DNA of 41,717 nt from the IMG/VR virus record IMGVR_UViG_3300033571_019808, positions 1 to 41,717 of that record. One strand, given 5' to 3'. The DNA is from a virus. The position numbers and the translations under genes were made by a program. Below the pieces are notes generated by a model. That model did no database searches and was not told where the DNA came from. It saw only the letters and a program-made list of their open reading frames with translations. Of this stretch, positions 1 through 41,717 are shown piece after piece (the first letter of the stretch is position 1; each line of letters opens with the position of its first letter).

Positions 1-87
1 CAAGCTGCGCCACAACAAGCGCAAGCCCCTCAGCAAGAATCAGGATTCTTAGAAAAAGCTGGTCAATTCGCAATGGGATTGCCTCAA
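1..87. repeat. Terminal direct repeat, left copy (circle join)
   Basis: Bases 1-87 are identical to 41631-41717. The ejection-protein reading frame stays open through the join (the start at 41514 is in frame with the stop at 1423-1425). This shows that the repeat is the overlap of a circular assembly rather than two biological copies. The unique circle is 41,630 bp. Confidence 0.95.
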
Positions 88-1425
88 TCTTTAGGAAATA
101 AAGCGGTTGGCGCAGTTCAAACCGCAACCTCTGCTTTAGGATATGGCGACTCTGAATTTGGCAAAAATCTTGGCCGTGAAGTTGAGGCTTTAAAACAAAG
201 GCAAGCACAACTTCCAGGAGCCGAAAGAGCTGGTATAACAACTGGTGAAATTGCCACAGATTTGGCTTTGACTCGTGGCATGGGATTGGCAAGAGGGGGC
301 GCAGCAGTTGCATTAACTCAGCCGCTAGAAGATTCTTCGGCTGGCGCAAGGGTTATGGAGGCTGGAAAAGATGCGGCTTTTAGTCAAGCGTTTGGAACTG
401 GAATTAATTTAGCTGGAAAGGCTTTTGGGGCGACAAAAGAAGGGGCTAAAAATATTGTTTCTGGGATTAAAGCTAGAGCGCCAGAAGAGTTGCAAGCGGT
501 TGGTCAGCAATTAAAACAAAAAGCAACCGACCTTTATAAGGCTGCAGACGAGATTGGAGCAAGATTCAAGCCAAAAGCGGCGGTCGTTATTTCAAGAAAA
601 ATTGGCGACGCTATTAAAGAAGGCGGCCCATTATTTAAGGCAAATCATGGCGCCACCATGTCAGTGGTTGGAGACATTCAAGATGATATTGCAAAGAAAG
701 GCTACAATATTGGATTGGCAGAATTGGACCAATACGCTCAGGCTCTAAAAGATGTTGTAAGAAACAACACTGATATTGCGGGAAAGGTAAATTCTGACGG
801 ATATAAAGCTTTAAAAGCAGTAAATAAGATTGACGATCTTTTTAACAATTTGCCTGATAAATACTTAATTAATCCAGCGAATCGTCAAGCTATTGCCATA
901 AAGAATCAGGCAAGTAAAGAATACTCTACTTATAGAAAATTTGAAAGAATTTCTGATTTAGCTGAAAAAGCCGCTGGCGATCCAAATAAGATAAAATCAA
1001 TAATTTACAGATTCGCTTCAAATAAAAAGAATTTACAAGGATTTAGCACTGCAGAAATAAAGTCTCTTAAGGAGGCTGGCGATTTAAATACTGCAGAAGG
1101 TATTTTTAAAATGTTTGGTAAATTTGGTCTTGATAAAGGAACTTCGGTTACTTTTGGAAACACATTCTTGCCTGCCGCTGTAGCAACTGGGGCGTTTGCC
1201 GCTGGTGGAGCGCAAGCAAGTTTAGGAGCTGTAGCAGTTGGAACCGCAGCCCGCCAAGCTCAAAAATATCTAGCACGAGGCAAACTAGACGAAGCCCTAA
1301 AACTAATACAATCAAGCGGCAACCCCGCAAAAACAGTTTCTCAAATCCCTAACTCAAAATTCAGGGAAAAACTTATGCAGCAACTCATCAAAACTGGTGG
1401 CGTTGCAATAGCAGAATCAAATTAA
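1..1425 (+). CDS. Phage ejection (internal virion) protein, 3' part of gene crossing the join
   Basis: This is the C-terminal 474 residues of a 513-aa protein whose first 39 codons lie at 41514-41630. Codon 1 of the window is in frame, and the internal ATG at 73 is not the true start. The assembled N-terminus is a short beta-rich segment (VQLPDGRIADIEMPNGATEE) of a kind seen at the front of many phage DNA-ejection proteins. A Gln/Pro-rich linker and an Ala/Gly/Lys-rich helical body with a hydrophobic glycine-alanine stretch near the C-terminus follow. It sits directly after two other ejection-type proteins and before the fibres, matching the place of podovirus proteins expelled into the cell envelope with the DNA. 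No lytic-enzyme motif is seen. The role is by composition and position. Confidence 0.75.
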   Translation, partial: QAAPQQAQAPQQESGFLEKAGQFAMGLPQSLGNKAVGAVQTATSALGYGDSEFGKNLGREVEALKQRQAQLPGAERAGITTGEIATDLALTRGMGLARGGAAVALTQPLEDSSAGARVMEAGKDAAFSQAFGTGINLAGKAFGATKEGAKNIVSGIKARAPEELQAVGQQLKQKATDLYKAADEIGARFKPKAAVVISRKIGDAIKEGGPLFKANHGATMSVVGDIQDDIAKKGYNIGLAELDQYAQALKDVVRNNTDIAGKVNSDGYKALKAVNKIDDLFNNLPDKYLINPANRQAIAIKNQASKEYSTYRKFERISDLAEKAAGDPNKIKSIIYRFASNKKNLQGFSTAEIKSLKEAGDLNTAEGIFKMFGKFGLDKGTSVTFGNTFLPAAVATGAFAAGGAQASLGAVAVGTAARQAQKYLARGKLDEALKLIQSSGNPAKTVSQIPNSKFREKLMQQLIKTGGVAIAESN

Positions 1426-1441
1426 TCTAAAATCTTAAACA

Positions 1442-2446
1442 ATGCCTAGAAACGGAAGCGGTGAATATGATTTGCCGTATAACTGGAACGATGACAAAGC
1501 CAATGGAATTAAGGTATTGGCTAGCCGTATGCAAAGCCAAGATCAAGACATTGCGAATGCATTAACGGGATCCCTTTCTTCAGATGGTCAAACTCCACTA
1601 ACTGGCGACCTTGATTTTAACGGCAATAGAGCGGTTGATCTTGATGATGGTCAAGATACGCAAGATGCAGTAGTTGTAGGGCAAGCCCAGACAGGAGAGC
1701 TTCAATATTATGGAATCTCTAGTACTGTGCCGCTCGGAACTGATGGTTTAAATTATGAAGTTAATGCCAATCCGACATTATTAGAATATGTTGATGGCTT
1801 AGAGTTTAATTTTGTGGCGCATTATACTTGTATCGCTGACCCAAAATTAAGGGTAGATACTTTAAGCCAAAAAGATTTCGTTAAAAATGATGGTGCTGGG
1901 GGATATACCAATTTAATTATTGGAGATATTGCAGCTGATCATTCTTATAATTGTTATTACAACTCCAGCGTAGCTTCAGGAAAAATTCTTGTTAAGAATC
2001 CTGAAAAGCCAGCTACGAATACTTCCAATATGTCTCAAGCAACCGAAACGGCGAGGGGCGTAGCAGAAATAACTACTCAAGCAGAAACAGACGCGATTAC
2101 GGATGATTTAAGAATTGTCACTCCTAAAAAACTAGGAAATGGATTTGCTATTTCTTTAGGAGCTAATGGCTACATCAAATTACCATCATGGCTAAGTGGA
2201 TTTACCATCATGTGGGGCAGAACTTCTTTTGCCAGCGGATCAGGACAAAGAACTTTTACAATTACATTTCCCGCAATCTTTACTAACGCAGTATATACTA
2301 TAGTTGGTAACAATTGCGGAGGATTCGATGGGCTTATTGTAGAATTTCAAGTGCCTACAACTTCGTCAGTCTCAACTAGCGTGGTTCAAAGACAGGCTAA
2401 CAGCTTCAACGCCTCTGCTGTTAGTTGGATAGCAATGGGATATTAA
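1442..2446 (+). CDS. Tail fibre protein with gp53-like C-terminal domain
   Basis: 334 aa. The N-terminus (residues 1-40) begins with a short segment typical of virion-attached fibres. The middle has a 'TPLTGDLDFNGNRAVDL' beta-repeat. Around residues 190-225 is the common fibre motif ATETARGVAEITTQAETDAI, ending in ..TPKKL. The last ~85 residues (a WGR..F....F...FP.IF pattern finishing in ..WIAMGY) look like the gp53-type C-terminal fibre domain, probably the trimeric receptor-binding tip. It starts 16 bp after the ejection gene and has no Shine-Dalgarno, only an A-rich leader. It is the first of a run of fibre-like genes, so it is probably the main fibre or an adaptor. Confidence 0.8.
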   Translation: MPRNGSGEYDLPYNWNDDKANGIKVLASRMQSQDQDIANALTGSLSSDGQTPLTGDLDFNGNRAVDLDDGQDTQDAVVVGQAQTGELQYYGISSTVPLGTDGLNYEVNANPTLLEYVDGLEFNFVAHYTCIADPKLRVDTLSQKDFVKNDGAGGYTNLIIGDIAADHSYNCYYNSSVASGKILVKNPEKPATNTSNMSQATETARGVAEITTQAETDAITDDLRIVTPKKLGNGFAISLGANGYIKLPSWLSGFTIMWGRTSFASGSGQRTFTITFPAIFTNAVYTIVGNNCGGFDGLIVEFQVPTTSSVSTSVVQRQANSFNASAVSWIAMGY

Positions 2447-2464
2447 TAATCAAATGAAATAAAA

Positions 2465-2794
2465 ATGACAAACAAGCTAGAGCTTTTTGCAGGAGCGTCA
2501 ACAAATATTCGCTCAATCGAATTCAATGCAAACGATGTAAACCCAAACCAGAAACAAGATCCATTTCTTGGATTGGTCGGGGAGTTTGATGGCGCGATTG
2601 TAAAATTGCAATGGAAAGATCCAAACGGAGATTGGAATGATACCGATGCTGACGTGGATTTGTGGACAGAAGGAAAATTACAACCCCTATATTTAAACTC
2701 ATTTCTTACCTACAGCCTATTAATTAGTGGAGCAGGGGAGTCAACCTCTATTAGCGCCTGGGCATTTGGAAGTAGAGCACCATTGGAAGAATAA
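2465..2794 (+). CDS. Hypothetical protein of the fibre region
   Basis: 109 aa, acidic, predicted mostly beta-strand, with no signal peptide or membrane segment. Residues 38-70 (GLVGEFDGAIVKLQWKDPNG and the following Asp-rich stretch) resemble a small beta-sandwich as found in phage accessory fibre or chaperone proteins. It lies 18 bp after the gp53-like fibre gene and just before a terminator, so it is probably co-expressed with that fibre. Function unrecognised. Confidence 0.6.
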   Translation: MTNKLELFAGASTNIRSIEFNANDVNPNQKQDPFLGLVGEFDGAIVKLQWKDPNGDWNDTDADVDLWTEGKLQPLYLNSFLTYSLLISGAGESTSISAWAFGSRAPLEE

Positions 2795-2814
2795 TTTAAT
2801 AATTAACTAAAAGC

Positions 2815-2848
2815 AAAGCCGCTCAATCGCAAGATGGGCGGCTTTTTT
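2815..2848 (+). terminator. Rho-independent terminator
   Basis: An 8-bp stem AAAGCCGC / GCGGCTTT with a 15-nt loop is followed by a T-run. It lies between the 109-aa gene and the next fibre gene, so it ends or attenuates the late message after the first fibre pair. Confidence 0.8.
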
Positions 2849-2862
2849 ATTGGAGCAAAAGA

Positions 2863-4749
2863 ATGTCGGTAATAAAAAAAAGCGTAGTAGCAAACGGCGG
2901 AGGATCTGGTGGGGGAGGGGGAGCTGTAGATTCAGTATTCAGCCGCACAGGAAATGTAGTTGCCGTTCTAGGGGATTATGATGCGTCAGAAATTACTAGC
3001 TCACCTTTTACTGGAATTTCTGCAACAGATGTCCAAGCGGCACTAGAACAAGTTTATAACGCAATTCCAGCCGTTACGGGATTTGTTCCTTACACTGGCG
3101 CTAATGCACCAGTAAACTTGGGCGAGAACTCCTTAACTGCGGCAGGAGTATATTCTACAAATGGAATATTCCAATCGGCAATTAACACAGGAACTTTTTT
3201 TACTCCAACTTCGCCAGATTCAGAAGTCGGATTCACTTTCCAAAATAATTCGACTGTTTATTCGCAGCTTGTTTGCAATCAATACTCAAATCCTGCTATT
3301 CCTGGAGCTACACAATTTAGATTTTTTGCTCCAAAAAATAGCGAAGGGCTAGGCATAGTTGATACCTCCGTTTCTTTGATCGCTGGAATATTTGCTGGAG
3401 AAGGTTTTGGTGTCCAAACTTACGCTTTAGATTCAAACTTAAGACCTAGCTTCACTTCATCATTGATGGATAGTGCAAATGTCCGTCACGATATTTTAAA
3501 AGGCAATTTCATCGACGCCACTACTGTAAGAATATCGATTCCATATCTCACAGCATCTAAACTTATTAGCACGGATGCTGACAATAATTTAGTAAGCATT
3601 GATTCATCGAGTTTAGGTTTTGTGCCTTATGAAGGCGCGGATCAAGATTTGAATTTAGGATCTAACTCATTAACCACTGCACAAATTAACGGCGTTAATA
3701 ATAATTTAAATGCTTTTTTAGGAGTTATACCTTCGGGAAATGAGGGGAGATATAGACTTCGTGCTGAAGCGAATGGACAACAAATATCAATTGTAAGTAT
3801 TTCTGCTAATTTTGCAGATAGCAACCCTTCCACTACAACTATCAATCCGAACACTCTCAACGATGAACCTAATAGTTCGGTTAAATATATTTTTGGGTCG
3901 CCAAGTTACAATATGGCAGAAACTCAATATATTTTAAATGCTGACACGTCTGGGGAGGCCGTTTATAGCATCTATGATGATACTCAAACGCTAAAAGAAG
4001 TTCTAAGGCTCAAAGCGGATCGATCGTCTAATTTTTCTGGCATAGCTCTCTCGTCAAATTTCGTTAGTGGCGCTCAAAGAAGCGAATCTGTTAATAGCCA
4101 AACTTACCTAAGCGCAACCTCTTCTTTTTATCAAGAGTTCTTTGGTACTGATTTCCAAATCGCAAAACTGCCCAATGCTACCACCCTACAAGGCGGTCAC
4201 GCTTTTTTATTCATCAACAATTCCACAGGCGATCTTGATATCAGAACATTTAATAACGAGCAAATAACCGTTATTCCTACAGGTGCAAGGCAGCAATTTC
4301 AATTAAGTGACAATTCAACATCAAGCGGCGTTTGGAATGTTTTTAGCCTCATACCAGCAAATATAACATGGGGAACCAATCAACTAAAAATTCCATTTCT
4401 TAATAGTTTGCAACTATTGGCTACAGATACCGATAAAAACATTCAATCATTAAGCACAGAAGAATACCCAAGTCTTGAAGAAATCAGCTATGTAAAGGGC
4501 GCAACAAGTAACCTGCAAGCGCAAATAACTAATATTGAAAATGAATCTTTGCAGCCTTATAGCGAGTCATTTTCAGATCAAAATTCTTTCACAGTTAATC
4601 ATAATTTGGGTAGGCGAGCAATTGCTATTCAAGTTTTTAACAGTGATGGAGAGTTAATTAATGTCGGAGTTAATAACGATGATGTCAATTATTTTACTAT
4701 TTATTGTGAGGCTCCCCTTACGATAAGTGGTTTTGTCAACTACCTTTAA
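2863..4749 (+). CDS. Large tail fibre / adhesin
   Basis: 628 aa. The N-terminus has a Gly-rich linker (residues 12-20) and then SVFSRTGNVVAVLGDYDASE, a common phage-fibre motif (S-V-F-x-R-T-G-x-V..GDY). The phrase GFVPY.GA...LNLG.NSLT occurs twice, near residues 72 and 252, showing an internal duplication. Near residue 545 the segment ISYVKGATSNLQAQI is a typical trimerisation/coiled-coil signature. It precedes a ~65-residue beta-rich tip ending in ..FVNYL. Together these indicate a trimeric fibre or tailspike shaft with a C-terminal receptor-binding head. It follows a terminator and is SD-poor. The exact receptor is unknown. Confidence 0.75.
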   Translation: MSVIKKSVVANGGGSGGGGGAVDSVFSRTGNVVAVLGDYDASEITSSPFTGISATDVQAALEQVYNAIPAVTGFVPYTGANAPVNLGENSLTAAGVYSTNGIFQSAINTGTFFTPTSPDSEVGFTFQNNSTVYSQLVCNQYSNPAIPGATQFRFFAPKNSEGLGIVDTSVSLIAGIFAGEGFGVQTYALDSNLRPSFTSSLMDSANVRHDILKGNFIDATTVRISIPYLTASKLISTDADNNLVSIDSSSLGFVPYEGADQDLNLGSNSLTTAQINGVNNNLNAFLGVIPSGNEGRYRLRAEANGQQISIVSISANFADSNPSTTTINPNTLNDEPNSSVKYIFGSPSYNMAETQYILNADTSGEAVYSIYDDTQTLKEVLRLKADRSSNFSGIALSSNFVSGAQRSESVNSQTYLSATSSFYQEFFGTDFQIAKLPNATTLQGGHAFLFINNSTGDLDIRTFNNEQITVIPTGARQQFQLSDNSTSSGVWNVFSLIPANITWGTNQLKIPFLNSLQLLATDTDKNIQSLSTEEYPSLEEISYVKGATSNLQAQITNIENESLQPYSESFSDQNSFTVNHNLGRRAIAIQVFNSDGELINVGVNNDDVNYFTIYCEAPLTISGFVNYL

Positions 4750-4767
4750 TTTAATAAAAATAAAAAA

Positions 4768-6060
4768 ATGGCTACTCCAAATACTTTAAACTTAATTCAA
4801 GATTTTAATGGTCTTGAGCTTAAAAGTACCAGACTTGAAAACCTTTCAAGCGCTCCAACTGCGATTGGCGCAACTGGCAGATCCCCTCTAAAAGGCGATT
4901 TTTATTTTGATTCAACTCTAAACCAATTAGGATATTTCAATGGCACTTCTTGGATTTATGGCTCTTCTGGAATTATCGAATCTATTGGCGAAGGAACTGC
5001 GATTTCTGTAGATAATACCGATCCTGCAAACCCAATTGTAAGTGTTGTTATTGCTGACTTAATTGACGATTCTGTTTCTACGACAACCAATATCTATTCT
5101 GCTGCAAAAGTTGATTCTCAAATTGCCGCTGCTGTTACTGGAGCTGTGCGTTTGGTCGGAGATATTGATTGCTCAACTAATCCAAATTATCCAGCCGCTA
5201 CGGTAGGGGATTTATATATAGTTTCTGTTGCTGGTAAAATTGGTGGATCTGCTGGGATTGCTGTTGAGGTTAATGACTCTATCTATTGCAAAACTACAAA
5301 TGGTGGTGGTAATCAAGCTACTGTAGGTGCAGATTTCTTTATTACGCAAGCAAATGTTGATGGAGCGGTAACTGGTCCAGCGTCTGCCGTTTCAGGAAAT
5401 ATCCCTACTTTTAACGGCACTTCTGGCAAAGTTATACAAGATGGCGGCGTTGCTGTTTCTACAGATGGCACTTTTGCATCAAACTCAGACTCTTTACTTC
5501 CAACTCAAAAAGCTAGTAAGACTTATGCTGATACCAAAGTTGCCGCAAATTCTGCAATTACTGGAGCGACTAAAACCAAAATCACTTATGATGCTAAAGG
5601 TTTGGTAACTTCTGGCGCAGATGCGACCACTGCTGATATAAACGATAGCACCAACAGAAGATATGTTACTGATTCTGAATTGACCGTTATTGGCAACACT
5701 TCTGGTGTCAACACTGGCGATCAAACTATTTCTTTATCTGGTGATGTTTCTGCTGCTGGCGGAACTGGCGCGTTAACAACCACTATTGGAGCCAATAAGG
5801 TTCTTTACAGCATGGTTAAAAGATATGCTGCCAGCTTCACAACAGCTAACTTCACTTCTGGAACTATCACAATTGCAGCGGCCACTCATGGCTTGGGAGT
5901 TGGTCTTTACAATGTAATTATTGTGGATTCTAGCGGTGTTGCTATGGCAGAAGGTCAACAATACGAATTATCAACTAACTTATCTACTGGAGCAATCTCT
6001 ATTAGTGTAGTAGTTGGCTTTGAGTTTGATGGCTCTGTTGTAATCACAAGAATTAATTAA
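4768..6060 (+). CDS. Tail fibre protein
   Basis: 430 aa. The N-terminal ~65 residues (PNTLNLIQDFN..., then YF..S...L.YFNGT.W) recur in the next gene but one at 6125, indicating a shared virion-attachment module. The middle contains NGTSGKVIQDGG and TGATKTKITYDAKGLVTSGA, plus the frequent fibre motif NTSGVNTGDQT near residue 315. The last ~90 residues are a beta-rich tip. No enzyme motif is seen. It is followed directly by a terminator hairpin. Probably a side fibre or receptor-binding protein. Confidence 0.75.
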   Translation: MATPNTLNLIQDFNGLELKSTRLENLSSAPTAIGATGRSPLKGDFYFDSTLNQLGYFNGTSWIYGSSGIIESIGEGTAISVDNTDPANPIVSVVIADLIDDSVSTTTNIYSAAKVDSQIAAAVTGAVRLVGDIDCSTNPNYPAATVGDLYIVSVAGKIGGSAGIAVEVNDSIYCKTTNGGGNQATVGADFFITQANVDGAVTGPASAVSGNIPTFNGTSGKVIQDGGVAVSTDGTFASNSDSLLPTQKASKTYADTKVAANSAITGATKTKITYDAKGLVTSGADATTADINDSTNRRYVTDSELTVIGNTSGVNTGDQTISLSGDVSAAGGTGALTTTIGANKVLYSMVKRYAASFTTANFTSGTITIAAATHGLGVGLYNVIIVDSSGVAMAEGQQYELSTNLSTGAISISVVVGFEFDGSVVITRIN

Positions 6061-6068
6061 CGGAATTT

Positions 6069-6098
6069 ATACGGGGGTCGCAAGGCCTCCGTATTTTA
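6069..6098 (+). terminator. Rho-independent terminator
   Basis: A 9-bp stem ATACGGGGG / CCTCCGTAT (one G-U pair on the + strand) with a 9-base loop is followed by a short T-run. It lies just after the 430-aa fibre gene. Confidence 0.75.
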
Positions 6099-6124
6099 AT
6101 TAATTTTTTAAATTATTAAACACA

Positions 6125-6739
6125 ATGTCAAATCCAAATATATTCAATATACAGCAGGATTTTAACAAGATAGCACCATTAAATTTTGCATTTCAAAATG
6201 CTGCATCAGATTTGAGTTCGCCAGTTTCTGGATTGACTTATTTTAATACAGCTACAAAGGATTTATCATTTTATAATGGGACGAATTTTAAAAAGCTTGT
6301 TTATAATGGCGGAGATTTAGGAGCTGCAACCGCAACATCTCTTGCTGCAAGCGGCACTATAAGCTCTTCTTCTGCTACGGCGGGCATTGGTTACGCTACA
6401 GGCGCAGGTGGCACCTACACTCAATCTACTTCAAAAACCACCACAGTTGCAATACCGAGTGCTGGAAAAATGTCTGGTCAAATTACAACTAGTAATTCTA
6501 GTTTAGCAAGTGGTGCAACTGCGACTTTCACAGTTACTAATGCGGCATCGTTAGCAACTGACGATGTTAGGGTAAATTTAATTAGTGGTGCAGCCACAGA
6601 TGGCACTTACGACATAGCAATTGACGGAGCAGCAAACGGGTCATTTAAAGTAAGAATTTGGAACATTGATAGCGACAACGCTTCTTTGTCTGAAGCTTTA
6701 GTTATTGGATTCTCAATCTACAGGAGGGTTATAACTTAA
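6125..6739 (+). CDS. Short tail fibre protein
   Basis: 204 aa made of two borrowed modules. Residues 1-60 (PNIFNIQQDFN..., YFNTATKDLSFYNGT) match the head of the 430-aa fibre at 4768. Residues ~80-204 form a beta-rich domain (AGIGYATGAGGTYTQSTSKT, GQITTSNSSLASG, then ..SLSEALVIGFSIY) that is repeated at the end of the next protein. This C-terminal domain is common in phage tail proteins of unknown ligand. Its stop overlaps the start of the next gene by one base. Confidence 0.75.
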   Translation: MSNPNIFNIQQDFNKIAPLNFAFQNAASDLSSPVSGLTYFNTATKDLSFYNGTNFKKLVYNGGDLGAATATSLAASGTISSSSATAGIGYATGAGGTYTQSTSKTTTVAIPSAGKMSGQITTSNSSLASGATATFTVTNAASLATDDVRVNLISGAATDGTYDIAIDGAANGSFKVRIWNIDSDNASLSEALVIGFSIYRRVIT

Positions 6740-7659
6740 TGTCTAGCACTTGGAAGAAGTTAAAAGGTGGTAATTTCATTCAAACAATTACGCCAGATAC
6801 TACAAGCTATTATGGCACATTTCGCACAGGAACTTTTAGCCAAGATGATTCTGGCGGAGCTGGAACTGGTAGTCAAGTAGGGGAGTTTGATACTTCAACT
6901 TTTGCACCAAACGAAACCGTAGTAAATTCTTATGCAAAATATATTTCACCAACTTTTACAGCCGCTTCAGGTAAATCAATTGGAAACTGCTACTCCCAAG
7001 CTCTCGGCTTAACAATAAATGGAGCGGGAACTTGTTTTAACAATGTAACGCAAAAAATATTTGGGCCAGCAGCATCAGGCGCAGGAACTAAAACTTTCGG
7101 ATATGGCTTGCAAGTTTATAAAGGAACTGGTTGCGTCTACAATTACGCTGCGTATTTCGATGATATTCAATTGGGTGGAGATTTAACTACAAATCAAGCA
7201 ACTCAAAATGTATTTACCACTGCCACAACAATCAACATTGGTTCTATAGTTTCTCTTTCTACTTCCCAATTAAGCGTGACAGGGAATATTTCTTCAACTA
7301 GTAGCATAATATCGTCAAGCAGAACTGCTGGGATCGGTTATTCTTCAGGTGCGTCTATTACTCAATTAACAAACAAATCTACTTCAATTTCATCAAACAA
7401 TCTTAGCGGCGTAATTACTATGAATAATGCTGCTTTGGCAGCTAACACAAATGTTAGCTTTACCTTTACTAACACTGCTATTGCCGCTGGAGATCAAATT
7501 TTATTAAGTCATGTAGGCGGTGGAACTCTTGGAAATTACTTCCCACAAGGCACTTGCGGCGCAGGCTCAGCAACAGTTGCGGTCAGAAATTTAACTGGCG
7601 GCTCATTGTCAGATGCGGTTCAATTAAAATTTACAGTTATAAAAGGAGCAAATTCTTAA
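6739..7659 (+). CDS. Tail fibre protein sharing C-terminal domain with upstream gene
   Basis: 306 aa. The first ~190 residues are beta-rich and low in charge, with no recognised fold. Residues ~195-306 (AGIGYSSGASITQLTNKST, GVITMNNAALAANTNVSFTF, ..SLSDAVQLKFTVI) are a diverged copy of the C-terminal domain of the 204-aa protein just upstream. Its SD (GGAGGG, ~11 nt from the ATG) lies inside that gene and the two overlap by a base (TAATG), so they are probably translationally coupled and assembled together. Role is inferred from domain and neighbours. Confidence 0.75.
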   Translation: MSSTWKKLKGGNFIQTITPDTTSYYGTFRTGTFSQDDSGGAGTGSQVGEFDTSTFAPNETVVNSYAKYISPTFTAASGKSIGNCYSQALGLTINGAGTCFNNVTQKIFGPAASGAGTKTFGYGLQVYKGTGCVYNYAAYFDDIQLGGDLTTNQATQNVFTTATTINIGSIVSLSTSQLSVTGNISSTSSIISSSRTAGIGYSSGASITQLTNKSTSISSNNLSGVITMNNAALAANTNVSFTFTNTAIAAGDQILLSHVGGGTLGNYFPQGTCGAGSATVAVRNLTGGSLSDAVQLKFTVIKGANS

Positions 7660-7688
7660 ACATTTTTTAACAATTAATACAATTAATT

Positions 7689-8210
7689 ATGGCCGATAAA
7701 TATGGAATAAAAAAATTACAAGGCTTCAAGGGAATTGTTGGTCCAATTTTTTTGACAAATGGAAATGTGCCGTTGCGTGATGACGATGGTCAAATTCTTT
7801 ACATGAAGAACAAAAGAGATGTTCCAATTACTGGATTTTACACAGTTAAAGCTGATATTGATGGCTCGTTATTTAAAGCCGTTTTAATAATTCAAGGCTT
7901 TAAAAGTAAAATTAGCTTCTTACGCCATGAAAATCCTATAGTGACGATTAAATATGATATTAATGATGCTGCTGAAATCTTAGACTCAAATGATGCGGTC
8001 GCTACTCCAGGAACATTTAGCCAATATTTTGCAAAAGATGTCGTTAAAGTTGCGGGAAATTGGGAGCAATCTTCTGCAATCGACTTGGTTTTATCTTTAA
8101 CTGGATCATCAATATTTCAGCAAAATTTTCCTGTAAGTTTTTCCTCTGTTGAAGGATTCTCTGTTGGAACGATTACTTTAACAAATATTAATGATGCTAA
8201 CGCGCAATAA
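7689..8210 (+). CDS. Hypothetical tail-region protein
   Basis: 173 aa, beta-rich, without membrane or signal segments. Residues 1-45 (MADKYGIKKLQGFKGIVGPI, then DDDGQILYM) and a middle part with KADIDGSLFKAVLII suggest a small beta-sandwich. It resembles a structural or accessory tail protein rather than an enzyme. It lies in the fibre run, 2 bp before the next gene. Family not recognised. Confidence 0.6.
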   Translation: MADKYGIKKLQGFKGIVGPIFLTNGNVPLRDDDGQILYMKNKRDVPITGFYTVKADIDGSLFKAVLIIQGFKSKISFLRHENPIVTIKYDINDAAEILDSNDAVATPGTFSQYFAKDVVKVAGNWEQSSAIDLVLSLTGSSIFQQNFPVSFSSVEGFSVGTITLTNINDANAQ

Positions 8211-8212
8211 TT

Positions 8213-8956
8213 ATGACCAATTCTTGGCTTAGTGCATCATTATTTGTTGGAGGCTTCTCTAATTTAAAAATTCAAGTTACTTCCAACACGCAAACCACAA
8301 TCACGGTTGATAGTATTGTGCTTAAGTCAAGTGATCGTGCCTATGTTGCTAACAATGTTAGTTTAACAAATACAATTACAACTTCTGGCGTGAATGGTTT
8401 AGATACTGGTTCAGAGGCATCAAGCACATGGTATAATGTTTGGATAATTTATGACGGCACAACAGTTGCAAGCTTATTATCTCTTTCAGCAACCGCGCCG
8501 ACTATGCCAAGTGGCTATACTTATAAAGCTAGGATTGGCGCAGTTCGCAATGATGGCTCTTCAAATCTTTGGCGCACTCTTCAATATAATCAAGACGTTG
8601 ATATTATTGTCGGCACTAATCCTGCCACAATCCTTAAAATGGCAAATGGCACAACTTCCAACACTTCTGTTCCAGTTGATGCTGTAAGTGTTTCAAATTT
8701 TGTGCCACCTACCGCGGCGAGAATTAGAGGTTATATGATGGCAAGAGCTGGTAGAGCTGGCGCTGCTCCGAATAATGCTTATGGCGCATATGGATTATCA
8801 AACGCCCCTCCTGTTTCTGTTTTTTCAATTGGCACAGACACCGCCTCTAGCAACACTTTTGATTTTGCATTGGAAAGCACTAATATTTACTGGTTCTGTA
8901 GCCCAGCTGATGATGGTGGCTATATAGTAGCGACTGGCTGGAGGGATAAATTATGA
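8213..8956 (+). CDS. Putative tail fibre / tail tip protein
   Basis: 247 aa. The segment GLDTGSEASSTWYNVWIIYD near residues 63-82, followed by SLSATAPTMPSGYTYKARIG, is a recurrent pattern in phage and prophage tail proteins of unknown function. The rest is beta-rich with a Gly/Ala segment. It starts 2 bp after the 173-aa gene and overlaps the downstream esterase by 4 bp (ATGA), suggesting that adhesin and enzyme are made in a fixed ratio. Confidence 0.65.
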   Translation: MTNSWLSASLFVGGFSNLKIQVTSNTQTTITVDSIVLKSSDRAYVANNVSLTNTITTSGVNGLDTGSEASSTWYNVWIIYDGTTVASLLSLSATAPTMPSGYTYKARIGAVRNDGSSNLWRTLQYNQDVDIIVGTNPATILKMANGTTSNTSVPVDAVSVSNFVPPTAARIRGYMMARAGRAGAAPNNAYGAYGLSNAPPVSVFSIGTDTASSNTFDFALESTNIYWFCSPADDGGYIVATGWRDKL

Positions 8957-9714
8957 GAACAGGTTATGATATTTACTTGATGGCTGGTCAATCAAACATG
9001 GTCGGACAAGGCGTTTCTGCCGATGGCTTGTTAGATTTTAACGATCCAAGAGTTTTTCAATTTGGCGGCGCTGCAAAAGATCCTCGTTATAGAACTATTT
9101 TTTTAGGTAATGATCCAGCGCACCATGAAGAGGGTGTTAATAATAAAAAAGTAAGCCCAATTTTTCCTTTTGGTCGCGCGATGGCTTTAAAAACTGCTTG
9201 TAGCAGAAGAATCTTATTAGTGCCAGTTGCACACAGCGGCACGGCTTTAGTTAATAGCCTTTGGGGTGTTGGTGGCAAACTTTATGAAAATGCAATAACT
9301 CAAGCTAATTTAGCTATTCAAGCAGCCAAAGCAGAATTTATTGACAGCGACTTTAAAGGCATTGTTTGGCTTCAAGGTGAACAAGATTTTAACGCTGCTC
9401 AAGATGTTTACGCGAAAGCTCTTGATGATATGGTTAAAGGTTTTAGATCAAGGATTGCTGGGGCAGAAAAAGCCCCGTTTGTTGTTTTGCAAATGCTTCC
9501 TGCTTGGATTGCTAAAACTAATGGCAATGTTGACAGAGCGCACCAAGACACGCCAAATAGATTAGAATATAGCGCTTTCGTGCCAGCTCCACTTGATAAG
9601 AAATATGGCAATTCAGACAATATTCACTTTAGCGCCGCTGGCTCAAGAATTATTGGGAGAAATGCGGCAATGGCTTTTGATAGAGCAATAAACAATGTAT
9701 TTACACAGGCATGA
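8953..9714 (+). CDS. SGNH/SASA-family carbohydrate esterase
   Basis: 253 aa. It shows the SASA (CE6/sialate O-acetylesterase-like) SGNH signature. Block I is MAGQSNM with Ser14 as predicted nucleophile, the WLQGEQD block is at residues 139-145, and DNIHFS at 222-227 supplies the Asp222-His225 pair. Its predicted reaction is removal of O-acetyl or similar ester groups from a polysaccharide. There is no signal peptide, so secretion is not expected. Set among fibre genes, it is best read as a virion-borne enzyme that trims capsule or O-antigen during attachment. A good SD (GGAGGG) lies upstream and the start overlaps the fibre gene by 4 bp. Substrate unknown. Confidence 0.85.
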   Translation: MRTGYDIYLMAGQSNMVGQGVSADGLLDFNDPRVFQFGGAAKDPRYRTIFLGNDPAHHEEGVNNKKVSPIFPFGRAMALKTACSRRILLVPVAHSGTALVNSLWGVGGKLYENAITQANLAIQAAKAEFIDSDFKGIVWLQGEQDFNAAQDVYAKALDDMVKGFRSRIAGAEKAPFVVLQMLPAWIAKTNGNVDRAHQDTPNRLEYSAFVPAPLDKKYGNSDNIHFSAAGSRIIGRNAAMAFDRAINNVFTQA

Positions 9715-10169
9715 AAGAATTACCTGAAAACCCATTATTAATAGGCGCATTCTTTGCAGGTATGGCTTGGTTTATGACTAAAATATTGCTACCAGTTTTT
9801 GCATGGATTTTTAAAGAAAAACATAAAGATCTAGAAAGTAAAATTGATCACAAAGACTTAAAATTACAAGAACACACTATGAGAGAATGGGTTAAAGAAG
9901 TTTTGGCTGATGCTTTAAAAGAATTTAAAGTAACTCTAAAAGATTTTAAAGATAGTCTGAAAAAGGAGATGAAAGAAATTGAAGATAAAATTGAAGAAAG
10001 AAGCGACCGAAGATATGAGACAATTTTAAATTTAGTTAAAGCAATCAATCATGAAAGGGAATCGCGCAAAGCTCAATACGAGGGAACTATCGAAATTTGC
10101 AAAGATGCTTTAAAAGAAGCCCACGAAACCCTACAACTAATTGATAAGATAAAAAAACAACATGACTAA
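9711..10169 (+). CDS. Membrane-anchored coiled-coil protein of lysis region
   Basis: 152 aa. A hydrophobic segment at residues ~9-34 (LIGAFFAGMAWFMTKILLPV) could span the membrane once. Residues ~36-150 are very rich in Lys, Glu and Leu and predicted to form a long coiled coil. It overlaps the esterase stop by 4 bp and the next membrane-protein gene by 8 bp, opening a run that continues into spanins and endolysin. It might be a holin partner or an envelope-spanning accessory. It is not the i-spanin, because a better pair lies downstream. Confidence 0.6.
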   Translation: MKELPENPLLIGAFFAGMAWFMTKILLPVFAWIFKEKHKDLESKIDHKDLKLQEHTMREWVKEVLADALKEFKVTLKDFKDSLKKEMKEIEDKIEERSDRRYETILNLVKAINHERESRKAQYEGTIEICKDALKEAHETLQLIDKIKKQHD

Positions 10170-10389
10170 AAAAGACGATACCGCAATTGAACACGCACTA
10201 GACGCTTTAGCTAAAAACGCCAACAAGAAAGATTGGGCTAATTTAGTTAGAGCCATTTCGATTGGGATAATAATTGTCTGCTTAGGAGTGCCAGCTTTTG
10301 CGTTAGGAGCGGGTTATTATGTAGCAGAGCAGTATTTATTTAAAGGTAAATGTAAAAATGAAAGCAATATTAATAACGTTGGCAATTAG
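10162..10389 (+). CDS. Putative holin or holin-like membrane protein
   Basis: 75 aa. It has a charged N-terminus (~27 residues), one long hydrophobic stretch at residues ~30-56 (AISIGIIIVCLGVPAFALGA), and a short charged tail. Size, topology and position directly before spanins and hydrolase fit a class III-like holin or antiholin. Holins have no conserved motif, and the 111-aa two-helix protein at 11765 is an alternative. It overlaps the next gene by 32 bp. Confidence 0.5.
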   Translation: MTKKDDTAIEHALDALAKNANKKDWANLVRAISIGIIIVCLGVPAFALGAGYYVAEQYLFKGKCKNESNINNVGN

Positions 10390-10591
10390 CCTCTTGGCGC
10401 TTGCTTTTGCTTGGGTTTATAAACAAGGAGAGAATAAAAATGAATTACAGACGCAGAAAGAAGAGAATACAGAACAACAACTTATCATTGAAGATTCAAG
10501 AAAAATTTATAAGCGTCGCGTTTCTAGTGTTAATACTACTTCTGATAACGCTGTTGAGTGGTTGCGCCAAAACATATGTCAAGATTGTTAA
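10358..10591 (+). CDS. Rz-like inner-membrane spanin (i-spanin)
   Basis: 77 aa. An N-terminal signal-anchor helix (MKAILITLAISLLALAFAWV) is followed by a charged, helix-forming periplasmic segment (KQGENKNELQTQKEENTEQQ) and the ending ..VEWLRQNICQDC. It is short for Rz but has the usual order. A lipoprotein gene begins inside it in another frame, which is the classic Rz/Rz1 arrangement. Its role would be disruption of the outer membrane in the last step of lysis, in complex with the o-spanin at 10440. The C-terminal Cys residues might make disulphide-linked dimers. Confidence 0.7.
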   Translation: MKAILITLAISLLALAFAWVYKQGENKNELQTQKEENTEQQLIIEDSRKIYKRRVSSVNTTSDNAVEWLRQNICQDC

Positions 10592-10769
10592 AGTCTCTGA
10601 TTTTTGCAGTGGTCGCTATTACTCAATTACTGAAAAGAAAATAAGCAAAAAAGATATTAGAATTATTGAGGCGCTTAGAGCTAAAAGCAATTTAAGACCA
10701 ACGATTGATAAATTTATTGATTACACATTTATAAACGAAAAAGAATTTTTACGCTGTTTAAATGAATAA
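10440..10769 (+). CDS. Rz1-like outer-membrane lipoprotein spanin (o-spanin)
   Basis: 109 aa from the ATG at 10440. An in-frame ATG at 10401 would give 122 aa, but the 10440 start has an AAGGAG SD 9 bases upstream, so I choose it. A basic N-terminus precedes a hydrophobic segment ending in the lipobox LLSGC, giving a predicted lipidated Cys42 and a ~68-residue mature protein. The first half overlaps the i-spanin gene in a different frame. The signal sequence is longer than usual (41 residues), and the mature part is not Pro-rich as in lambda Rz1. A lipoprotein here implies a host with an outer membrane. It overlaps the hydrolase start by 8 bp. Confidence 0.7.
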   Translation: MNYRRRKKRIQNNNLSLKIQEKFISVAFLVLILLLITLLSGCAKTYVKIVKVSDFCSGRYYSITEKKISKKDIRIIEALRAKSNLRPTIDKFIDYTFINEKEFLRCLNE

Positions 10770-11163
10770 ATTACAAACCTTATCTGATTATTTAGTAGCA
10801 AGATCATATCCAAACTACAATGAAAATTGCGGACGCTGCGCCAAAGCGGTTAGAGAAGCTATAGAATATGCTTTTAACCCAAAAACCTTAAGAAGAACTC
10901 TCTCCGCTAAAAATTATGGCTCATCTTTAGAGGAATTTGGTTTTAGAAAAGTAGATAATCAAAATTATATTCCTCAAATCGGCGATGTTGCAATTATTCA
11001 TTACGAACCTCATGGCCATATTTGCGCTTATTGCAATAGTATTTTCCCAAAAACTGGAAAGAATTTTAAAGGCTGGGTTTCAGACTTTCAGCAAATTGAT
11101 GTTTATGGTGGCAAAATAAGAAAATCCAAACCAAAAATTATTTATTATCGTTTTTTTTCTTGA
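10762..11163 (+). CDS. Endolysin: CHAP/NlpC-P60-like peptidoglycan hydrolase
   Basis: 133 aa. Residues 23-34 (CGRCAKAVREAI) carry the likely catalytic Cys26 at the start of a helix, and GHICAY at 85-90 supplies His86. GWVSDF follows on a later strand. This Cys..His..WVSDF layout is that of small papain-like amidase/endopeptidase domains of phages and toxins. There is no signal peptide, so it needs a holin to reach the cell wall. It is the last of four overlapping lysis genes. Confidence 0.75.
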   Translation: MNKLQTLSDYLVARSYPNYNENCGRCAKAVREAIEYAFNPKTLRRTLSAKNYGSSLEEFGFRKVDNQNYIPQIGDVAIIHYEPHGHICAYCNSIFPKTGKNFKGWVSDFQQIDVYGGKIRKSKPKIIYYRFFS

Positions 11164-11220
11164 CATAAAAGAAAATTTTTTTAACTTTAAAATTAGTTTT
11201 ACTAATTTTAAAAAATCAAC

Positions 11221-11349
11221 ATGGTTAATCATCGATTGTATCATGCAAGAGGGGACAATGTTAAGTGCTTACGTTGTAAAGAATATTTTGTAAAACCGCT
11301 TAAGCGTCAACGTAGGCAGGGGTATAGAGCGATAAGCAAAACTTTTTAA
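11221..11349 (+). CDS. Small basic protein with one CxxC
   Basis: 42 aa, strongly basic. CLRC at residues 16-19 is followed by an Arg/Lys-rich tail (KPLKRQRRQGYRAISKTF). It could be half of a zinc-binding knuckle or a nucleic-acid-binding peptide. It lies between the endolysin and the zinc-ribbon gene at 11422, close to its same-strand neighbours. Too short to assign. Confidence 0.45.
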   Translation: MVNHRLYHARGDNVKCLRCKEYFVKPLKRQRRQGYRAISKTF

Positions 11350-11350
11350 T

Positions 11351-11425
11351 ATGAGAAAACTTTTCCTTTGGTGGAGAAAAAGAAATTGGCGAAACCAGCT
11401 TAAATTAAAGGGCTCTCCCTTATGA
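11351..11425 (+). CDS. Possible 24-aa basic peptide
   Basis: MRKLFLWWRKRNWRNQLKLK and four more residues: basic and Trp-rich. The stop overlaps the next start (TTATGAG) by 4 bases, which is how real neighbouring genes here are coupled. It may be a leader that couples translation of the 49-aa zinc-ribbon protein. Weak evidence because of its size. Confidence 0.3.
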   Translation: MRKLFLWWRKRNWRNQLKLKGSPL

Positions 11426-11571
11426 GTCTTGAATCTAAAATCTGTAAATCCTGCGCGAATGAATATGGCGATATAAACGATTGTCATGTGGAGTTTATCA
11501 TGGGCTTCTGCGATTGGTGCGAAGAAAAGCATCTAGTTACTGACTCTTATTATTTTTTTTACGAAGTATAA
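11422..11571 (+). CDS. Small zinc-ribbon-like protein
   Basis: 49 aa with two Cys pairs, CKSC (residues 8-11) and CDWC (30-33), plus a Cys at 21. This C-x2-C-x18-C-x2-C spacing fits a zinc ribbon. It sits in a compact run of small late genes after the endolysin and ends 3 bp before the next ATG. Phages often carry such ribbons as DNA- or RNA-polymerase-binding regulators; no specific role can be assigned. Confidence 0.6.
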   Translation: MSLESKICKSCANEYGDINDCHVEFIMGFCDWCEEKHLVTDSYYFFYEV

Positions 11572-11574
11572 ATT

Positions 11575-11763
11575 ATGAACAATTCAACTTTTAAACCTTT
11601 TAACCTTCTAATTAGCACTCCAGAACAAGAAAATCTTATAAGGGCAGCAATTACAGCGTTTTTTCAAGCGGAACATAATCAAATTATGACTATGATTAAT
11701 CATGCAAAAAATGCTGCTGCGAATGAAGTTAAAGAGGTTTTAGAAGAGCAACCAGCTAAATAA
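11575..11763 (+). CDS. Hypothetical helical protein
   Basis: 62 aa. Mostly helical and amphipathic (ENLIRAAITAFFQAEHNQIM, AANEVKEVLEEQPAK), with no membrane segment. It is packed between the zinc-ribbon gene (3-bp gap) and the two-helix membrane protein (1-bp gap), suggesting co-expression with lysis functions. Unrecognised. Confidence 0.55.
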   Translation: MNNSTFKPFNLLISTPEQENLIRAAITAFFQAEHNQIMTMINHAKNAAANEVKEVLEEQPAK

Positions 11764-11764
11764 T

Positions 11765-12100
11765 ATGAGCAACGTCTTTCAAAAAATTAAAGATTTTTTT
11801 AGCAAACCTTTTCCAGGCTTGCTTAGTTTTTTTATAAAGAAAGATGGGTCAATTAACCCGTCAGTTCAAGAAGCTATGAAAGACGCTGAGCCAATTTCAT
11901 TTTGGTTAAGGACTGCTATGGATAAAATCTCTCCGATTGGTCTTCCAAACTGGTCTTTATTTGCGTTAGTTGCAGCGACTATAGTTATTTATTTCGCCAA
12001 AGGCTCTATTATATTTTTGATTGAAATTGCTTCAGCTTTGGCGGTAGTAATTTTGCTATTTAGAGTATTGCAGGCTATTTATAAAAGTTTTAAAAAATAA
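11765..12100 (+). CDS. Two-helix membrane protein, holin candidate
   Basis: 111 aa. Two hydrophobic segments near residues 61-79 and 81-100 (SLFALVAATIVIYFAKGSII, then LIEIASALAVVILLF) are preceded by a 58-residue cytoplasmic-looking domain and end in a Lys-rich tail (IYKSFKK). A pair of helices with a basic tail is the usual class II holin layout. However, the long N-terminal part is atypical and the gene is separated from the endolysin by small genes. Either this or the 75-aa protein at 10162 could be the holin. Confidence 0.5.
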   Translation: MSNVFQKIKDFFSKPFPGLLSFFIKKDGSINPSVQEAMKDAEPISFWLRTAMDKISPIGLPNWSLFALVAATIVIYFAKGSIIFLIEIASALAVVILLFRVLQAIYKSFKK

Positions 12101-12137
12101 TGGACGAGTCTTTAGTAATCGAAAATCAAGAGGTGTC

Positions 12138-12347
12138 ATGAGCGATTTATCTTATGAAGAATTGAATAAGAAGATTGTGGATGACTCTAGTCCTATTTGG
12201 CTTAGTGGAGAAGTGAAAATCAATATACCAAAGCCAGTAATGCACATTGTTATTGCAAACGATACTCATTGGCCTCTATACAAAAAACCAAATTTTTTTC
12301 ACCGCAAAATGATGAGTTTGGTTTTTGGCTGGAAGTTCATTAAGTAA
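12138..12347 (+). CDS. Hypothetical protein, last gene of the late operon
   Basis: 69 aa. An SD-like AGAGGTG lies 7 bases before the ATG. Acidic N-terminal third, central beta-like stretch (EVKINIPKPVMHIVIAND), basic aromatic C-terminus (HRKMMSLVFGWKFIK). It is followed by the terminator at 12355. Function unknown. Confidence 0.55.
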   Translation: MSDLSYEELNKKIVDDSSPIWLSGEVKINIPKPVMHIVIANDTHWPLYKKPNFFHRKMMSLVFGWKFIK

Positions 12348-12354
12348 TCTAATT

Positions 12355-12381
12355 TTACATAATGGGGATTATGTAATTTTT
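12355..12381 (+). terminator. Rho-independent terminator ending the late operon
   Basis: A perfect 9-bp stem TTACATAAT / ATTATGTAA with a GGGG loop is followed by TTTTT on the + strand. The opposite strand lacks a T-run, so it acts mainly on the late transcript. It stands between convergent operons. Confidence 0.85.
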
Positions 12382-12385
12382 AGGC

Positions 12386-12502
12386 TTAATCCTTAGTTTT
12401 TTGTTTGTGATATTCTGACAACCATTGATCACCTATTAAAGCAAGAAATTTTATTATCTCTGTCTTATCTTTGAGAATTCCCATTAATAAATTTATGTCC
12501 AT
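12386..12502 (-). CDS. Small hypothetical protein, last gene of recombination operon
   Basis: 38 aa (MDINLLMGILKDKTEIIKFL..., ending KQKTKD), helical. Its ATG overlaps the stop of the 358-aa gene (TAATG) and is preceded by a strong SD (GGAGGGG), which is why I regard it as real. No known domain. Confidence 0.55.
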   Translation of the reverse strand: MDINLLMGILKDKTEIIKFLALIGDQWLSEYHKQKTKD

Positions 12503-13578
12503 TATTTCCCCTCCAATTTGTTAAGTCTTTGCTCTAGTTCAATTCTTTTTTGCTTTTCGGATTCGCGGCTTTCTGTTAGTGAGTCTATGTGGTTGATGAA
12601 GTCGGTTAGAGTGGCGTATTTTGAATAAATACAACACTCTTGATGTTTTTCAAACTCAATTTGAACATTCTCTATATCTTCCAAACTTATTCTGCCTCCC
12701 ATATTTACAAAAACAAATTGTCCTTGGTCTAAATCATATTCCTTTGAGGACTCACTAACATCCTTCCATATAGATTTAGGATTTTCCAATGGTTTGTGGC
12801 AATCACAACTAGGTTTGCCAATATTATATCCTTTGTTGTTAGGATCTGGAAGGGTTTTATAATATTTCCTACATTTTTGACAAAATGGTCTTTCGGGATC
12901 AAATTCTTCCTCGCTTTTCTTCTCTTCTTCTACAATTTCCGTATTCCATTCATCAGCCGCTTGTTCAAGCTCACAATCTTCTTCTACCTGATTTTTTGGA
13001 CTCTCTTCTGACTTCACATAAATTCTTTGATCTTCTCCAATATTTTTCTCTGCATATCGGCGGATTGTAAGCTCTAACTCTTTACCAGCTTGGCAGTATC
13101 CTTCTCTTGGAGCTTCTGAATAGTGACCTACATACCAATCTTCCACTATACCACAACCCTTCTCTGGTATATTAGGTTTATCCATAGATTCTAGGGCGTT
13201 GAGGAGGTTTTGACTAGTTCTTTTGATTTCTTGATAATGATAAGTCATTGTTCCGCTAAGCTTGCAGCTATCTTTCAACTCCCCCATTGCCTCCCTTACT
13301 TCATCTGATAGTATAGATTTTTTTACTTGCACTTCTGAGGGTTTTTGTGAGTTGTTGGGGATTTCTTCAAACTCATCTTTAAAAGTAAGCTCATCATAAT
13401 TCCACTCGCCCCTAAAAAATGCTCTATAGTTTAAATCATTTTCATCTCTAATATCATATTGCTCGCAGCCTGTGGAGCTATTTTTATCAGCCATAACTTT
13501 TACTACAATAAAAGTTCTTTTATTGTCAAACTTTCTTCTATATCTCTCACCCACTACAGGCATTTTATTATTTGTCAT
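12502..13578 (-). CDS. Hypothetical protein with central Cys cluster
   Basis: 358 aa, acidic. The N-terminal ~70 residues are beta-rich (VGERYRRKFDNKRTFIVVKV). A Glu-rich linker follows, with a Cys cluster near residues 234-262 (CQKCRKYYKTLPDPN, then CDCH) that could bind zinc. The tail is helical and coiled (SEKQKRIELEQRLNKLEGK). It overlaps the upstream coiled-coil gene by 11 bp and is downstream of recT/recE-type genes, so it is probably an accessory early protein. Unrecognised. Confidence 0.55.
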   Translation of the reverse strand: MTNNKMPVVGERYRRKFDNKRTFIVVKVMADKNSSTGCEQYDIRDENDLNYRAFFRGEWNYDELTFKDEFEEIPNNSQKPSEVQVKKSILSDEVREAMGELKDSCKLSGTMTYHYQEIKRTSQNLLNALESMDKPNIPEKGCGIVEDWYVGHYSEAPREGYCQAGKELELTIRRYAEKNIGEDQRIYVKSEESPKNQVEEDCELEQAADEWNTEIVEEEKKSEEEFDPERPFCQKCRKYYKTLPDPNNKGYNIGKPSCDCHKPLENPKSIWKDVSESSKEYDLDQGQFVFVNMGGRISLEDIENVQIEFEKHQECCIYSKYATLTDFINHIDSLTESRESEKQKRIELEQRLNKLEGK

Positions 13579-14011
13579 TGCTTTCTCCTTTAGTTTCTTT
13601 GGTGTTGAGTCGCTCTAAATATTGAGCTTCAATATCGTTATTCATAAGGCTTTCTGCTATCTCAAGCTTAGATTGAAGCTCTTCTTTATCTAAAGATTGC
13701 AATTCAATAACCTTTCTAAGATCAAAAATTAAGCTTTCTTGGCTTTTGTTTTCAGCATCTTGCTTTATTAGATCAAGTGAAAGCGAATGATTATCCTCTT
13801 CTAGCTTTACAATCATTTTATATTTATTGGAGCAATTTTCTTTTAGGCGCAGGTTTTCAGCCTGTAAAGACTCGATAATTTTTAGAGCTTTTTTCGCTAC
13901 AAATCTTTTATCCCATACTGATTTTAATACCAATGGATTATCTTTAAACTCTTCGGGATCTTGATCAGTAATTTCTCGAAGCTCCGCTATTTGTTTTTCT
14001 AGTTCTGTCAT
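13568..14011 (-). CDS. Coiled-coil protein
   Basis: 147 aa, almost all heptad-like helix (LEKQIAELREITDQD; IESLQAENLRLKEN; LSLDLIKQDAENKSQ), so a dimeric or trimeric coiled coil is likely. It overlaps the 358-aa gene by 11 bp. Probably a scaffold or accessory to recombination/replication. No enzymatic motif. Confidence 0.55.
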   Translation of the reverse strand: MTELEKQIAELREITDQDPEEFKDNPLVLKSVWDKRFVAKKALKIIESLQAENLRLKENCSNKYKMIVKLEEDNHSLSLDLIKQDAENKSQESLIFDLRKVIELQSLDKEELQSKLEIAESLMNNDIEAQYLERLNTKETKGESNDK

Positions 14012-14054
14012 AAATTAATAATTACAATAAGAAGGATTAAGAGTTTTTTCATGG

Positions 14055-14390
14055 TTATTCTGTTTTAAATTTTTGCGCAAATTCTTCAAAATTTAGCCAA
14101 TTATCCTCAATAATATTACCAATTGCGATCACCTCATCCCAAGAGCTTTTAACCCTAACATGCTTACCTTTCAGCTCCTCCCATTTTTCCACGCCAACTA
14201 CTCTTAATATTTCTCTAATTATAGCGATTCCAAAAGCGTTTTTATCTTGCTCTGGCTTGCTGCTTAACAACATATAACCACCAGCGCCTTGACCACTTCC
14301 ACCATAATCTAAACCAAGGAAGAAGGTCATAATACCATGAGCCTCTATGCCAAGCATTGTTGATTGTATTTTTGCGTTTTTAGTTTCCAT
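14055..14390 (-). CDS. Conserved phage protein of recombination operons
   Basis: 111 aa. The pattern IQSTMLGIEAHGIMTFFLGL, GQGAGGY (residues ~34-40), GVEKWEELKGKHVRV and ..IGNIIEDNWL is one I recognise as widespread among temperate phages next to RecT/exonuclease genes. Its function is not established. Cytoplasmic, alpha/beta. It is separated from the exonuclease gene by 50 bp. Confidence 0.6.
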   Translation of the reverse strand: METKNAKIQSTMLGIEAHGIMTFFLGLDYGGSGQGAGGYMLLSSKPEQDKNAFGIAIIREILRVVGVEKWEELKGKHVRVKSSWDEVIAIGNIIEDNWLNFEEFAQKFKTE

Positions 14391-14440
14391 GTCTTTCCTA
14401 TTTTTAGTTTATTCAATCAAGCCTAACGCTTGATCTGTCA

Positions 14441-15406
14441 TTACATATATTTATACTGGATCCATGTTGGCAAATCTTCCCATCCTAAAATTTCAATATC
14501 ACCTTCTCCCTCTCTTTTGTAATCATCTTCCCACCTTTCAGCGCCATATTTTTCAATATTGGTTTTATATATATCTAATCCCCTGCGAAATAGATGCTCT
14601 GCGCTTTCAATAACATCTTCGCGAAACATCTTTAGCCTCACCATCAAATCCTCTTTTTCTTGAAAAGCAAAAACAAATTTGCTAGATGGAATTTTTATTA
14701 ACTCTTTAACAAACGCTTCTTGCTGAGTATTGGCGTCATGGCATTTGGGATTTTGTTTAAAGATTCTCAAGCCCTCCATATAATAAGCGGCTTGGATATA
14801 ATAATCATAATCTCCAATTTGATTTTTAATCTTTGTTATATTTTCAAGGCTTTTATAATCCGCAATATATACCAAGGCAAGCCAATCCATACGACACTTA
14901 CACATTAAGCCTGTTTCTGCATCGCGCCAGAAAATGGAAACTTCCATAAATCCGTCTTGAAATAAAGCTCCAGCCGTTGGTAATGATTCAAAATAATCAA
15001 CCCTCTCTTTAATTTCAGCAAAATCTTCTTCTGAAATTTTTATTTTACTTCCAATATATTCAAAAGTTTTTGCATCCTTGGTTTTTCGCAGTGAAAAGTT
15101 TTGATTAAAATCTGTTTTTTGGCTTTCCAGCTTATAAAAATCAGAATCAATATCTAATTTTGGCAAAACTACATAATCGCGATAAAACCGCTCTTTCTCC
15201 ATCAGGTAGCAGTGTAAAGCATTACCCATCTTCATAGAGGGGGTTTGTTTATATTCGCGCTTAGGATTTAAGGGCGAATTTCTCCAATATTTCATTGGAG
15301 AAATTAATAAGTTTTTTATGTTACTATTGGAAATTGCGGGGTCATTGTGATAATCTTCGTTTGAAAGATTAAAATAGATACCTTCTGATAATCCTTTTGG
15401 TTGCAT
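14441..15406 (-). CDS. RecE-like PD-(D/E)XK exonuclease
   Basis: 321 aa. It shows the PDDEXK/RecE-type motif order: ISNSNIKNLLISPMKYW near residue 25, GNALHCYLME (His65), the CRMDWLA segment (Asp174), IADYKS (Asp183, Lys185), and QAAYYMEG (Gln205, Tyr209). These are the metal-binding and catalytic positions of phage 5'-3' double-strand exonucleases (DUF3799 family). It starts at the stop of the RecT/Bet gene (1-base overlap), as expected for a resection and annealing pair. The product would chew 5' ends so that the partner protein can load on 3' overhangs. Confidence 0.85.
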   Translation of the reverse strand: MQPKGLSEGIYFNLSNEDYHNDPAISNSNIKNLLISPMKYWRNSPLNPKREYKQTPSMKMGNALHCYLMEKERFYRDYVVLPKLDIDSDFYKLESQKTDFNQNFSLRKTKDAKTFEYIGSKIKISEEDFAEIKERVDYFESLPTAGALFQDGFMEVSIFWRDAETGLMCKCRMDWLALVYIADYKSLENITKIKNQIGDYDYYIQAAYYMEGLRIFKQNPKCHDANTQQEAFVKELIKIPSSKFVFAFQEKEDLMVRLKMFREDVIESAEHLFRRGLDIYKTNIEKYGAERWEDDYKREGEGDIEILGWEDLPTWIQYKYM

Positions 15407-16407
15407 TATTTCAAAACCTCCAATCTTCTTTTTTCAATAGCCCTAATATTCTCAAATAAAGTTGGTGCGTTTTTGTGCAGAATTGCCATGTTATTCGCGT
15501 GGTTTTCCATGTTGCGCTTAATGCCATGAAGAGTAGTTATTGTCTCTAAATCTGTTTTAATTTGTTCGTAAATAGCTTCCTCCCTAGAGGTATCCAGTTG
15601 TTCGGGATTTCCGAATGACTGCTCTTGGTCAATAAAAGGAGGGTTCACGGCACTAGCATCACTATCAATTAATTCCGCCTCTTGCACCTGTGGTTGTGAT
15701 TTTAATTCAGAAACATTAAACGACCTTTCTAAAGCTGGCGGAACTGCGTGAGCTTGAGCGGTTTTAGATTTTGGAGTAATATTTAACATTCCCTCATTCG
15801 CATCAAAAGTTTCTTCCCCAATGTAATCGTTACCAACCTCTTCAGGAAAAGCCATACGCAACGCAGCAGCTTCACAGCACTTTTCTAATTGAGCATAATT
15901 TCTTTTAGCCCACATAGCATTTGGTGCGGCAGTATCATTTTTTTGCGTTTTATATTCCTGCTTCCAAAATAACTTTGCCGTGAAAGATCTTGGCTCGCCT
16001 TGAACTAATCTAAATACAGTTACCCTACACCATTTCGGATAAGTAACCTCAATGCCACCTAGATTTTCAGTAACTTCATCACCAAATTCCGCCTCACTTC
16101 TTCCAGCATATTGACCAGTTCTTGTAGCCGTAATTCTAACCTCAGAAATTGACGGCCAGATAGTATCTTTCATGGCCTTGAGTTTATTATCCCAAATAGG
16201 AACGATTTGGATTGTGCGCTTCATTATGTCAAGTTTACGAGCGCGGCAATAATCTATCGCCATTAAAAGTGTTTCGTCTTTCTGAACATTTGGGTAAAGG
16301 ATTTCTTTAATTACCCTGAAATCTTCAAGCTTAATTTCGCGCTTATCTAGTGAAGCTTGTAAGCCCACTGGTTTTTGATTTGTTATTTCTGTTGATTGAG
16401 TTTGCAT
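15406..16407 (-). CDS. RecT/Bet single-strand annealing protein
   Basis: 333 aa. The core at residues ~30-200 has the Bet/RecT signature: RARKLDIMKRTIQIVPIW; WPSISEVRITATRTGQYAG; W..RNYAQLEKCCEAAALRMAFPEEVGNDY. A variable Gln/Ser-rich linker and a short helical C-terminus follow. It promotes annealing of complementary single strands after exonuclease resection and overlaps that exonuclease gene by one base. The operon is transcribed leftward, apparently from the promoter in the AT-rich gap at 16723-16890. Confidence 0.9.
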   Translation of the reverse strand: MQTQSTEITNQKPVGLQASLDKREIKLEDFRVIKEILYPNVQKDETLLMAIDYCRARKLDIMKRTIQIVPIWDNKLKAMKDTIWPSISEVRITATRTGQYAGRSEAEFGDEVTENLGGIEVTYPKWCRVTVFRLVQGEPRSFTAKLFWKQEYKTQKNDTAAPNAMWAKRNYAQLEKCCEAAALRMAFPEEVGNDYIGEETFDANEGMLNITPKSKTAQAHAVPPALERSFNVSELKSQPQVQEAELIDSDASAVNPPFIDQEQSFGNPEQLDTSREEAIYEQIKTDLETITTLHGIKRNMENHANNMAILHKNAPTLFENIRAIEKRRLEVLK

Positions 16408-16428
16408 AGTTTTTTTCCTTAGTTGTTA

Positions 16429-16722
16429 TTAAATTAAATTTAAAAAATAATCGCTTTGGATTTTTCTAAATCCTTCCGCTTCAATTTCACATTGCTTTTT
16501 GTGGTATCTATACTCAGTTTCAATTCTTTCTTCAATTTTATCTATTTCAGCTTGGCATACTTCTTGTAAAATCTCTGATTCATCACCAATACAATATGTT
16601 TGCGTGATTTGTTCTGGCTCTTTATCCACTTCACAATAAAAATTAATTGCGTCTTGAATGACCAATTCGAGAGTTTCATTTTCAAAGCAATTGCGCTTTG
16701 TTTCGATAATCCAATCTGACAT
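16429..16722 (-). CDS. Hypothetical acidic protein
   Basis: 97 aa, strongly acidic (Glu-rich), helical, with four Cys. First gene of the recombination operon, directly downstream of the operator-like repeat array. Its charge and position would suit a small regulator or inhibitor of a host DNA enzyme, but nothing in the sequence proves this. Confidence 0.55.
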   Translation of the reverse strand: MSDWIIETKRNCFENETLELVIQDAINFYCEVDKEPEQITQTYCIGDESEILQEVCQAEIDKIEERIETEYRYHKKQCEIEAEGFRKIQSDYFLNLI

Positions 16723-16749
16723 AAATAGTTATTTAAATTTTTAACTTTT

Positions 16750-16885
16750 TATTTTGTTAATAAATTAACTAAATGACTTTGAATATAGTTAATTATTTAG
16801 TTTGTTAGTTCTTTAATTAACTATATTTATAACTATAAAACTAACTAACTAAATTTATAATAAATAATATAAAATATAAAGTCAA
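16750..16885 (-). promoter_or_regulatory. Leftward promoter with TTAACTA/TAGTTAA operator array
   Basis: On the - strand, TTGACT (16880-16885) and TATTAT (16857-16862) are separated by 17 bases, a good sigma-70 promoter facing the recT operon. Downstream of the -10 lie many copies of TTAACTA or its complement TAGTTAA and variants (16765-16771, 16786-16792, 16797-16810, 16817-16823, 16840-16852) in both orientations. Related promoter and repeats occur upstream of the par genes, so a common repressor, perhaps one of the RHH proteins, is likely. Confidence 0.6.
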
Positions 16886-16903
16886 ATAAAAATATTAAAT
16901 ATT

Positions 16904-17188
16904 TTATTTATTTTTTTTCTCACCTTTTTTAACGCGATTTTTGATATATGCAAAGGCATCATCTTGCATAGTTGTCCCTTCCGTAGCGCAGATTATTTTA
17001 TATTTTTGGTGAAGGGTGGGGGACATTTTAATTGCTAAAGTTTTTTGCAAAGCCAACCCTTCGTCACTTTCTTTTTCCAAAACTTCCTTTGTTTCTTCTA
17101 TTTTTTGCGGCTCAATAGGCTCAACTTTATTAGTTGAAACTGGAACCTTAAAAGCTGGTCTATTTTCAAAAGGATTAGGTTTATCCAT
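16904..17188 (-). CDS. ParB/ParG-like ribbon-helix-helix partner of ParA
   Basis: 94 aa. The N-terminal ~50 residues are flexible, Pro/Glu-rich (FENRPAFKVPVSTNKVEPIE). The C-terminal part (TLAIKMSPTLHQKYKIICAT, then TTMQDDAFAYIKNRVK) reads as beta-strand, helix, turn, helix, i.e. a ribbon-helix-helix DNA-binding domain. The layout of floppy N-terminus plus RHH, and the 8-bp overlap with the upstream ParA gene, match small centromere-binding proteins of type Ib partition loci. It would bind the plasmid centromere and stimulate the ParA ATPase through its N-terminal tail. The AT-rich repeats next to it are possible binding sites. Confidence 0.7.
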   Translation of the reverse strand: MDKPNPFENRPAFKVPVSTNKVEPIEPQKIEETKEVLEKESDEGLALQKTLAIKMSPTLHQKYKIICATEGTTMQDDAFAYIKNRVKKGEKKNK

Positions 17189-17993
17189 GAGTCACCCCCA
17201 TTAATGTTTTTGCCACTTTCATATATTCTTGAGCCGCATGACTATCGGGAGCGAAATTAAATATATCGGAAACTTTGTCGCGAGCTTTTTCTAAGCTAGT
17301 GTCTTTTCTGATCTGGGTTTCAAGCACATTATTTGGATAGCTTTTTTCTAGCTTTAAAAAATTGTTTCTGTGGCTCTCGTGAGATGCGGAAAATTGTGTT
17401 ACTAAAATATTGCAAGATTTAGGCATTACGTCCAAGTCTTGCTTTAAAGAAGAGATTGATTTAAACAAGAACTCAATACCCTTTTGCGAATCTTTGTCAG
17501 CTCGGACGCAAGTAACTAGTTCATTATCATTGCTCGAGCATAAAACATTGACCACAAGCAGCCCCAAGTTTGGCGGACAATCAATTAGAATAACATCATA
17601 ATCACCCTCGGCCTCAACTTTGTTTAAAATTCTGTTCTTAAACATAAATTCTCTACCAGTCTTTGCTGCCAACTCTAATTCAGCCCATGAAAGATTTTCA
17701 CCAGAAGGAAGAACGTCAAACTTAACTTTATTATTCTCATAAACCATCACAAAATCTTTCCAGTTTAAACTTGGATTGATAAGCAAATTGTAAATGGTTT
17801 TGTCATCTGGCAAACCATACTCATCAACCTCTGGAAATAGGCCGCAGGTTGCGTTAGCTTGTGGGTCTAAGTCAATCAAAAGAACTTTGTAGCCCAATAG
17901 AGAGAAAGCTGCCGATAGGGCTTTCGCTGTGGTGGTTTTCGATACACCGCCTTTTTGATTAACTATCGAAAATATTTTTGCTTTTTTTTTCAT
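17181..17993 (-). CDS. parA: ParA partition ATPase
   Basis: 270 aa. Deviant Walker A KGGVSKTTT (residues 14-22; Ser18 replaces the usual Gly), the A' motif LLIDLDPQANAT near 38-49, and Walker B VILIDCPP at 134-141. There is no N-terminal HTH, so it is of the Soj/type Ib kind and its operon is probably regulated by the RHH partners rather than by ParA itself. It would form nucleoid-associated gradients that move plasmid copies apart. It is flanked by two RHH genes, with a 1-bp gap upstream and an 8-bp overlap downstream. In a phage without an integrase this points to a plasmid prophage. Confidence 0.9.
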   Translation of the reverse strand: MKKKAKIFSIVNQKGGVSKTTTAKALSAAFSLLGYKVLLIDLDPQANATCGLFPEVDEYGLPDDKTIYNLLINPSLNWKDFVMVYENNKVKFDVLPSGENLSWAELELAAKTGREFMFKNRILNKVEAEGDYDVILIDCPPNLGLLVVNVLCSSNDNELVTCVRADKDSQKGIEFLFKSISSLKQDLDVMPKSCNILVTQFSASHESHRNNFLKLEKSYPNNVLETQIRKDTSLEKARDKVSDIFNFAPDSHAAQEYMKVAKTLMGVTHG

Positions 17994-17994
17994 A

Positions 17995-18168
17995 TTATTT
18001 TTTTGTTAATTCTGATGCTTTTTCTAAAAGATCTTGATCTTTAGTTGCTTCTGTTAAAACATTTTCAGCGAGCTTGATAAGACTGATATTTTTTTGAGCA
18101 GCATACACTTTAAGAGTTGCATGTGCGTCAGATGGAATTTTAAGACCTAAAGATTTATTTTCTTTCAT
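17995..18168 (-). CDS. Small ribbon-helix-helix protein upstream of ParA
   Basis: 57 aa. MKENKSLGLKIPSDAHATLK, then VYAAQKNISLIKLAENVL and a charged tail. It reads as beta-strand (SLGLKIP) plus two helices, an RHH/CopG-like fold. It is the first gene of the par operon, 1 bp before parA and right after the promoter and repeats at 18175-18230, the usual place for an autorepressor. It could also be a second centromere binder. The sequence is diverged from the 94-aa RHH protein downstream of parA. Confidence 0.65.
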   Translation of the reverse strand: MKENKSLGLKIPSDAHATLKVYAAQKNISLIKLAENVLTEATKDQDLLEKASELTKK

Positions 18169-18235
18169 AGTTATTTAGTTAATTAGTTTTATTAGAAATA
18201 AAATAAATAATATAAAAATAATTAAGTCAACATCT
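18169..18235 (-). promoter_or_regulatory. par operon promoter and operator repeats
   Basis: On the - strand TTGACT (18225-18230) is followed at 17 bases by a weaker -10 (TTTATT, 18202-18207). TTTAGTTAATTAGTTTTATT repeats (18175-18195) lie between it and the 57-aa RHH gene. The core ATAAATAATATAAAA next to AGTCAA is shared with the promoter at 16857-16885. This argues for joint control of partition and recombination genes. Confidence 0.55.
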
Positions 18236-18278
18236 TTTTTTCAACCATTAAAGAAATTTGAACAGTTGGATTTTTTCG

Positions 18279-18511
18279 ATAGGTATAGCGAAAGGTATAG
18301 GATTGGTAGGCACTATACCTATTCTTATATGATCACTCCCTACATATCTCTTATGTAGGGAGCTAATAATCTGCTTTTGATATTTGCAGATTGTGAAAAT
18401 ATCCACAAAGTAAGGATAAATTGGGATAATTATTTTATCAGCAGACTCAATAAATTCACGGCTTTGCGAGGTTATTAGGGATAAAATATTAGTCTTAATG
18501 GGATAAATATT
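18279..18511. other. Repeat-dense gene-free region, candidate origin/centromere/operator
   Basis: No convincing gene lies in 18169-18581. Seen: ATAGGTATAG (18279-18288) with its exact inverse (18313-18322) and a further AGGTATAG (18293-18300); an 11-bp perfect palindrome CTCCCTACATA / TATGTAGGGAG (18336-18362, 5-base centre); a 7-bp dyad AATCTGC / GCAGATT (18368-18392); a DnaA-box-like ATATCCACA (18399-18407, one mismatch to TTATCCACA); and four GGATAA copies (near 18414, 18424, 18479, 18501). Such clustering between divergent operons is typical of plasmid or phage origins, centromeres or immunity operators. Which of these it is cannot be told from sequence alone. Confidence 0.55.
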
Positions 18512-18522
18512 TAACAAACCCC

Positions 18523-18552
18523 TTGACTTTATAAAACGGTTTTGGTTTTATA
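18523..18552 (+). promoter_or_regulatory. Rightward early promoter with embedded operator
   Basis: TTGACT (18523-18528) and TTTTAT (18546-18551), 17-base spacing, face the small-gene operon starting at 18582. The inverted repeat TATAAAAC / GTTTTATA (18530-18552, 7-base centre) lies between and over the core elements. A repressor bound there would block polymerase. An AGGAGG follows at 18552-18557 but is too far from the ATG at 18582 to be its SD. Confidence 0.65.
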
Positions 18553-18581
18553 GGAGGAAAAGCAAATTAACAATTAAATTC

Positions 18582-18938
18582 ATGAGCCGCTTTGAACTAA
18601 ACAAAAAACTCTATCAGGAGCATTATAGCTTTAAAAAATTCTGCGAAATGTTTGAGCCAGAATTTGATAAAAGAAACGGAGAAACTTGCGAAAGATATTA
18701 CGACGATCTTTCCACTAAGAAAATTTGCCCAATCTATTTGAATATAGCTTTTAAGGAATTTGAAATCGACATTCTTGAATATATTTCAAAGCTAGGTGGG
18801 GAAGTTTATGCTCCAAAAGGAAAATATGAGGCATTAAGATTTAAGATTAATGACAACTCTTATGTGATTCACCGCAGATTTAGAGCGCAGACCCACTATA
18901 GGTTTGATAAGAATTTTGCTAAAATTTACTGCGAATAG
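18582..18938 (+). CDS. Hypothetical protein, first gene of rightward early operon
   Basis: 118 aa, alpha/beta, with a mixed-charge surface and aromatic-rich C-terminus (YVIHRRFRAQTHYRFDKNF). Cys residues (FCEMFEPEF; ETCERYYDD; KKICPIY) are scattered, not paired as in zinc ribbons. Expressed from the operator-bearing promoter at 18523, so it is probably early. Not recognised. Confidence 0.55.
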   Translation: MSRFELNKKLYQEHYSFKKFCEMFEPEFDKRNGETCERYYDDLSTKKICPIYLNIAFKEFEIDILEYISKLGGEVYAPKGKYEALRFKINDNSYVIHRRFRAQTHYRFDKNFAKIYCE

Positions 18939-18943
18939 CCAAC

Positions 18944-18964
18944 AACAAACAATAACTGATATGA
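18944..18964 (+). repeat. Conserved leader motif, copy 1
   Basis: First of four copies of a 21-base element with consensus A-ACAAACAATAACTRAYATGA. Its ATG (18961-18963) is the start codon of the next gene. There is no Shine-Dalgarno, so the motif itself may guide initiation. It also shares AGCCAACA in front with copy 3. Confidence 0.7.
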
Positions 18965-19224
18965 CAAAAGATTTTATAATTGGTGATATAGTTTATCTGA
19001 CGCACGGTGTTGGAGAATTAAGAATTGAAGCTGTTAAAATCCTAAAGATTAAAAAAGAAATTGCGACAGTGGAAAAGGATTGCGGAAAAGGAGAAATAAA
19101 GGTTAGTGTTGCCTCTCTAATATCAAGCGCAGAACTGATGAAGGAAGTATATAATTATATGCAATATCATACTTGTCACAACATTAAAAACATGGAAAAA
19201 CTTCTTAAGAAGAACAAACAATAA
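18961..19224 (+). CDS. Hypothetical small protein (SH3-like beta barrel?)
   Basis: 87 aa, starting at the ATG inside leader motif copy 1. An upstream in-frame ATG at 18904 overlaps the previous gene and lacks an RBS, so I reject it. Residues 1-50 (DFIIGDIVYLTHGVGELRIE, KKEIATVEKDCGKGEIKVSV) look like a small beta barrel such as KOW/SH3-like folds. A helical tail ends in KKNKQ. Function unknown. Confidence 0.55.
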   Translation: MTKDFIIGDIVYLTHGVGELRIEAVKILKIKKEIATVEKDCGKGEIKVSVASLISSAELMKEVYNYMQYHTCHNIKNMEKLLKKNKQ

Positions 19225-19233
19225 CTAACATGA
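19213..19233 (+). repeat. Conserved leader motif, copy 2
   Basis: Second copy (AACAAACAATAACTAACATG plus A). It contains the last codons and stop (..N-K-Q-stop) of the 87-aa gene and the ATG (19230-19232) of the next. Confidence 0.7.
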
Positions 19234-19592
19234 AAGAAGAGGCCGTAACTAGATATTATGCAGACGAAGACGATTGGAAATACCAAGCCATTTCTGCCTA
19301 CAAAAAAGTTGAAAATCCTGCCGAATGGGAAGCGTGTCCTAAATGTAACCTCATCCCTAAAATTTGGGTTTATGATAATGGCCGTTGCACGGCTTGCGGA
19401 TGTGGAAAATCTAAATACGACCATCATAGCATTCATGCGGAAAGTATCGCCAGCTCAGTAAGGCATAGTCACAACGGACAAAGCTGCGCTGGTTACAATC
19501 AAGACGACCTTCAAAAAAATTGGAATCATTGGTGTAAAACTGGTGAAATATTATTTGAATGCGCTTCTAAAAGAAGCGATGGTCGCTGGTAA
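19230..19592 (+). CDS. Hypothetical zinc-ribbon protein
   Basis: 120 aa. CPKC at residues 32-35 and CTACGCGKSKYDHH near 49-62 (Cys and His) form a likely zinc ribbon. Acidic and Trp-rich elsewhere (WKYQAI; NWNHWCKTG). Lar-like restriction-alleviation proteins have a similar ribbon with a W-x-x-C-type C-terminus, and the ending ..WNHWCKTGE supports such a relation, although I only recall it from the pattern. It starts at leader motif copy 2. Confidence 0.6.
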   Translation: MKEEAVTRYYADEDDWKYQAISAYKKVENPAEWEACPKCNLIPKIWVYDNGRCTACGCGKSKYDHHSIHAESIASSVRHSHNGQSCAGYNQDDLQKNWNHWCKTGEILFECASKRSDGRW

Positions 19593-19601
19593 ATTAATAA
19601 A

Positions 19602-19620
19602 CTGCTTTTCAGGAAAGCAG
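19602..19620 (+). promoter_or_regulatory. Intercistronic hairpin
   Basis: A perfect 7-bp stem CTGCTTT / AAAGCAG with TCAGG loop between the zinc-ribbon gene and the next. A similar GCTTT / AAAGC hairpin lies in the analogous place at 20527-20541. No T-run follows, so it is more likely an RNA-processing or stability element than a terminator. Confidence 0.45.
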
Positions 19621-19632
19621 AATAACGGAATT

Positions 19633-19965
19633 ATGAAAGATTTAAACTTTGACGAAATAGTAGAGAAGGTATTAAGCGGCGAGAATATTTCTACCTGCAC
19701 TAATGCAAAACCGCTAGAAATGACCTTAGAGTCTATAAAAGAAGCTATTGCGAAAATTACCGATCTACCTCCTAGCTTAGTTAAAATGCGCTGCTCCGAT
19801 GATACTTATAATTATGTCAAAATTGCTACGCAGGCACAGCTAAAAAATATTATTGGGGACAGTAAGAATTATTTTGGCTATGGCATTGATGTTATCAAAG
19901 ATAATGATGTAGAAACTGGATCAATAGAAAATATTTTTTCAGACGAATTACATAAAAAATTATGA
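19633..19965 (+). CDS. Hypothetical protein
   Basis: 110 aa from the ATG at 19633; an ATG at 19543 lies inside the previous gene and is less likely. Acidic, alpha/beta; LEMTLESIKEAIAKITDLPP and KIATQAQLKNIIGDS suggest helical hairpins. It overlaps the next gene by 4 bp. No known domain. Confidence 0.5.
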   Translation: MKDLNFDEIVEKVLSGENISTCTNAKPLEMTLESIKEAIAKITDLPPSLVKMRCSDDTYNYVKIATQAQLKNIIGDSKNYFGYGIDVIKDNDVETGSIENIFSDELHKKL

Positions 19966-20153
19966 ATATGCCAACCAAGCAAGAATTAGAAAAATTCTTA
20001 GAAATCTTTAACAAACTTAGTGATTACGAATCTGGTCAAAGATTTAATCGATATGCGGGAGGCGTTTTTCAAGAAAAAGACTTGCCATTTCCAGAAGTAG
20101 TAAAGGTTTATAAATGGTTGAAAAATTTAATTGAAGCCAACAACAAACAATAA
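19962..20153 (+). CDS. Hypothetical helical protein
   Basis: 63 aa, helical (MPTKQELEKFLEIFNKLSDY...KVYKWLKNLIEANNKQ). Its last codons (N-N-K-Q-stop) lie in leader motif copy 3. Small early protein of unknown role. Confidence 0.5.
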   Translation: MNMPTKQELEKFLEIFNKLSDYESGQRFNRYAGGVFQEKDLPFPEVVKVYKWLKNLIEANNKQ

Positions 20154-20162
20154 CTAACATGA
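20142..20162 (+). repeat. Conserved leader motif, copy 3
   Basis: Third copy of the 21-base element; the ATG at 20159-20161 starts the next gene. With copy 1 it shares a longer identical stretch beginning at AGCCAACA. Confidence 0.7.
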
Positions 20163-20344
20163 CAGAAATAAGGAATATGCCAACTGAAGTTTTGTATGGC
20201 GAAAGGGAGCTTACCTCAGCCAATCTTAGCAGAAATAGAGAATGGCTATCTAGGGAAAGCATGGAAAATTTAGAAAAATACTTAAATGATCTCAGCGCTG
20301 AAATAGAAAAGCGTTGGCAAGAGATAAGAAATAACAAACAATAA
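20159..20344 (+). CDS. Hypothetical helical protein
   Basis: 61 aa. Helical and charged (LSRNREWLSRESMENLEKYL, SAEIEKRWQEIRNNKQ). It starts at leader motif copy 3 and its end codons are inside copy 4. Unrecognised. Confidence 0.5.
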   Translation: MTEIRNMPTEVLYGERELTSANLSRNREWLSRESMENLEKYLNDLSAEIEKRWQEIRNNKQ

Positions 20345-20353
20345 CTGATATGA
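20333..20353 (+). repeat. Conserved leader motif, copy 4
   Basis: Fourth copy; the ATG at 20350-20352 starts the 56-aa gene. Confidence 0.7.
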
Positions 20354-20520
20354 CAGACATAATTTTGACCATAACGCCGAAACAATTAGAATGGATCGGG
20401 TTGGAAAATGAAATAAATAGACTTTCGGAATTAAGAAAATTCACAGAGGATAAAAAATCTTCAGAAGAATTATCGGAAGAAATTTTCAAGTTAAAACATC
20501 AACAAGAAATTTTAAAATAA
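20350..20520 (+). CDS. Small coiled-coil-like protein
   Basis: 56 aa (MTDIILTITPKQLEWIGLEN..., LSEEIFKLKHQQEILK). It starts in leader motif copy 4. A short beta N-terminus is followed by charged helices. It may act as a small accessory subunit; no family known to me. Confidence 0.5.
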   Translation: MTDIILTITPKQLEWIGLENEINRLSELRKFTEDKKSSEELSEEIFKLKHQQEILK

Positions 20521-20561
20521 TAAACCGCTTTGAGAGAAAGCAAAATATAGGAGTAAAAAAT

Positions 20562-20795
20562 ATGGATCAATTAAGTTACGACCTAAGAGCTGTTGTTTTA
20601 AGTGAGGGAAAATTAGTGGATTTCATCGAGGGGGAAACGATCGGTGAAAAAACTCATCAACTTTTGCAATATCGAGAAAAGAGAATTAAGGAGCTAGAAA
20701 AGGAAGTTTGGCATTGGAGCTATTTTAGAGAAAAGTTACTCAAGGGCGCTTCTCTTGACGATTTGCAACATTTTTATGAAAATTATTTAAGTTAA
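20562..20795 (+). CDS. Hypothetical protein
   Basis: 77 aa. SD TAGGAG 9 bases before the ATG, unlike the neighbours with leader motifs. Helical, with a central charged stretch (REKRIKELEKEVWHWSYFRE). Unrecognised early protein. Confidence 0.5.
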   Translation: MDQLSYDLRAVVLSEGKLVDFIEGETIGEKTHQLLQYREKRIKELEKEVWHWSYFREKLLKGASLDDLQHFYENYLS

Positions 20796-20816
20796 GCGAA
20801 ACTAAATAAGGAGAGT

Positions 20817-21173
20817 ATGAGTAAAAAAGAAGAATTAAAAGCAATCCTCGACAGGCATTTAGAGGGCGGAAAATACAGCTATGTAGATGATGGAGACGAT
20901 TCTGTAAAATTAATATTTAATCAAGCCGAAGTGAGAGGCGAGGTTTCGATTTCAGATGTTGGAATTTTGAATCTGTTTTTAGCGATTTTAGGCGGAATTG
21001 AGAATCTTGGTACAAAGTCAGGCGATAGCTGCGAAGTCACTTTTTTCTTCGATCTGATTAATTTTGTGACTAAAAAACTAGGAAAGAAGAAGGGTATTAA
21101 AATTAGTCAAAAAGACCTCAATAGTCTAATTTTAGTGGCTTCATTCCTGAAAAACTTGATTGAGAGCAAATGA
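20817..21173 (+). CDS. Hypothetical protein
   Basis: 118 aa. Strong SD (AAGGAGAG) before the ATG. Acidic N-terminal half with GGKYSYVDDGDDSVKLIF and a helical, hydrophobic second half (NLFLAILGGIENLG; LNSLILVASFLKNLIESK). It is not clearly membrane-spanning. Unrecognised. Confidence 0.5.
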   Translation: MSKKEELKAILDRHLEGGKYSYVDDGDDSVKLIFNQAEVRGEVSISDVGILNLFLAILGGIENLGTKSGDSCEVTFFFDLINFVTKKLGKKKGIKISQKDLNSLILVASFLKNLIESK

Positions 21174-21207
21174 CTAAACAACCTTGGAATGAAAACAAAA
21201 GGAAATT

Positions 21208-21375
21208 ATGAAGTATCTTTATCTAATTTTTAGGCTGTTCAAAAAACCACACTGTAAACATATTTTTGATCCAGTAAGAGAAAAATTTATTCGCAATAAA
21301 TTTGGAACTGCAACCACAACCGACATAGTGTGCCAATGTAGAAAATGTGGAACATGGAAATCTTTTGATGTTTAA
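21208..21375 (+). CDS. Small zinc-ribbon protein
   Basis: 55 aa. HCKH at residues 15-18 and CQCRKCGTW at 42-50 form a C-x-H...C-x-C-x2-C ribbon typical of small phage proteins. It starts right after a 13-aa overlapping mini-ORF that may couple translation, and ends one base before the XRE regulator's ATG. Compare the 43-aa ribbon protein at 21690 on the other strand. Confidence 0.6.
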   Translation: MKYLYLIFRLFKKPHCKHIFDPVREKFIRNKFGTATTTDIVCQCRKCGTWKSFDV

Positions 21376-21376
21376 T

Positions 21377-21703
21377 ATGAAAGCAGCTTGGAACAAAAAC
21401 AAAAGCATAGGCCAGAAAATCGCCTCTCGCCGCGAACAACTTAACTTAACTCAATCAGAGCTAGGAAAACTGCTAGGCATTAGCCAAAACACAGTAAACG
21501 GTTACGAGAACAAGAACTGGAAAAACCCTTCTGCTAAAGTAGTTGCTAAATTAGCTTCCGTCTTGTCAGTGCCTACCATTTATCTTTTAGATGATAGTTG
21601 CCAAGAGCTGGATGATGCTGACGAAGAGGTTTTGCTTGTGAAGTTTAGAAAGCTAAGTTCTGATAATAAGAAGTTGGCACTTAGATTGATTAATGCGATC
21701 TAA
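21377..21703 (+). CDS. XRE-family transcriptional repressor
   Basis: 108 aa from the ATG at 21377 (an ATG 30 bases upstream overlaps the previous gene). Residues ~18-70 form a Cro/C1-type HTH (REQLNLTQSELGKLLGISQN, TVNGYENKN). They are followed by a short C-terminal helix pair (EVLLVKFRKLSSDNKKLALR) that probably dimerises. It lacks the peptidase domain of LexA/CI-type repressors, so it would not be self-cleaving. It is the last gene of the rightward early operon. Possible targets are the dyads at 18530-18552 or 18336-18362. Confidence 0.8.
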   Translation: MKAAWNKNKSIGQKIASRREQLNLTQSELGKLLGISQNTVNGYENKNWKNPSAKVVAKLASVLSVPTIYLLDDSCQELDDADEEVLLVKFRKLSSDNKKLALRLINAI

Positions 21704-21821
21704 CTTCACTCTTAAATTTATCGCACTTAGCACAGCGCAACTTATCATCTATATCAAAGCCCCAGTTGTGCCAGCAAAGTATTTGATTCAGTGTTGATAA
21801 AAATATCTTTATTTTTTTCAT
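21690..21821 (-). CDS. Small zinc-ribbon protein overlapping the glycosyltransferase gene
   Basis: 43 aa: MKKIKIFLSTLNQILCWHNW, then GFDIDDKLRCAKCDKF and SEVRSH. C16, H18, C30, C33 give a C-x-H-x11-C-x2-C ribbon, very like small ribbon proteins in phages. It starts inside the 3' end of the glycosyltransferase gene (68-bp overlap, another frame) and its last 14 bp are antisense to the XRE gene. The SD is weak. The cysteine pattern makes chance unlikely, but it might also be the shifted tail of a longer ancestral protein. Confidence 0.5.
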   Translation of the reverse strand: MKKIKIFLSTLNQILCWHNWGFDIDDKLRCAKCDKFKSEVRSH

Positions 21822-22671
21822 TTAATTTTTTCTTAAAAATAGTAATTCCAAAAAACTTATATTTTAAAGAATTGCCTTTAATTACCTTTCCAAAAATTAC
21901 TGGTTTAAGATACAATTTTTCTAAACTTCCTGCGACTTTATCAACGTGATTTAAAATCGGAATAATAAACTCATCATTTGAAAAAAGCTCAAATTTATAC
22001 AAATTAGGCACATTTTTTGAATTGCGAATCAATAAATCTTTTTTAATAAGGTGTGAGCCGCTTTTTAAAAGCTCTAAATAATGATTGATTGCGGGATTGC
22101 TTTTGAACTTTTTTTGACATAGAGCATCATATTTATAACCCAATTCTGTTAAAAGCTTCGTCAGTCCAACTTCATATTTCTCAATAATATCATCTTTGCT
22201 CTCTTGCTTAGAAACCATATTCATAAAGAAAAATAAATCTTTAAATGTAGTCTTGGAAAAACAAAGAAAATAGCTTTGTAAATGGTAATCAAACTTATCT
22301 TTGCCAATGCTAATTCCCCAAAAATCAACTGGATTTCTTTTTTCCATTTCAGCAAAAATGGTGGTTAATGGTGAGAGTAAATAGCAAGAATCATTAGCTA
22401 AGACTATTTGATCATAATTGTCGACATTTAGCCTTTCTTTTGCCGCCGCTAATCCCCTTTTCCAACTACCAAAATCATATTCTCCATGCTTAGCAGCAAT
22501 TTTGATGATGCAAATTTCGCTTAATTTTCTTAATTCTACTTCTGGCAAATTACAATCAGATACAAAAATCACATCGCTTGAAACTTGCCTTAAGGCTTTT
22601 AGATAGAGAATTACATAATCGTCTATGATATTATCTTTGTCGTAGTGTGCGAATATGGAAACTCTTTTCAT
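21754..22671 (-). CDS. RgpF-type rhamnan glycosyltransferase
   Basis: 305 aa. Matches the rhamnan synthesis F (RgpF) pattern: SIFAHYDKDNIIDDYVILYL at the start, YDFGSWKRGL near residues 65-74, YDQIVLANDSCY at ~85-96, and DFWGISIGKDKFDYHLQSYF at ~116-135. The C-terminal ~60 residues with KYKFFGITIFKKK resemble segments found in host cell-surface glycosyltransferases. The predicted role is adding rhamnose-like sugars to a surface polysaccharide, which in a prophage could alter the receptor and exclude other phages. It overlaps the replication-protein gene by 4 bp (ATGA), so it is not a loose cargo gene. No membrane anchor. Confidence 0.8.
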   Translation of the reverse strand: MKRVSIFAHYDKDNIIDDYVILYLKALRQVSSDVIFVSDCNLPEVELRKLSEICIIKIAAKHGEYDFGSWKRGLAAAKERLNVDNYDQIVLANDSCYLLSPLTTIFAEMEKRNPVDFWGISIGKDKFDYHLQSYFLCFSKTTFKDLFFFMNMVSKQESKDDIIEKYEVGLTKLLTELGYKYDALCQKKFKSNPAINHYLELLKSGSHLIKKDLLIRNSKNVPNLYKFELFSNDEFIIPILNHVDKVAGSLEKLYLKPVIFGKVIKGNSLKYKFFGITIFKKKLNEKNKDIFINTESNTLLAQLGL

Positions 22672-23531
22672 TTTACCTCGATTTTTACGTTAATTGTTTT
22701 TAGTTTCTCTTGATACTCTAAAGCCTTCTTATCTGTCACAAAGATCTTGTAGCTAGATCCGTCTTTTTCTAGTGCAGCAAGATCAAAATATTTTTGATAC
22801 TCCATGCCGCCCAAAAATAAACGCTTGATCTGGTAGCGGAGGTTTTGAATTTCTTTTGATTCAACTATCAAACTTTCCTTTACAGTTGGGTTTTTTTCTA
22901 AAAATCCATTTTCCCACCATGCGATATCAGCCTCTAAATTTTTAACTCCTGACCAATTGCTTTTCTCACGAAATAGGAAATATTTTTCATGGCTGGATTT
23001 TAATTTCTTTTCTAGCCAGATTGATTTTAATTTCTCTTTTTTCGATTCCGCAGGAAGAGAGAAAAATAGTTTAATATCTGGCTTAATATCTGTTCCTTTT
23101 ATATTTCCCGATTCCGAGATTTCGATTTCTTCATTTCGAGATTTGGAAATCCCGATTTCAGGATTTGCATTTCCCGAATCCGAGAAATGAGCAATAATAA
23201 GGCTTGCGGCTAAAAATTTATCTTCATCAAAAAAGGCATACCAAACTGTGCGATCATATTTTGTAGGATTGAAATTCCCTTTTATAATAATTTTTTTCTC
23301 AACCATTCTGGCGACAGTTCTCTCTATTGCGCCTTTTTTCCAGTAAGGAAATAACTTCTGAAAAGCTTCGTTAGAGTTGTAAGTCCAGGTTCTAAAAACG
23401 CCATCCTCCGCAGCGTAATAGTGTTTTTTATTTGCCTTATTTTTAATAATCCAAAATCGCAAGTTCCAAATCATTATAGCCTCTTCTAAGCCATAATTAA
23501 CCGCCTCCTGAACATCAAAACTATGTTGCAT
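22668..23531 (-). CDS. Phage replication organizer-like protein (winged-helix N-terminus)
   Basis: 287 aa. Residues 1-100 (EEAIMIWNLRFWIIKNKANK, HYYAAEDGVFRTWTYNSNEA, FPYWKKGAIERTVARMVEKK, then VWYAFF) have the winged-helix pattern of phage replisome organizer/O-like proteins. A Ser/Glu/Ile-rich linker at ~118-150 consists of imperfect repeats (EISESGN and variants). The C-terminal ~130 residues are helical and may recruit the host helicase. No helicase or polymerase is encoded, so the phage would depend on the host replisome. One-base overlap with the HTH gene upstream, 4 bp with the glycosyltransferase downstream. Confidence 0.65.
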   Translation of the reverse strand: MQHSFDVQEAVNYGLEEAIMIWNLRFWIIKNKANKKHYYAAEDGVFRTWTYNSNEAFQKLFPYWKKGAIERTVARMVEKKIIIKGNFNPTKYDRTVWYAFFDEDKFLAASLIIAHFSDSGNANPEIGISKSRNEEIEISESGNIKGTDIKPDIKLFFSLPAESKKEKLKSIWLEKKLKSSHEKYFLFREKSNWSGVKNLEADIAWWENGFLEKNPTVKESLIVESKEIQNLRYQIKRLFLGGMEYQKYFDLAALEKDGSSYKIFVTDKKALEYQEKLKTINVKIEVK

Positions 23532-23698
23532 TAGCTTAAGAATTTAAATTTAGTTTGACCTTTTTTGCGACCACGAGGCTTTGATATTCCTAACCTCTTG
23601 ACATAACTAGCTAAAGTGGATGGAGCTATTTTAAGTTTCCGAGCCGCCTCTATATTAGAGTTCTCAAAATATATTTTTTTGAATTTTTCTTCGTCCAT
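23531..23698 (-). CDS. Small Fis-type HTH protein
   Basis: 55 aa. NIEAARKLKIAPSTLASYVK is a Fis/HTH_8-like helix-turn-helix (residues ~15-34), followed by a basic tail (KPRGRKKGQTKFKF) with an AT-hook-like PRGRKKG. The start overlaps nothing upstream, and its stop overlaps the ATG of the replication protein by one base. Likely a small DNA-binding regulator or replication accessory. An IR GAACTA / TAGTTC lies just upstream. Confidence 0.65.
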   Translation of the reverse strand: MDEEKFKKIYFENSNIEAARKLKIAPSTLASYVKRLGISKPRGRKKGQTKFKFLS

Positions 23699-23737
23699 TT
23701 TTTAAAGTGATTAATTGAATTGAAAATCGAACTATTT

Positions 23738-23754
23738 ATTAGTTCAAAAAAATA
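23738..23754 (-). promoter_or_regulatory. Small dyad upstream of HTH gene
   Basis: GAACTA and TAGTTC, 6-bp arms with 5-base centre, are in the 61-bp gap between the 54-aa and the HTH gene. Possible binding site for the HTH protein itself or another repressor. Weak because of the AT-rich background. Confidence 0.35.
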
Positions 23755-23759
23755 TATTG

Positions 23760-23924
23760 TCAAACACTTTTAAAAACTTTCCAAAAATCCTCAAGATTAA
23801 TTTCTTGTCTTGCGACTCCTCGAATTAAAATTGCGGTTTTTTTATCTTTAATTCCGACGAGTTCGTATTCTCGACCATCTTGAAGATCTAAATATTTTTG
23901 GCCGATTATCAGCTTTTTTTCCAT
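23760..23924 (-). CDS. Hypothetical small beta protein
   Basis: 54 aa: beta-rich (KLIIGQKYLDLQDGREYELV, KKTAILIRGVARQEINLEDF). Looks like a small SH3-like barrel. It sits between the hexapeptide-repeat gene and the HTH gene. Unrecognised. Confidence 0.5.
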   Translation of the reverse strand: MEKKLIIGQKYLDLQDGREYELVGIKDKKTAILIRGVARQEINLEDFWKVFKSV

Positions 23925-23955
23925 AAATTGATTTTAATTAAGTTTAAAAGCGTTT

Positions 23956-24579
23956 TTATCCCTTTATCTCTGGCTGTTGCAAAGCAAATTTAGCGATTTC
24001 TAAAACTGGATTTTTCCATTTCTTCCACCAATCTAAAGCTAGCGAGTGCATGGCGGCAATTTCTTCATCATTGAAATTTTGCCATTTTTCTAAAGTGTGT
24101 CGTTGATAGCTAATCGCTATTTGATTCCCAAAAGTTATGCTCCAAATTTCAGAAGTTATACTAACTACTTTTTTTGTAATATTTTCATTGCCCCAGATTT
24201 CCGCATTGCCCGAGATTTCCGCATCGCCCGAGATTTTCGCATTGCCCCAGATTTTCGCATTGCCCCAGATTTCCGCATTGCCCGAGATTTTCGCATTGCC
24301 CGAGATTTCCGCATCGCCCCAGATTTTCGCATTGCCCGAGATTTCCGCATCGCCCGAGATTTTCGCATTGCCCGAGATTTTCGCATTGCCCGAGATTTTC
24401 GCATTGCCCGAGATCCACGCATTATCATAAAGACTTAAATTTTCCTCTTTTTCTATATAGCCACCCATTTCTCCAGCTTCAACATTACCAAAAGATTTAA
24501 GCGCCTTGATTCTAAAAAGTGTTCTGCCCAAAAAATTGATTTTTGTTTCTTGGGTCAATTCGTATTTTTTATTTGTCAT
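23956..24579 (-). CDS. Hexapeptide-repeat (left-handed beta-helix) phage protein
   Basis: 207 aa. Residues 1-50 (ELTQETKINFLGRTLFRIKA, KSFGNVEAGEMGGYIEKEEN) form the conserved head of a family found in many temperate phages and bacteria. Residues 51-134 are ~14 hexapeptides of the type S/W-G-N/D-A-K/E-I, which should coil into a left-handed beta-helix. The C-terminal ~70 residues (ISYQRHTLEKWQNFNDEEIA) are a separate helical domain. No catalytic motif of acetyltransferases is evident. The function of this family is unknown to me. The repeat unit is 18 bp, so copy number should vary by slippage. Confidence 0.75.
   Translation of the reverse strand: MTNKKYELTQETKINFLGRTLFRIKALKSFGNVEAGEMGGYIEKEENLSLYDNAWISGNAKISGNAKISGNAKISGDAEISGNAKIWGDAEISGNAKISGNAEIWGNAKIWGNAKISGDAEISGNAEIWGNENITKKVVSITSEIWSITFGNQIAISYQRHTLEKWQNFNDEEIAAMHSLALDWWKKWKNPVLEIAKFALQQPEIKG
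24178..24429 (-). repeat. 18-bp tandem repeat array encoding hexapeptides
   Basis: About 14 units of an 18-bp repeat (+ strand variants of GATTTCCGCATTGCCCGA) with alternating TTTC/TTCC and CCCGA/CCCCA versions. The near-identity at DNA level, beyond protein need, suggests recent expansion or gene conversion. The periodicity keeps several other frames open, which are shadows. Confidence 0.85.
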
Positions 24580-24644
24580 GTTTTTTATTTTTTAGTTAAT
24601 TTGCTCCAAATCTGACGATTAGAAGCGTTTTTAATTATTAAGCA

Positions 24645-24728
24645 CTATAACCACAAAACAAACCCAAAGAATGCGGTAGCGATTAAAATTAGGGCTATAG
24701 TTTCGGTTCTATTTGAGTAATGTTTCAT
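24645..24728 (-). CDS. 27-aa single-span membrane microprotein
   Basis: MKHYSNRTETIALILIATAF and FGFVLWL: a charged N-terminus then one hydrophobic helix. No SD, only an A-rich leader. Typical of membrane microproteins of phage accessory regions, but the short length makes it tentative. Confidence 0.4.
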   Translation of the reverse strand: MKHYSNRTETIALILIATAFFGFVLWL

Positions 24729-24782
24729 AAGTTTTTAATTTTAATTTGTTTCAAGTTGCCCTCACAATTATTATTTAATAAA

Positions 24783-24812
24783 CTTAACTAAACATAACTT
24801 AACTAAACATAA
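24783..24812. repeat. Tandem 15-bp repeat x2 (iteron-like)
   Basis: CTTAACTAAACATAA occurs twice head to tail. It lies in the 205-bp AT-rich gap (24729-24933) just downstream of the 224-aa candidate initiator gene. A TTATCAACA (DnaA-box-like on the - strand) is near 24870. Possible iterons of a replication origin; only two units, so weak. Confidence 0.45.
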
Positions 24813-24933
24813 CGGACTTCCAGCAAAATTTGGGGGTTGTTCTGGCTGTAGGTCTGTCTCATTTTGGGGCTGTTGATAAAATTGTTAATAAAAAATGATA
24901 ACTTTTTGCTAACGCAAAAAAGAGAGAGATTTT

Positions 24934-25608
24934 TTAGATTCTTTCTAAAATTTTATTGAGCTCCCTCATTTTTTCAGCAGAAACTATTTTTGAAGGAACT
25001 GAAGACGGACTAAATTGTCTTTCAAGTTCAAATAAATGATCAAAAGTTTGCTTGATTGATTGAAAATTTTTATGAGGCTTTTCTTTGTGATTTTTTAACC
25101 ACTTTGCATAAGCGTCAGAAATTTCAATTTTATTTAAATACATCAATTCCCCCCACCACCTTTCTTGAGTCTTGAGTTTAAATTTTTCAAAATCGCTATG
25201 AATCCCCTCTATTTTAGCGCGATCTGTTGATAGATAAATAACACCGCAATATCTAAACATCACTTTGTTGAAGAGCATATCCTTTTCAGGGTCATACTCA
25301 ATAATATCTGAAAAATCAGAAACAAGCTTACCAATTTTGCGCTTTTTTTCTTCATCATTTAAAGCAACTGTTTTATTATGTAGAGCTAAAGAAACCTCTC
25401 TATCAGTGCGCCCCAATTGATCTTGAATATCTTCTTGAGATGCAATACCCGAAAATTGAGTAGTGCTTATTTCGTAAATACCAATTCTTTTAGTAGAGGC
25501 AACGAAAGCATTATGAAGCGTATAATCAAAAAGCTTGTATTGAAGACCATCTAGCTCCATTACGCGTCTGTGATTGTAAATAGTTGGATGTTTTGCTGTA
25601 AAGTGCAC
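24934..25608 (-). CDS. Hypothetical protein, possible Rep-type initiator
   Basis: 224 aa, GTG start with SD AAGGGG. Residues 15-110 (MELDGLQYKLFDYTLHNAFV, GIYEISTTQFSGIAS, then KIGKLVSDFSDIIEYD, MLFNKVMFRY) resemble in layout the first winged-helix domain of plasmid Rep_3-type initiators. The second half is helical (RWWGELMYLNKIEISDAYAK). I cannot confirm the family by eye. The tandem 15-bp repeats just downstream would suit an initiator binding its own iterons. Otherwise it is an unrecognised DNA-binding protein. Confidence 0.5.
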   Translation of the reverse strand: MHFTAKHPTIYNHRRVMELDGLQYKLFDYTLHNAFVASTKRIGIYEISTTQFSGIASQEDIQDQLGRTDREVSLALHNKTVALNDEEKKRKIGKLVSDFSDIIEYDPEKDMLFNKVMFRYCGVIYLSTDRAKIEGIHSDFEKFKLKTQERWWGELMYLNKIEISDAYAKWLKNHKEKPHKNFQSIKQTFDHLFELERQFSPSSVPSKIVSAEKMRELNKILERI

Positions 25609-25617
25609 GTTTACCCC

Positions 25618-25782
25618 TTAGTTAATTAATTCTTTTATAAATTCTATTTGCTGGCTTTCTTTCATTATCACGTCAGAAAGAATGGGATACATTCTATTGC
25701 GCCCTACGAATTGATAATAAATACTTTCAAGCTTTTTTAATTGATTTTGCGTTAATTTTTTTAAGCGTTTTTGCTCACTCAT
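25618..25782 (-). CDS. Small helical protein
   Basis: 54 aa (MSEQKRLKKLTQNQLKKLES, then IYYQFVGRNRMYPIL...). Perfect SD (AAGGAGG) 6 bases before the ATG; 4-bp ATGA overlap with the upstream gene. Charged helical protein, function unknown. Confidence 0.55.
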   Translation of the reverse strand: MSEQKRLKKLTQNQLKKLESIYYQFVGRNRMYPILSDVIMKESQQIEFIKELIN

Positions 25783-26042
25783 CTAAACCTCCTTTCGCTT
25801 TTAACGACATCAACCAGCATTTCAATTTCACAAAAGGGTAGTTGACCAGCAATCGCGCAATCCAGTCCTTTACTTAAAAATCCCAAATATTCTATGTCTT
25901 CTCTTTCTTTTTTTTGGGCTTCCTTAAAATGTCTTATTTCTTCCAGTCTGTACTTCTCAACCCTGTCTTTTAAAATAATTAATTCATGTCGTTTAGACAA
26001 TCTCGAGCGATAATCTGCTAAATGTATAATTTTATCTTGCAT
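25779..26042 (-). CDS. Hypothetical helical protein
   Basis: 87 aa. IIHLADYRSRLSKRHELIIL and a long charged helix (KYRLEEIRHFKEAQKKERED), then DCAIAGQLPFCEIEMLVDVV. Likely cytoplasmic coiled coil. It contains the SD for the next gene. Unrecognised. Confidence 0.5.
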   Translation of the reverse strand: MQDKIIHLADYRSRLSKRHELIILKDRVEKYRLEEIRHFKEAQKKEREDIEYLGFLSKGLDCAIAGQLPFCEIEMLVDVVKSERRFR

Positions 26043-26123
26043 AAATTGATCTTTAATTTTTAATTAAAGAAGCTCTTTTAAAAGTATCAGCTTTTGTAGT
26101 TTATACTATACAATAGAAAGAGT

Positions 26124-26236
26124 CTTCCGTGGTATTTTGGAAGCAAGAGCGGGGCAGGTGGGAGCCTGTTTTGTTCACCCCGCTCTTGCCATATGAGCCT
26201 ACTTGGTGACGTGGTAATCTACGTCATCAGGTAGGC
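26124..26236 (+). ncRNA. Candidate structured RNA: three adjacent stem-loops
   Basis: Hairpin 1: CTTCC / GGAAG (26124-26143). Hairpin 2: perfect 12-bp stem GCAAGAGCGGGG / CCCCGCTCTTGC (26143-26189) with a 23-base loop that can form an inner CAGG/CCTG. Hairpin 3: 16-bp stem (26197-26212 with 26221-26236, loop GGTAATCT) in which two positions are U-G/G-U on the + strand but would be A-C mismatches on the - strand, favouring a + strand RNA. The region is far richer in GC than its surroundings. Hairpin 3 overlaps the end of the 41-aa gene on the - strand. No T-run and no strong promoter seen. Confidence 0.5.
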
Positions 26237-26324
26237 AAAAGATGTAATTCAAAGATCTACGCATTATTTTAACTACAATAATGCTTAATATAGAAATTAA
26301 GATAATAGTTTCTAGGCCGTTCAT
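26199..26324 (-). CDS. 41-aa membrane microprotein
   Basis: MNGLETIILISILSIIVVKI, then MRRSLNYIFCLPDDVDYHVT and K. One N-terminal membrane helix and a short charged tail. Excellent SD (AAGGAGG, 7 bases); its ATG overlaps the upstream stop (TAATG). Its last codons and stop lie in hairpin 3 at 26197-26236. Confidence 0.55.
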   Translation of the reverse strand: MNGLETIILISILSIIVVKIMRRSLNYIFCLPDDVDYHVTK

Positions 26325-26527
26325 TATTTATCCTCCTTAAATTTTTTTATTATTTTTTCAAGTTTTTTAAAATTCTTATCATCGTTTTTTTTAAAACGAG
26401 TCATTATTCGCAAAATTCTCAAGTTGTAAACAAGCGCTAATATTTTGATGAGAACTAAAATAATCTGTTTCAAAATGAAGCAAAAAATTATTTTAATAAT
26501 GCCAGATGTTGATTTTACTTGCTCCAC
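26324..26527 (-). CDS. Small membrane protein
   Basis: 67 aa from a GTG start at 26527 with GGAGG ~10 bases upstream. One hydrophobic stretch at residues ~10-32 (IIKIIFCFILKQIILVLIKI), then a basic tail (RFKKNDDKNFKKLEKIIKKF). Overlaps the upstream gene by 13 bp. Function unknown; one of four tiny membrane proteins encoded between 24.6 and 26.7 kb. Confidence 0.5.
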   Translation of the reverse strand: MEQVKSTSGIIKIIFCFILKQIILVLIKILALVYNLRILRIMTRFKKNDDKNFKKLEKIIKKFKEDK

Positions 26528-26715
26528 GCGTCTTCTAAGCCTCCAGATCTAATATTTTCAGCGTATTGAGGCGCTGGTTGACTTAAAACGTGCTTTAGTT
26601 CTGCGTAGGTATTGATTCGATTGATGCTTAAGAAGATTGCGATAAGTGGAAATGATGCAAAAAGTGAAGCGCAAATGATTGAAATTAGTTTGCTTTTTAT
26701 TTTTGAATATGTCAT
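26515..26715 (-). CDS. Small membrane protein
   Basis: 66 aa. Basic N-terminus, one hydrophobic segment (residues ~10-31, ISIICASLFASFPLIAIFLS), then a soluble tail (NTYAELKHVLSQPAPQYAEN). No SD. A 70-aa frame starting at 26770 overlaps it, but lacks an SD and membrane pattern and is judged a shadow. Confidence 0.45.
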   Translation of the reverse strand: MTYSKIKSKLISIICASLFASFPLIAIFLSINRINTYAELKHVLSQPAPQYAENIRSGGLEDAWSK

Positions 26716-26779
26716 AAAAAAATAGTCGTTGTGTTGTTAAATCGTGGAGATGGCAGCATGACGCGACCATTCAGGTGTT

Positions 26780-26820
26780 GTTACCTAGCGCTTTTCTTTG
26801 AACGGTGAGCGCTAGGTAAC
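26780..26820. repeat. Perfect 13-bp inverted repeat (hairpin)
   Basis: GTTACCTAGCGCT (26780-26792) and AGCGCTAGGTAAC (26808-26820) with a 15-base loop. The stop codon of the 42-aa gene is inside the right arm. No T-run follows, so it is not an ordinary terminator; it may protect the transcript end, be a protein site, or a recombination site. Confidence 0.7.
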
Positions 26821-26940
26821 TATAATAAAAAAGTCTTTATCTTCTAAAGCTAGAAGAAGAGCGACTTTTTGAGCTAGTTCGTAAGTTCCGAAACTAGCGG
26901 GTTCGATTTCTTGTGTTGATGTTCTTAAGAGTTTAAACAT
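26812..26940 (-). CDS. 42-aa hypothetical protein
   Basis: MFKLLRTSTQEIEPASFGTY, then ELAQKVALLLALEDKDFFII and VT. SD AAGGGG 6 bases before the ATG. Helical, possibly a small antitoxin- or regulator-like peptide, but no known family. Ends inside the 13-bp stem at 26808-26820. Confidence 0.5.
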   Translation of the reverse strand: MFKLLRTSTQEIEPASFGTYELAQKVALLLALEDKDFFIIVT

Positions 26941-26961
26941 TTTTCCCCTTTGTTTTTTAAG

Positions 26962-27249
26962 TTAATATTTTAGTTTCCAGCACTTCGCTAAAGTGTCTTT
27001 TGAATCTTTAAACAAGCCTTTTTTTAAAGATTCTTTGCAAATCAATTTTCCCTCTTTTTCTAATCGCAAAATATAAGTTCTGATTCCGCTTTTTGCTCTA
27101 GTGCCGTTTTTATAATTTTTAATTAAATTTGCGTGATTCTCGCTAATGAATCGAGTTACTTCATATGCAAAATGAAATTCTTTATCTTGAAAAAAATCTA
27201 AAATTTTTCCTTTTATTTCTGAACTTTTTACGACTGACTTGTTTTTCAT
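26962..27249 (-). CDS. Winged-helix-like protein
   Basis: 95 aa from ATG at 27249 (a more distant ATG at 27297 overlaps the upstream gene). Residues ~10-80 (IKGKILDFFQDKEFHFAYEV, RTYILRLEKEGKLICKES) look like a winged HTH: helix-helix-recognition helix and a wing. Likely a DNA-binding regulator. It lacks a good SD. Confidence 0.5.
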   Translation of the reverse strand: MKNKSVVKSSEIKGKILDFFQDKEFHFAYEVTRFISENHANLIKNYKNGTRAKSGIRTYILRLEKEGKLICKESLKKGLFKDSKDTLAKCWKLKY

Positions 27250-27259
27250 AGCTTTTGTT

Positions 27260-27508
27260 TTAATTATAATTAATAGCATAAAAAGCTTCGTTAGCATCTC
27301 TTACGACTAAGTCGCCGCAAAATTTACTAATTCTCGCTTTTATTCTTTTGACTGCCGCAGCGGCAGTGGAATAAGCTAAAGAACTATCGAGAGCATTGCA
27401 AGCATAATCTTGTAAATATTTTTCATTGAAGTCAGTAAAGTTATAAGACACGTTGAAAACAAAATTTTCTAATGCAGCTTCGATGATGTGTGATTTTTTA
27501 ATTTTCAT
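27260..27508 (-). CDS. Hypothetical protein
   Basis: 82 aa, helical (KKSHIIEAALENFVFNVSYN; SSLAYSTAAAAVKRIKARIS). No motif recognised. It precedes the wHTH gene by 10 bp. Confidence 0.5.
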   Translation of the reverse strand: MKIKKSHIIEAALENFVFNVSYNFTDFNEKYLQDYACNALDSSLAYSTAAAAVKRIKARISKFCGDLVVRDANEAFYAINYN

Positions 27509-27530
27509 AAAATTTTAGATTAAGTTGATA

Positions 27531-27875
27531 TTAATTTTTATAACTTTTGTAAGCTTCTGCTTTTTCTTCATCAGACATTAAAGCGATGTGCATATCTAAA
27601 TAATCTTCACAATATTCTTCAAATGAAATAGAAATTTTAGGTTTTCTAATTTTTTTGTTAGCTTCAGCGAATTTTGCTTTTTCAGCAGCTTCTTTTAATG
27701 ATTTAACGCTATAAAGATTATTTCCAGCTTTTTCGCAAACTTTATAAGCGTGTTTTTTAATTTTAGACATATCACCACGTAATAGCTCTATTACTGCACC
27801 ATTTTCAAGAGATTCAATAGAAGTGATTTCTTTTCTTGAGATAATTTGATTATTATAAATTTCTACTAAATTCAT
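27531..27875 (-). CDS. Hypothetical protein, first gene of the leftward accessory operon
   Basis: 114 aa. Residues 1-40 beta-rich (IISRKEITSIESLENGAVIE), then Lys-rich helical. Expressed from the strong promoter at 27930-27958. First position suggests an immediate-early product, e.g. an anti-host or regulatory factor, but no motif supports a function. Confidence 0.5.
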   Translation of the reverse strand: MNLVEIYNNQIISRKEITSIESLENGAVIELLRGDMSKIKKHAYKVCEKAGNNLYSVKSLKEAAEKAKFAEANKKIRKPKISISFEEYCEDYLDMHIALMSDEEKAEAYKSYKN

Positions 27876-27929
27876 ATTTTTACCGTTTTTTATTTATTAT
27901 TATTTGCCAGAGTTTGTTTTGGTGAAAGT

Positions 27930-27958
27930 ATTAAAGCAGATTGTTTTTAGTATGTCAA
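27930..27958 (-). promoter_or_regulatory. Strong leftward sigma-70 promoter
   Basis: On the - strand TTGACA (27953-27958), 17-base spacer, TTTAAT (27930-27935). It faces the operon starting at 27875. The best promoter in the window, in the 261-bp divergent gap with the XRE gene at 28137. The gap also holds AT-rich TTAATAA repeats (27970-28010) that may be operators. Confidence 0.75.
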
Positions 27959-28136
27959 GAAGATAATTAATAAAATCATATCTTTTTTATTAATCATATA
28001 ATTTTAATAATCAGTCACAAGCCCTCGATCTAGTTAATAAAAGGCTGGTCTCATTATGAAACACACATAATAATTCTTGCAATATATAATTAAAAATTGA
28101 TAATTTATTTGAATTAATAAAAACGTATAAATTTTA

Positions 28137-28334
28137 ATGTCTAGTTTAAAAAGTTATATTGTAGAAAAGTGGCCAGAGCGGTTTAAAAAAACTGGTCTGA
28201 GTCAAAAGCAATTTGCTGCTTATAGTAAGGTATCTAGACCCGCTATTAGTGAAATACTAAGTGGACAAAGAAAGAGCGTACATCAAGTGACTATTGATAG
28301 AATAGAAAAGGCGTTTAAAGAACTTGGAGTATAA
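28137..28334 (+). CDS. Small XRE-type HTH regulator
   Basis: 65 aa. Residues ~17-58 (KTGLSQKQFAAYSKVSRPAI, SEILSGQRKSVHQVTIDRIE) form a single Cro-like HTH, with no dimerisation or peptidase domain. Divergent from the leftward operon, it is a candidate Cro/repressor for the promoter at 27930. The plausible -35/-10 upstream is TTGCAA with GATAAT at 16 bases. Four-base gap to the secreted Cys-rich protein gene. Confidence 0.75.
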   Translation: MSSLKSYIVEKWPERFKKTGLSQKQFAAYSKVSRPAISEILSGQRKSVHQVTIDRIEKAFKELGV

Positions 28335-28337
28335 CTT

Positions 28338-28490
28338 ATGAAAAAACTAATTTTAATTTTAGCTTTCTCTTTTTTTGCGCTTAACGCAAAAGCTAATTGC
28401 ACATGTGCTTGCATAGGCGGACAGGTTCAGCCAATCTGCACGGGCAGCTTTAACATAGCGCCAATCTGCCCTCCAATGATATGTCCATAA
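28338..28490 (+). CDS. Small secreted cysteine-rich protein
   Basis: 50 aa. Signal peptide (MKKLILILAFSFFALNAKA) with cleavage after AKA, leaving a ~31-residue mature peptide NCTCACIGGQVQPIC... with six Cys (CTCAC, then three single Cys, ending ..PICPPMICP). The Cys/Pro/Gly pattern is like small exported proteins I recall from Proteobacteria with CxCxC..GQVQPIC..PICPP.., role unknown. Export to the periplasm or medium is unusual for a phage lysogeny region. Ends before the terminator at 28541. Confidence 0.65.
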   Translation: MKKLILILAFSFFALNAKANCTCACIGGQVQPICTGSFNIAPICPPMICP

Positions 28491-28540
28491 AATAATATGG
28501 TTATTTTAAAAATAATAGTTGACTAAATAGTAGGGTTATT

Positions 28541-28567
28541 AAAAATCTATAGCAGAAGATTTTTTTA
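28541..28567 (+). terminator. Rho-independent terminator
   Basis: AAAAATCT / AGATTTTT stem of 8 bp with an 8-base loop, continuing into a T-run. It ends the HTH-secreted-peptide transcript and isolates it from the packaging operon. AT-rich stem, so moderate strength. Confidence 0.6.
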
Positions 28568-28585
28568 ATTTCTTTTATTAACAAC

Positions 28586-29137
28586 ATGCAAGCAGGATTT
28601 TTCTCAGAAGTTTATCGCGAAGTTAAGCAGCCAAAATCTAAAAAGAATAATATAAATTTTTCCTTAATATCACAGCTAGAGAAGGCGGGGGCAGAGGTTA
28701 AAAAGTTTATAATGAAAGACTCAAGTGTTGGAGCAATAAAAATTAACCCACTTTCTAAATTATACGAAAAAGATTTTCTAACGCGTCAAGAATATGTTGC
28801 TGGGACGCGGTATCAAGACAACTTTAATTTATCTCAAAAATCTCATCACTCTAGGCCAACCCTTATTTATGACGGATTATCACACTCATCAGCATCGACA
28901 AAATCAGGAGAGGGCGGAGCGGATCAAGATCAACTGGACGCAACTTTCAAAGTAGAGCAGTTTAAAATGACGTTGTTTGAAAATGATTATGATTGCAAAC
29001 AAAATTTAATGAAAATTCTTGAGTATTGTTTTGAACAAGAGATGGCAATTTACAATGTTGAAAAGCTTCTAAAATCAGATAGGAGAACGATTAAAGATAA
29101 GATTAAAATAATTTGCAAATTAATGCTTGACTCTTAA
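28586..29137 (+). CDS. Hypothetical protein, possible late regulator
   Basis: 183 aa. Contains INPLSKLYEKDFLTRQEYVA (residues ~52-71), followed by GTRYQDNF, a pattern I know from phage proteins of alphaproteobacteria placed before packaging genes. An acidic low-complexity linker follows, then a helical C-terminus (MKILEYCFEQEMAIYNVEKL). Its position between the lysogeny switch and the terminase operon, with terminators on both sides, suggests a late-transcription activator or antiterminator. No direct motif proves it. Confidence 0.45.
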   Translation: MQAGFFSEVYREVKQPKSKKNNINFSLISQLEKAGAEVKKFIMKDSSVGAIKINPLSKLYEKDFLTRQEYVAGTRYQDNFNLSQKSHHSRPTLIYDGLSHSSASTKSGEGGADQDQLDATFKVEQFKMTLFENDYDCKQNLMKILEYCFEQEMAIYNVEKLLKSDRRTIKDKIKIICKLMLDS

Positions 29138-29196
29138 CTCCCGAAAAATTAACGTGTTTTTCATAGAATGCGATTTTAGCGTTCACAGAAATTTGA

Positions 29197-29222
29197 GGTC
29201 GGCCAAAAGCCGGCCTTTTTTT
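29197..29222 (+). terminator. Rho-independent terminator
   Basis: GGTCGGC / GCCGGCC 7-bp stem (one G-U on the + strand), loop CAAAA, then seven T. Strong. It separates the 183-aa gene from the packaging operon; readthrough would be needed unless a promoter lies between 29138 and 29234. Confidence 0.85.
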
Positions 29223-29233
29223 ATGCGCAAAAT

Positions 29234-29380
29234 ATGGAAGATTTTGTTGAGAGGCTTATCAGAAATAACCCTGAGAAGTATGGAAGAGATGGTATTCATG
29301 TATTTCAGAACAACAAGATGATGATAGTATTTACTAAGAAAGGCGCAGAATTCGAGATAATGGAATTTAAGAGATTTTAA
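29234..29380 (+). CDS. 48-aa hypothetical protein
   Basis: MEDFVERLIRNNPEKYGRDG, IHVFQNNKMMIVFTKKGAEF, then EIMEFKRF. Helix plus beta hairpin; its stop directly abuts the next ATG. Compact and well formed but unrecognised. Confidence 0.55.
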   Translation: MEDFVERLIRNNPEKYGRDGIHVFQNNKMMIVFTKKGAEFEIMEFKRF

Positions 29381-29638
29381 ATGGTGATAAACGAATATAG
29401 AGAAGGTCAGGAAGCTTGGTTTGCTATTGAAGGCTTAGTTGCCGTAAAAGGAATTATTGGATGCAGATATTTAGCGCCACACGTTCCAGGTTATTATTTT
29501 ATTACAGTTGCTAGTCATCTAAATCCAGCTATCACCAGAGAATACGCTTGCAGCACTAATATCCTTTTTGAAAACAAAGAAGATTTAGAAAAGTATTTTG
29601 CAAGCTGGGAAGAAAGAAATGGAAAATGGGGAAGATAA
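29381..29638 (+). CDS. Hypothetical protein
   Basis: 85 aa. Beta-rich (YREGQEAWFAIEGLVAVKGI, then YYFITVASHLNP). It starts right after the stop of the 48-aa gene. Phages often have small beta proteins like this just before the terminases; role unknown. Confidence 0.55.
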   Translation: MVINEYREGQEAWFAIEGLVAVKGIIGCRYLAPHVPGYYFITVASHLNPAITREYACSTNILFENKEDLEKYFASWEERNGKWGR

Positions 29639-29668
29639 AAAATTCTCTAAACTAGAGGCATACAGACA

Positions 29669-29929
29669 ATGGCAGGTATCAAAGGACAAAAACGAGGAAT
29701 TAAGACGGGTGGACGTAAAAAAGGCGTTCCTAACAAGCTTAACGCTGATTTAAAAGGCATGATATTGCAAGCTTTAGATGAAAGCGGGGGCGTTCAATAT
29801 TTAAAAGCTCAATCAGTCTTAAATCCTGGCCCATTTATGGCTTTAGTTGGCAAAGTATTGCCAATGACAATTGCTGGCGATCCAACCGCACCAGTGAAAA
29901 TGCAAATTGAATGGCTGTCCAAAAAGTAA
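29669..29929 (+). CDS. Putative terminase small subunit
   Basis: 86 aa. Basic N-terminus (KGQKRGIKTGGRKKGVPNKL) typical of small proteins preceding TerL, then NADLKGMILQALDESGGVQY and NPGPFMALVGKVLPM. I recognise this head as common in small-terminase-like proteins of phages. It would bind DNA at the packaging start. Short for a TerS. It overlaps the large subunit by 19 bp. An SD-like AGAGG lies 14 bases upstream. Confidence 0.7.
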   Translation: MAGIKGQKRGIKTGGRKKGVPNKLNADLKGMILQALDESGGVQYLKAQSVLNPGPFMALVGKVLPMTIAGDPTAPVKMQIEWLSKK

Positions 29930-31257
29930 TTATTCCCTATGCTCCACGTCATCAGTTTCTGCCGCTTCATAATCGCAAACAAAGATTTGCTGCCGTTGTT
30001 GCTCATCGTAGAGCTGGAAAAACTGTTGCAGAAGTAAATGAGAAAATTAGATCTGCATTAACTTGCACAAAACCTAATCCTCGCACAGCATACATTGCGC
30101 CGTTTCTTAAGCAGGCAAAGGCAGTTGCTTGGACTTACGCTAAAGAGTATGGTTTAGCAGTGCCAGGAGCTAAAGCCAATGAGTCAGAGCTTAGAATTGA
30201 TTTTCCTAACGGCGGTCAATTTAGATTATACGGCGCTGACAATATAGATGCAATTAGGGGGATCTATTTAGATGATGTAACTCTCGATGAATACGCGGAT
30301 ATGAACCCGCGTCTTTTTCCAGAGGTAATCAGACCAACACTTGTTGACAGACTCGGCAAAGCGACATTTATAGGAACTCCAAAGGGCAGAAACGACTTTT
30401 TTAAGATCTGTCAACAAGCTAAAACGGCAGAAGATTGGTTTTTCTTAGAGCTGAAAGCCAGCGAGACGGGAATTGTCCCTTCGCATGAGTTATTAGCTTT
30501 AAGAAGAGAGATGACCGAGGAGCAATATGCTCAAGAGTTTGAGTGTTCTTTCGAGGCGGCGATCACTGGCGCTTATTATGGCAAGGATTTAATTAGAGCC
30601 GAGCAAGAGGGGCGCATTACTACAGTTTCTCACGACACGGACTATAAAGTTTGCACAGCTTGGGATTTGGGATGGTCGGATGATACAGCTATTTGGTTTT
30701 ATCAAGTAATAGCTGGCGAAATTAGGATCTTAGAATATTTCTTCGCATCAGGTCAAAACATAGACTTTTACGCTGACTATCTTCTTTCGAAGAAGGATTA
30801 CAAATACGATTTACACCACTTGCCGCATGACGCTAAAGCAAAGACTTTGGTAGGAGCTGGCAAATCTATTCAAGAGCAATTAGCGAACAGATTAGGCGGA
30901 TATGGCGCATTTAGAATTGTGCCAAGCTTATCAGTGCAAGACGGCATTCAAGCCGCAAGAAAGATGCTGCCAAAGACTTGGTTTAACAAAGATCAATGTG
31001 TCGAAGGATTAGAAGCTTTAGCACAATACCAACGCGAATGGGATGACGATAGAAAATGTTTCAAGGATGCGCCTAAGCACGATTGGACATCACACCCAGC
31101 AGACGCTTTTAGAATGTTGGCAATAGCATGGCAAGAGCAATATAAGGCAGTCGCCCCATTGCAGCGAGAAGACGGCAAAATTTACGTAGCCGACCAAATA
31201 GAAATTTTAAGAAGAAAAATAAGAGATCATGAGCGCAACGCACAACAATGGCACTAA
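29911..31257 (+). CDS. terL: Terminase large subunit
   Basis: 448 aa. ATPase domain: Walker A AHRRAGKT (31-38), Walker B VTLDE (123-127), coupling motif GTPKGR (155-160). Nuclease domain: WDLGWSDDTA (251-260, Asp252 and Asp257/258) and SHPADAF (394-400, Asp398) supply metal-binding acids. It pumps DNA into the prohead and cuts it. Overlaps the small subunit by 19 bp and the portal gene by 29 bp. All key residues are present. Confidence 0.95.
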   Translation: MAVQKVIIPYAPRHQFLPLHNRKQRFAAVVAHRRAGKTVAEVNEKIRSALTCTKPNPRTAYIAPFLKQAKAVAWTYAKEYGLAVPGAKANESELRIDFPNGGQFRLYGADNIDAIRGIYLDDVTLDEYADMNPRLFPEVIRPTLVDRLGKATFIGTPKGRNDFFKICQQAKTAEDWFFLELKASETGIVPSHELLALRREMTEEQYAQEFECSFEAAITGAYYGKDLIRAEQEGRITTVSHDTDYKVCTAWDLGWSDDTAIWFYQVIAGEIRILEYFFASGQNIDFYADYLLSKKDYKYDLHHLPHDAKAKTLVGAGKSIQEQLANRLGGYGAFRIVPSLSVQDGIQAARKMLPKTWFNKDQCVEGLEALAQYQREWDDDRKCFKDAPKHDWTSHPADAFRMLAIAWQEQYKAVAPLQREDGKIYVADQIEILRRKIRDHERNAQQWH

Positions 31258-33400
31258 TCAGATAGTAAGTGTCGAGCAAGTTAAGAAAGCGGTTGGCGCT
31301 GGCTGGAAATGGACTTATTGGAACGATGAGATCCAAAAATCTATTCAAGGCGAGAAGGAATATATTGATGAAGCCGAAAGAGTAATCAAGATCTTTAAGT
31401 CAAAGCACTACAGCGTAAATGATGCGCAAACTACGCGCGATGTTAAGCCTGTGTTTAATATTCTTTACTCGAATGTTGAAACGCTTAAGCCGTTGGTTTT
31501 CTCAAGGCTCCCGAATCCACGTATCAGGCGCAGGAATCTTGAAAAGAGCAATGTAAATAAGCTGCTGTCAATCTTGCTTGAGCGCAATGTTAAGCGTATC
31601 CTAGAAGATACCAACGCGCAAGTGCCGATTGAACAGGCGCGCAATGATTTTCTAGTTGTTAAGCGCGGTATTTGTCGCGTTCTATTCAAACAAGAGATTA
31701 TTGAGACTGAAAAGGTAGTAGAATTTACCGAAGCAACAGACACGATTGACGAACAAGTAGAGCCAGCCATTACTCCAGAAGAACTAGGCGAGAAAGAAAT
31801 CAAGCTCGAATATGTAAGCTGGAAGAATATTATATTTTCACCCGCTGAAAAGTGGGAAGATGTGGTCTGGGTTGCGTTTAGACATAATTTAACACAAAAA
31901 GAGCTTAAAGAGAAGTTTGGCGTTTATAAAGGCAAGAAGATTGCACTAGGTGAACAAGCCAATGCTGAAATCATCAATGACAACTTACAACCAGAAAGCC
32001 TATTTGAAAAGGCCGAGGTGTGGGAGATCTGGGACAAGAGAACAAACAAAATCACGTTTTGGACGGCTGGGTATAGTGATGATATTCTTGAAGAGAAAGA
32101 TGATGCATACAAGCTCAAGAATTTTTTTAATATACCTAGACCACTTGGAATTGATAGTGGCTTTGATGATGTAAATCAACCGATTCCTGATTATAAGTAT
32201 TATGAGGATCAAGCCAAAGAATTAGATCGCATCTCTAATCGCATCATGGCTATTCTGCCTTACATCTCAATGGGGGGCGGTTATAATTCAATCCTGACAT
32301 CAACAGACGCGGATAACTTTTTAAAGGCGATAGATGATTATTTTCCTTTTAGCGCGCCGCTTGATGCAGACCCACAAAAGATAATCTACGAAAGAGACAT
32401 CTCAAAATTAGCTTCAGTTCTTCAAATACTATACGAAGAAAGACAGCAAACGGTTGCAGTAATTCAAGAAGTAAGCGGCATTAGCGATATTGTAAGAGGC
32501 CAGACTGACTCAAAAGAAACTGCAACCGCTCAAGAATTAAAGGGCAATTTTGCAGTAAGCAGAATCCAGCCAATGCAGAAAGAGATCGAGTTCTTCTGCC
32601 GTGACATCATTCGCATCATTGTTGAATTGATCGCGGAAAACTTTGACACCTTCGAGCTTGCTAAGGCCGCTCAAATGAAAGTGTTTGACATGGATGCTTT
32701 AGCAGAGCAATTTGCTAATCAAATCCATCAACAAGATATTCAAGGCCAAGAACAAGGTCAGCCAGCTATAACGCCAGAGCAAAGCCAACAAATGCTTTCT
32801 CAAGCTCTTAAGCCTTACCAAAACGAAATTAAGGCAGGGCAGGCGACAACAGTTAATCTTCTTAAGGAAGCCAACAAGATACTCAAAGACGACAAGTTAA
32901 GAGGTTGGGCGATTGAGGTTGAAACTGATTCTACTATCAAGGTCGATCAAAACGCAGAGCGTCAATCAGTACTAGATTTTGCCGATGCTATAGCCAAGGT
33001 CTCCAATGACTTCTTGCCAGCTCTTGAGTCTGGGTTTATTAGCAAAGAGGCTTTCAAAGGGATCTTATCTTATATCATGCGCCGCTTTGACGGCAGCGAA
33101 GAGATTGAAGAACTTCTAGCTGGCGATGATAATGAAGAGGGCAATCAAGCTGACCAAATGCAGCAACAAATGGCCGCTAAACAAATGGAACTTGAAGAGC
33201 GTAAAGTTGGAGTTCAAGAATTTAAAGCACAATCAGACGCACAGTATGACCAAGGAAAACTGCAAATTGACTCTGATAAACTTAAGCTTGACGAATCTAA
33301 AGCGGTGTTGGAAGCGGAGACTGCGCAAGATGAGATTGAATCTCGCTCTAAAGCGCTTCAAGAAAAAATTGAAAGCTCAAATTTAATAGATAGCGATTAA
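31229..33400 (+). CDS. Portal protein (P22-type)
   Basis: 723 aa, close to the ~725 of P22 gp1, with the large-portal features. The N-terminal part carries EYIDEAERVIKIFKSKHYSV and ARNDFLVVKRGICRVLF. The central wing contains YKYYEDQAKELDRISNRIMA and the hallmark IQEVSGISDIVRGQTDSKET, then ATAQELKGNFAVSRIQPMQK. The C-terminus has a long Gln-rich coiled-coil barrel (MQQQMAAKQMELEERKVGVQ). It forms the dodecameric ring at the vertex through which DNA passes. Overlaps TerL, and the next gene by 1 bp. Confidence 0.9.
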   Translation: MSATHNNGTNQIVSVEQVKKAVGAGWKWTYWNDEIQKSIQGEKEYIDEAERVIKIFKSKHYSVNDAQTTRDVKPVFNILYSNVETLKPLVFSRLPNPRIRRRNLEKSNVNKLLSILLERNVKRILEDTNAQVPIEQARNDFLVVKRGICRVLFKQEIIETEKVVEFTEATDTIDEQVEPAITPEELGEKEIKLEYVSWKNIIFSPAEKWEDVVWVAFRHNLTQKELKEKFGVYKGKKIALGEQANAEIINDNLQPESLFEKAEVWEIWDKRTNKITFWTAGYSDDILEEKDDAYKLKNFFNIPRPLGIDSGFDDVNQPIPDYKYYEDQAKELDRISNRIMAILPYISMGGGYNSILTSTDADNFLKAIDDYFPFSAPLDADPQKIIYERDISKLASVLQILYEERQQTVAVIQEVSGISDIVRGQTDSKETATAQELKGNFAVSRIQPMQKEIEFFCRDIIRIIVELIAENFDTFELAKAAQMKVFDMDALAEQFANQIHQQDIQGQEQGQPAITPEQSQQMLSQALKPYQNEIKAGQATTVNLLKEANKILKDDKLRGWAIEVETDSTIKVDQNAERQSVLDFADAIAKVSNDFLPALESGFISKEAFKGILSYIMRRFDGSEEIEELLAGDDNEEGNQADQMQQQMAAKQMELEERKVGVQEFKAQSDAQYDQGKLQIDSDKLKLDESKAVLEAETAQDEIESRSKALQEKIESSNLIDSD

Positions 33401-33753
33401 TGGATATTTTTTACGAATCTTACATGCTTAACCGCTGCGAGATTAGAAAAAGATTTACTCTAGCAAGGCTAGTAGAGGCAATCAAATATTTCTTAAGAAG
33501 GCTAAGAAGAGCTAAGGATTACAGCTCTTGGTCAAATATGATGACCATTAAGTCAACCACATCTTTTGATGATGAGATAAGCAAGAAGGGAGCTATTATT
33601 GACAACATGGGAAATGCTCACACTACGGCTCATAGCTACAAGAACTATTTAAAAGAGAACAATCTAGTGATAAGAGACTGGACAGAGGGAACTAATAAAT
33701 CGTCTGATAGGCAGTTTAAGGGCTGTGACATTAACGACATCCCAAATTTTTAA
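33400..33753 (+). CDS. Hypothetical protein after portal
   Basis: 117 aa, very basic N-terminal half (RCEIRKRFTLARLVEAIKYF, LRRLRRAKDY), then SWSNMMTIKSTTSFDDEISK and IIDNMGNAHTTAHSYKNYLK. One-base overlap with the portal. Probably an assembly accessory. Unrecognised. Confidence 0.55.
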   Translation: MDIFYESYMLNRCEIRKRFTLARLVEAIKYFLRRLRRAKDYSSWSNMMTIKSTTSFDDEISKKGAIIDNMGNAHTTAHSYKNYLKENNLVIRDWTEGTNKSSDRQFKGCDINDIPNF

Positions 33754-33770
33754 CCAATTTCAGAGGCATC

Positions 33771-34058
33771 ATGAAGTTTAAGGCAATAGGATCTTTCGAT
33801 CTTAACAAAGAAAATTGTTTAGAAGATTTAATTGTAGTTGCGCGCGACACAATTAACGATGAGTCATTAAAGGAATTTGACACTTTTATTTTCCCTATCC
33901 TTCATAGCGGCAAAACAAAAATAATCAAAGGAGAAGAGAAGATGGCTATATCTAGCATTTTGACAACCAGAGAGAAGCTCGAAGATGCTATTAGCCTCGA
34001 AGATTTTTTAAAAAGTGAACTAAAAAAAGTCTCTGACTTTATACAAGAACTTAAATAA
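33771..34058 (+). CDS. Hypothetical protein
   Basis: 95 aa, acidic, alpha/beta (KAIGSFDLNKENCLEDLIVV; FIFPILHSGKTKIIKGEEKM). SD AGAGG 6 bases before the ATG. It lies between the portal-linked gene and the scaffold, where small head-assembly factors occur. Unrecognised. Confidence 0.5.
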   Translation: MKFKAIGSFDLNKENCLEDLIVVARDTINDESLKEFDTFIFPILHSGKTKIIKGEEKMAISSILTTREKLEDAISLEDFLKSELKKVSDFIQELK

Positions 34059-34078
34059 CAACAATTCATAAGGCATCT

Positions 34079-35086
34079 ATGAGCAATTTAGACGAAGAAC
34101 TAACGGCAATTTTAGACAAAGCCGCACCGTGGGATCCTGCAAAAGAAGAGCAGCCCGCAGAAGTAAAAGAAAATTCCGAAGAGGAGGGGGTCGAAACTGC
34201 CGCCGAATCTTCAAATGAAGCTGACGAATCCAAAGATCAAGAGGGTCAAACGCCGTCTGATGAGTTTGAGGAAGAGTTAAAAAATATAGATCCTGAATTA
34301 AGGGAAGCTTTATCTAAAGTTGATTCAGAAGTAAAGAGAGCGCAATTAAACGCTTTCAAGAAAATGAGATCTAACTTTGATAAAAAGCAAACTGAATTTG
34401 GGGAAGAAAAAAAACTAGCCGAGACAACAAAGCAGTTATTTCAAAAACATGGCCTCGATCCTGTTAATGGTCTTTCTCAATTAGAGAAGCTAATTCACTT
34501 TGAAAAGGAATTAGAAAAAGACCCTAAACGTGTGCTTGGGTTATTGAAACAGAAATTTAATTTGCAAGATGAAAGGTCTGGGTCTGATGAATTAGACGAA
34601 AGCTTACTCACTGATGAAGAGAAGCTTCTTTACAAACAACAAAAAGATATAAAAAAGACAGTCGAATCTCTAGTTGAAGAGAATCGGAGACTTAAAGAGT
34701 CGCAAGAAAATAGAGAAATTGAAGCTGCTCGCGCAGAGATTACAAAATTTAAGGAAGCTAAAAATGACGATGGGTCATTAAAAAATCCTTACTTTGACGA
34801 TCTAGTCGATGACATTGGCAGACTTACCTCACTTTATCCAAACGACAATATAGAAGCTTTATATAACAAGGCTTTGCGCTTAAATGATGATGTTTATTCA
34901 AAATCATTGGAGACTGCAAAAGAAAGCGAAAGAAAGCGCATATTGTCAGAAAAGGAAAAAGCTTTGAGCAAAGCTAAGTCAATCAACTCTCAATCAATTA
35001 AATCATCTCCTAAATCGGCTTTACAGCCTAGCTTAGATGATGAACTTCTTGCAATCCTCTCTAAAGATCCCTCTTACTCTAACTAG
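34079..35086 (+). CDS. Scaffolding protein
   Basis: 335 aa, highly charged and helical, with an acidic Glu/Ser-rich N-terminal third and long coiled coils in the middle (EEKLLYKQQKDIKKTVESLV). Position immediately before the major capsid gene and composition are those of phage scaffolds. The first ~12 residues (NLDEELTAILDK) recur at the C-terminus as SLDDELLAILSK, an unusual mirrored pair that may bind the coat protein at both ends. No protease motif. Confidence 0.75.
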   Translation: MSNLDEELTAILDKAAPWDPAKEEQPAEVKENSEEEGVETAAESSNEADESKDQEGQTPSDEFEEELKNIDPELREALSKVDSEVKRAQLNAFKKMRSNFDKKQTEFGEEKKLAETTKQLFQKHGLDPVNGLSQLEKLIHFEKELEKDPKRVLGLLKQKFNLQDERSGSDELDESLLTDEEKLLYKQQKDIKKTVESLVEENRRLKESQENREIEAARAEITKFKEAKNDDGSLKNPYFDDLVDDIGRLTSLYPNDNIEALYNKALRLNDDVYSKSLETAKESERKRILSEKEKALSKAKSINSQSIKSSPKSALQPSLDDELLAILSKDPSYSN

Positions 35087-35127
35087 TTTTCGTAAGTTTT
35101 TTTATATTCTAAATAGAATATAAACTT

Positions 35128-36141
35128 ATGGCAAATCCTCAAACACAAGGTCAATTAGTAGCCGCGACTTTGCAAAACATGCAAAACAAGGCAGTTGACA
35201 ACATTTCAAACAACAACGCCCTCTTCTATAAGATGAGAAAGAATGGCAGCTTTAAAGCGGAATCTGGTGGTGAACCTTTCCGTGAGAAGTTGTTATTTGC
35301 AGAGAATACAAACACAGCTTGGCAAGATCCTTATTCTCAGTTTAATACTGATGCTCAGGATTATCTGACTTTCGTTGATTTTGAACAAAAATCTTTGATC
35401 TCTTCAATTCCTTTTTATGATCGCGATATTACAACCAACCAAAGCAAAGAGAAATTATTGGACTTAGTGAAAACTGGTGTCGATTCAACAATCATCTCTT
35501 TAGTTAATACTTTGGCTGTTTCTCTATATTCAGACGCTTCAAACCCGAATGAATTGGAAGGTTTAAGACATTTGATCTCAAAAACTCCTACCACTGGAAC
35601 TGTTGGCGGAATCTCTCGTGATTCTTATGCTTTCTGGCGTAACCAAGTTTATGATTTTTCTACTGAATCAGTAACTCCAAGCGCGACTACCATTCAACCG
35701 GCTATGACAACTCTTTATTTGAGATGCTTAGTTCAAGGCCCAGCTCTTGCTCCCGATACTATCGTAACGGATCAAATTTTCTGGCAATTCTACAATACTT
35801 CTTTGACTACAATTCAAAGAACAATGTCTTCTGACTTAGCGCAAGCAGGTTTTGAAACTTTGAAATTCAGAAATGCTGATGTGGCTTACGATCCTAACTG
35901 TCCAGCTTCAACAATGTATTACATCAACTCTAAATCCTTAAAATTGAAATATCTTGGAATTAAAAACTCTGCGGATCTTTCAGCTAAAGGAATGAAAGGG
36001 GATGAAAAATCATTGCCGAATCTATTTACAGCATTACCACCAACTCGTCCAGTAAATCAAGCAGCTACTATTCATCCAGTAATGTCTTTAATGAACTTGA
36101 CAATTGATAACTGCCGCACTTCTGGCGTTCTTTGCTTGTAA
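35128..36141 (+). CDS. Major capsid protein
   Basis: 337 aa. Opens MANPQTQGQLVAATLQNMQN, continuing with KAVDNISNNNALFYKMRKNG, a start common in podovirus-type capsid proteins. Then FREKLLFAENTNTAWQDPYS, QYLTFVDFEQKSL-like strands, and a C-terminal FTALPPTRPVN segment. The fold expected is HK97-like. It directly follows the scaffold gene. No Shine-Dalgarno, only an A/T-rich leader (ATAAACTT), in spite of the very high expression expected. Confidence 0.85.
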   Translation: MANPQTQGQLVAATLQNMQNKAVDNISNNNALFYKMRKNGSFKAESGGEPFREKLLFAENTNTAWQDPYSQFNTDAQDYLTFVDFEQKSLISSIPFYDRDITTNQSKEKLLDLVKTGVDSTIISLVNTLAVSLYSDASNPNELEGLRHLISKTPTTGTVGGISRDSYAFWRNQVYDFSTESVTPSATTIQPAMTTLYLRCLVQGPALAPDTIVTDQIFWQFYNTSLTTIQRTMSSDLAQAGFETLKFRNADVAYDPNCPASTMYYINSKSLKLKYLGIKNSADLSAKGMKGDEKSLPNLFTALPPTRPVNQAATIHPVMSLMNLTIDNCRTSGVLCL

Positions 36142-36166
36142 TATCAACATCTAATTAAACAATTTT

Positions 36167-36658
36167 ATGACTATTAAATTTCGCAATCCAATCGTTTTTA
36201 GGGCGCCTGCCGTTCAAGTTGACGCTGTAGACTCGCCTTTGTATGCCGTAGGAACTATTGCCGAAGCTGTTGACTCAGTTTATGGCAATTTGGAACTAAT
36301 CTATTTAAAGGCTGGCTCTGGCGTTACTGAGGCCGTTGGTTCATTCTGCGGTTTTGGCGGCGACTATGAAACTGTTCTTGGTGTTGCCAATGGCGTTTAT
36401 TCATCAGTTGCAGTTTCTCTAGCGGCTAAAACCGCTGGTCAATTTGGCTGGTATGTTAAGAGCGGTAACGTGCCGACTTTAGTCTTAGCAAGCTTTGCTG
36501 ATAACGCTAATTGCTACTTAACCTCAACCGCTGGATCTTTAGACGATGCGGTTGTTGCTGGTGATTATGTGTACAAAGCAAAATCAATAAGCGCTATTAG
36601 TGCAGGTTTAGCAGTGATTTACCTAGACAATGCGTTCACAACTGACGGATTGGCTTAG
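36167..36658 (+). CDS. Putative head decoration/cement protein
   Basis: 163 aa, almost all beta, rich in Ala/Val/Gly (FRAPAVQVDAVDSPLYAVGT; FGGDYETVLGVANGVYSSVA). Place right after the major capsid gene, with its own terminator, and composition suit a capsid-decorating or cement protein. No strict signature. Confidence 0.6.
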   Translation: MTIKFRNPIVFRAPAVQVDAVDSPLYAVGTIAEAVDSVYGNLELIYLKAGSGVTEAVGSFCGFGGDYETVLGVANGVYSSVAVSLAAKTAGQFGWYVKSGNVPTLVLASFADNANCYLTSTAGSLDDAVVAGDYVYKAKSISAISAGLAVIYLDNAFTTDGLA

Positions 36659-36665
36659 GCGATTG

Positions 36666-36696
36666 ACGGAGGGGTTAAAATCCCTCCGTTTTCTTT
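36666..36696 (+). terminator. Rho-independent terminator after head genes
   Basis: ACGGAGGG / CCCTCCGT perfect 8-bp stem, 8-base loop, followed by a T-rich run. Strong. It probably raises the ratio of capsid to tail message. Confidence 0.85.
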
Positions 36697-36715
36697 TAAC
36701 TTAAATTAAAAAACT

Positions 36716-37183
36716 ATGTTAGTGGCATCAAAGAAAAAAGTTCAAGAAATATTCTTTCCAACGGTTGATTATTACAGAAAAATCAAGAACGAAAAAGGGG
36801 AAGAAGAAGTAAGTAAAGTCGCAAGTAAAGTCGGATTTTACGAAATAGAAAAAAGAAAAGCAGTTAGCTTTGATAAGAAAAATAACCTTATTAGGCGTGG
36901 GGATATAATTAAAGAAGAGTTTATTGATACCGAAGACGAAAATGGATTTAAAAAGATCCCATATTCTGGCAAAACTCTAATCATCTCAATTGAGAATAGC
37001 AGATTTACAAGATCAACCCGTCCAGCCGAAGAGCAAGATAAGATTGTGTATAAGGAAGCTTATGAAGCTCACCTAGCTCATAAAGCTAAAGAAGAAGCCA
37101 AAGATAACGAGCTAAAAGAGATGCAAGAAAAACTTGCCGAACTTGAAAAAGACAAGGCTAAAAAGCCAAAAGATAAAGAATAA
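36716..37183 (+). CDS. Hypothetical protein with coiled-coil tail
   Basis: 155 aa. Beta-containing N-terminal ~100 residues (KVQEIFFPTVDYYRKIKNEK; GKTLIISIENSRFTRSTRPA), then a Lys/Glu coiled-coil tail. Sits between head and tail adaptor genes; may be a head-completion protein. One-base overlap with the next gene. Confidence 0.5.
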   Translation: MLVASKKKVQEIFFPTVDYYRKIKNEKGEEEVSKVASKVGFYEIEKRKAVSFDKKNNLIRRGDIIKEEFIDTEDENGFKKIPYSGKTLIISIENSRFTRSTRPAEEQDKIVYKEAYEAHLAHKAKEEAKDNELKEMQEKLAELEKDKAKKPKDKE

Positions 37184-37890
37184 TGACCCTACAAACAATT
37201 GCCTACAATATCCTTAGCGGTAATAAGTCTAGTGAAATTCCCGCAACTATAGCGGGAAATAACAACAACACCGCCAAGCTTGTTTTTCAAGCGATCAGGA
37301 AAGGTACGCAAATTGTTTTGTGGGCGAATCCGTGGCAAAGGTTAGTTCAAGACTACACTTTTGCTACAGTTCCAGACCAAGAAGCTTATGATCTCCCAGT
37401 TGGAATTTCTCAGACAAATATTATACCTTACACGCTTTGGAATCGCACCACTAGATTTCAATTGAATGGGCCTATTAGTTTCAATCAATGGCAGCTATTT
37501 AAAAACCTGCTATTAATCCCGACCATTATTCAACAATGGATTATGCTTGAGAATAAGATCAAGCTTTATCCAACACCAACAGCAATTCAAACCCTTAACT
37601 TATTATTTTCTAGCAATCTTTGCATAAGAAGCGATGCAGGGGCGGAACAAAGCGAGTGGCTACAAGATGATGATTATTCGATCTTGAATGAGTATGCAAT
37701 AGAGCTTCAAGCGACTTGGATTTACTTAAAGCAACTAGAAAGACCTTACCAAGAAGAAAAAGAGATGGCAGATAATTATCTGCAACAATTAATTCAACAA
37801 GACGGCTCAAGGCAAGTAATTGGCGTTAATATGCAATCTTTGCCGCCGCAATATCCTTTGCCGTCTTATCTAAATCCAATCATGCGGTAA
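37183..37890 (+). CDS. Head-tail adaptor / tail tubular A-like protein
   Basis: 235 aa. RKGTQIVLWANPWQRLVQDY, followed by a DQEAYDLPVGI segment, then ..LWNRTTRFQLNGPISFNQW and KIKLYPTPTAIQTLNLLFSS: the pattern of podovirus adaptor/tail tubular A proteins (helical N-terminus, beta core, W..L..Y.LP). Would join the portal to the tail hub. 1-bp gap to the tail hub gene. Confidence 0.7.
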   Translation: MTLQTIAYNILSGNKSSEIPATIAGNNNNTAKLVFQAIRKGTQIVLWANPWQRLVQDYTFATVPDQEAYDLPVGISQTNIIPYTLWNRTTRFQLNGPISFNQWQLFKNLLLIPTIIQQWIMLENKIKLYPTPTAIQTLNLLFSSNLCIRSDAGAEQSEWLQDDDYSILNEYAIELQATWIYLKQLERPYQEEKEMADNYLQQLIQQDGSRQVIGVNMQSLPPQYPLPSYLNPIMR

Positions 37891-37891
37891 T

Positions 37892-39418
37892 ATGGTTTTC
37901 GTGCCAAAAAAGAAGCCAGCGTTTATGGCTGCTGCGAGACAGGCGGTCGGAAACTTGGTTACTGTGCCGTTTTGCAATGGAGGCTGGGACACTAAAAACC
38001 CGCTACCAACAATGCCGGCGCCAAATGCTGTAATTTTGGATAACATGATTGTTGAAAACGATAGCGTTAATTCACGAAGCGGTTTTGCAGAAGTGGCAAC
38101 AGGATTAAACGGCGATGTGCAAAGCCTTTTTCAGTTTGCTAATTCCGAAACTACGCAACTAATTTCTTGCGCTGGAAATAAAATATATAGCGGGCTTGGG
38201 TCATCCTTAACTCAAATAGGAACTGGATTTACTAGTGCTAGATGGCAAGGCTTGATGATGAATCAGCATCTTTTGCTTTTTAATGGCGCCGACTCTCCGA
38301 GAAAATATGACGGCACAACTTTAACAATAAATACAATTAGTGGAAGCGGCTTAACCTCTTCTAGCCTCGTTGGAGCCACAAACTTTAAAAACCGCCTAAT
38401 AGCTTGGGAAAATAATGCTTGCGGCTTTTGGTATGGAGACAGTGACGCAATAAGCGGAACTTTTCAATTTTTCGATCTGTCTTACATAACAAAGCGCGGC
38501 GGATATGTAGTTGCTTGCGCCTCTTGGTCTTATGACTCAGCGGGTGGGAGTGGATTGCAAGCTAGACTAGTTGCCTTTATGTCAACTGGTGAAGCGATAG
38601 TTTATGAAGGAACTGACCCGGGAACTGCCGAGAATTGGGCGATGGTTGGACGATATAAAGTCGCGCCGCCAGTATCTCAAAGAGCGATCATGGAGCTTTC
38701 AGGCGATATTTTGATCGTGAATAGATTTGATCTAGTTTCTTTTTCTGCCGTCATGCAGACTGGCGAAAACCCAGACACGCAATCAAATTTAGTCGGAGCT
38801 ATTAAAGCGGCTGTTTCAGCTTATGGTTTTAATTTTGGTTGGGAAATAATCAATTATCCAACTGGCGCGCTAATTATTATAAACGTCCCCACTTCTACAA
38901 ATTCTAGCTACCAGCAATTTGTAATAAATACAAGAAGTGGCGGATGCAGTAGGTTCATAGGAATAAATGCCAGATGTTTTGCCGTATATAACGACAATTT
39001 ATATTTTGGTGGCTTTGGCAAGATTTACCAAGCTTTGACTGGGGATGATGATAACGGCGCATATATCTCAATTGATTGTCAATCTGCTTACAACAATTTA
39101 GGGGCAGATAGAGAAAAGACGCTAAACTATGTCAAGCCTTATATGGCGATTGATAATGACACTAATTTTAGCTCTTCTCTTAATTATGATTTTTTAACAT
39201 CGCCACTCGAATCTAACCAATTAATCACAAATTCTGGCAATTTGTGGGATACCTTTTATTGGGACGAGGTTTATTGGTCGCCAGAAAGAGAGATTAAGTC
39301 AGTTCAATATGGTGCATCAGGGCAGGGCGTTTATGTTTCATATCGCATTAAAGCCCAAATAAAGCAACCAGTTACTTTTTTCAGCGTCTTATTATCTTAC
39401 GAAATAGACAAGCTTTAA
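37892..39418 (+). CDS. Tail hub / DNA-stabilisation protein (beta-propeller type)
   Basis: 508 aa, nearly all beta. FCNGGWDTKNPLPTMPAPNA at residues ~28-47 and successive blade-like strands with W/F..G..R.Y (LLLFNGADSPRKYDG; LIAWENNACGFWYGDS; DLYFGGFGK-like) point to a beta-propeller. Similar proteins in BPP-1- and P22-like podoviruses form the tail hub (P22 gp10 analogue). It follows the adaptor. Length and place agree with that role, though no exact signature is known to me. Confidence 0.7.
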   Translation: MVFVPKKKPAFMAAARQAVGNLVTVPFCNGGWDTKNPLPTMPAPNAVILDNMIVENDSVNSRSGFAEVATGLNGDVQSLFQFANSETTQLISCAGNKIYSGLGSSLTQIGTGFTSARWQGLMMNQHLLLFNGADSPRKYDGTTLTINTISGSGLTSSSLVGATNFKNRLIAWENNACGFWYGDSDAISGTFQFFDLSYITKRGGYVVACASWSYDSAGGSGLQARLVAFMSTGEAIVYEGTDPGTAENWAMVGRYKVAPPVSQRAIMELSGDILIVNRFDLVSFSAVMQTGENPDTQSNLVGAIKAAVSAYGFNFGWEIINYPTGALIIINVPTSTNSSYQQFVINTRSGGCSRFIGINARCFAVYNDNLYFGGFGKIYQALTGDDDNGAYISIDCQSAYNNLGADREKTLNYVKPYMAIDNDTNFSSSLNYDFLTSPLESNQLITNSGNLWDTFYWDEVYWSPEREIKSVQYGASGQGVYVSYRIKAQIKQPVTFFSVLLSYEIDKL

Positions 39419-39423
39419 ATTAC

Positions 39424-39494
39424 ACCATGCTTCGCGGCGACACTTTACGGGGTTAGATGCCTTCAGCTTGTAGAGTGTCGCTTCAAAGCATGGT
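39424..39494 (+). ncRNA. Candidate structured RNA between tail genes
   Basis: 71 nt. Outer perfect 9-bp stem ACCATGCTT / AAGCATGGT, a symmetrical 4x4 internal loop, then an inner 12-bp stem GCGACACTTTAC / GTAGAGTGTCGC (one U-G pair on the + strand) closing a 21-base apical loop (39449-39469). The loop holds TTAGATGCCTTCAGC, which, from memory, is complementary to a conserved stretch near the 3' end of 23S rRNA. There is no T-run, so it is not a terminator. It lies in the 90-bp gap between the tail hub and the next gene. Confidence 0.6.
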
Positions 39495-39508
39495 TAACAA
39501 TAAATATT

Positions 39509-40510
39509 ATGGGTTTAGGATCATCAATTAAAGGAGCTTTAGGATTAGCGTCTGGGCCAAAGGGTAGCTTTACTTCTGGTCAAGAGCTGAATAAAATGGA
39601 AGATCAATATAATCGCTACAACATTAATAGCGCCTATGGATCAAGAAATTTTACAACCGATGCCAGCGGAAGAAGTGTATTAAATATTGAAGAAACTCCA
39701 CAACAAAAAGCAATTAGAGAACTGCAATATGGACAAGCTCAAGATATTTTAAGCCAAAGGCCAATGGGGCCAGAAGATTATACGGCTCAAGGTCGGCAAA
39801 TTAACAATGCACTTTATCAATCATCTTATAATAATCTTAGACCTCAGTTTCAGCAAGAAGACACCAATACAAGAGATTATTTGAGTAATAGAGGGATCCC
39901 ACTTGGAAGCAATGCTTATTCAAAAGCCCTTACCAATCTATATCGCGACCGAGGCAATCAATTAAATCAATTGTCGTTACAATCTACTTTAGCAGGCTCT
40001 CAAGAGCAGGATAGATTAACCAGACTTGCAGAAGCTCAAAGGGCGGCAAGATTGGCTGAAACAGGGAATGCTTTACAAGGTATTGATATGAACGCCTTTA
40101 GTAACGTAGCAAACATTAATGCCGCACAAAATATTGCGGGTCAAGAAGGGGCTTCTAACGCTTATAATTTAGCAAGATTCCAAGATACACAAAGAAGAAG
40201 AAGTGCAGCTTTAGCGGAAAATTTTAAAGCTGGCGGACAAGTGGCTGGAGCAATGGCTAGTTCAGGAGGAGCGGCCGCAGCGTCAGACATTTCATTAAAA
40301 GAAAATATAGAGCTAGTCGGACATTCTAGAGCAGGATATCCAATCTATAATTTTGATTACAAAAATAAGAATTTTGGATCTGGTCGCTATGTAGGTGTGA
40401 TGGCTCAAGATGTAGAAAGAATTAACCCAGAAGCCGTCATTACCTCGGATGAAGGTTATAAGATGGTTAATTATTCAATGTTGGATGTCAAATTTGAGAG
40501 GATAAATTAA
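39509..40510 (+). CDS. Virion protein with C-terminal S74-like chaperone domain
   Basis: 333 aa. Residues 1-235 are Gln/Asn/Ala-rich and helical (LSTL, AGSQEQDRLTRLAEAQRAAR), typical of ejection proteins. The last ~75 residues SDISLKENIELVG, GYPIYNFDYKNK, GRYVGVMAQDVERINPEAVI, ..YKMVNYSML match the peptidase S74/intramolecular-chaperone pattern, with Ser259/Lys264 as the likely self-cleavage pair. In fibres it trims itself after trimerisation; here it is attached to an ejection-like protein. One-base overlap with the next gene. Confidence 0.75.
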   Translation: MGLGSSIKGALGLASGPKGSFTSGQELNKMEDQYNRYNINSAYGSRNFTTDASGRSVLNIEETPQQKAIRELQYGQAQDILSQRPMGPEDYTAQGRQINNALYQSSYNNLRPQFQQEDTNTRDYLSNRGIPLGSNAYSKALTNLYRDRGNQLNQLSLQSTLAGSQEQDRLTRLAEAQRAARLAETGNALQGIDMNAFSNVANINAAQNIAGQEGASNAYNLARFQDTQRRRSAALAENFKAGGQVAGAMASSGGAAAASDISLKENIELVGHSRAGYPIYNFDYKNKNFGSGRYVGVMAQDVERINPEAVITSDEGYKMVNYSMLDVKFERIN

Positions 40511-41514
40511 TGGCACAAAATGACATTTATTCACTAGCCAAACTTTTTGGGGCTAAAAACATCACGGATAACTCATTCGCAAAAACTGCGTCTGGAATAA
40601 ATTACGTCAATCAAGATGGTCAAGTTGACCAAGCTAGAGAGTTACTAAATTCAGCTCAAACCCCTTTAGGAGCTATTGGAGCAGGAATTAATTACTATAT
40701 TCAATCTAAGAATAAAAAGAAGGCCATAGATCAGCTTAGCGCGGAATTAAAAGCTGACAACGAAGGCAAGGCAGCCCAAAAAGCAACTATAATAGCAAGT
40801 TTATTCCCCGAAGAAAAAAGGGGAGTAGCGGATACTTTAGATTTAGAAACACTGCAAAAATTCGCAGCAAAAAAACTCGAACCACAAGATCCCAATGCGG
40901 CTATTGATGCGGATTTAGATAGGCAATATAAGAAGGCGCAGATTAATAAAATGTATCGCGATAGCTCTGAATCAGGATCTCCAAAACCACCAAGACTTCC
41001 AGTTCAAGCGGTAAAGGCGCAAAACGAAGGATTGGAAACTATAGGCGCTCTATCTGGCATCAATGCCGATTTAAGCGGGGTAGAGAAGCAAATAGATAGC
41101 GGACAACTAAAACTTGGTCCAGTTAATAACCTAGTATCGAAAGCTAAAAATTTTGTAGGCATGAGTGACGAAACCAGCCGCAATTTTGCATCTTTCAAAT
41201 CTACCTTAGAAAAACAAAGAAATGACTCATTGCGTCTAAATAAAGGCGTTCAAACAGAAGGTGACGCAGTAAGAGCTTGGAACGAGTTATTTCAAAACAT
41301 AAACGACCCGCAACTTGTTAAGCAAAGATTAGGCGAGATCCAAAAAATCAATTCTCGTGGCGCTGATCTTCAAAAGTTAAATGTCGATCAAATTCGCGCT
41401 AACTATGGAGCTGAGCCATTGGATTATTCAAACTATCAAAATCGCCCTGCTGCAATTGGTGGCGGACAAGCTCAAGGTGGTGGTTTTAAAATACTAAGCA
41501 TTCGTAACCAATAA
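40510..41514 (+). CDS. Phage ejection protein
   Basis: 334 aa. Helical, Gln/Ala-rich, with NRPAAIGGGQ-type low-complexity end and the segment LRLNKGVQTEGDAVRAWNEL (~residues 237-256), which recurs in podovirus DNA-transfer proteins. Together with the two neighbours it makes a three-gene ejection set (equivalent to P22 gp7, gp20, gp16 in number and order, not by sequence). One-base overlaps on both sides suggest fixed ratios. Confidence 0.7.
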   Translation: MAQNDIYSLAKLFGAKNITDNSFAKTASGINYVNQDGQVDQARELLNSAQTPLGAIGAGINYYIQSKNKKKAIDQLSAELKADNEGKAAQKATIIASLFPEEKRGVADTLDLETLQKFAAKKLEPQDPNAAIDADLDRQYKKAQINKMYRDSSESGSPKPPRLPVQAVKAQNEGLETIGALSGINADLSGVEKQIDSGQLKLGPVNNLVSKAKNFVGMSDETSRNFASFKSTLEKQRNDSLRLNKGVQTEGDAVRAWNELFQNINDPQLVKQRLGEIQKINSRGADLQKLNVDQIRANYGAEPLDYSNYQNRPAAIGGGQAQGGGFKILSIRNQ

Positions 41515-41717
41515 TGGCAATAGCAACTGTTCAATTACCAGACGGCAGAATTGCTGATATTGAAATGCCAAATGGAGCAACGGAAGAAGATTTGCAAGGT
41601 TTCCTTTCTTCGCAATTTGGAGAACAACAACAAGCTGCGCCACAACAAGCGCAAGCCCCTCAGCAAGAATCAGGATTCTTAGAAAAAGCTGGTCAATTCG
41701 CAATGGGATTGCCTCAA
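41514..41717 (+). CDS. Phage ejection protein, 5' part of gene crossing the join
   Basis: True start of the 513-aa protein continued at 1-1425. ATG overlaps the upstream stop (TAATG). It gives MAIATVQLPDGRIADIEMPN, then GATEEDLQGFLSSQFG and a Gln/Ala/Pro-rich linker. The beta-strand opening is common in proteins expelled with phage DNA. The last 87 bases here are the duplicate of window start. Confidence 0.75.
   Translation, partial: MAIATVQLPDGRIADIEMPNGATEEDLQGFLSSQFGEQQQAAPQQAQAPQQESGFLEKAGQFAMGLPQ
41631..41717. repeat. Terminal direct repeat, right copy (circle join)
   Basis: Identical to bases 1-87. See left copy. The length equals a common odd assembly k-mer value, which supports an assembly overlap rather than physical phage ends (inference). 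Confidence 0.95.

Follow-up and report, generated by a model that had tools for sequence, protein, structure and literature searches.

Does a tailed phage that carries partition genes and no integrase persist in its host as a plasmid? The question is raised by positions 16,723 to 18,581 of the window, as we call the whole stretch of DNA analyzed, an entire virus record of 41,717 bp. We consider it fairly probable that this temperate phage is maintained in plasmid form by a type Ib-like partition system, in which a complex of one small DNA-binding protein (RHH2) on two DNA sites would also repress the neighboring recombination operon. The assembly was regarded as closed because its ends carry a direct terminal repeat of 87 bp and a single ORF spans the repeat junction; such a repeat would be seen in a permuted packaged genome no less than in a circle.

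41631..41717, no strand: direct terminal repeat, 87 bp, equal to positions 1-87; closed as assembled

Partition cassette and integrase content of the window

The noted range includes, on either side, an AT-rich stretch between genes (16723-16903 and 18169-18581). Parts of these two stretches form a pair of sites around a ParA gene and two small genes. The same cassette was found in seven other phage genomes (G004, G026, G027, G1123, G1124, G1125, and G1126), which together with the window make up eight cassette phages. The features of this region in the window, all on the minus strand, are as follows.

18169..18240, minus: upstream site, with a TTGACT promoter box, an AT-rich leader, and one operator/centromere-like word, AACTAATTAACTAAAT, at 18173-18188
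17995..18168, minus: RHH1, candidate small RHH-like DNA-binding protein, 57 aa, first cassette gene (Arc-like repressor PHROG, 2.2e-4)
17181..17993, minus: ParA-type Walker ATPase, 270 aa (AAA_31, 2.4e-41; phrog_164 ParA-like partition protein, 1.9e-46)
16904..17188, minus: RHH2, ParG-like candidate centromere-binding protein, 94 aa (Pfam RHH_10, 8e-5)
16723..16903, minus: downstream site, with a second TTGACT promoter box and four word copies (16759, 16783, 16795, 16839); precedes the recT operon
16429..16722, minus: first operon gene, 97 aa, no assigned function; a homologue occupies the equivalent position in G026 (36%)
15406..16407, minus: RecT-family single-strand annealing protein (PF03837, 3.2e-17; phrog_2449, 2.3e-70)
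14441..15406, minus: RecE-like PDDEXK exonuclease of the exonuclease VIII family (DUF3799, 1.7e-21; phrog_412, 1.2e-55); 66% identical in G1124

The original prediction of a ParA flanked by two ribbon-helix-helix (RHH) proteins was borne out, RHH1 being the weaker of the two. Judged by its sequence, the identity of 17181-17993 as ParA is certain; the Walker motif KGGVSKT lies at the N-terminus, with Walker A starting at about residue 13 of 270. RHH2 begins within the end of parA, the two genes sharing 8 bp. In a structure model of RHH2, residues 1-50 were of low confidence or disordered and were followed by two confident C-terminal helices; a fold search with this model gave no match. When RHH2 and its counterparts were combined in a four-sequence profile, ParG (1p94) was the sole PDB match above noise (E 9.5e-4), and this match was weaker with eight sequences (E 0.074). 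RHH2 of G027 weakly matched the Omega repressor (1.3e-4) and ParG (0.009). The N-terminal tails of RHH2, where type Ib proteins have an arginine finger, were too divergent across the cassette phages to align, and Pfam detected no RHH domain in most of the relatives' small cassette proteins. The RHH assignment of RHH1 is weak; its monomer model, a single helix, was uninformative, and positional counterparts were present in the seven other phages.

Type Ib systems have been described as a protein with a disordered tail and an RHH domain encoded downstream of a small ParA (PMC5016525). The window ParA has no N-terminal helix-turn-helix domain, and RHH2 has an RHH domain with a flexible N-terminal tail according to Pfam, the structure model, and the profile, both as in type Ib. 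The best PDB matches of the ParA were other ParA/Soj proteins and not specifically ParF-like. As for the upstream centromere of type Ib systems, built of direct or inverted repeats, the repeat word occurs once upstream of the cassette and four times in the downstream site.

We searched the window for integration enzymes with profile HMMs. PF00589 and PF00239 gave no match in six frames, and when about 70 predicted proteins were compared with Pfam, no integrase, recombinase, resolvase, transposase, or protelomerase came up, in agreement with the predicted absence of integrase, transposase, and protelomerase genes. A WNKNKS motif common to a helix-turn-helix protein of the window and the integrases of relatives was considered as an integrase remnant and rejected, as the 14-residue similarity of this protein to an integrase N-terminus (E 0.016) was within chance. 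PF00589 was also without match in G027, G1123, G1124, G1125, and G1126, leaving six of the eight cassette phages without an integrase. Terminal repeats of 99-127 bp were present in G004, G026, and G027; no terminal repeat was seen in G1124 and G1126, so the absence of integrase is less certain in these two. Short tyrosine recombinases were detected in G004 and G026 (199 and 209 aa) and could integrate the phage or resolve dimers. An integrase in any protein, or chromosome junctions in related genomes, had been named beforehand as evidence against plasmid maintenance; the window yielded none, whereas these two relatives do carry a tyrosine recombinase.

Phage-plasmids are recognized by a complete tailed-phage gene set, a partition system, plasmid-type replication of the prophage, a temperate and episomal state in a host, and typically no integrase (PMC12977533). 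In the window, portal, capsid, and tail homologues were present together with a terminase; ParA, the ParG-like RHH protein, and the repeat sites would constitute the partition system; and no integrase was found. The phage therefore probably persists in its host as a plasmid.

Cassette order and paired sites in eight phages

G026 (49.3 kb) and G027 (33.3 kb) were found through RecT and G004 (35.9 kb) through the portal; G1123 to G1126 were found by searching with the ParA proteins of these three phages. As lone queries against viral contigs, the window ParA and initiator recovered no relatives and RecT recovered two. All eight phages, the window included, share the order RHH1, ParA, RHH2, and then a single-strand-annealing recombinase with an exonuclease. 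In G004, G026, and G027 this appears as a small gene, ParA, a small gene with a long N-terminal tail, and recombination genes, and in G1125 an AAA_24 (Sak4-like) protein replaces RecT. The 8-bp overlap of parA and the small gene was seen in the window and in G1123 to G1125. Identity between the window ParA and those of the other cassette phages was only 22-25%, which counts against the explanation we prefer. Directly upstream of the cassette in G027, on the opposite strand, a large ORF (L241:2891-4705) reads like the N6-methyltransferase subunit of a type I restriction-modification system.

The structural genes of the window are related to those of Myxococcus phage Mx8, and its structural relatives come mostly from alphaproteobacterial assemblies. 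A common capsid set was found in the window, G004, G027, and G1123, and G026, G1124, G1125, and G1126 gave no match to it. Since structural genes differ among the cassette phages, the cassette travels with the replication and recombination module. Only 1 of 25 portal relatives searched (G004) had ParA, and thus the cassette is uncommon in the structural lineage. The locus had been predicted to mark an uncommon plasmid-prophage lineage of podovirus structure with a type Ib-like partition locus. Such a locus on an integrase-less genome of short-tailed type, and its uncommonness, were supported; the tie to a podovirus structural lineage was not, the type Ib-like locus recurring in the seven other phage genomes.

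We then compared the two flanking sites; neither these nor the link to the recT operon had figured in the original prediction. With up to two mismatches, AACTAAYTAACTAAAT gave five matches in the window, all in the two flanking gaps, where 0.34 were expected and 0 of 100 shuffles gave as many. The word of the upstream site occurs in four copies in the downstream site, versus at most two in local shuffles. The longest exact word shared by both sites was 15-17 bp in the window, G004, G026, and G027 (p<=0.01 each, local dinucleotide shuffles), and none of the 12 cross-genome site pairs among these four discovery genomes was significant. The shared words of G026 (TATTAAACTAATATA) and G027 (TTAAATAAAGTTAATTA) occur only at the two sites of their own genome; that of G004 has one extra near-match outside them. 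G1123 to G1126, obtained later, served as an independent check. Exact shared words were not significant in these genomes. Once as many as two mismatches were allowed, the shared words reached significance (p 0.030, 0.005, 0.015, and 0.040), and 0 of 12 cross pairs fell below 0.05 at this setting. Among the 40,320 possible pairings of the eight upstream with the eight downstream sites, the true one ranked first at each of three mismatch levels. Gapped local alignment of the paired sites was noisier, the upstream site of the window matching the downstream site of G004 equally well, and was replaced by these ungapped word tests. A further candidate site at 24781-24813, a perfect 15-bp direct repeat (AACTTAACTAAACAT, 2.2 copies) between replication genes, was only loosely like the operator word and was excluded.

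A TTGAC box was present in the upstream site of all eight phages and in the downstream site of six, and the downstream site precedes the recombination genes in all eight. The sites vary between lineages yet match within each genome, which is the pattern expected of two sites recognized by a single DNA-binding protein. Because the words sit near or after the promoter boxes, and each site overlaps a promoter or follows it closely, a single complex would repress both operons.

Probable plasmid maintenance and its alternatives

Replication and regulatory genes were examined for features that bear on maintenance.

22668..23531, minus: lambda-O-like replication initiator (phrog_11233, 2.7e-27)
23103..23185, minus: iterons, 22 bp x 3.8, inside the initiator gene (Tandem Repeats Finder); candidate lambda-type origin
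28137..28334, plus: Cro/CI-type helix-turn-helix regulator, 65 aa (HTH_3, 7.4e-8), one of two Cro/CI-type regulators in the window; 81% identical in G026

In G026 (22 bp x 4.8) and in G027 (15 bp x 3.5), the initiator gene likewise contains iterons, and the window phage probably replicates by means of this initiator and its intragenic iterons. The closest plasmid match of the initiator, 48.6% over 107 aa, was on pBVIE05, an 88-kb circular Burkholderia plasmid that is phage-like, with a phage repressor, an ERF protein, and an exonuclease.

Taken as a whole, the model is that a temperate tailed phage with an Mx8-type structural set would reside in the lysogen as a low-copy circular plasmid. RHH2, which is ParG-like, possibly together with RHH1, would bind the AT-rich repeats on either side of the cassette and form a partition complex. 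ParA with ATP, and probably the nucleoid, would distribute the copies to daughter cells. In the lysogen, the partition complex would shut down its own operon and also, by way of the second site, the recT-recE operon; this repression would be lifted upon induction of the phage. Replication would begin at the intragenic iterons of the initiator and use the replication enzymes of the host. Beyond this single phage, the cassette may be a portable control module common to phages of unrelated structure. In this module a phage-plasmid's partition complex would double as lysogenic repressor of the recombination operon, one RHH protein would act on two cognate sites at the cassette ends, and each lineage would have altered the site specificity without losing the pairing. 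We put this forward tentatively, with slightly less than even confidence.

Bacterial assemblies, in which the genome had been expected as an extrachromosomal replicon, did not provide one. No cassette neighbored any match in 344 Rickettsiales, 385 alphaproteobacterial, and 398 Pseudomonadota genomes, and no lysogen or plasmid was found there. The phage-plasmid reading is thus supported by the type Ib-like locus and lack of integrase and not by a plasmid copy or lysogen in the bacterial genomes searched; because no cassette-bearing bacterial genome was found, we infer plasmid lysogeny from gene content. Two Rickettsiales genomes contained RecT matches, with no cassette adjoining them. In G205, a genome of this order, two ParA-like genes (L250:17661-18287 and L251:3-587) each lie about 8.5 kb from a RecT of the window's family; these genes do not follow the cassette order and may belong to an integrated relative or to another mobile element.

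Several observations count against plasmid maintenance, namely the tyrosine recombinases of two of the eight phages, the weak RHH1, and the structural relatives of the Mx8 lineage, which have been described as chromosomal prophages (PMC10386132). The location of both sites at promoters, the second one 5' of the recombination genes in eight of eight phages, is also what would be seen if the cassette were mainly a lysis-lysogeny or early-gene switch, with RHH proteins, modulated by ParA, repressing the par and recombination promoters and no plasmid upkeep. Such a phage would integrate with a host or unrecognized recombinase or would be pseudolysogenic; two relatives do have a tyrosine recombinase. 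A simple repressor, however, needs no ParA, six of the eight phages have no recognizable integrase, and ParA with an 8-bp-overlapping small partner is the arrangement on plasmids and on plasmid prophage D6. We therefore regard a mere switch as unlikely.

The short recombinases of G004 and G026 and a structural family known from chromosomal prophages would also suit an integrative temperate phage, whose partition cassette stabilizes a transient circular stage and whose integrase was lost or replaced in the window only. The lack of PF00589 in five other cassette phages as well as of PF00589 and PF00239 in the window, where the one integrase-like similarity was within chance, makes this improbable. 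Least probable is a strictly lytic phage in which the ParA-like gene has a different role, for instance in placing replicating DNA within the cell. No lysogen was found in the bacterial genomes searched, and the TerL relatives of the window include isolated phages of Pelagibacter and Methylophilales, both as this explanation would have it, but two Cro/CI-type regulators, a relative of the initiator on a plasmid that also encodes a phage repressor, centromere-like repeats, and a ParG-like protein all argue against it.

Relation to known systems and further observations

One of the known systems closest to the window is the type Ib partition locus parFGH of TP228. Both have a small ParA without an N-terminal helix-turn-helix, a downstream RHH protein with a flexible N-terminal tail, and AT-rich direct and inverted repeats, and the RHH2 profile of the window matches ParG. 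The window departs from TP228 in that a further RHH gene precedes parA, a second site follows the cassette and holds more repeat copies than the upstream one, and the ParA has 270 aa and is not specifically ParF-like. The ParA subfamily of G027 (25-28% identity) includes proteins of phage-plasmid D6 and of circular plasmids of Megaera, Methylocaldum, and Salinivibrio, each followed by a small gene with an 8-bp overlap. Escherichia phage D6, a P1-like plasmid prophage whose ParA is of this subfamily (25% identity), differs from the window in being a 91-kb P1-like phage that also has StbA-type partition genes and no recT operon directly after the pair. The Sop system of N15, with its scattered centromeres, resembles the window in that its partition sites are reported to lie near phage control genes and its partition protein to affect nearby transcription; N15 differs in being a linear plasmid prophage with type Ia Sop proteins and a protelomerase.

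Phage-plasmids with par genes are already known (PMC4490671; PMC12977533), metagenomic ones since 2015 (PMC4490671). The cryoconite groups likewise come from metagenomes, as circular phage genomes that carry par genes and in some cases an integrase too; they are of ParA/ParB type and, as far as we are aware, are not described as having paired sites or a link to a recombination operon (PMC4490671). What is new is the layout of paired sites that connects partition with recombination: our limited, partial literature search turned up no account of a partition cassette that has matched sites on both sides and is tied to the operon of an annealing protein, and only unrelated papers on RecT with ParA. 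If the model is true, one protein and two DNA sites tie plasmid inheritance to the switch to lytic recombination. The signature of RHH, ParA, RHH, and annealing protein with matching flanking sites would then find uncultured phage-plasmids that marker-based tools may miss, and phages of Mx8-like structure, the known relatives of which have been described as chromosomal prophages, would join the range of plasmid prophages.

Other features of the window were also noted. Shine-Dalgarno-like motifs precede only 12 of 53 genes, a hint that the host uses them little. An RgpF-like (rhamnan synthesis) glycosyltransferase gene (21754-22671, minus; PF05045, 4.4e-23) adjoins the initiator gene and is a possible surface-modifying lysogenic conversion gene, and a SASA-type carbohydrate esterase (8953-9714, plus; PF03629, 4.2e-29) amid the tail-fiber genes is likely a receptor-modifying enzyme. 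An 18-bp unit repeated 12.7 times at 24186-24414, inside the ORF at 23956-24579, encodes hexapeptide/bactofilin-like repeats. Finally, a 21-bp leader, AACAAACAATAACTNAYATGA, is present in four perfect copies (18944, 19213, 20142, and 20333, plus; 0.00 expected by chance), just 5' of small ORFs, and may be a repeated translation or regulatory leader or the trace of gene duplication.
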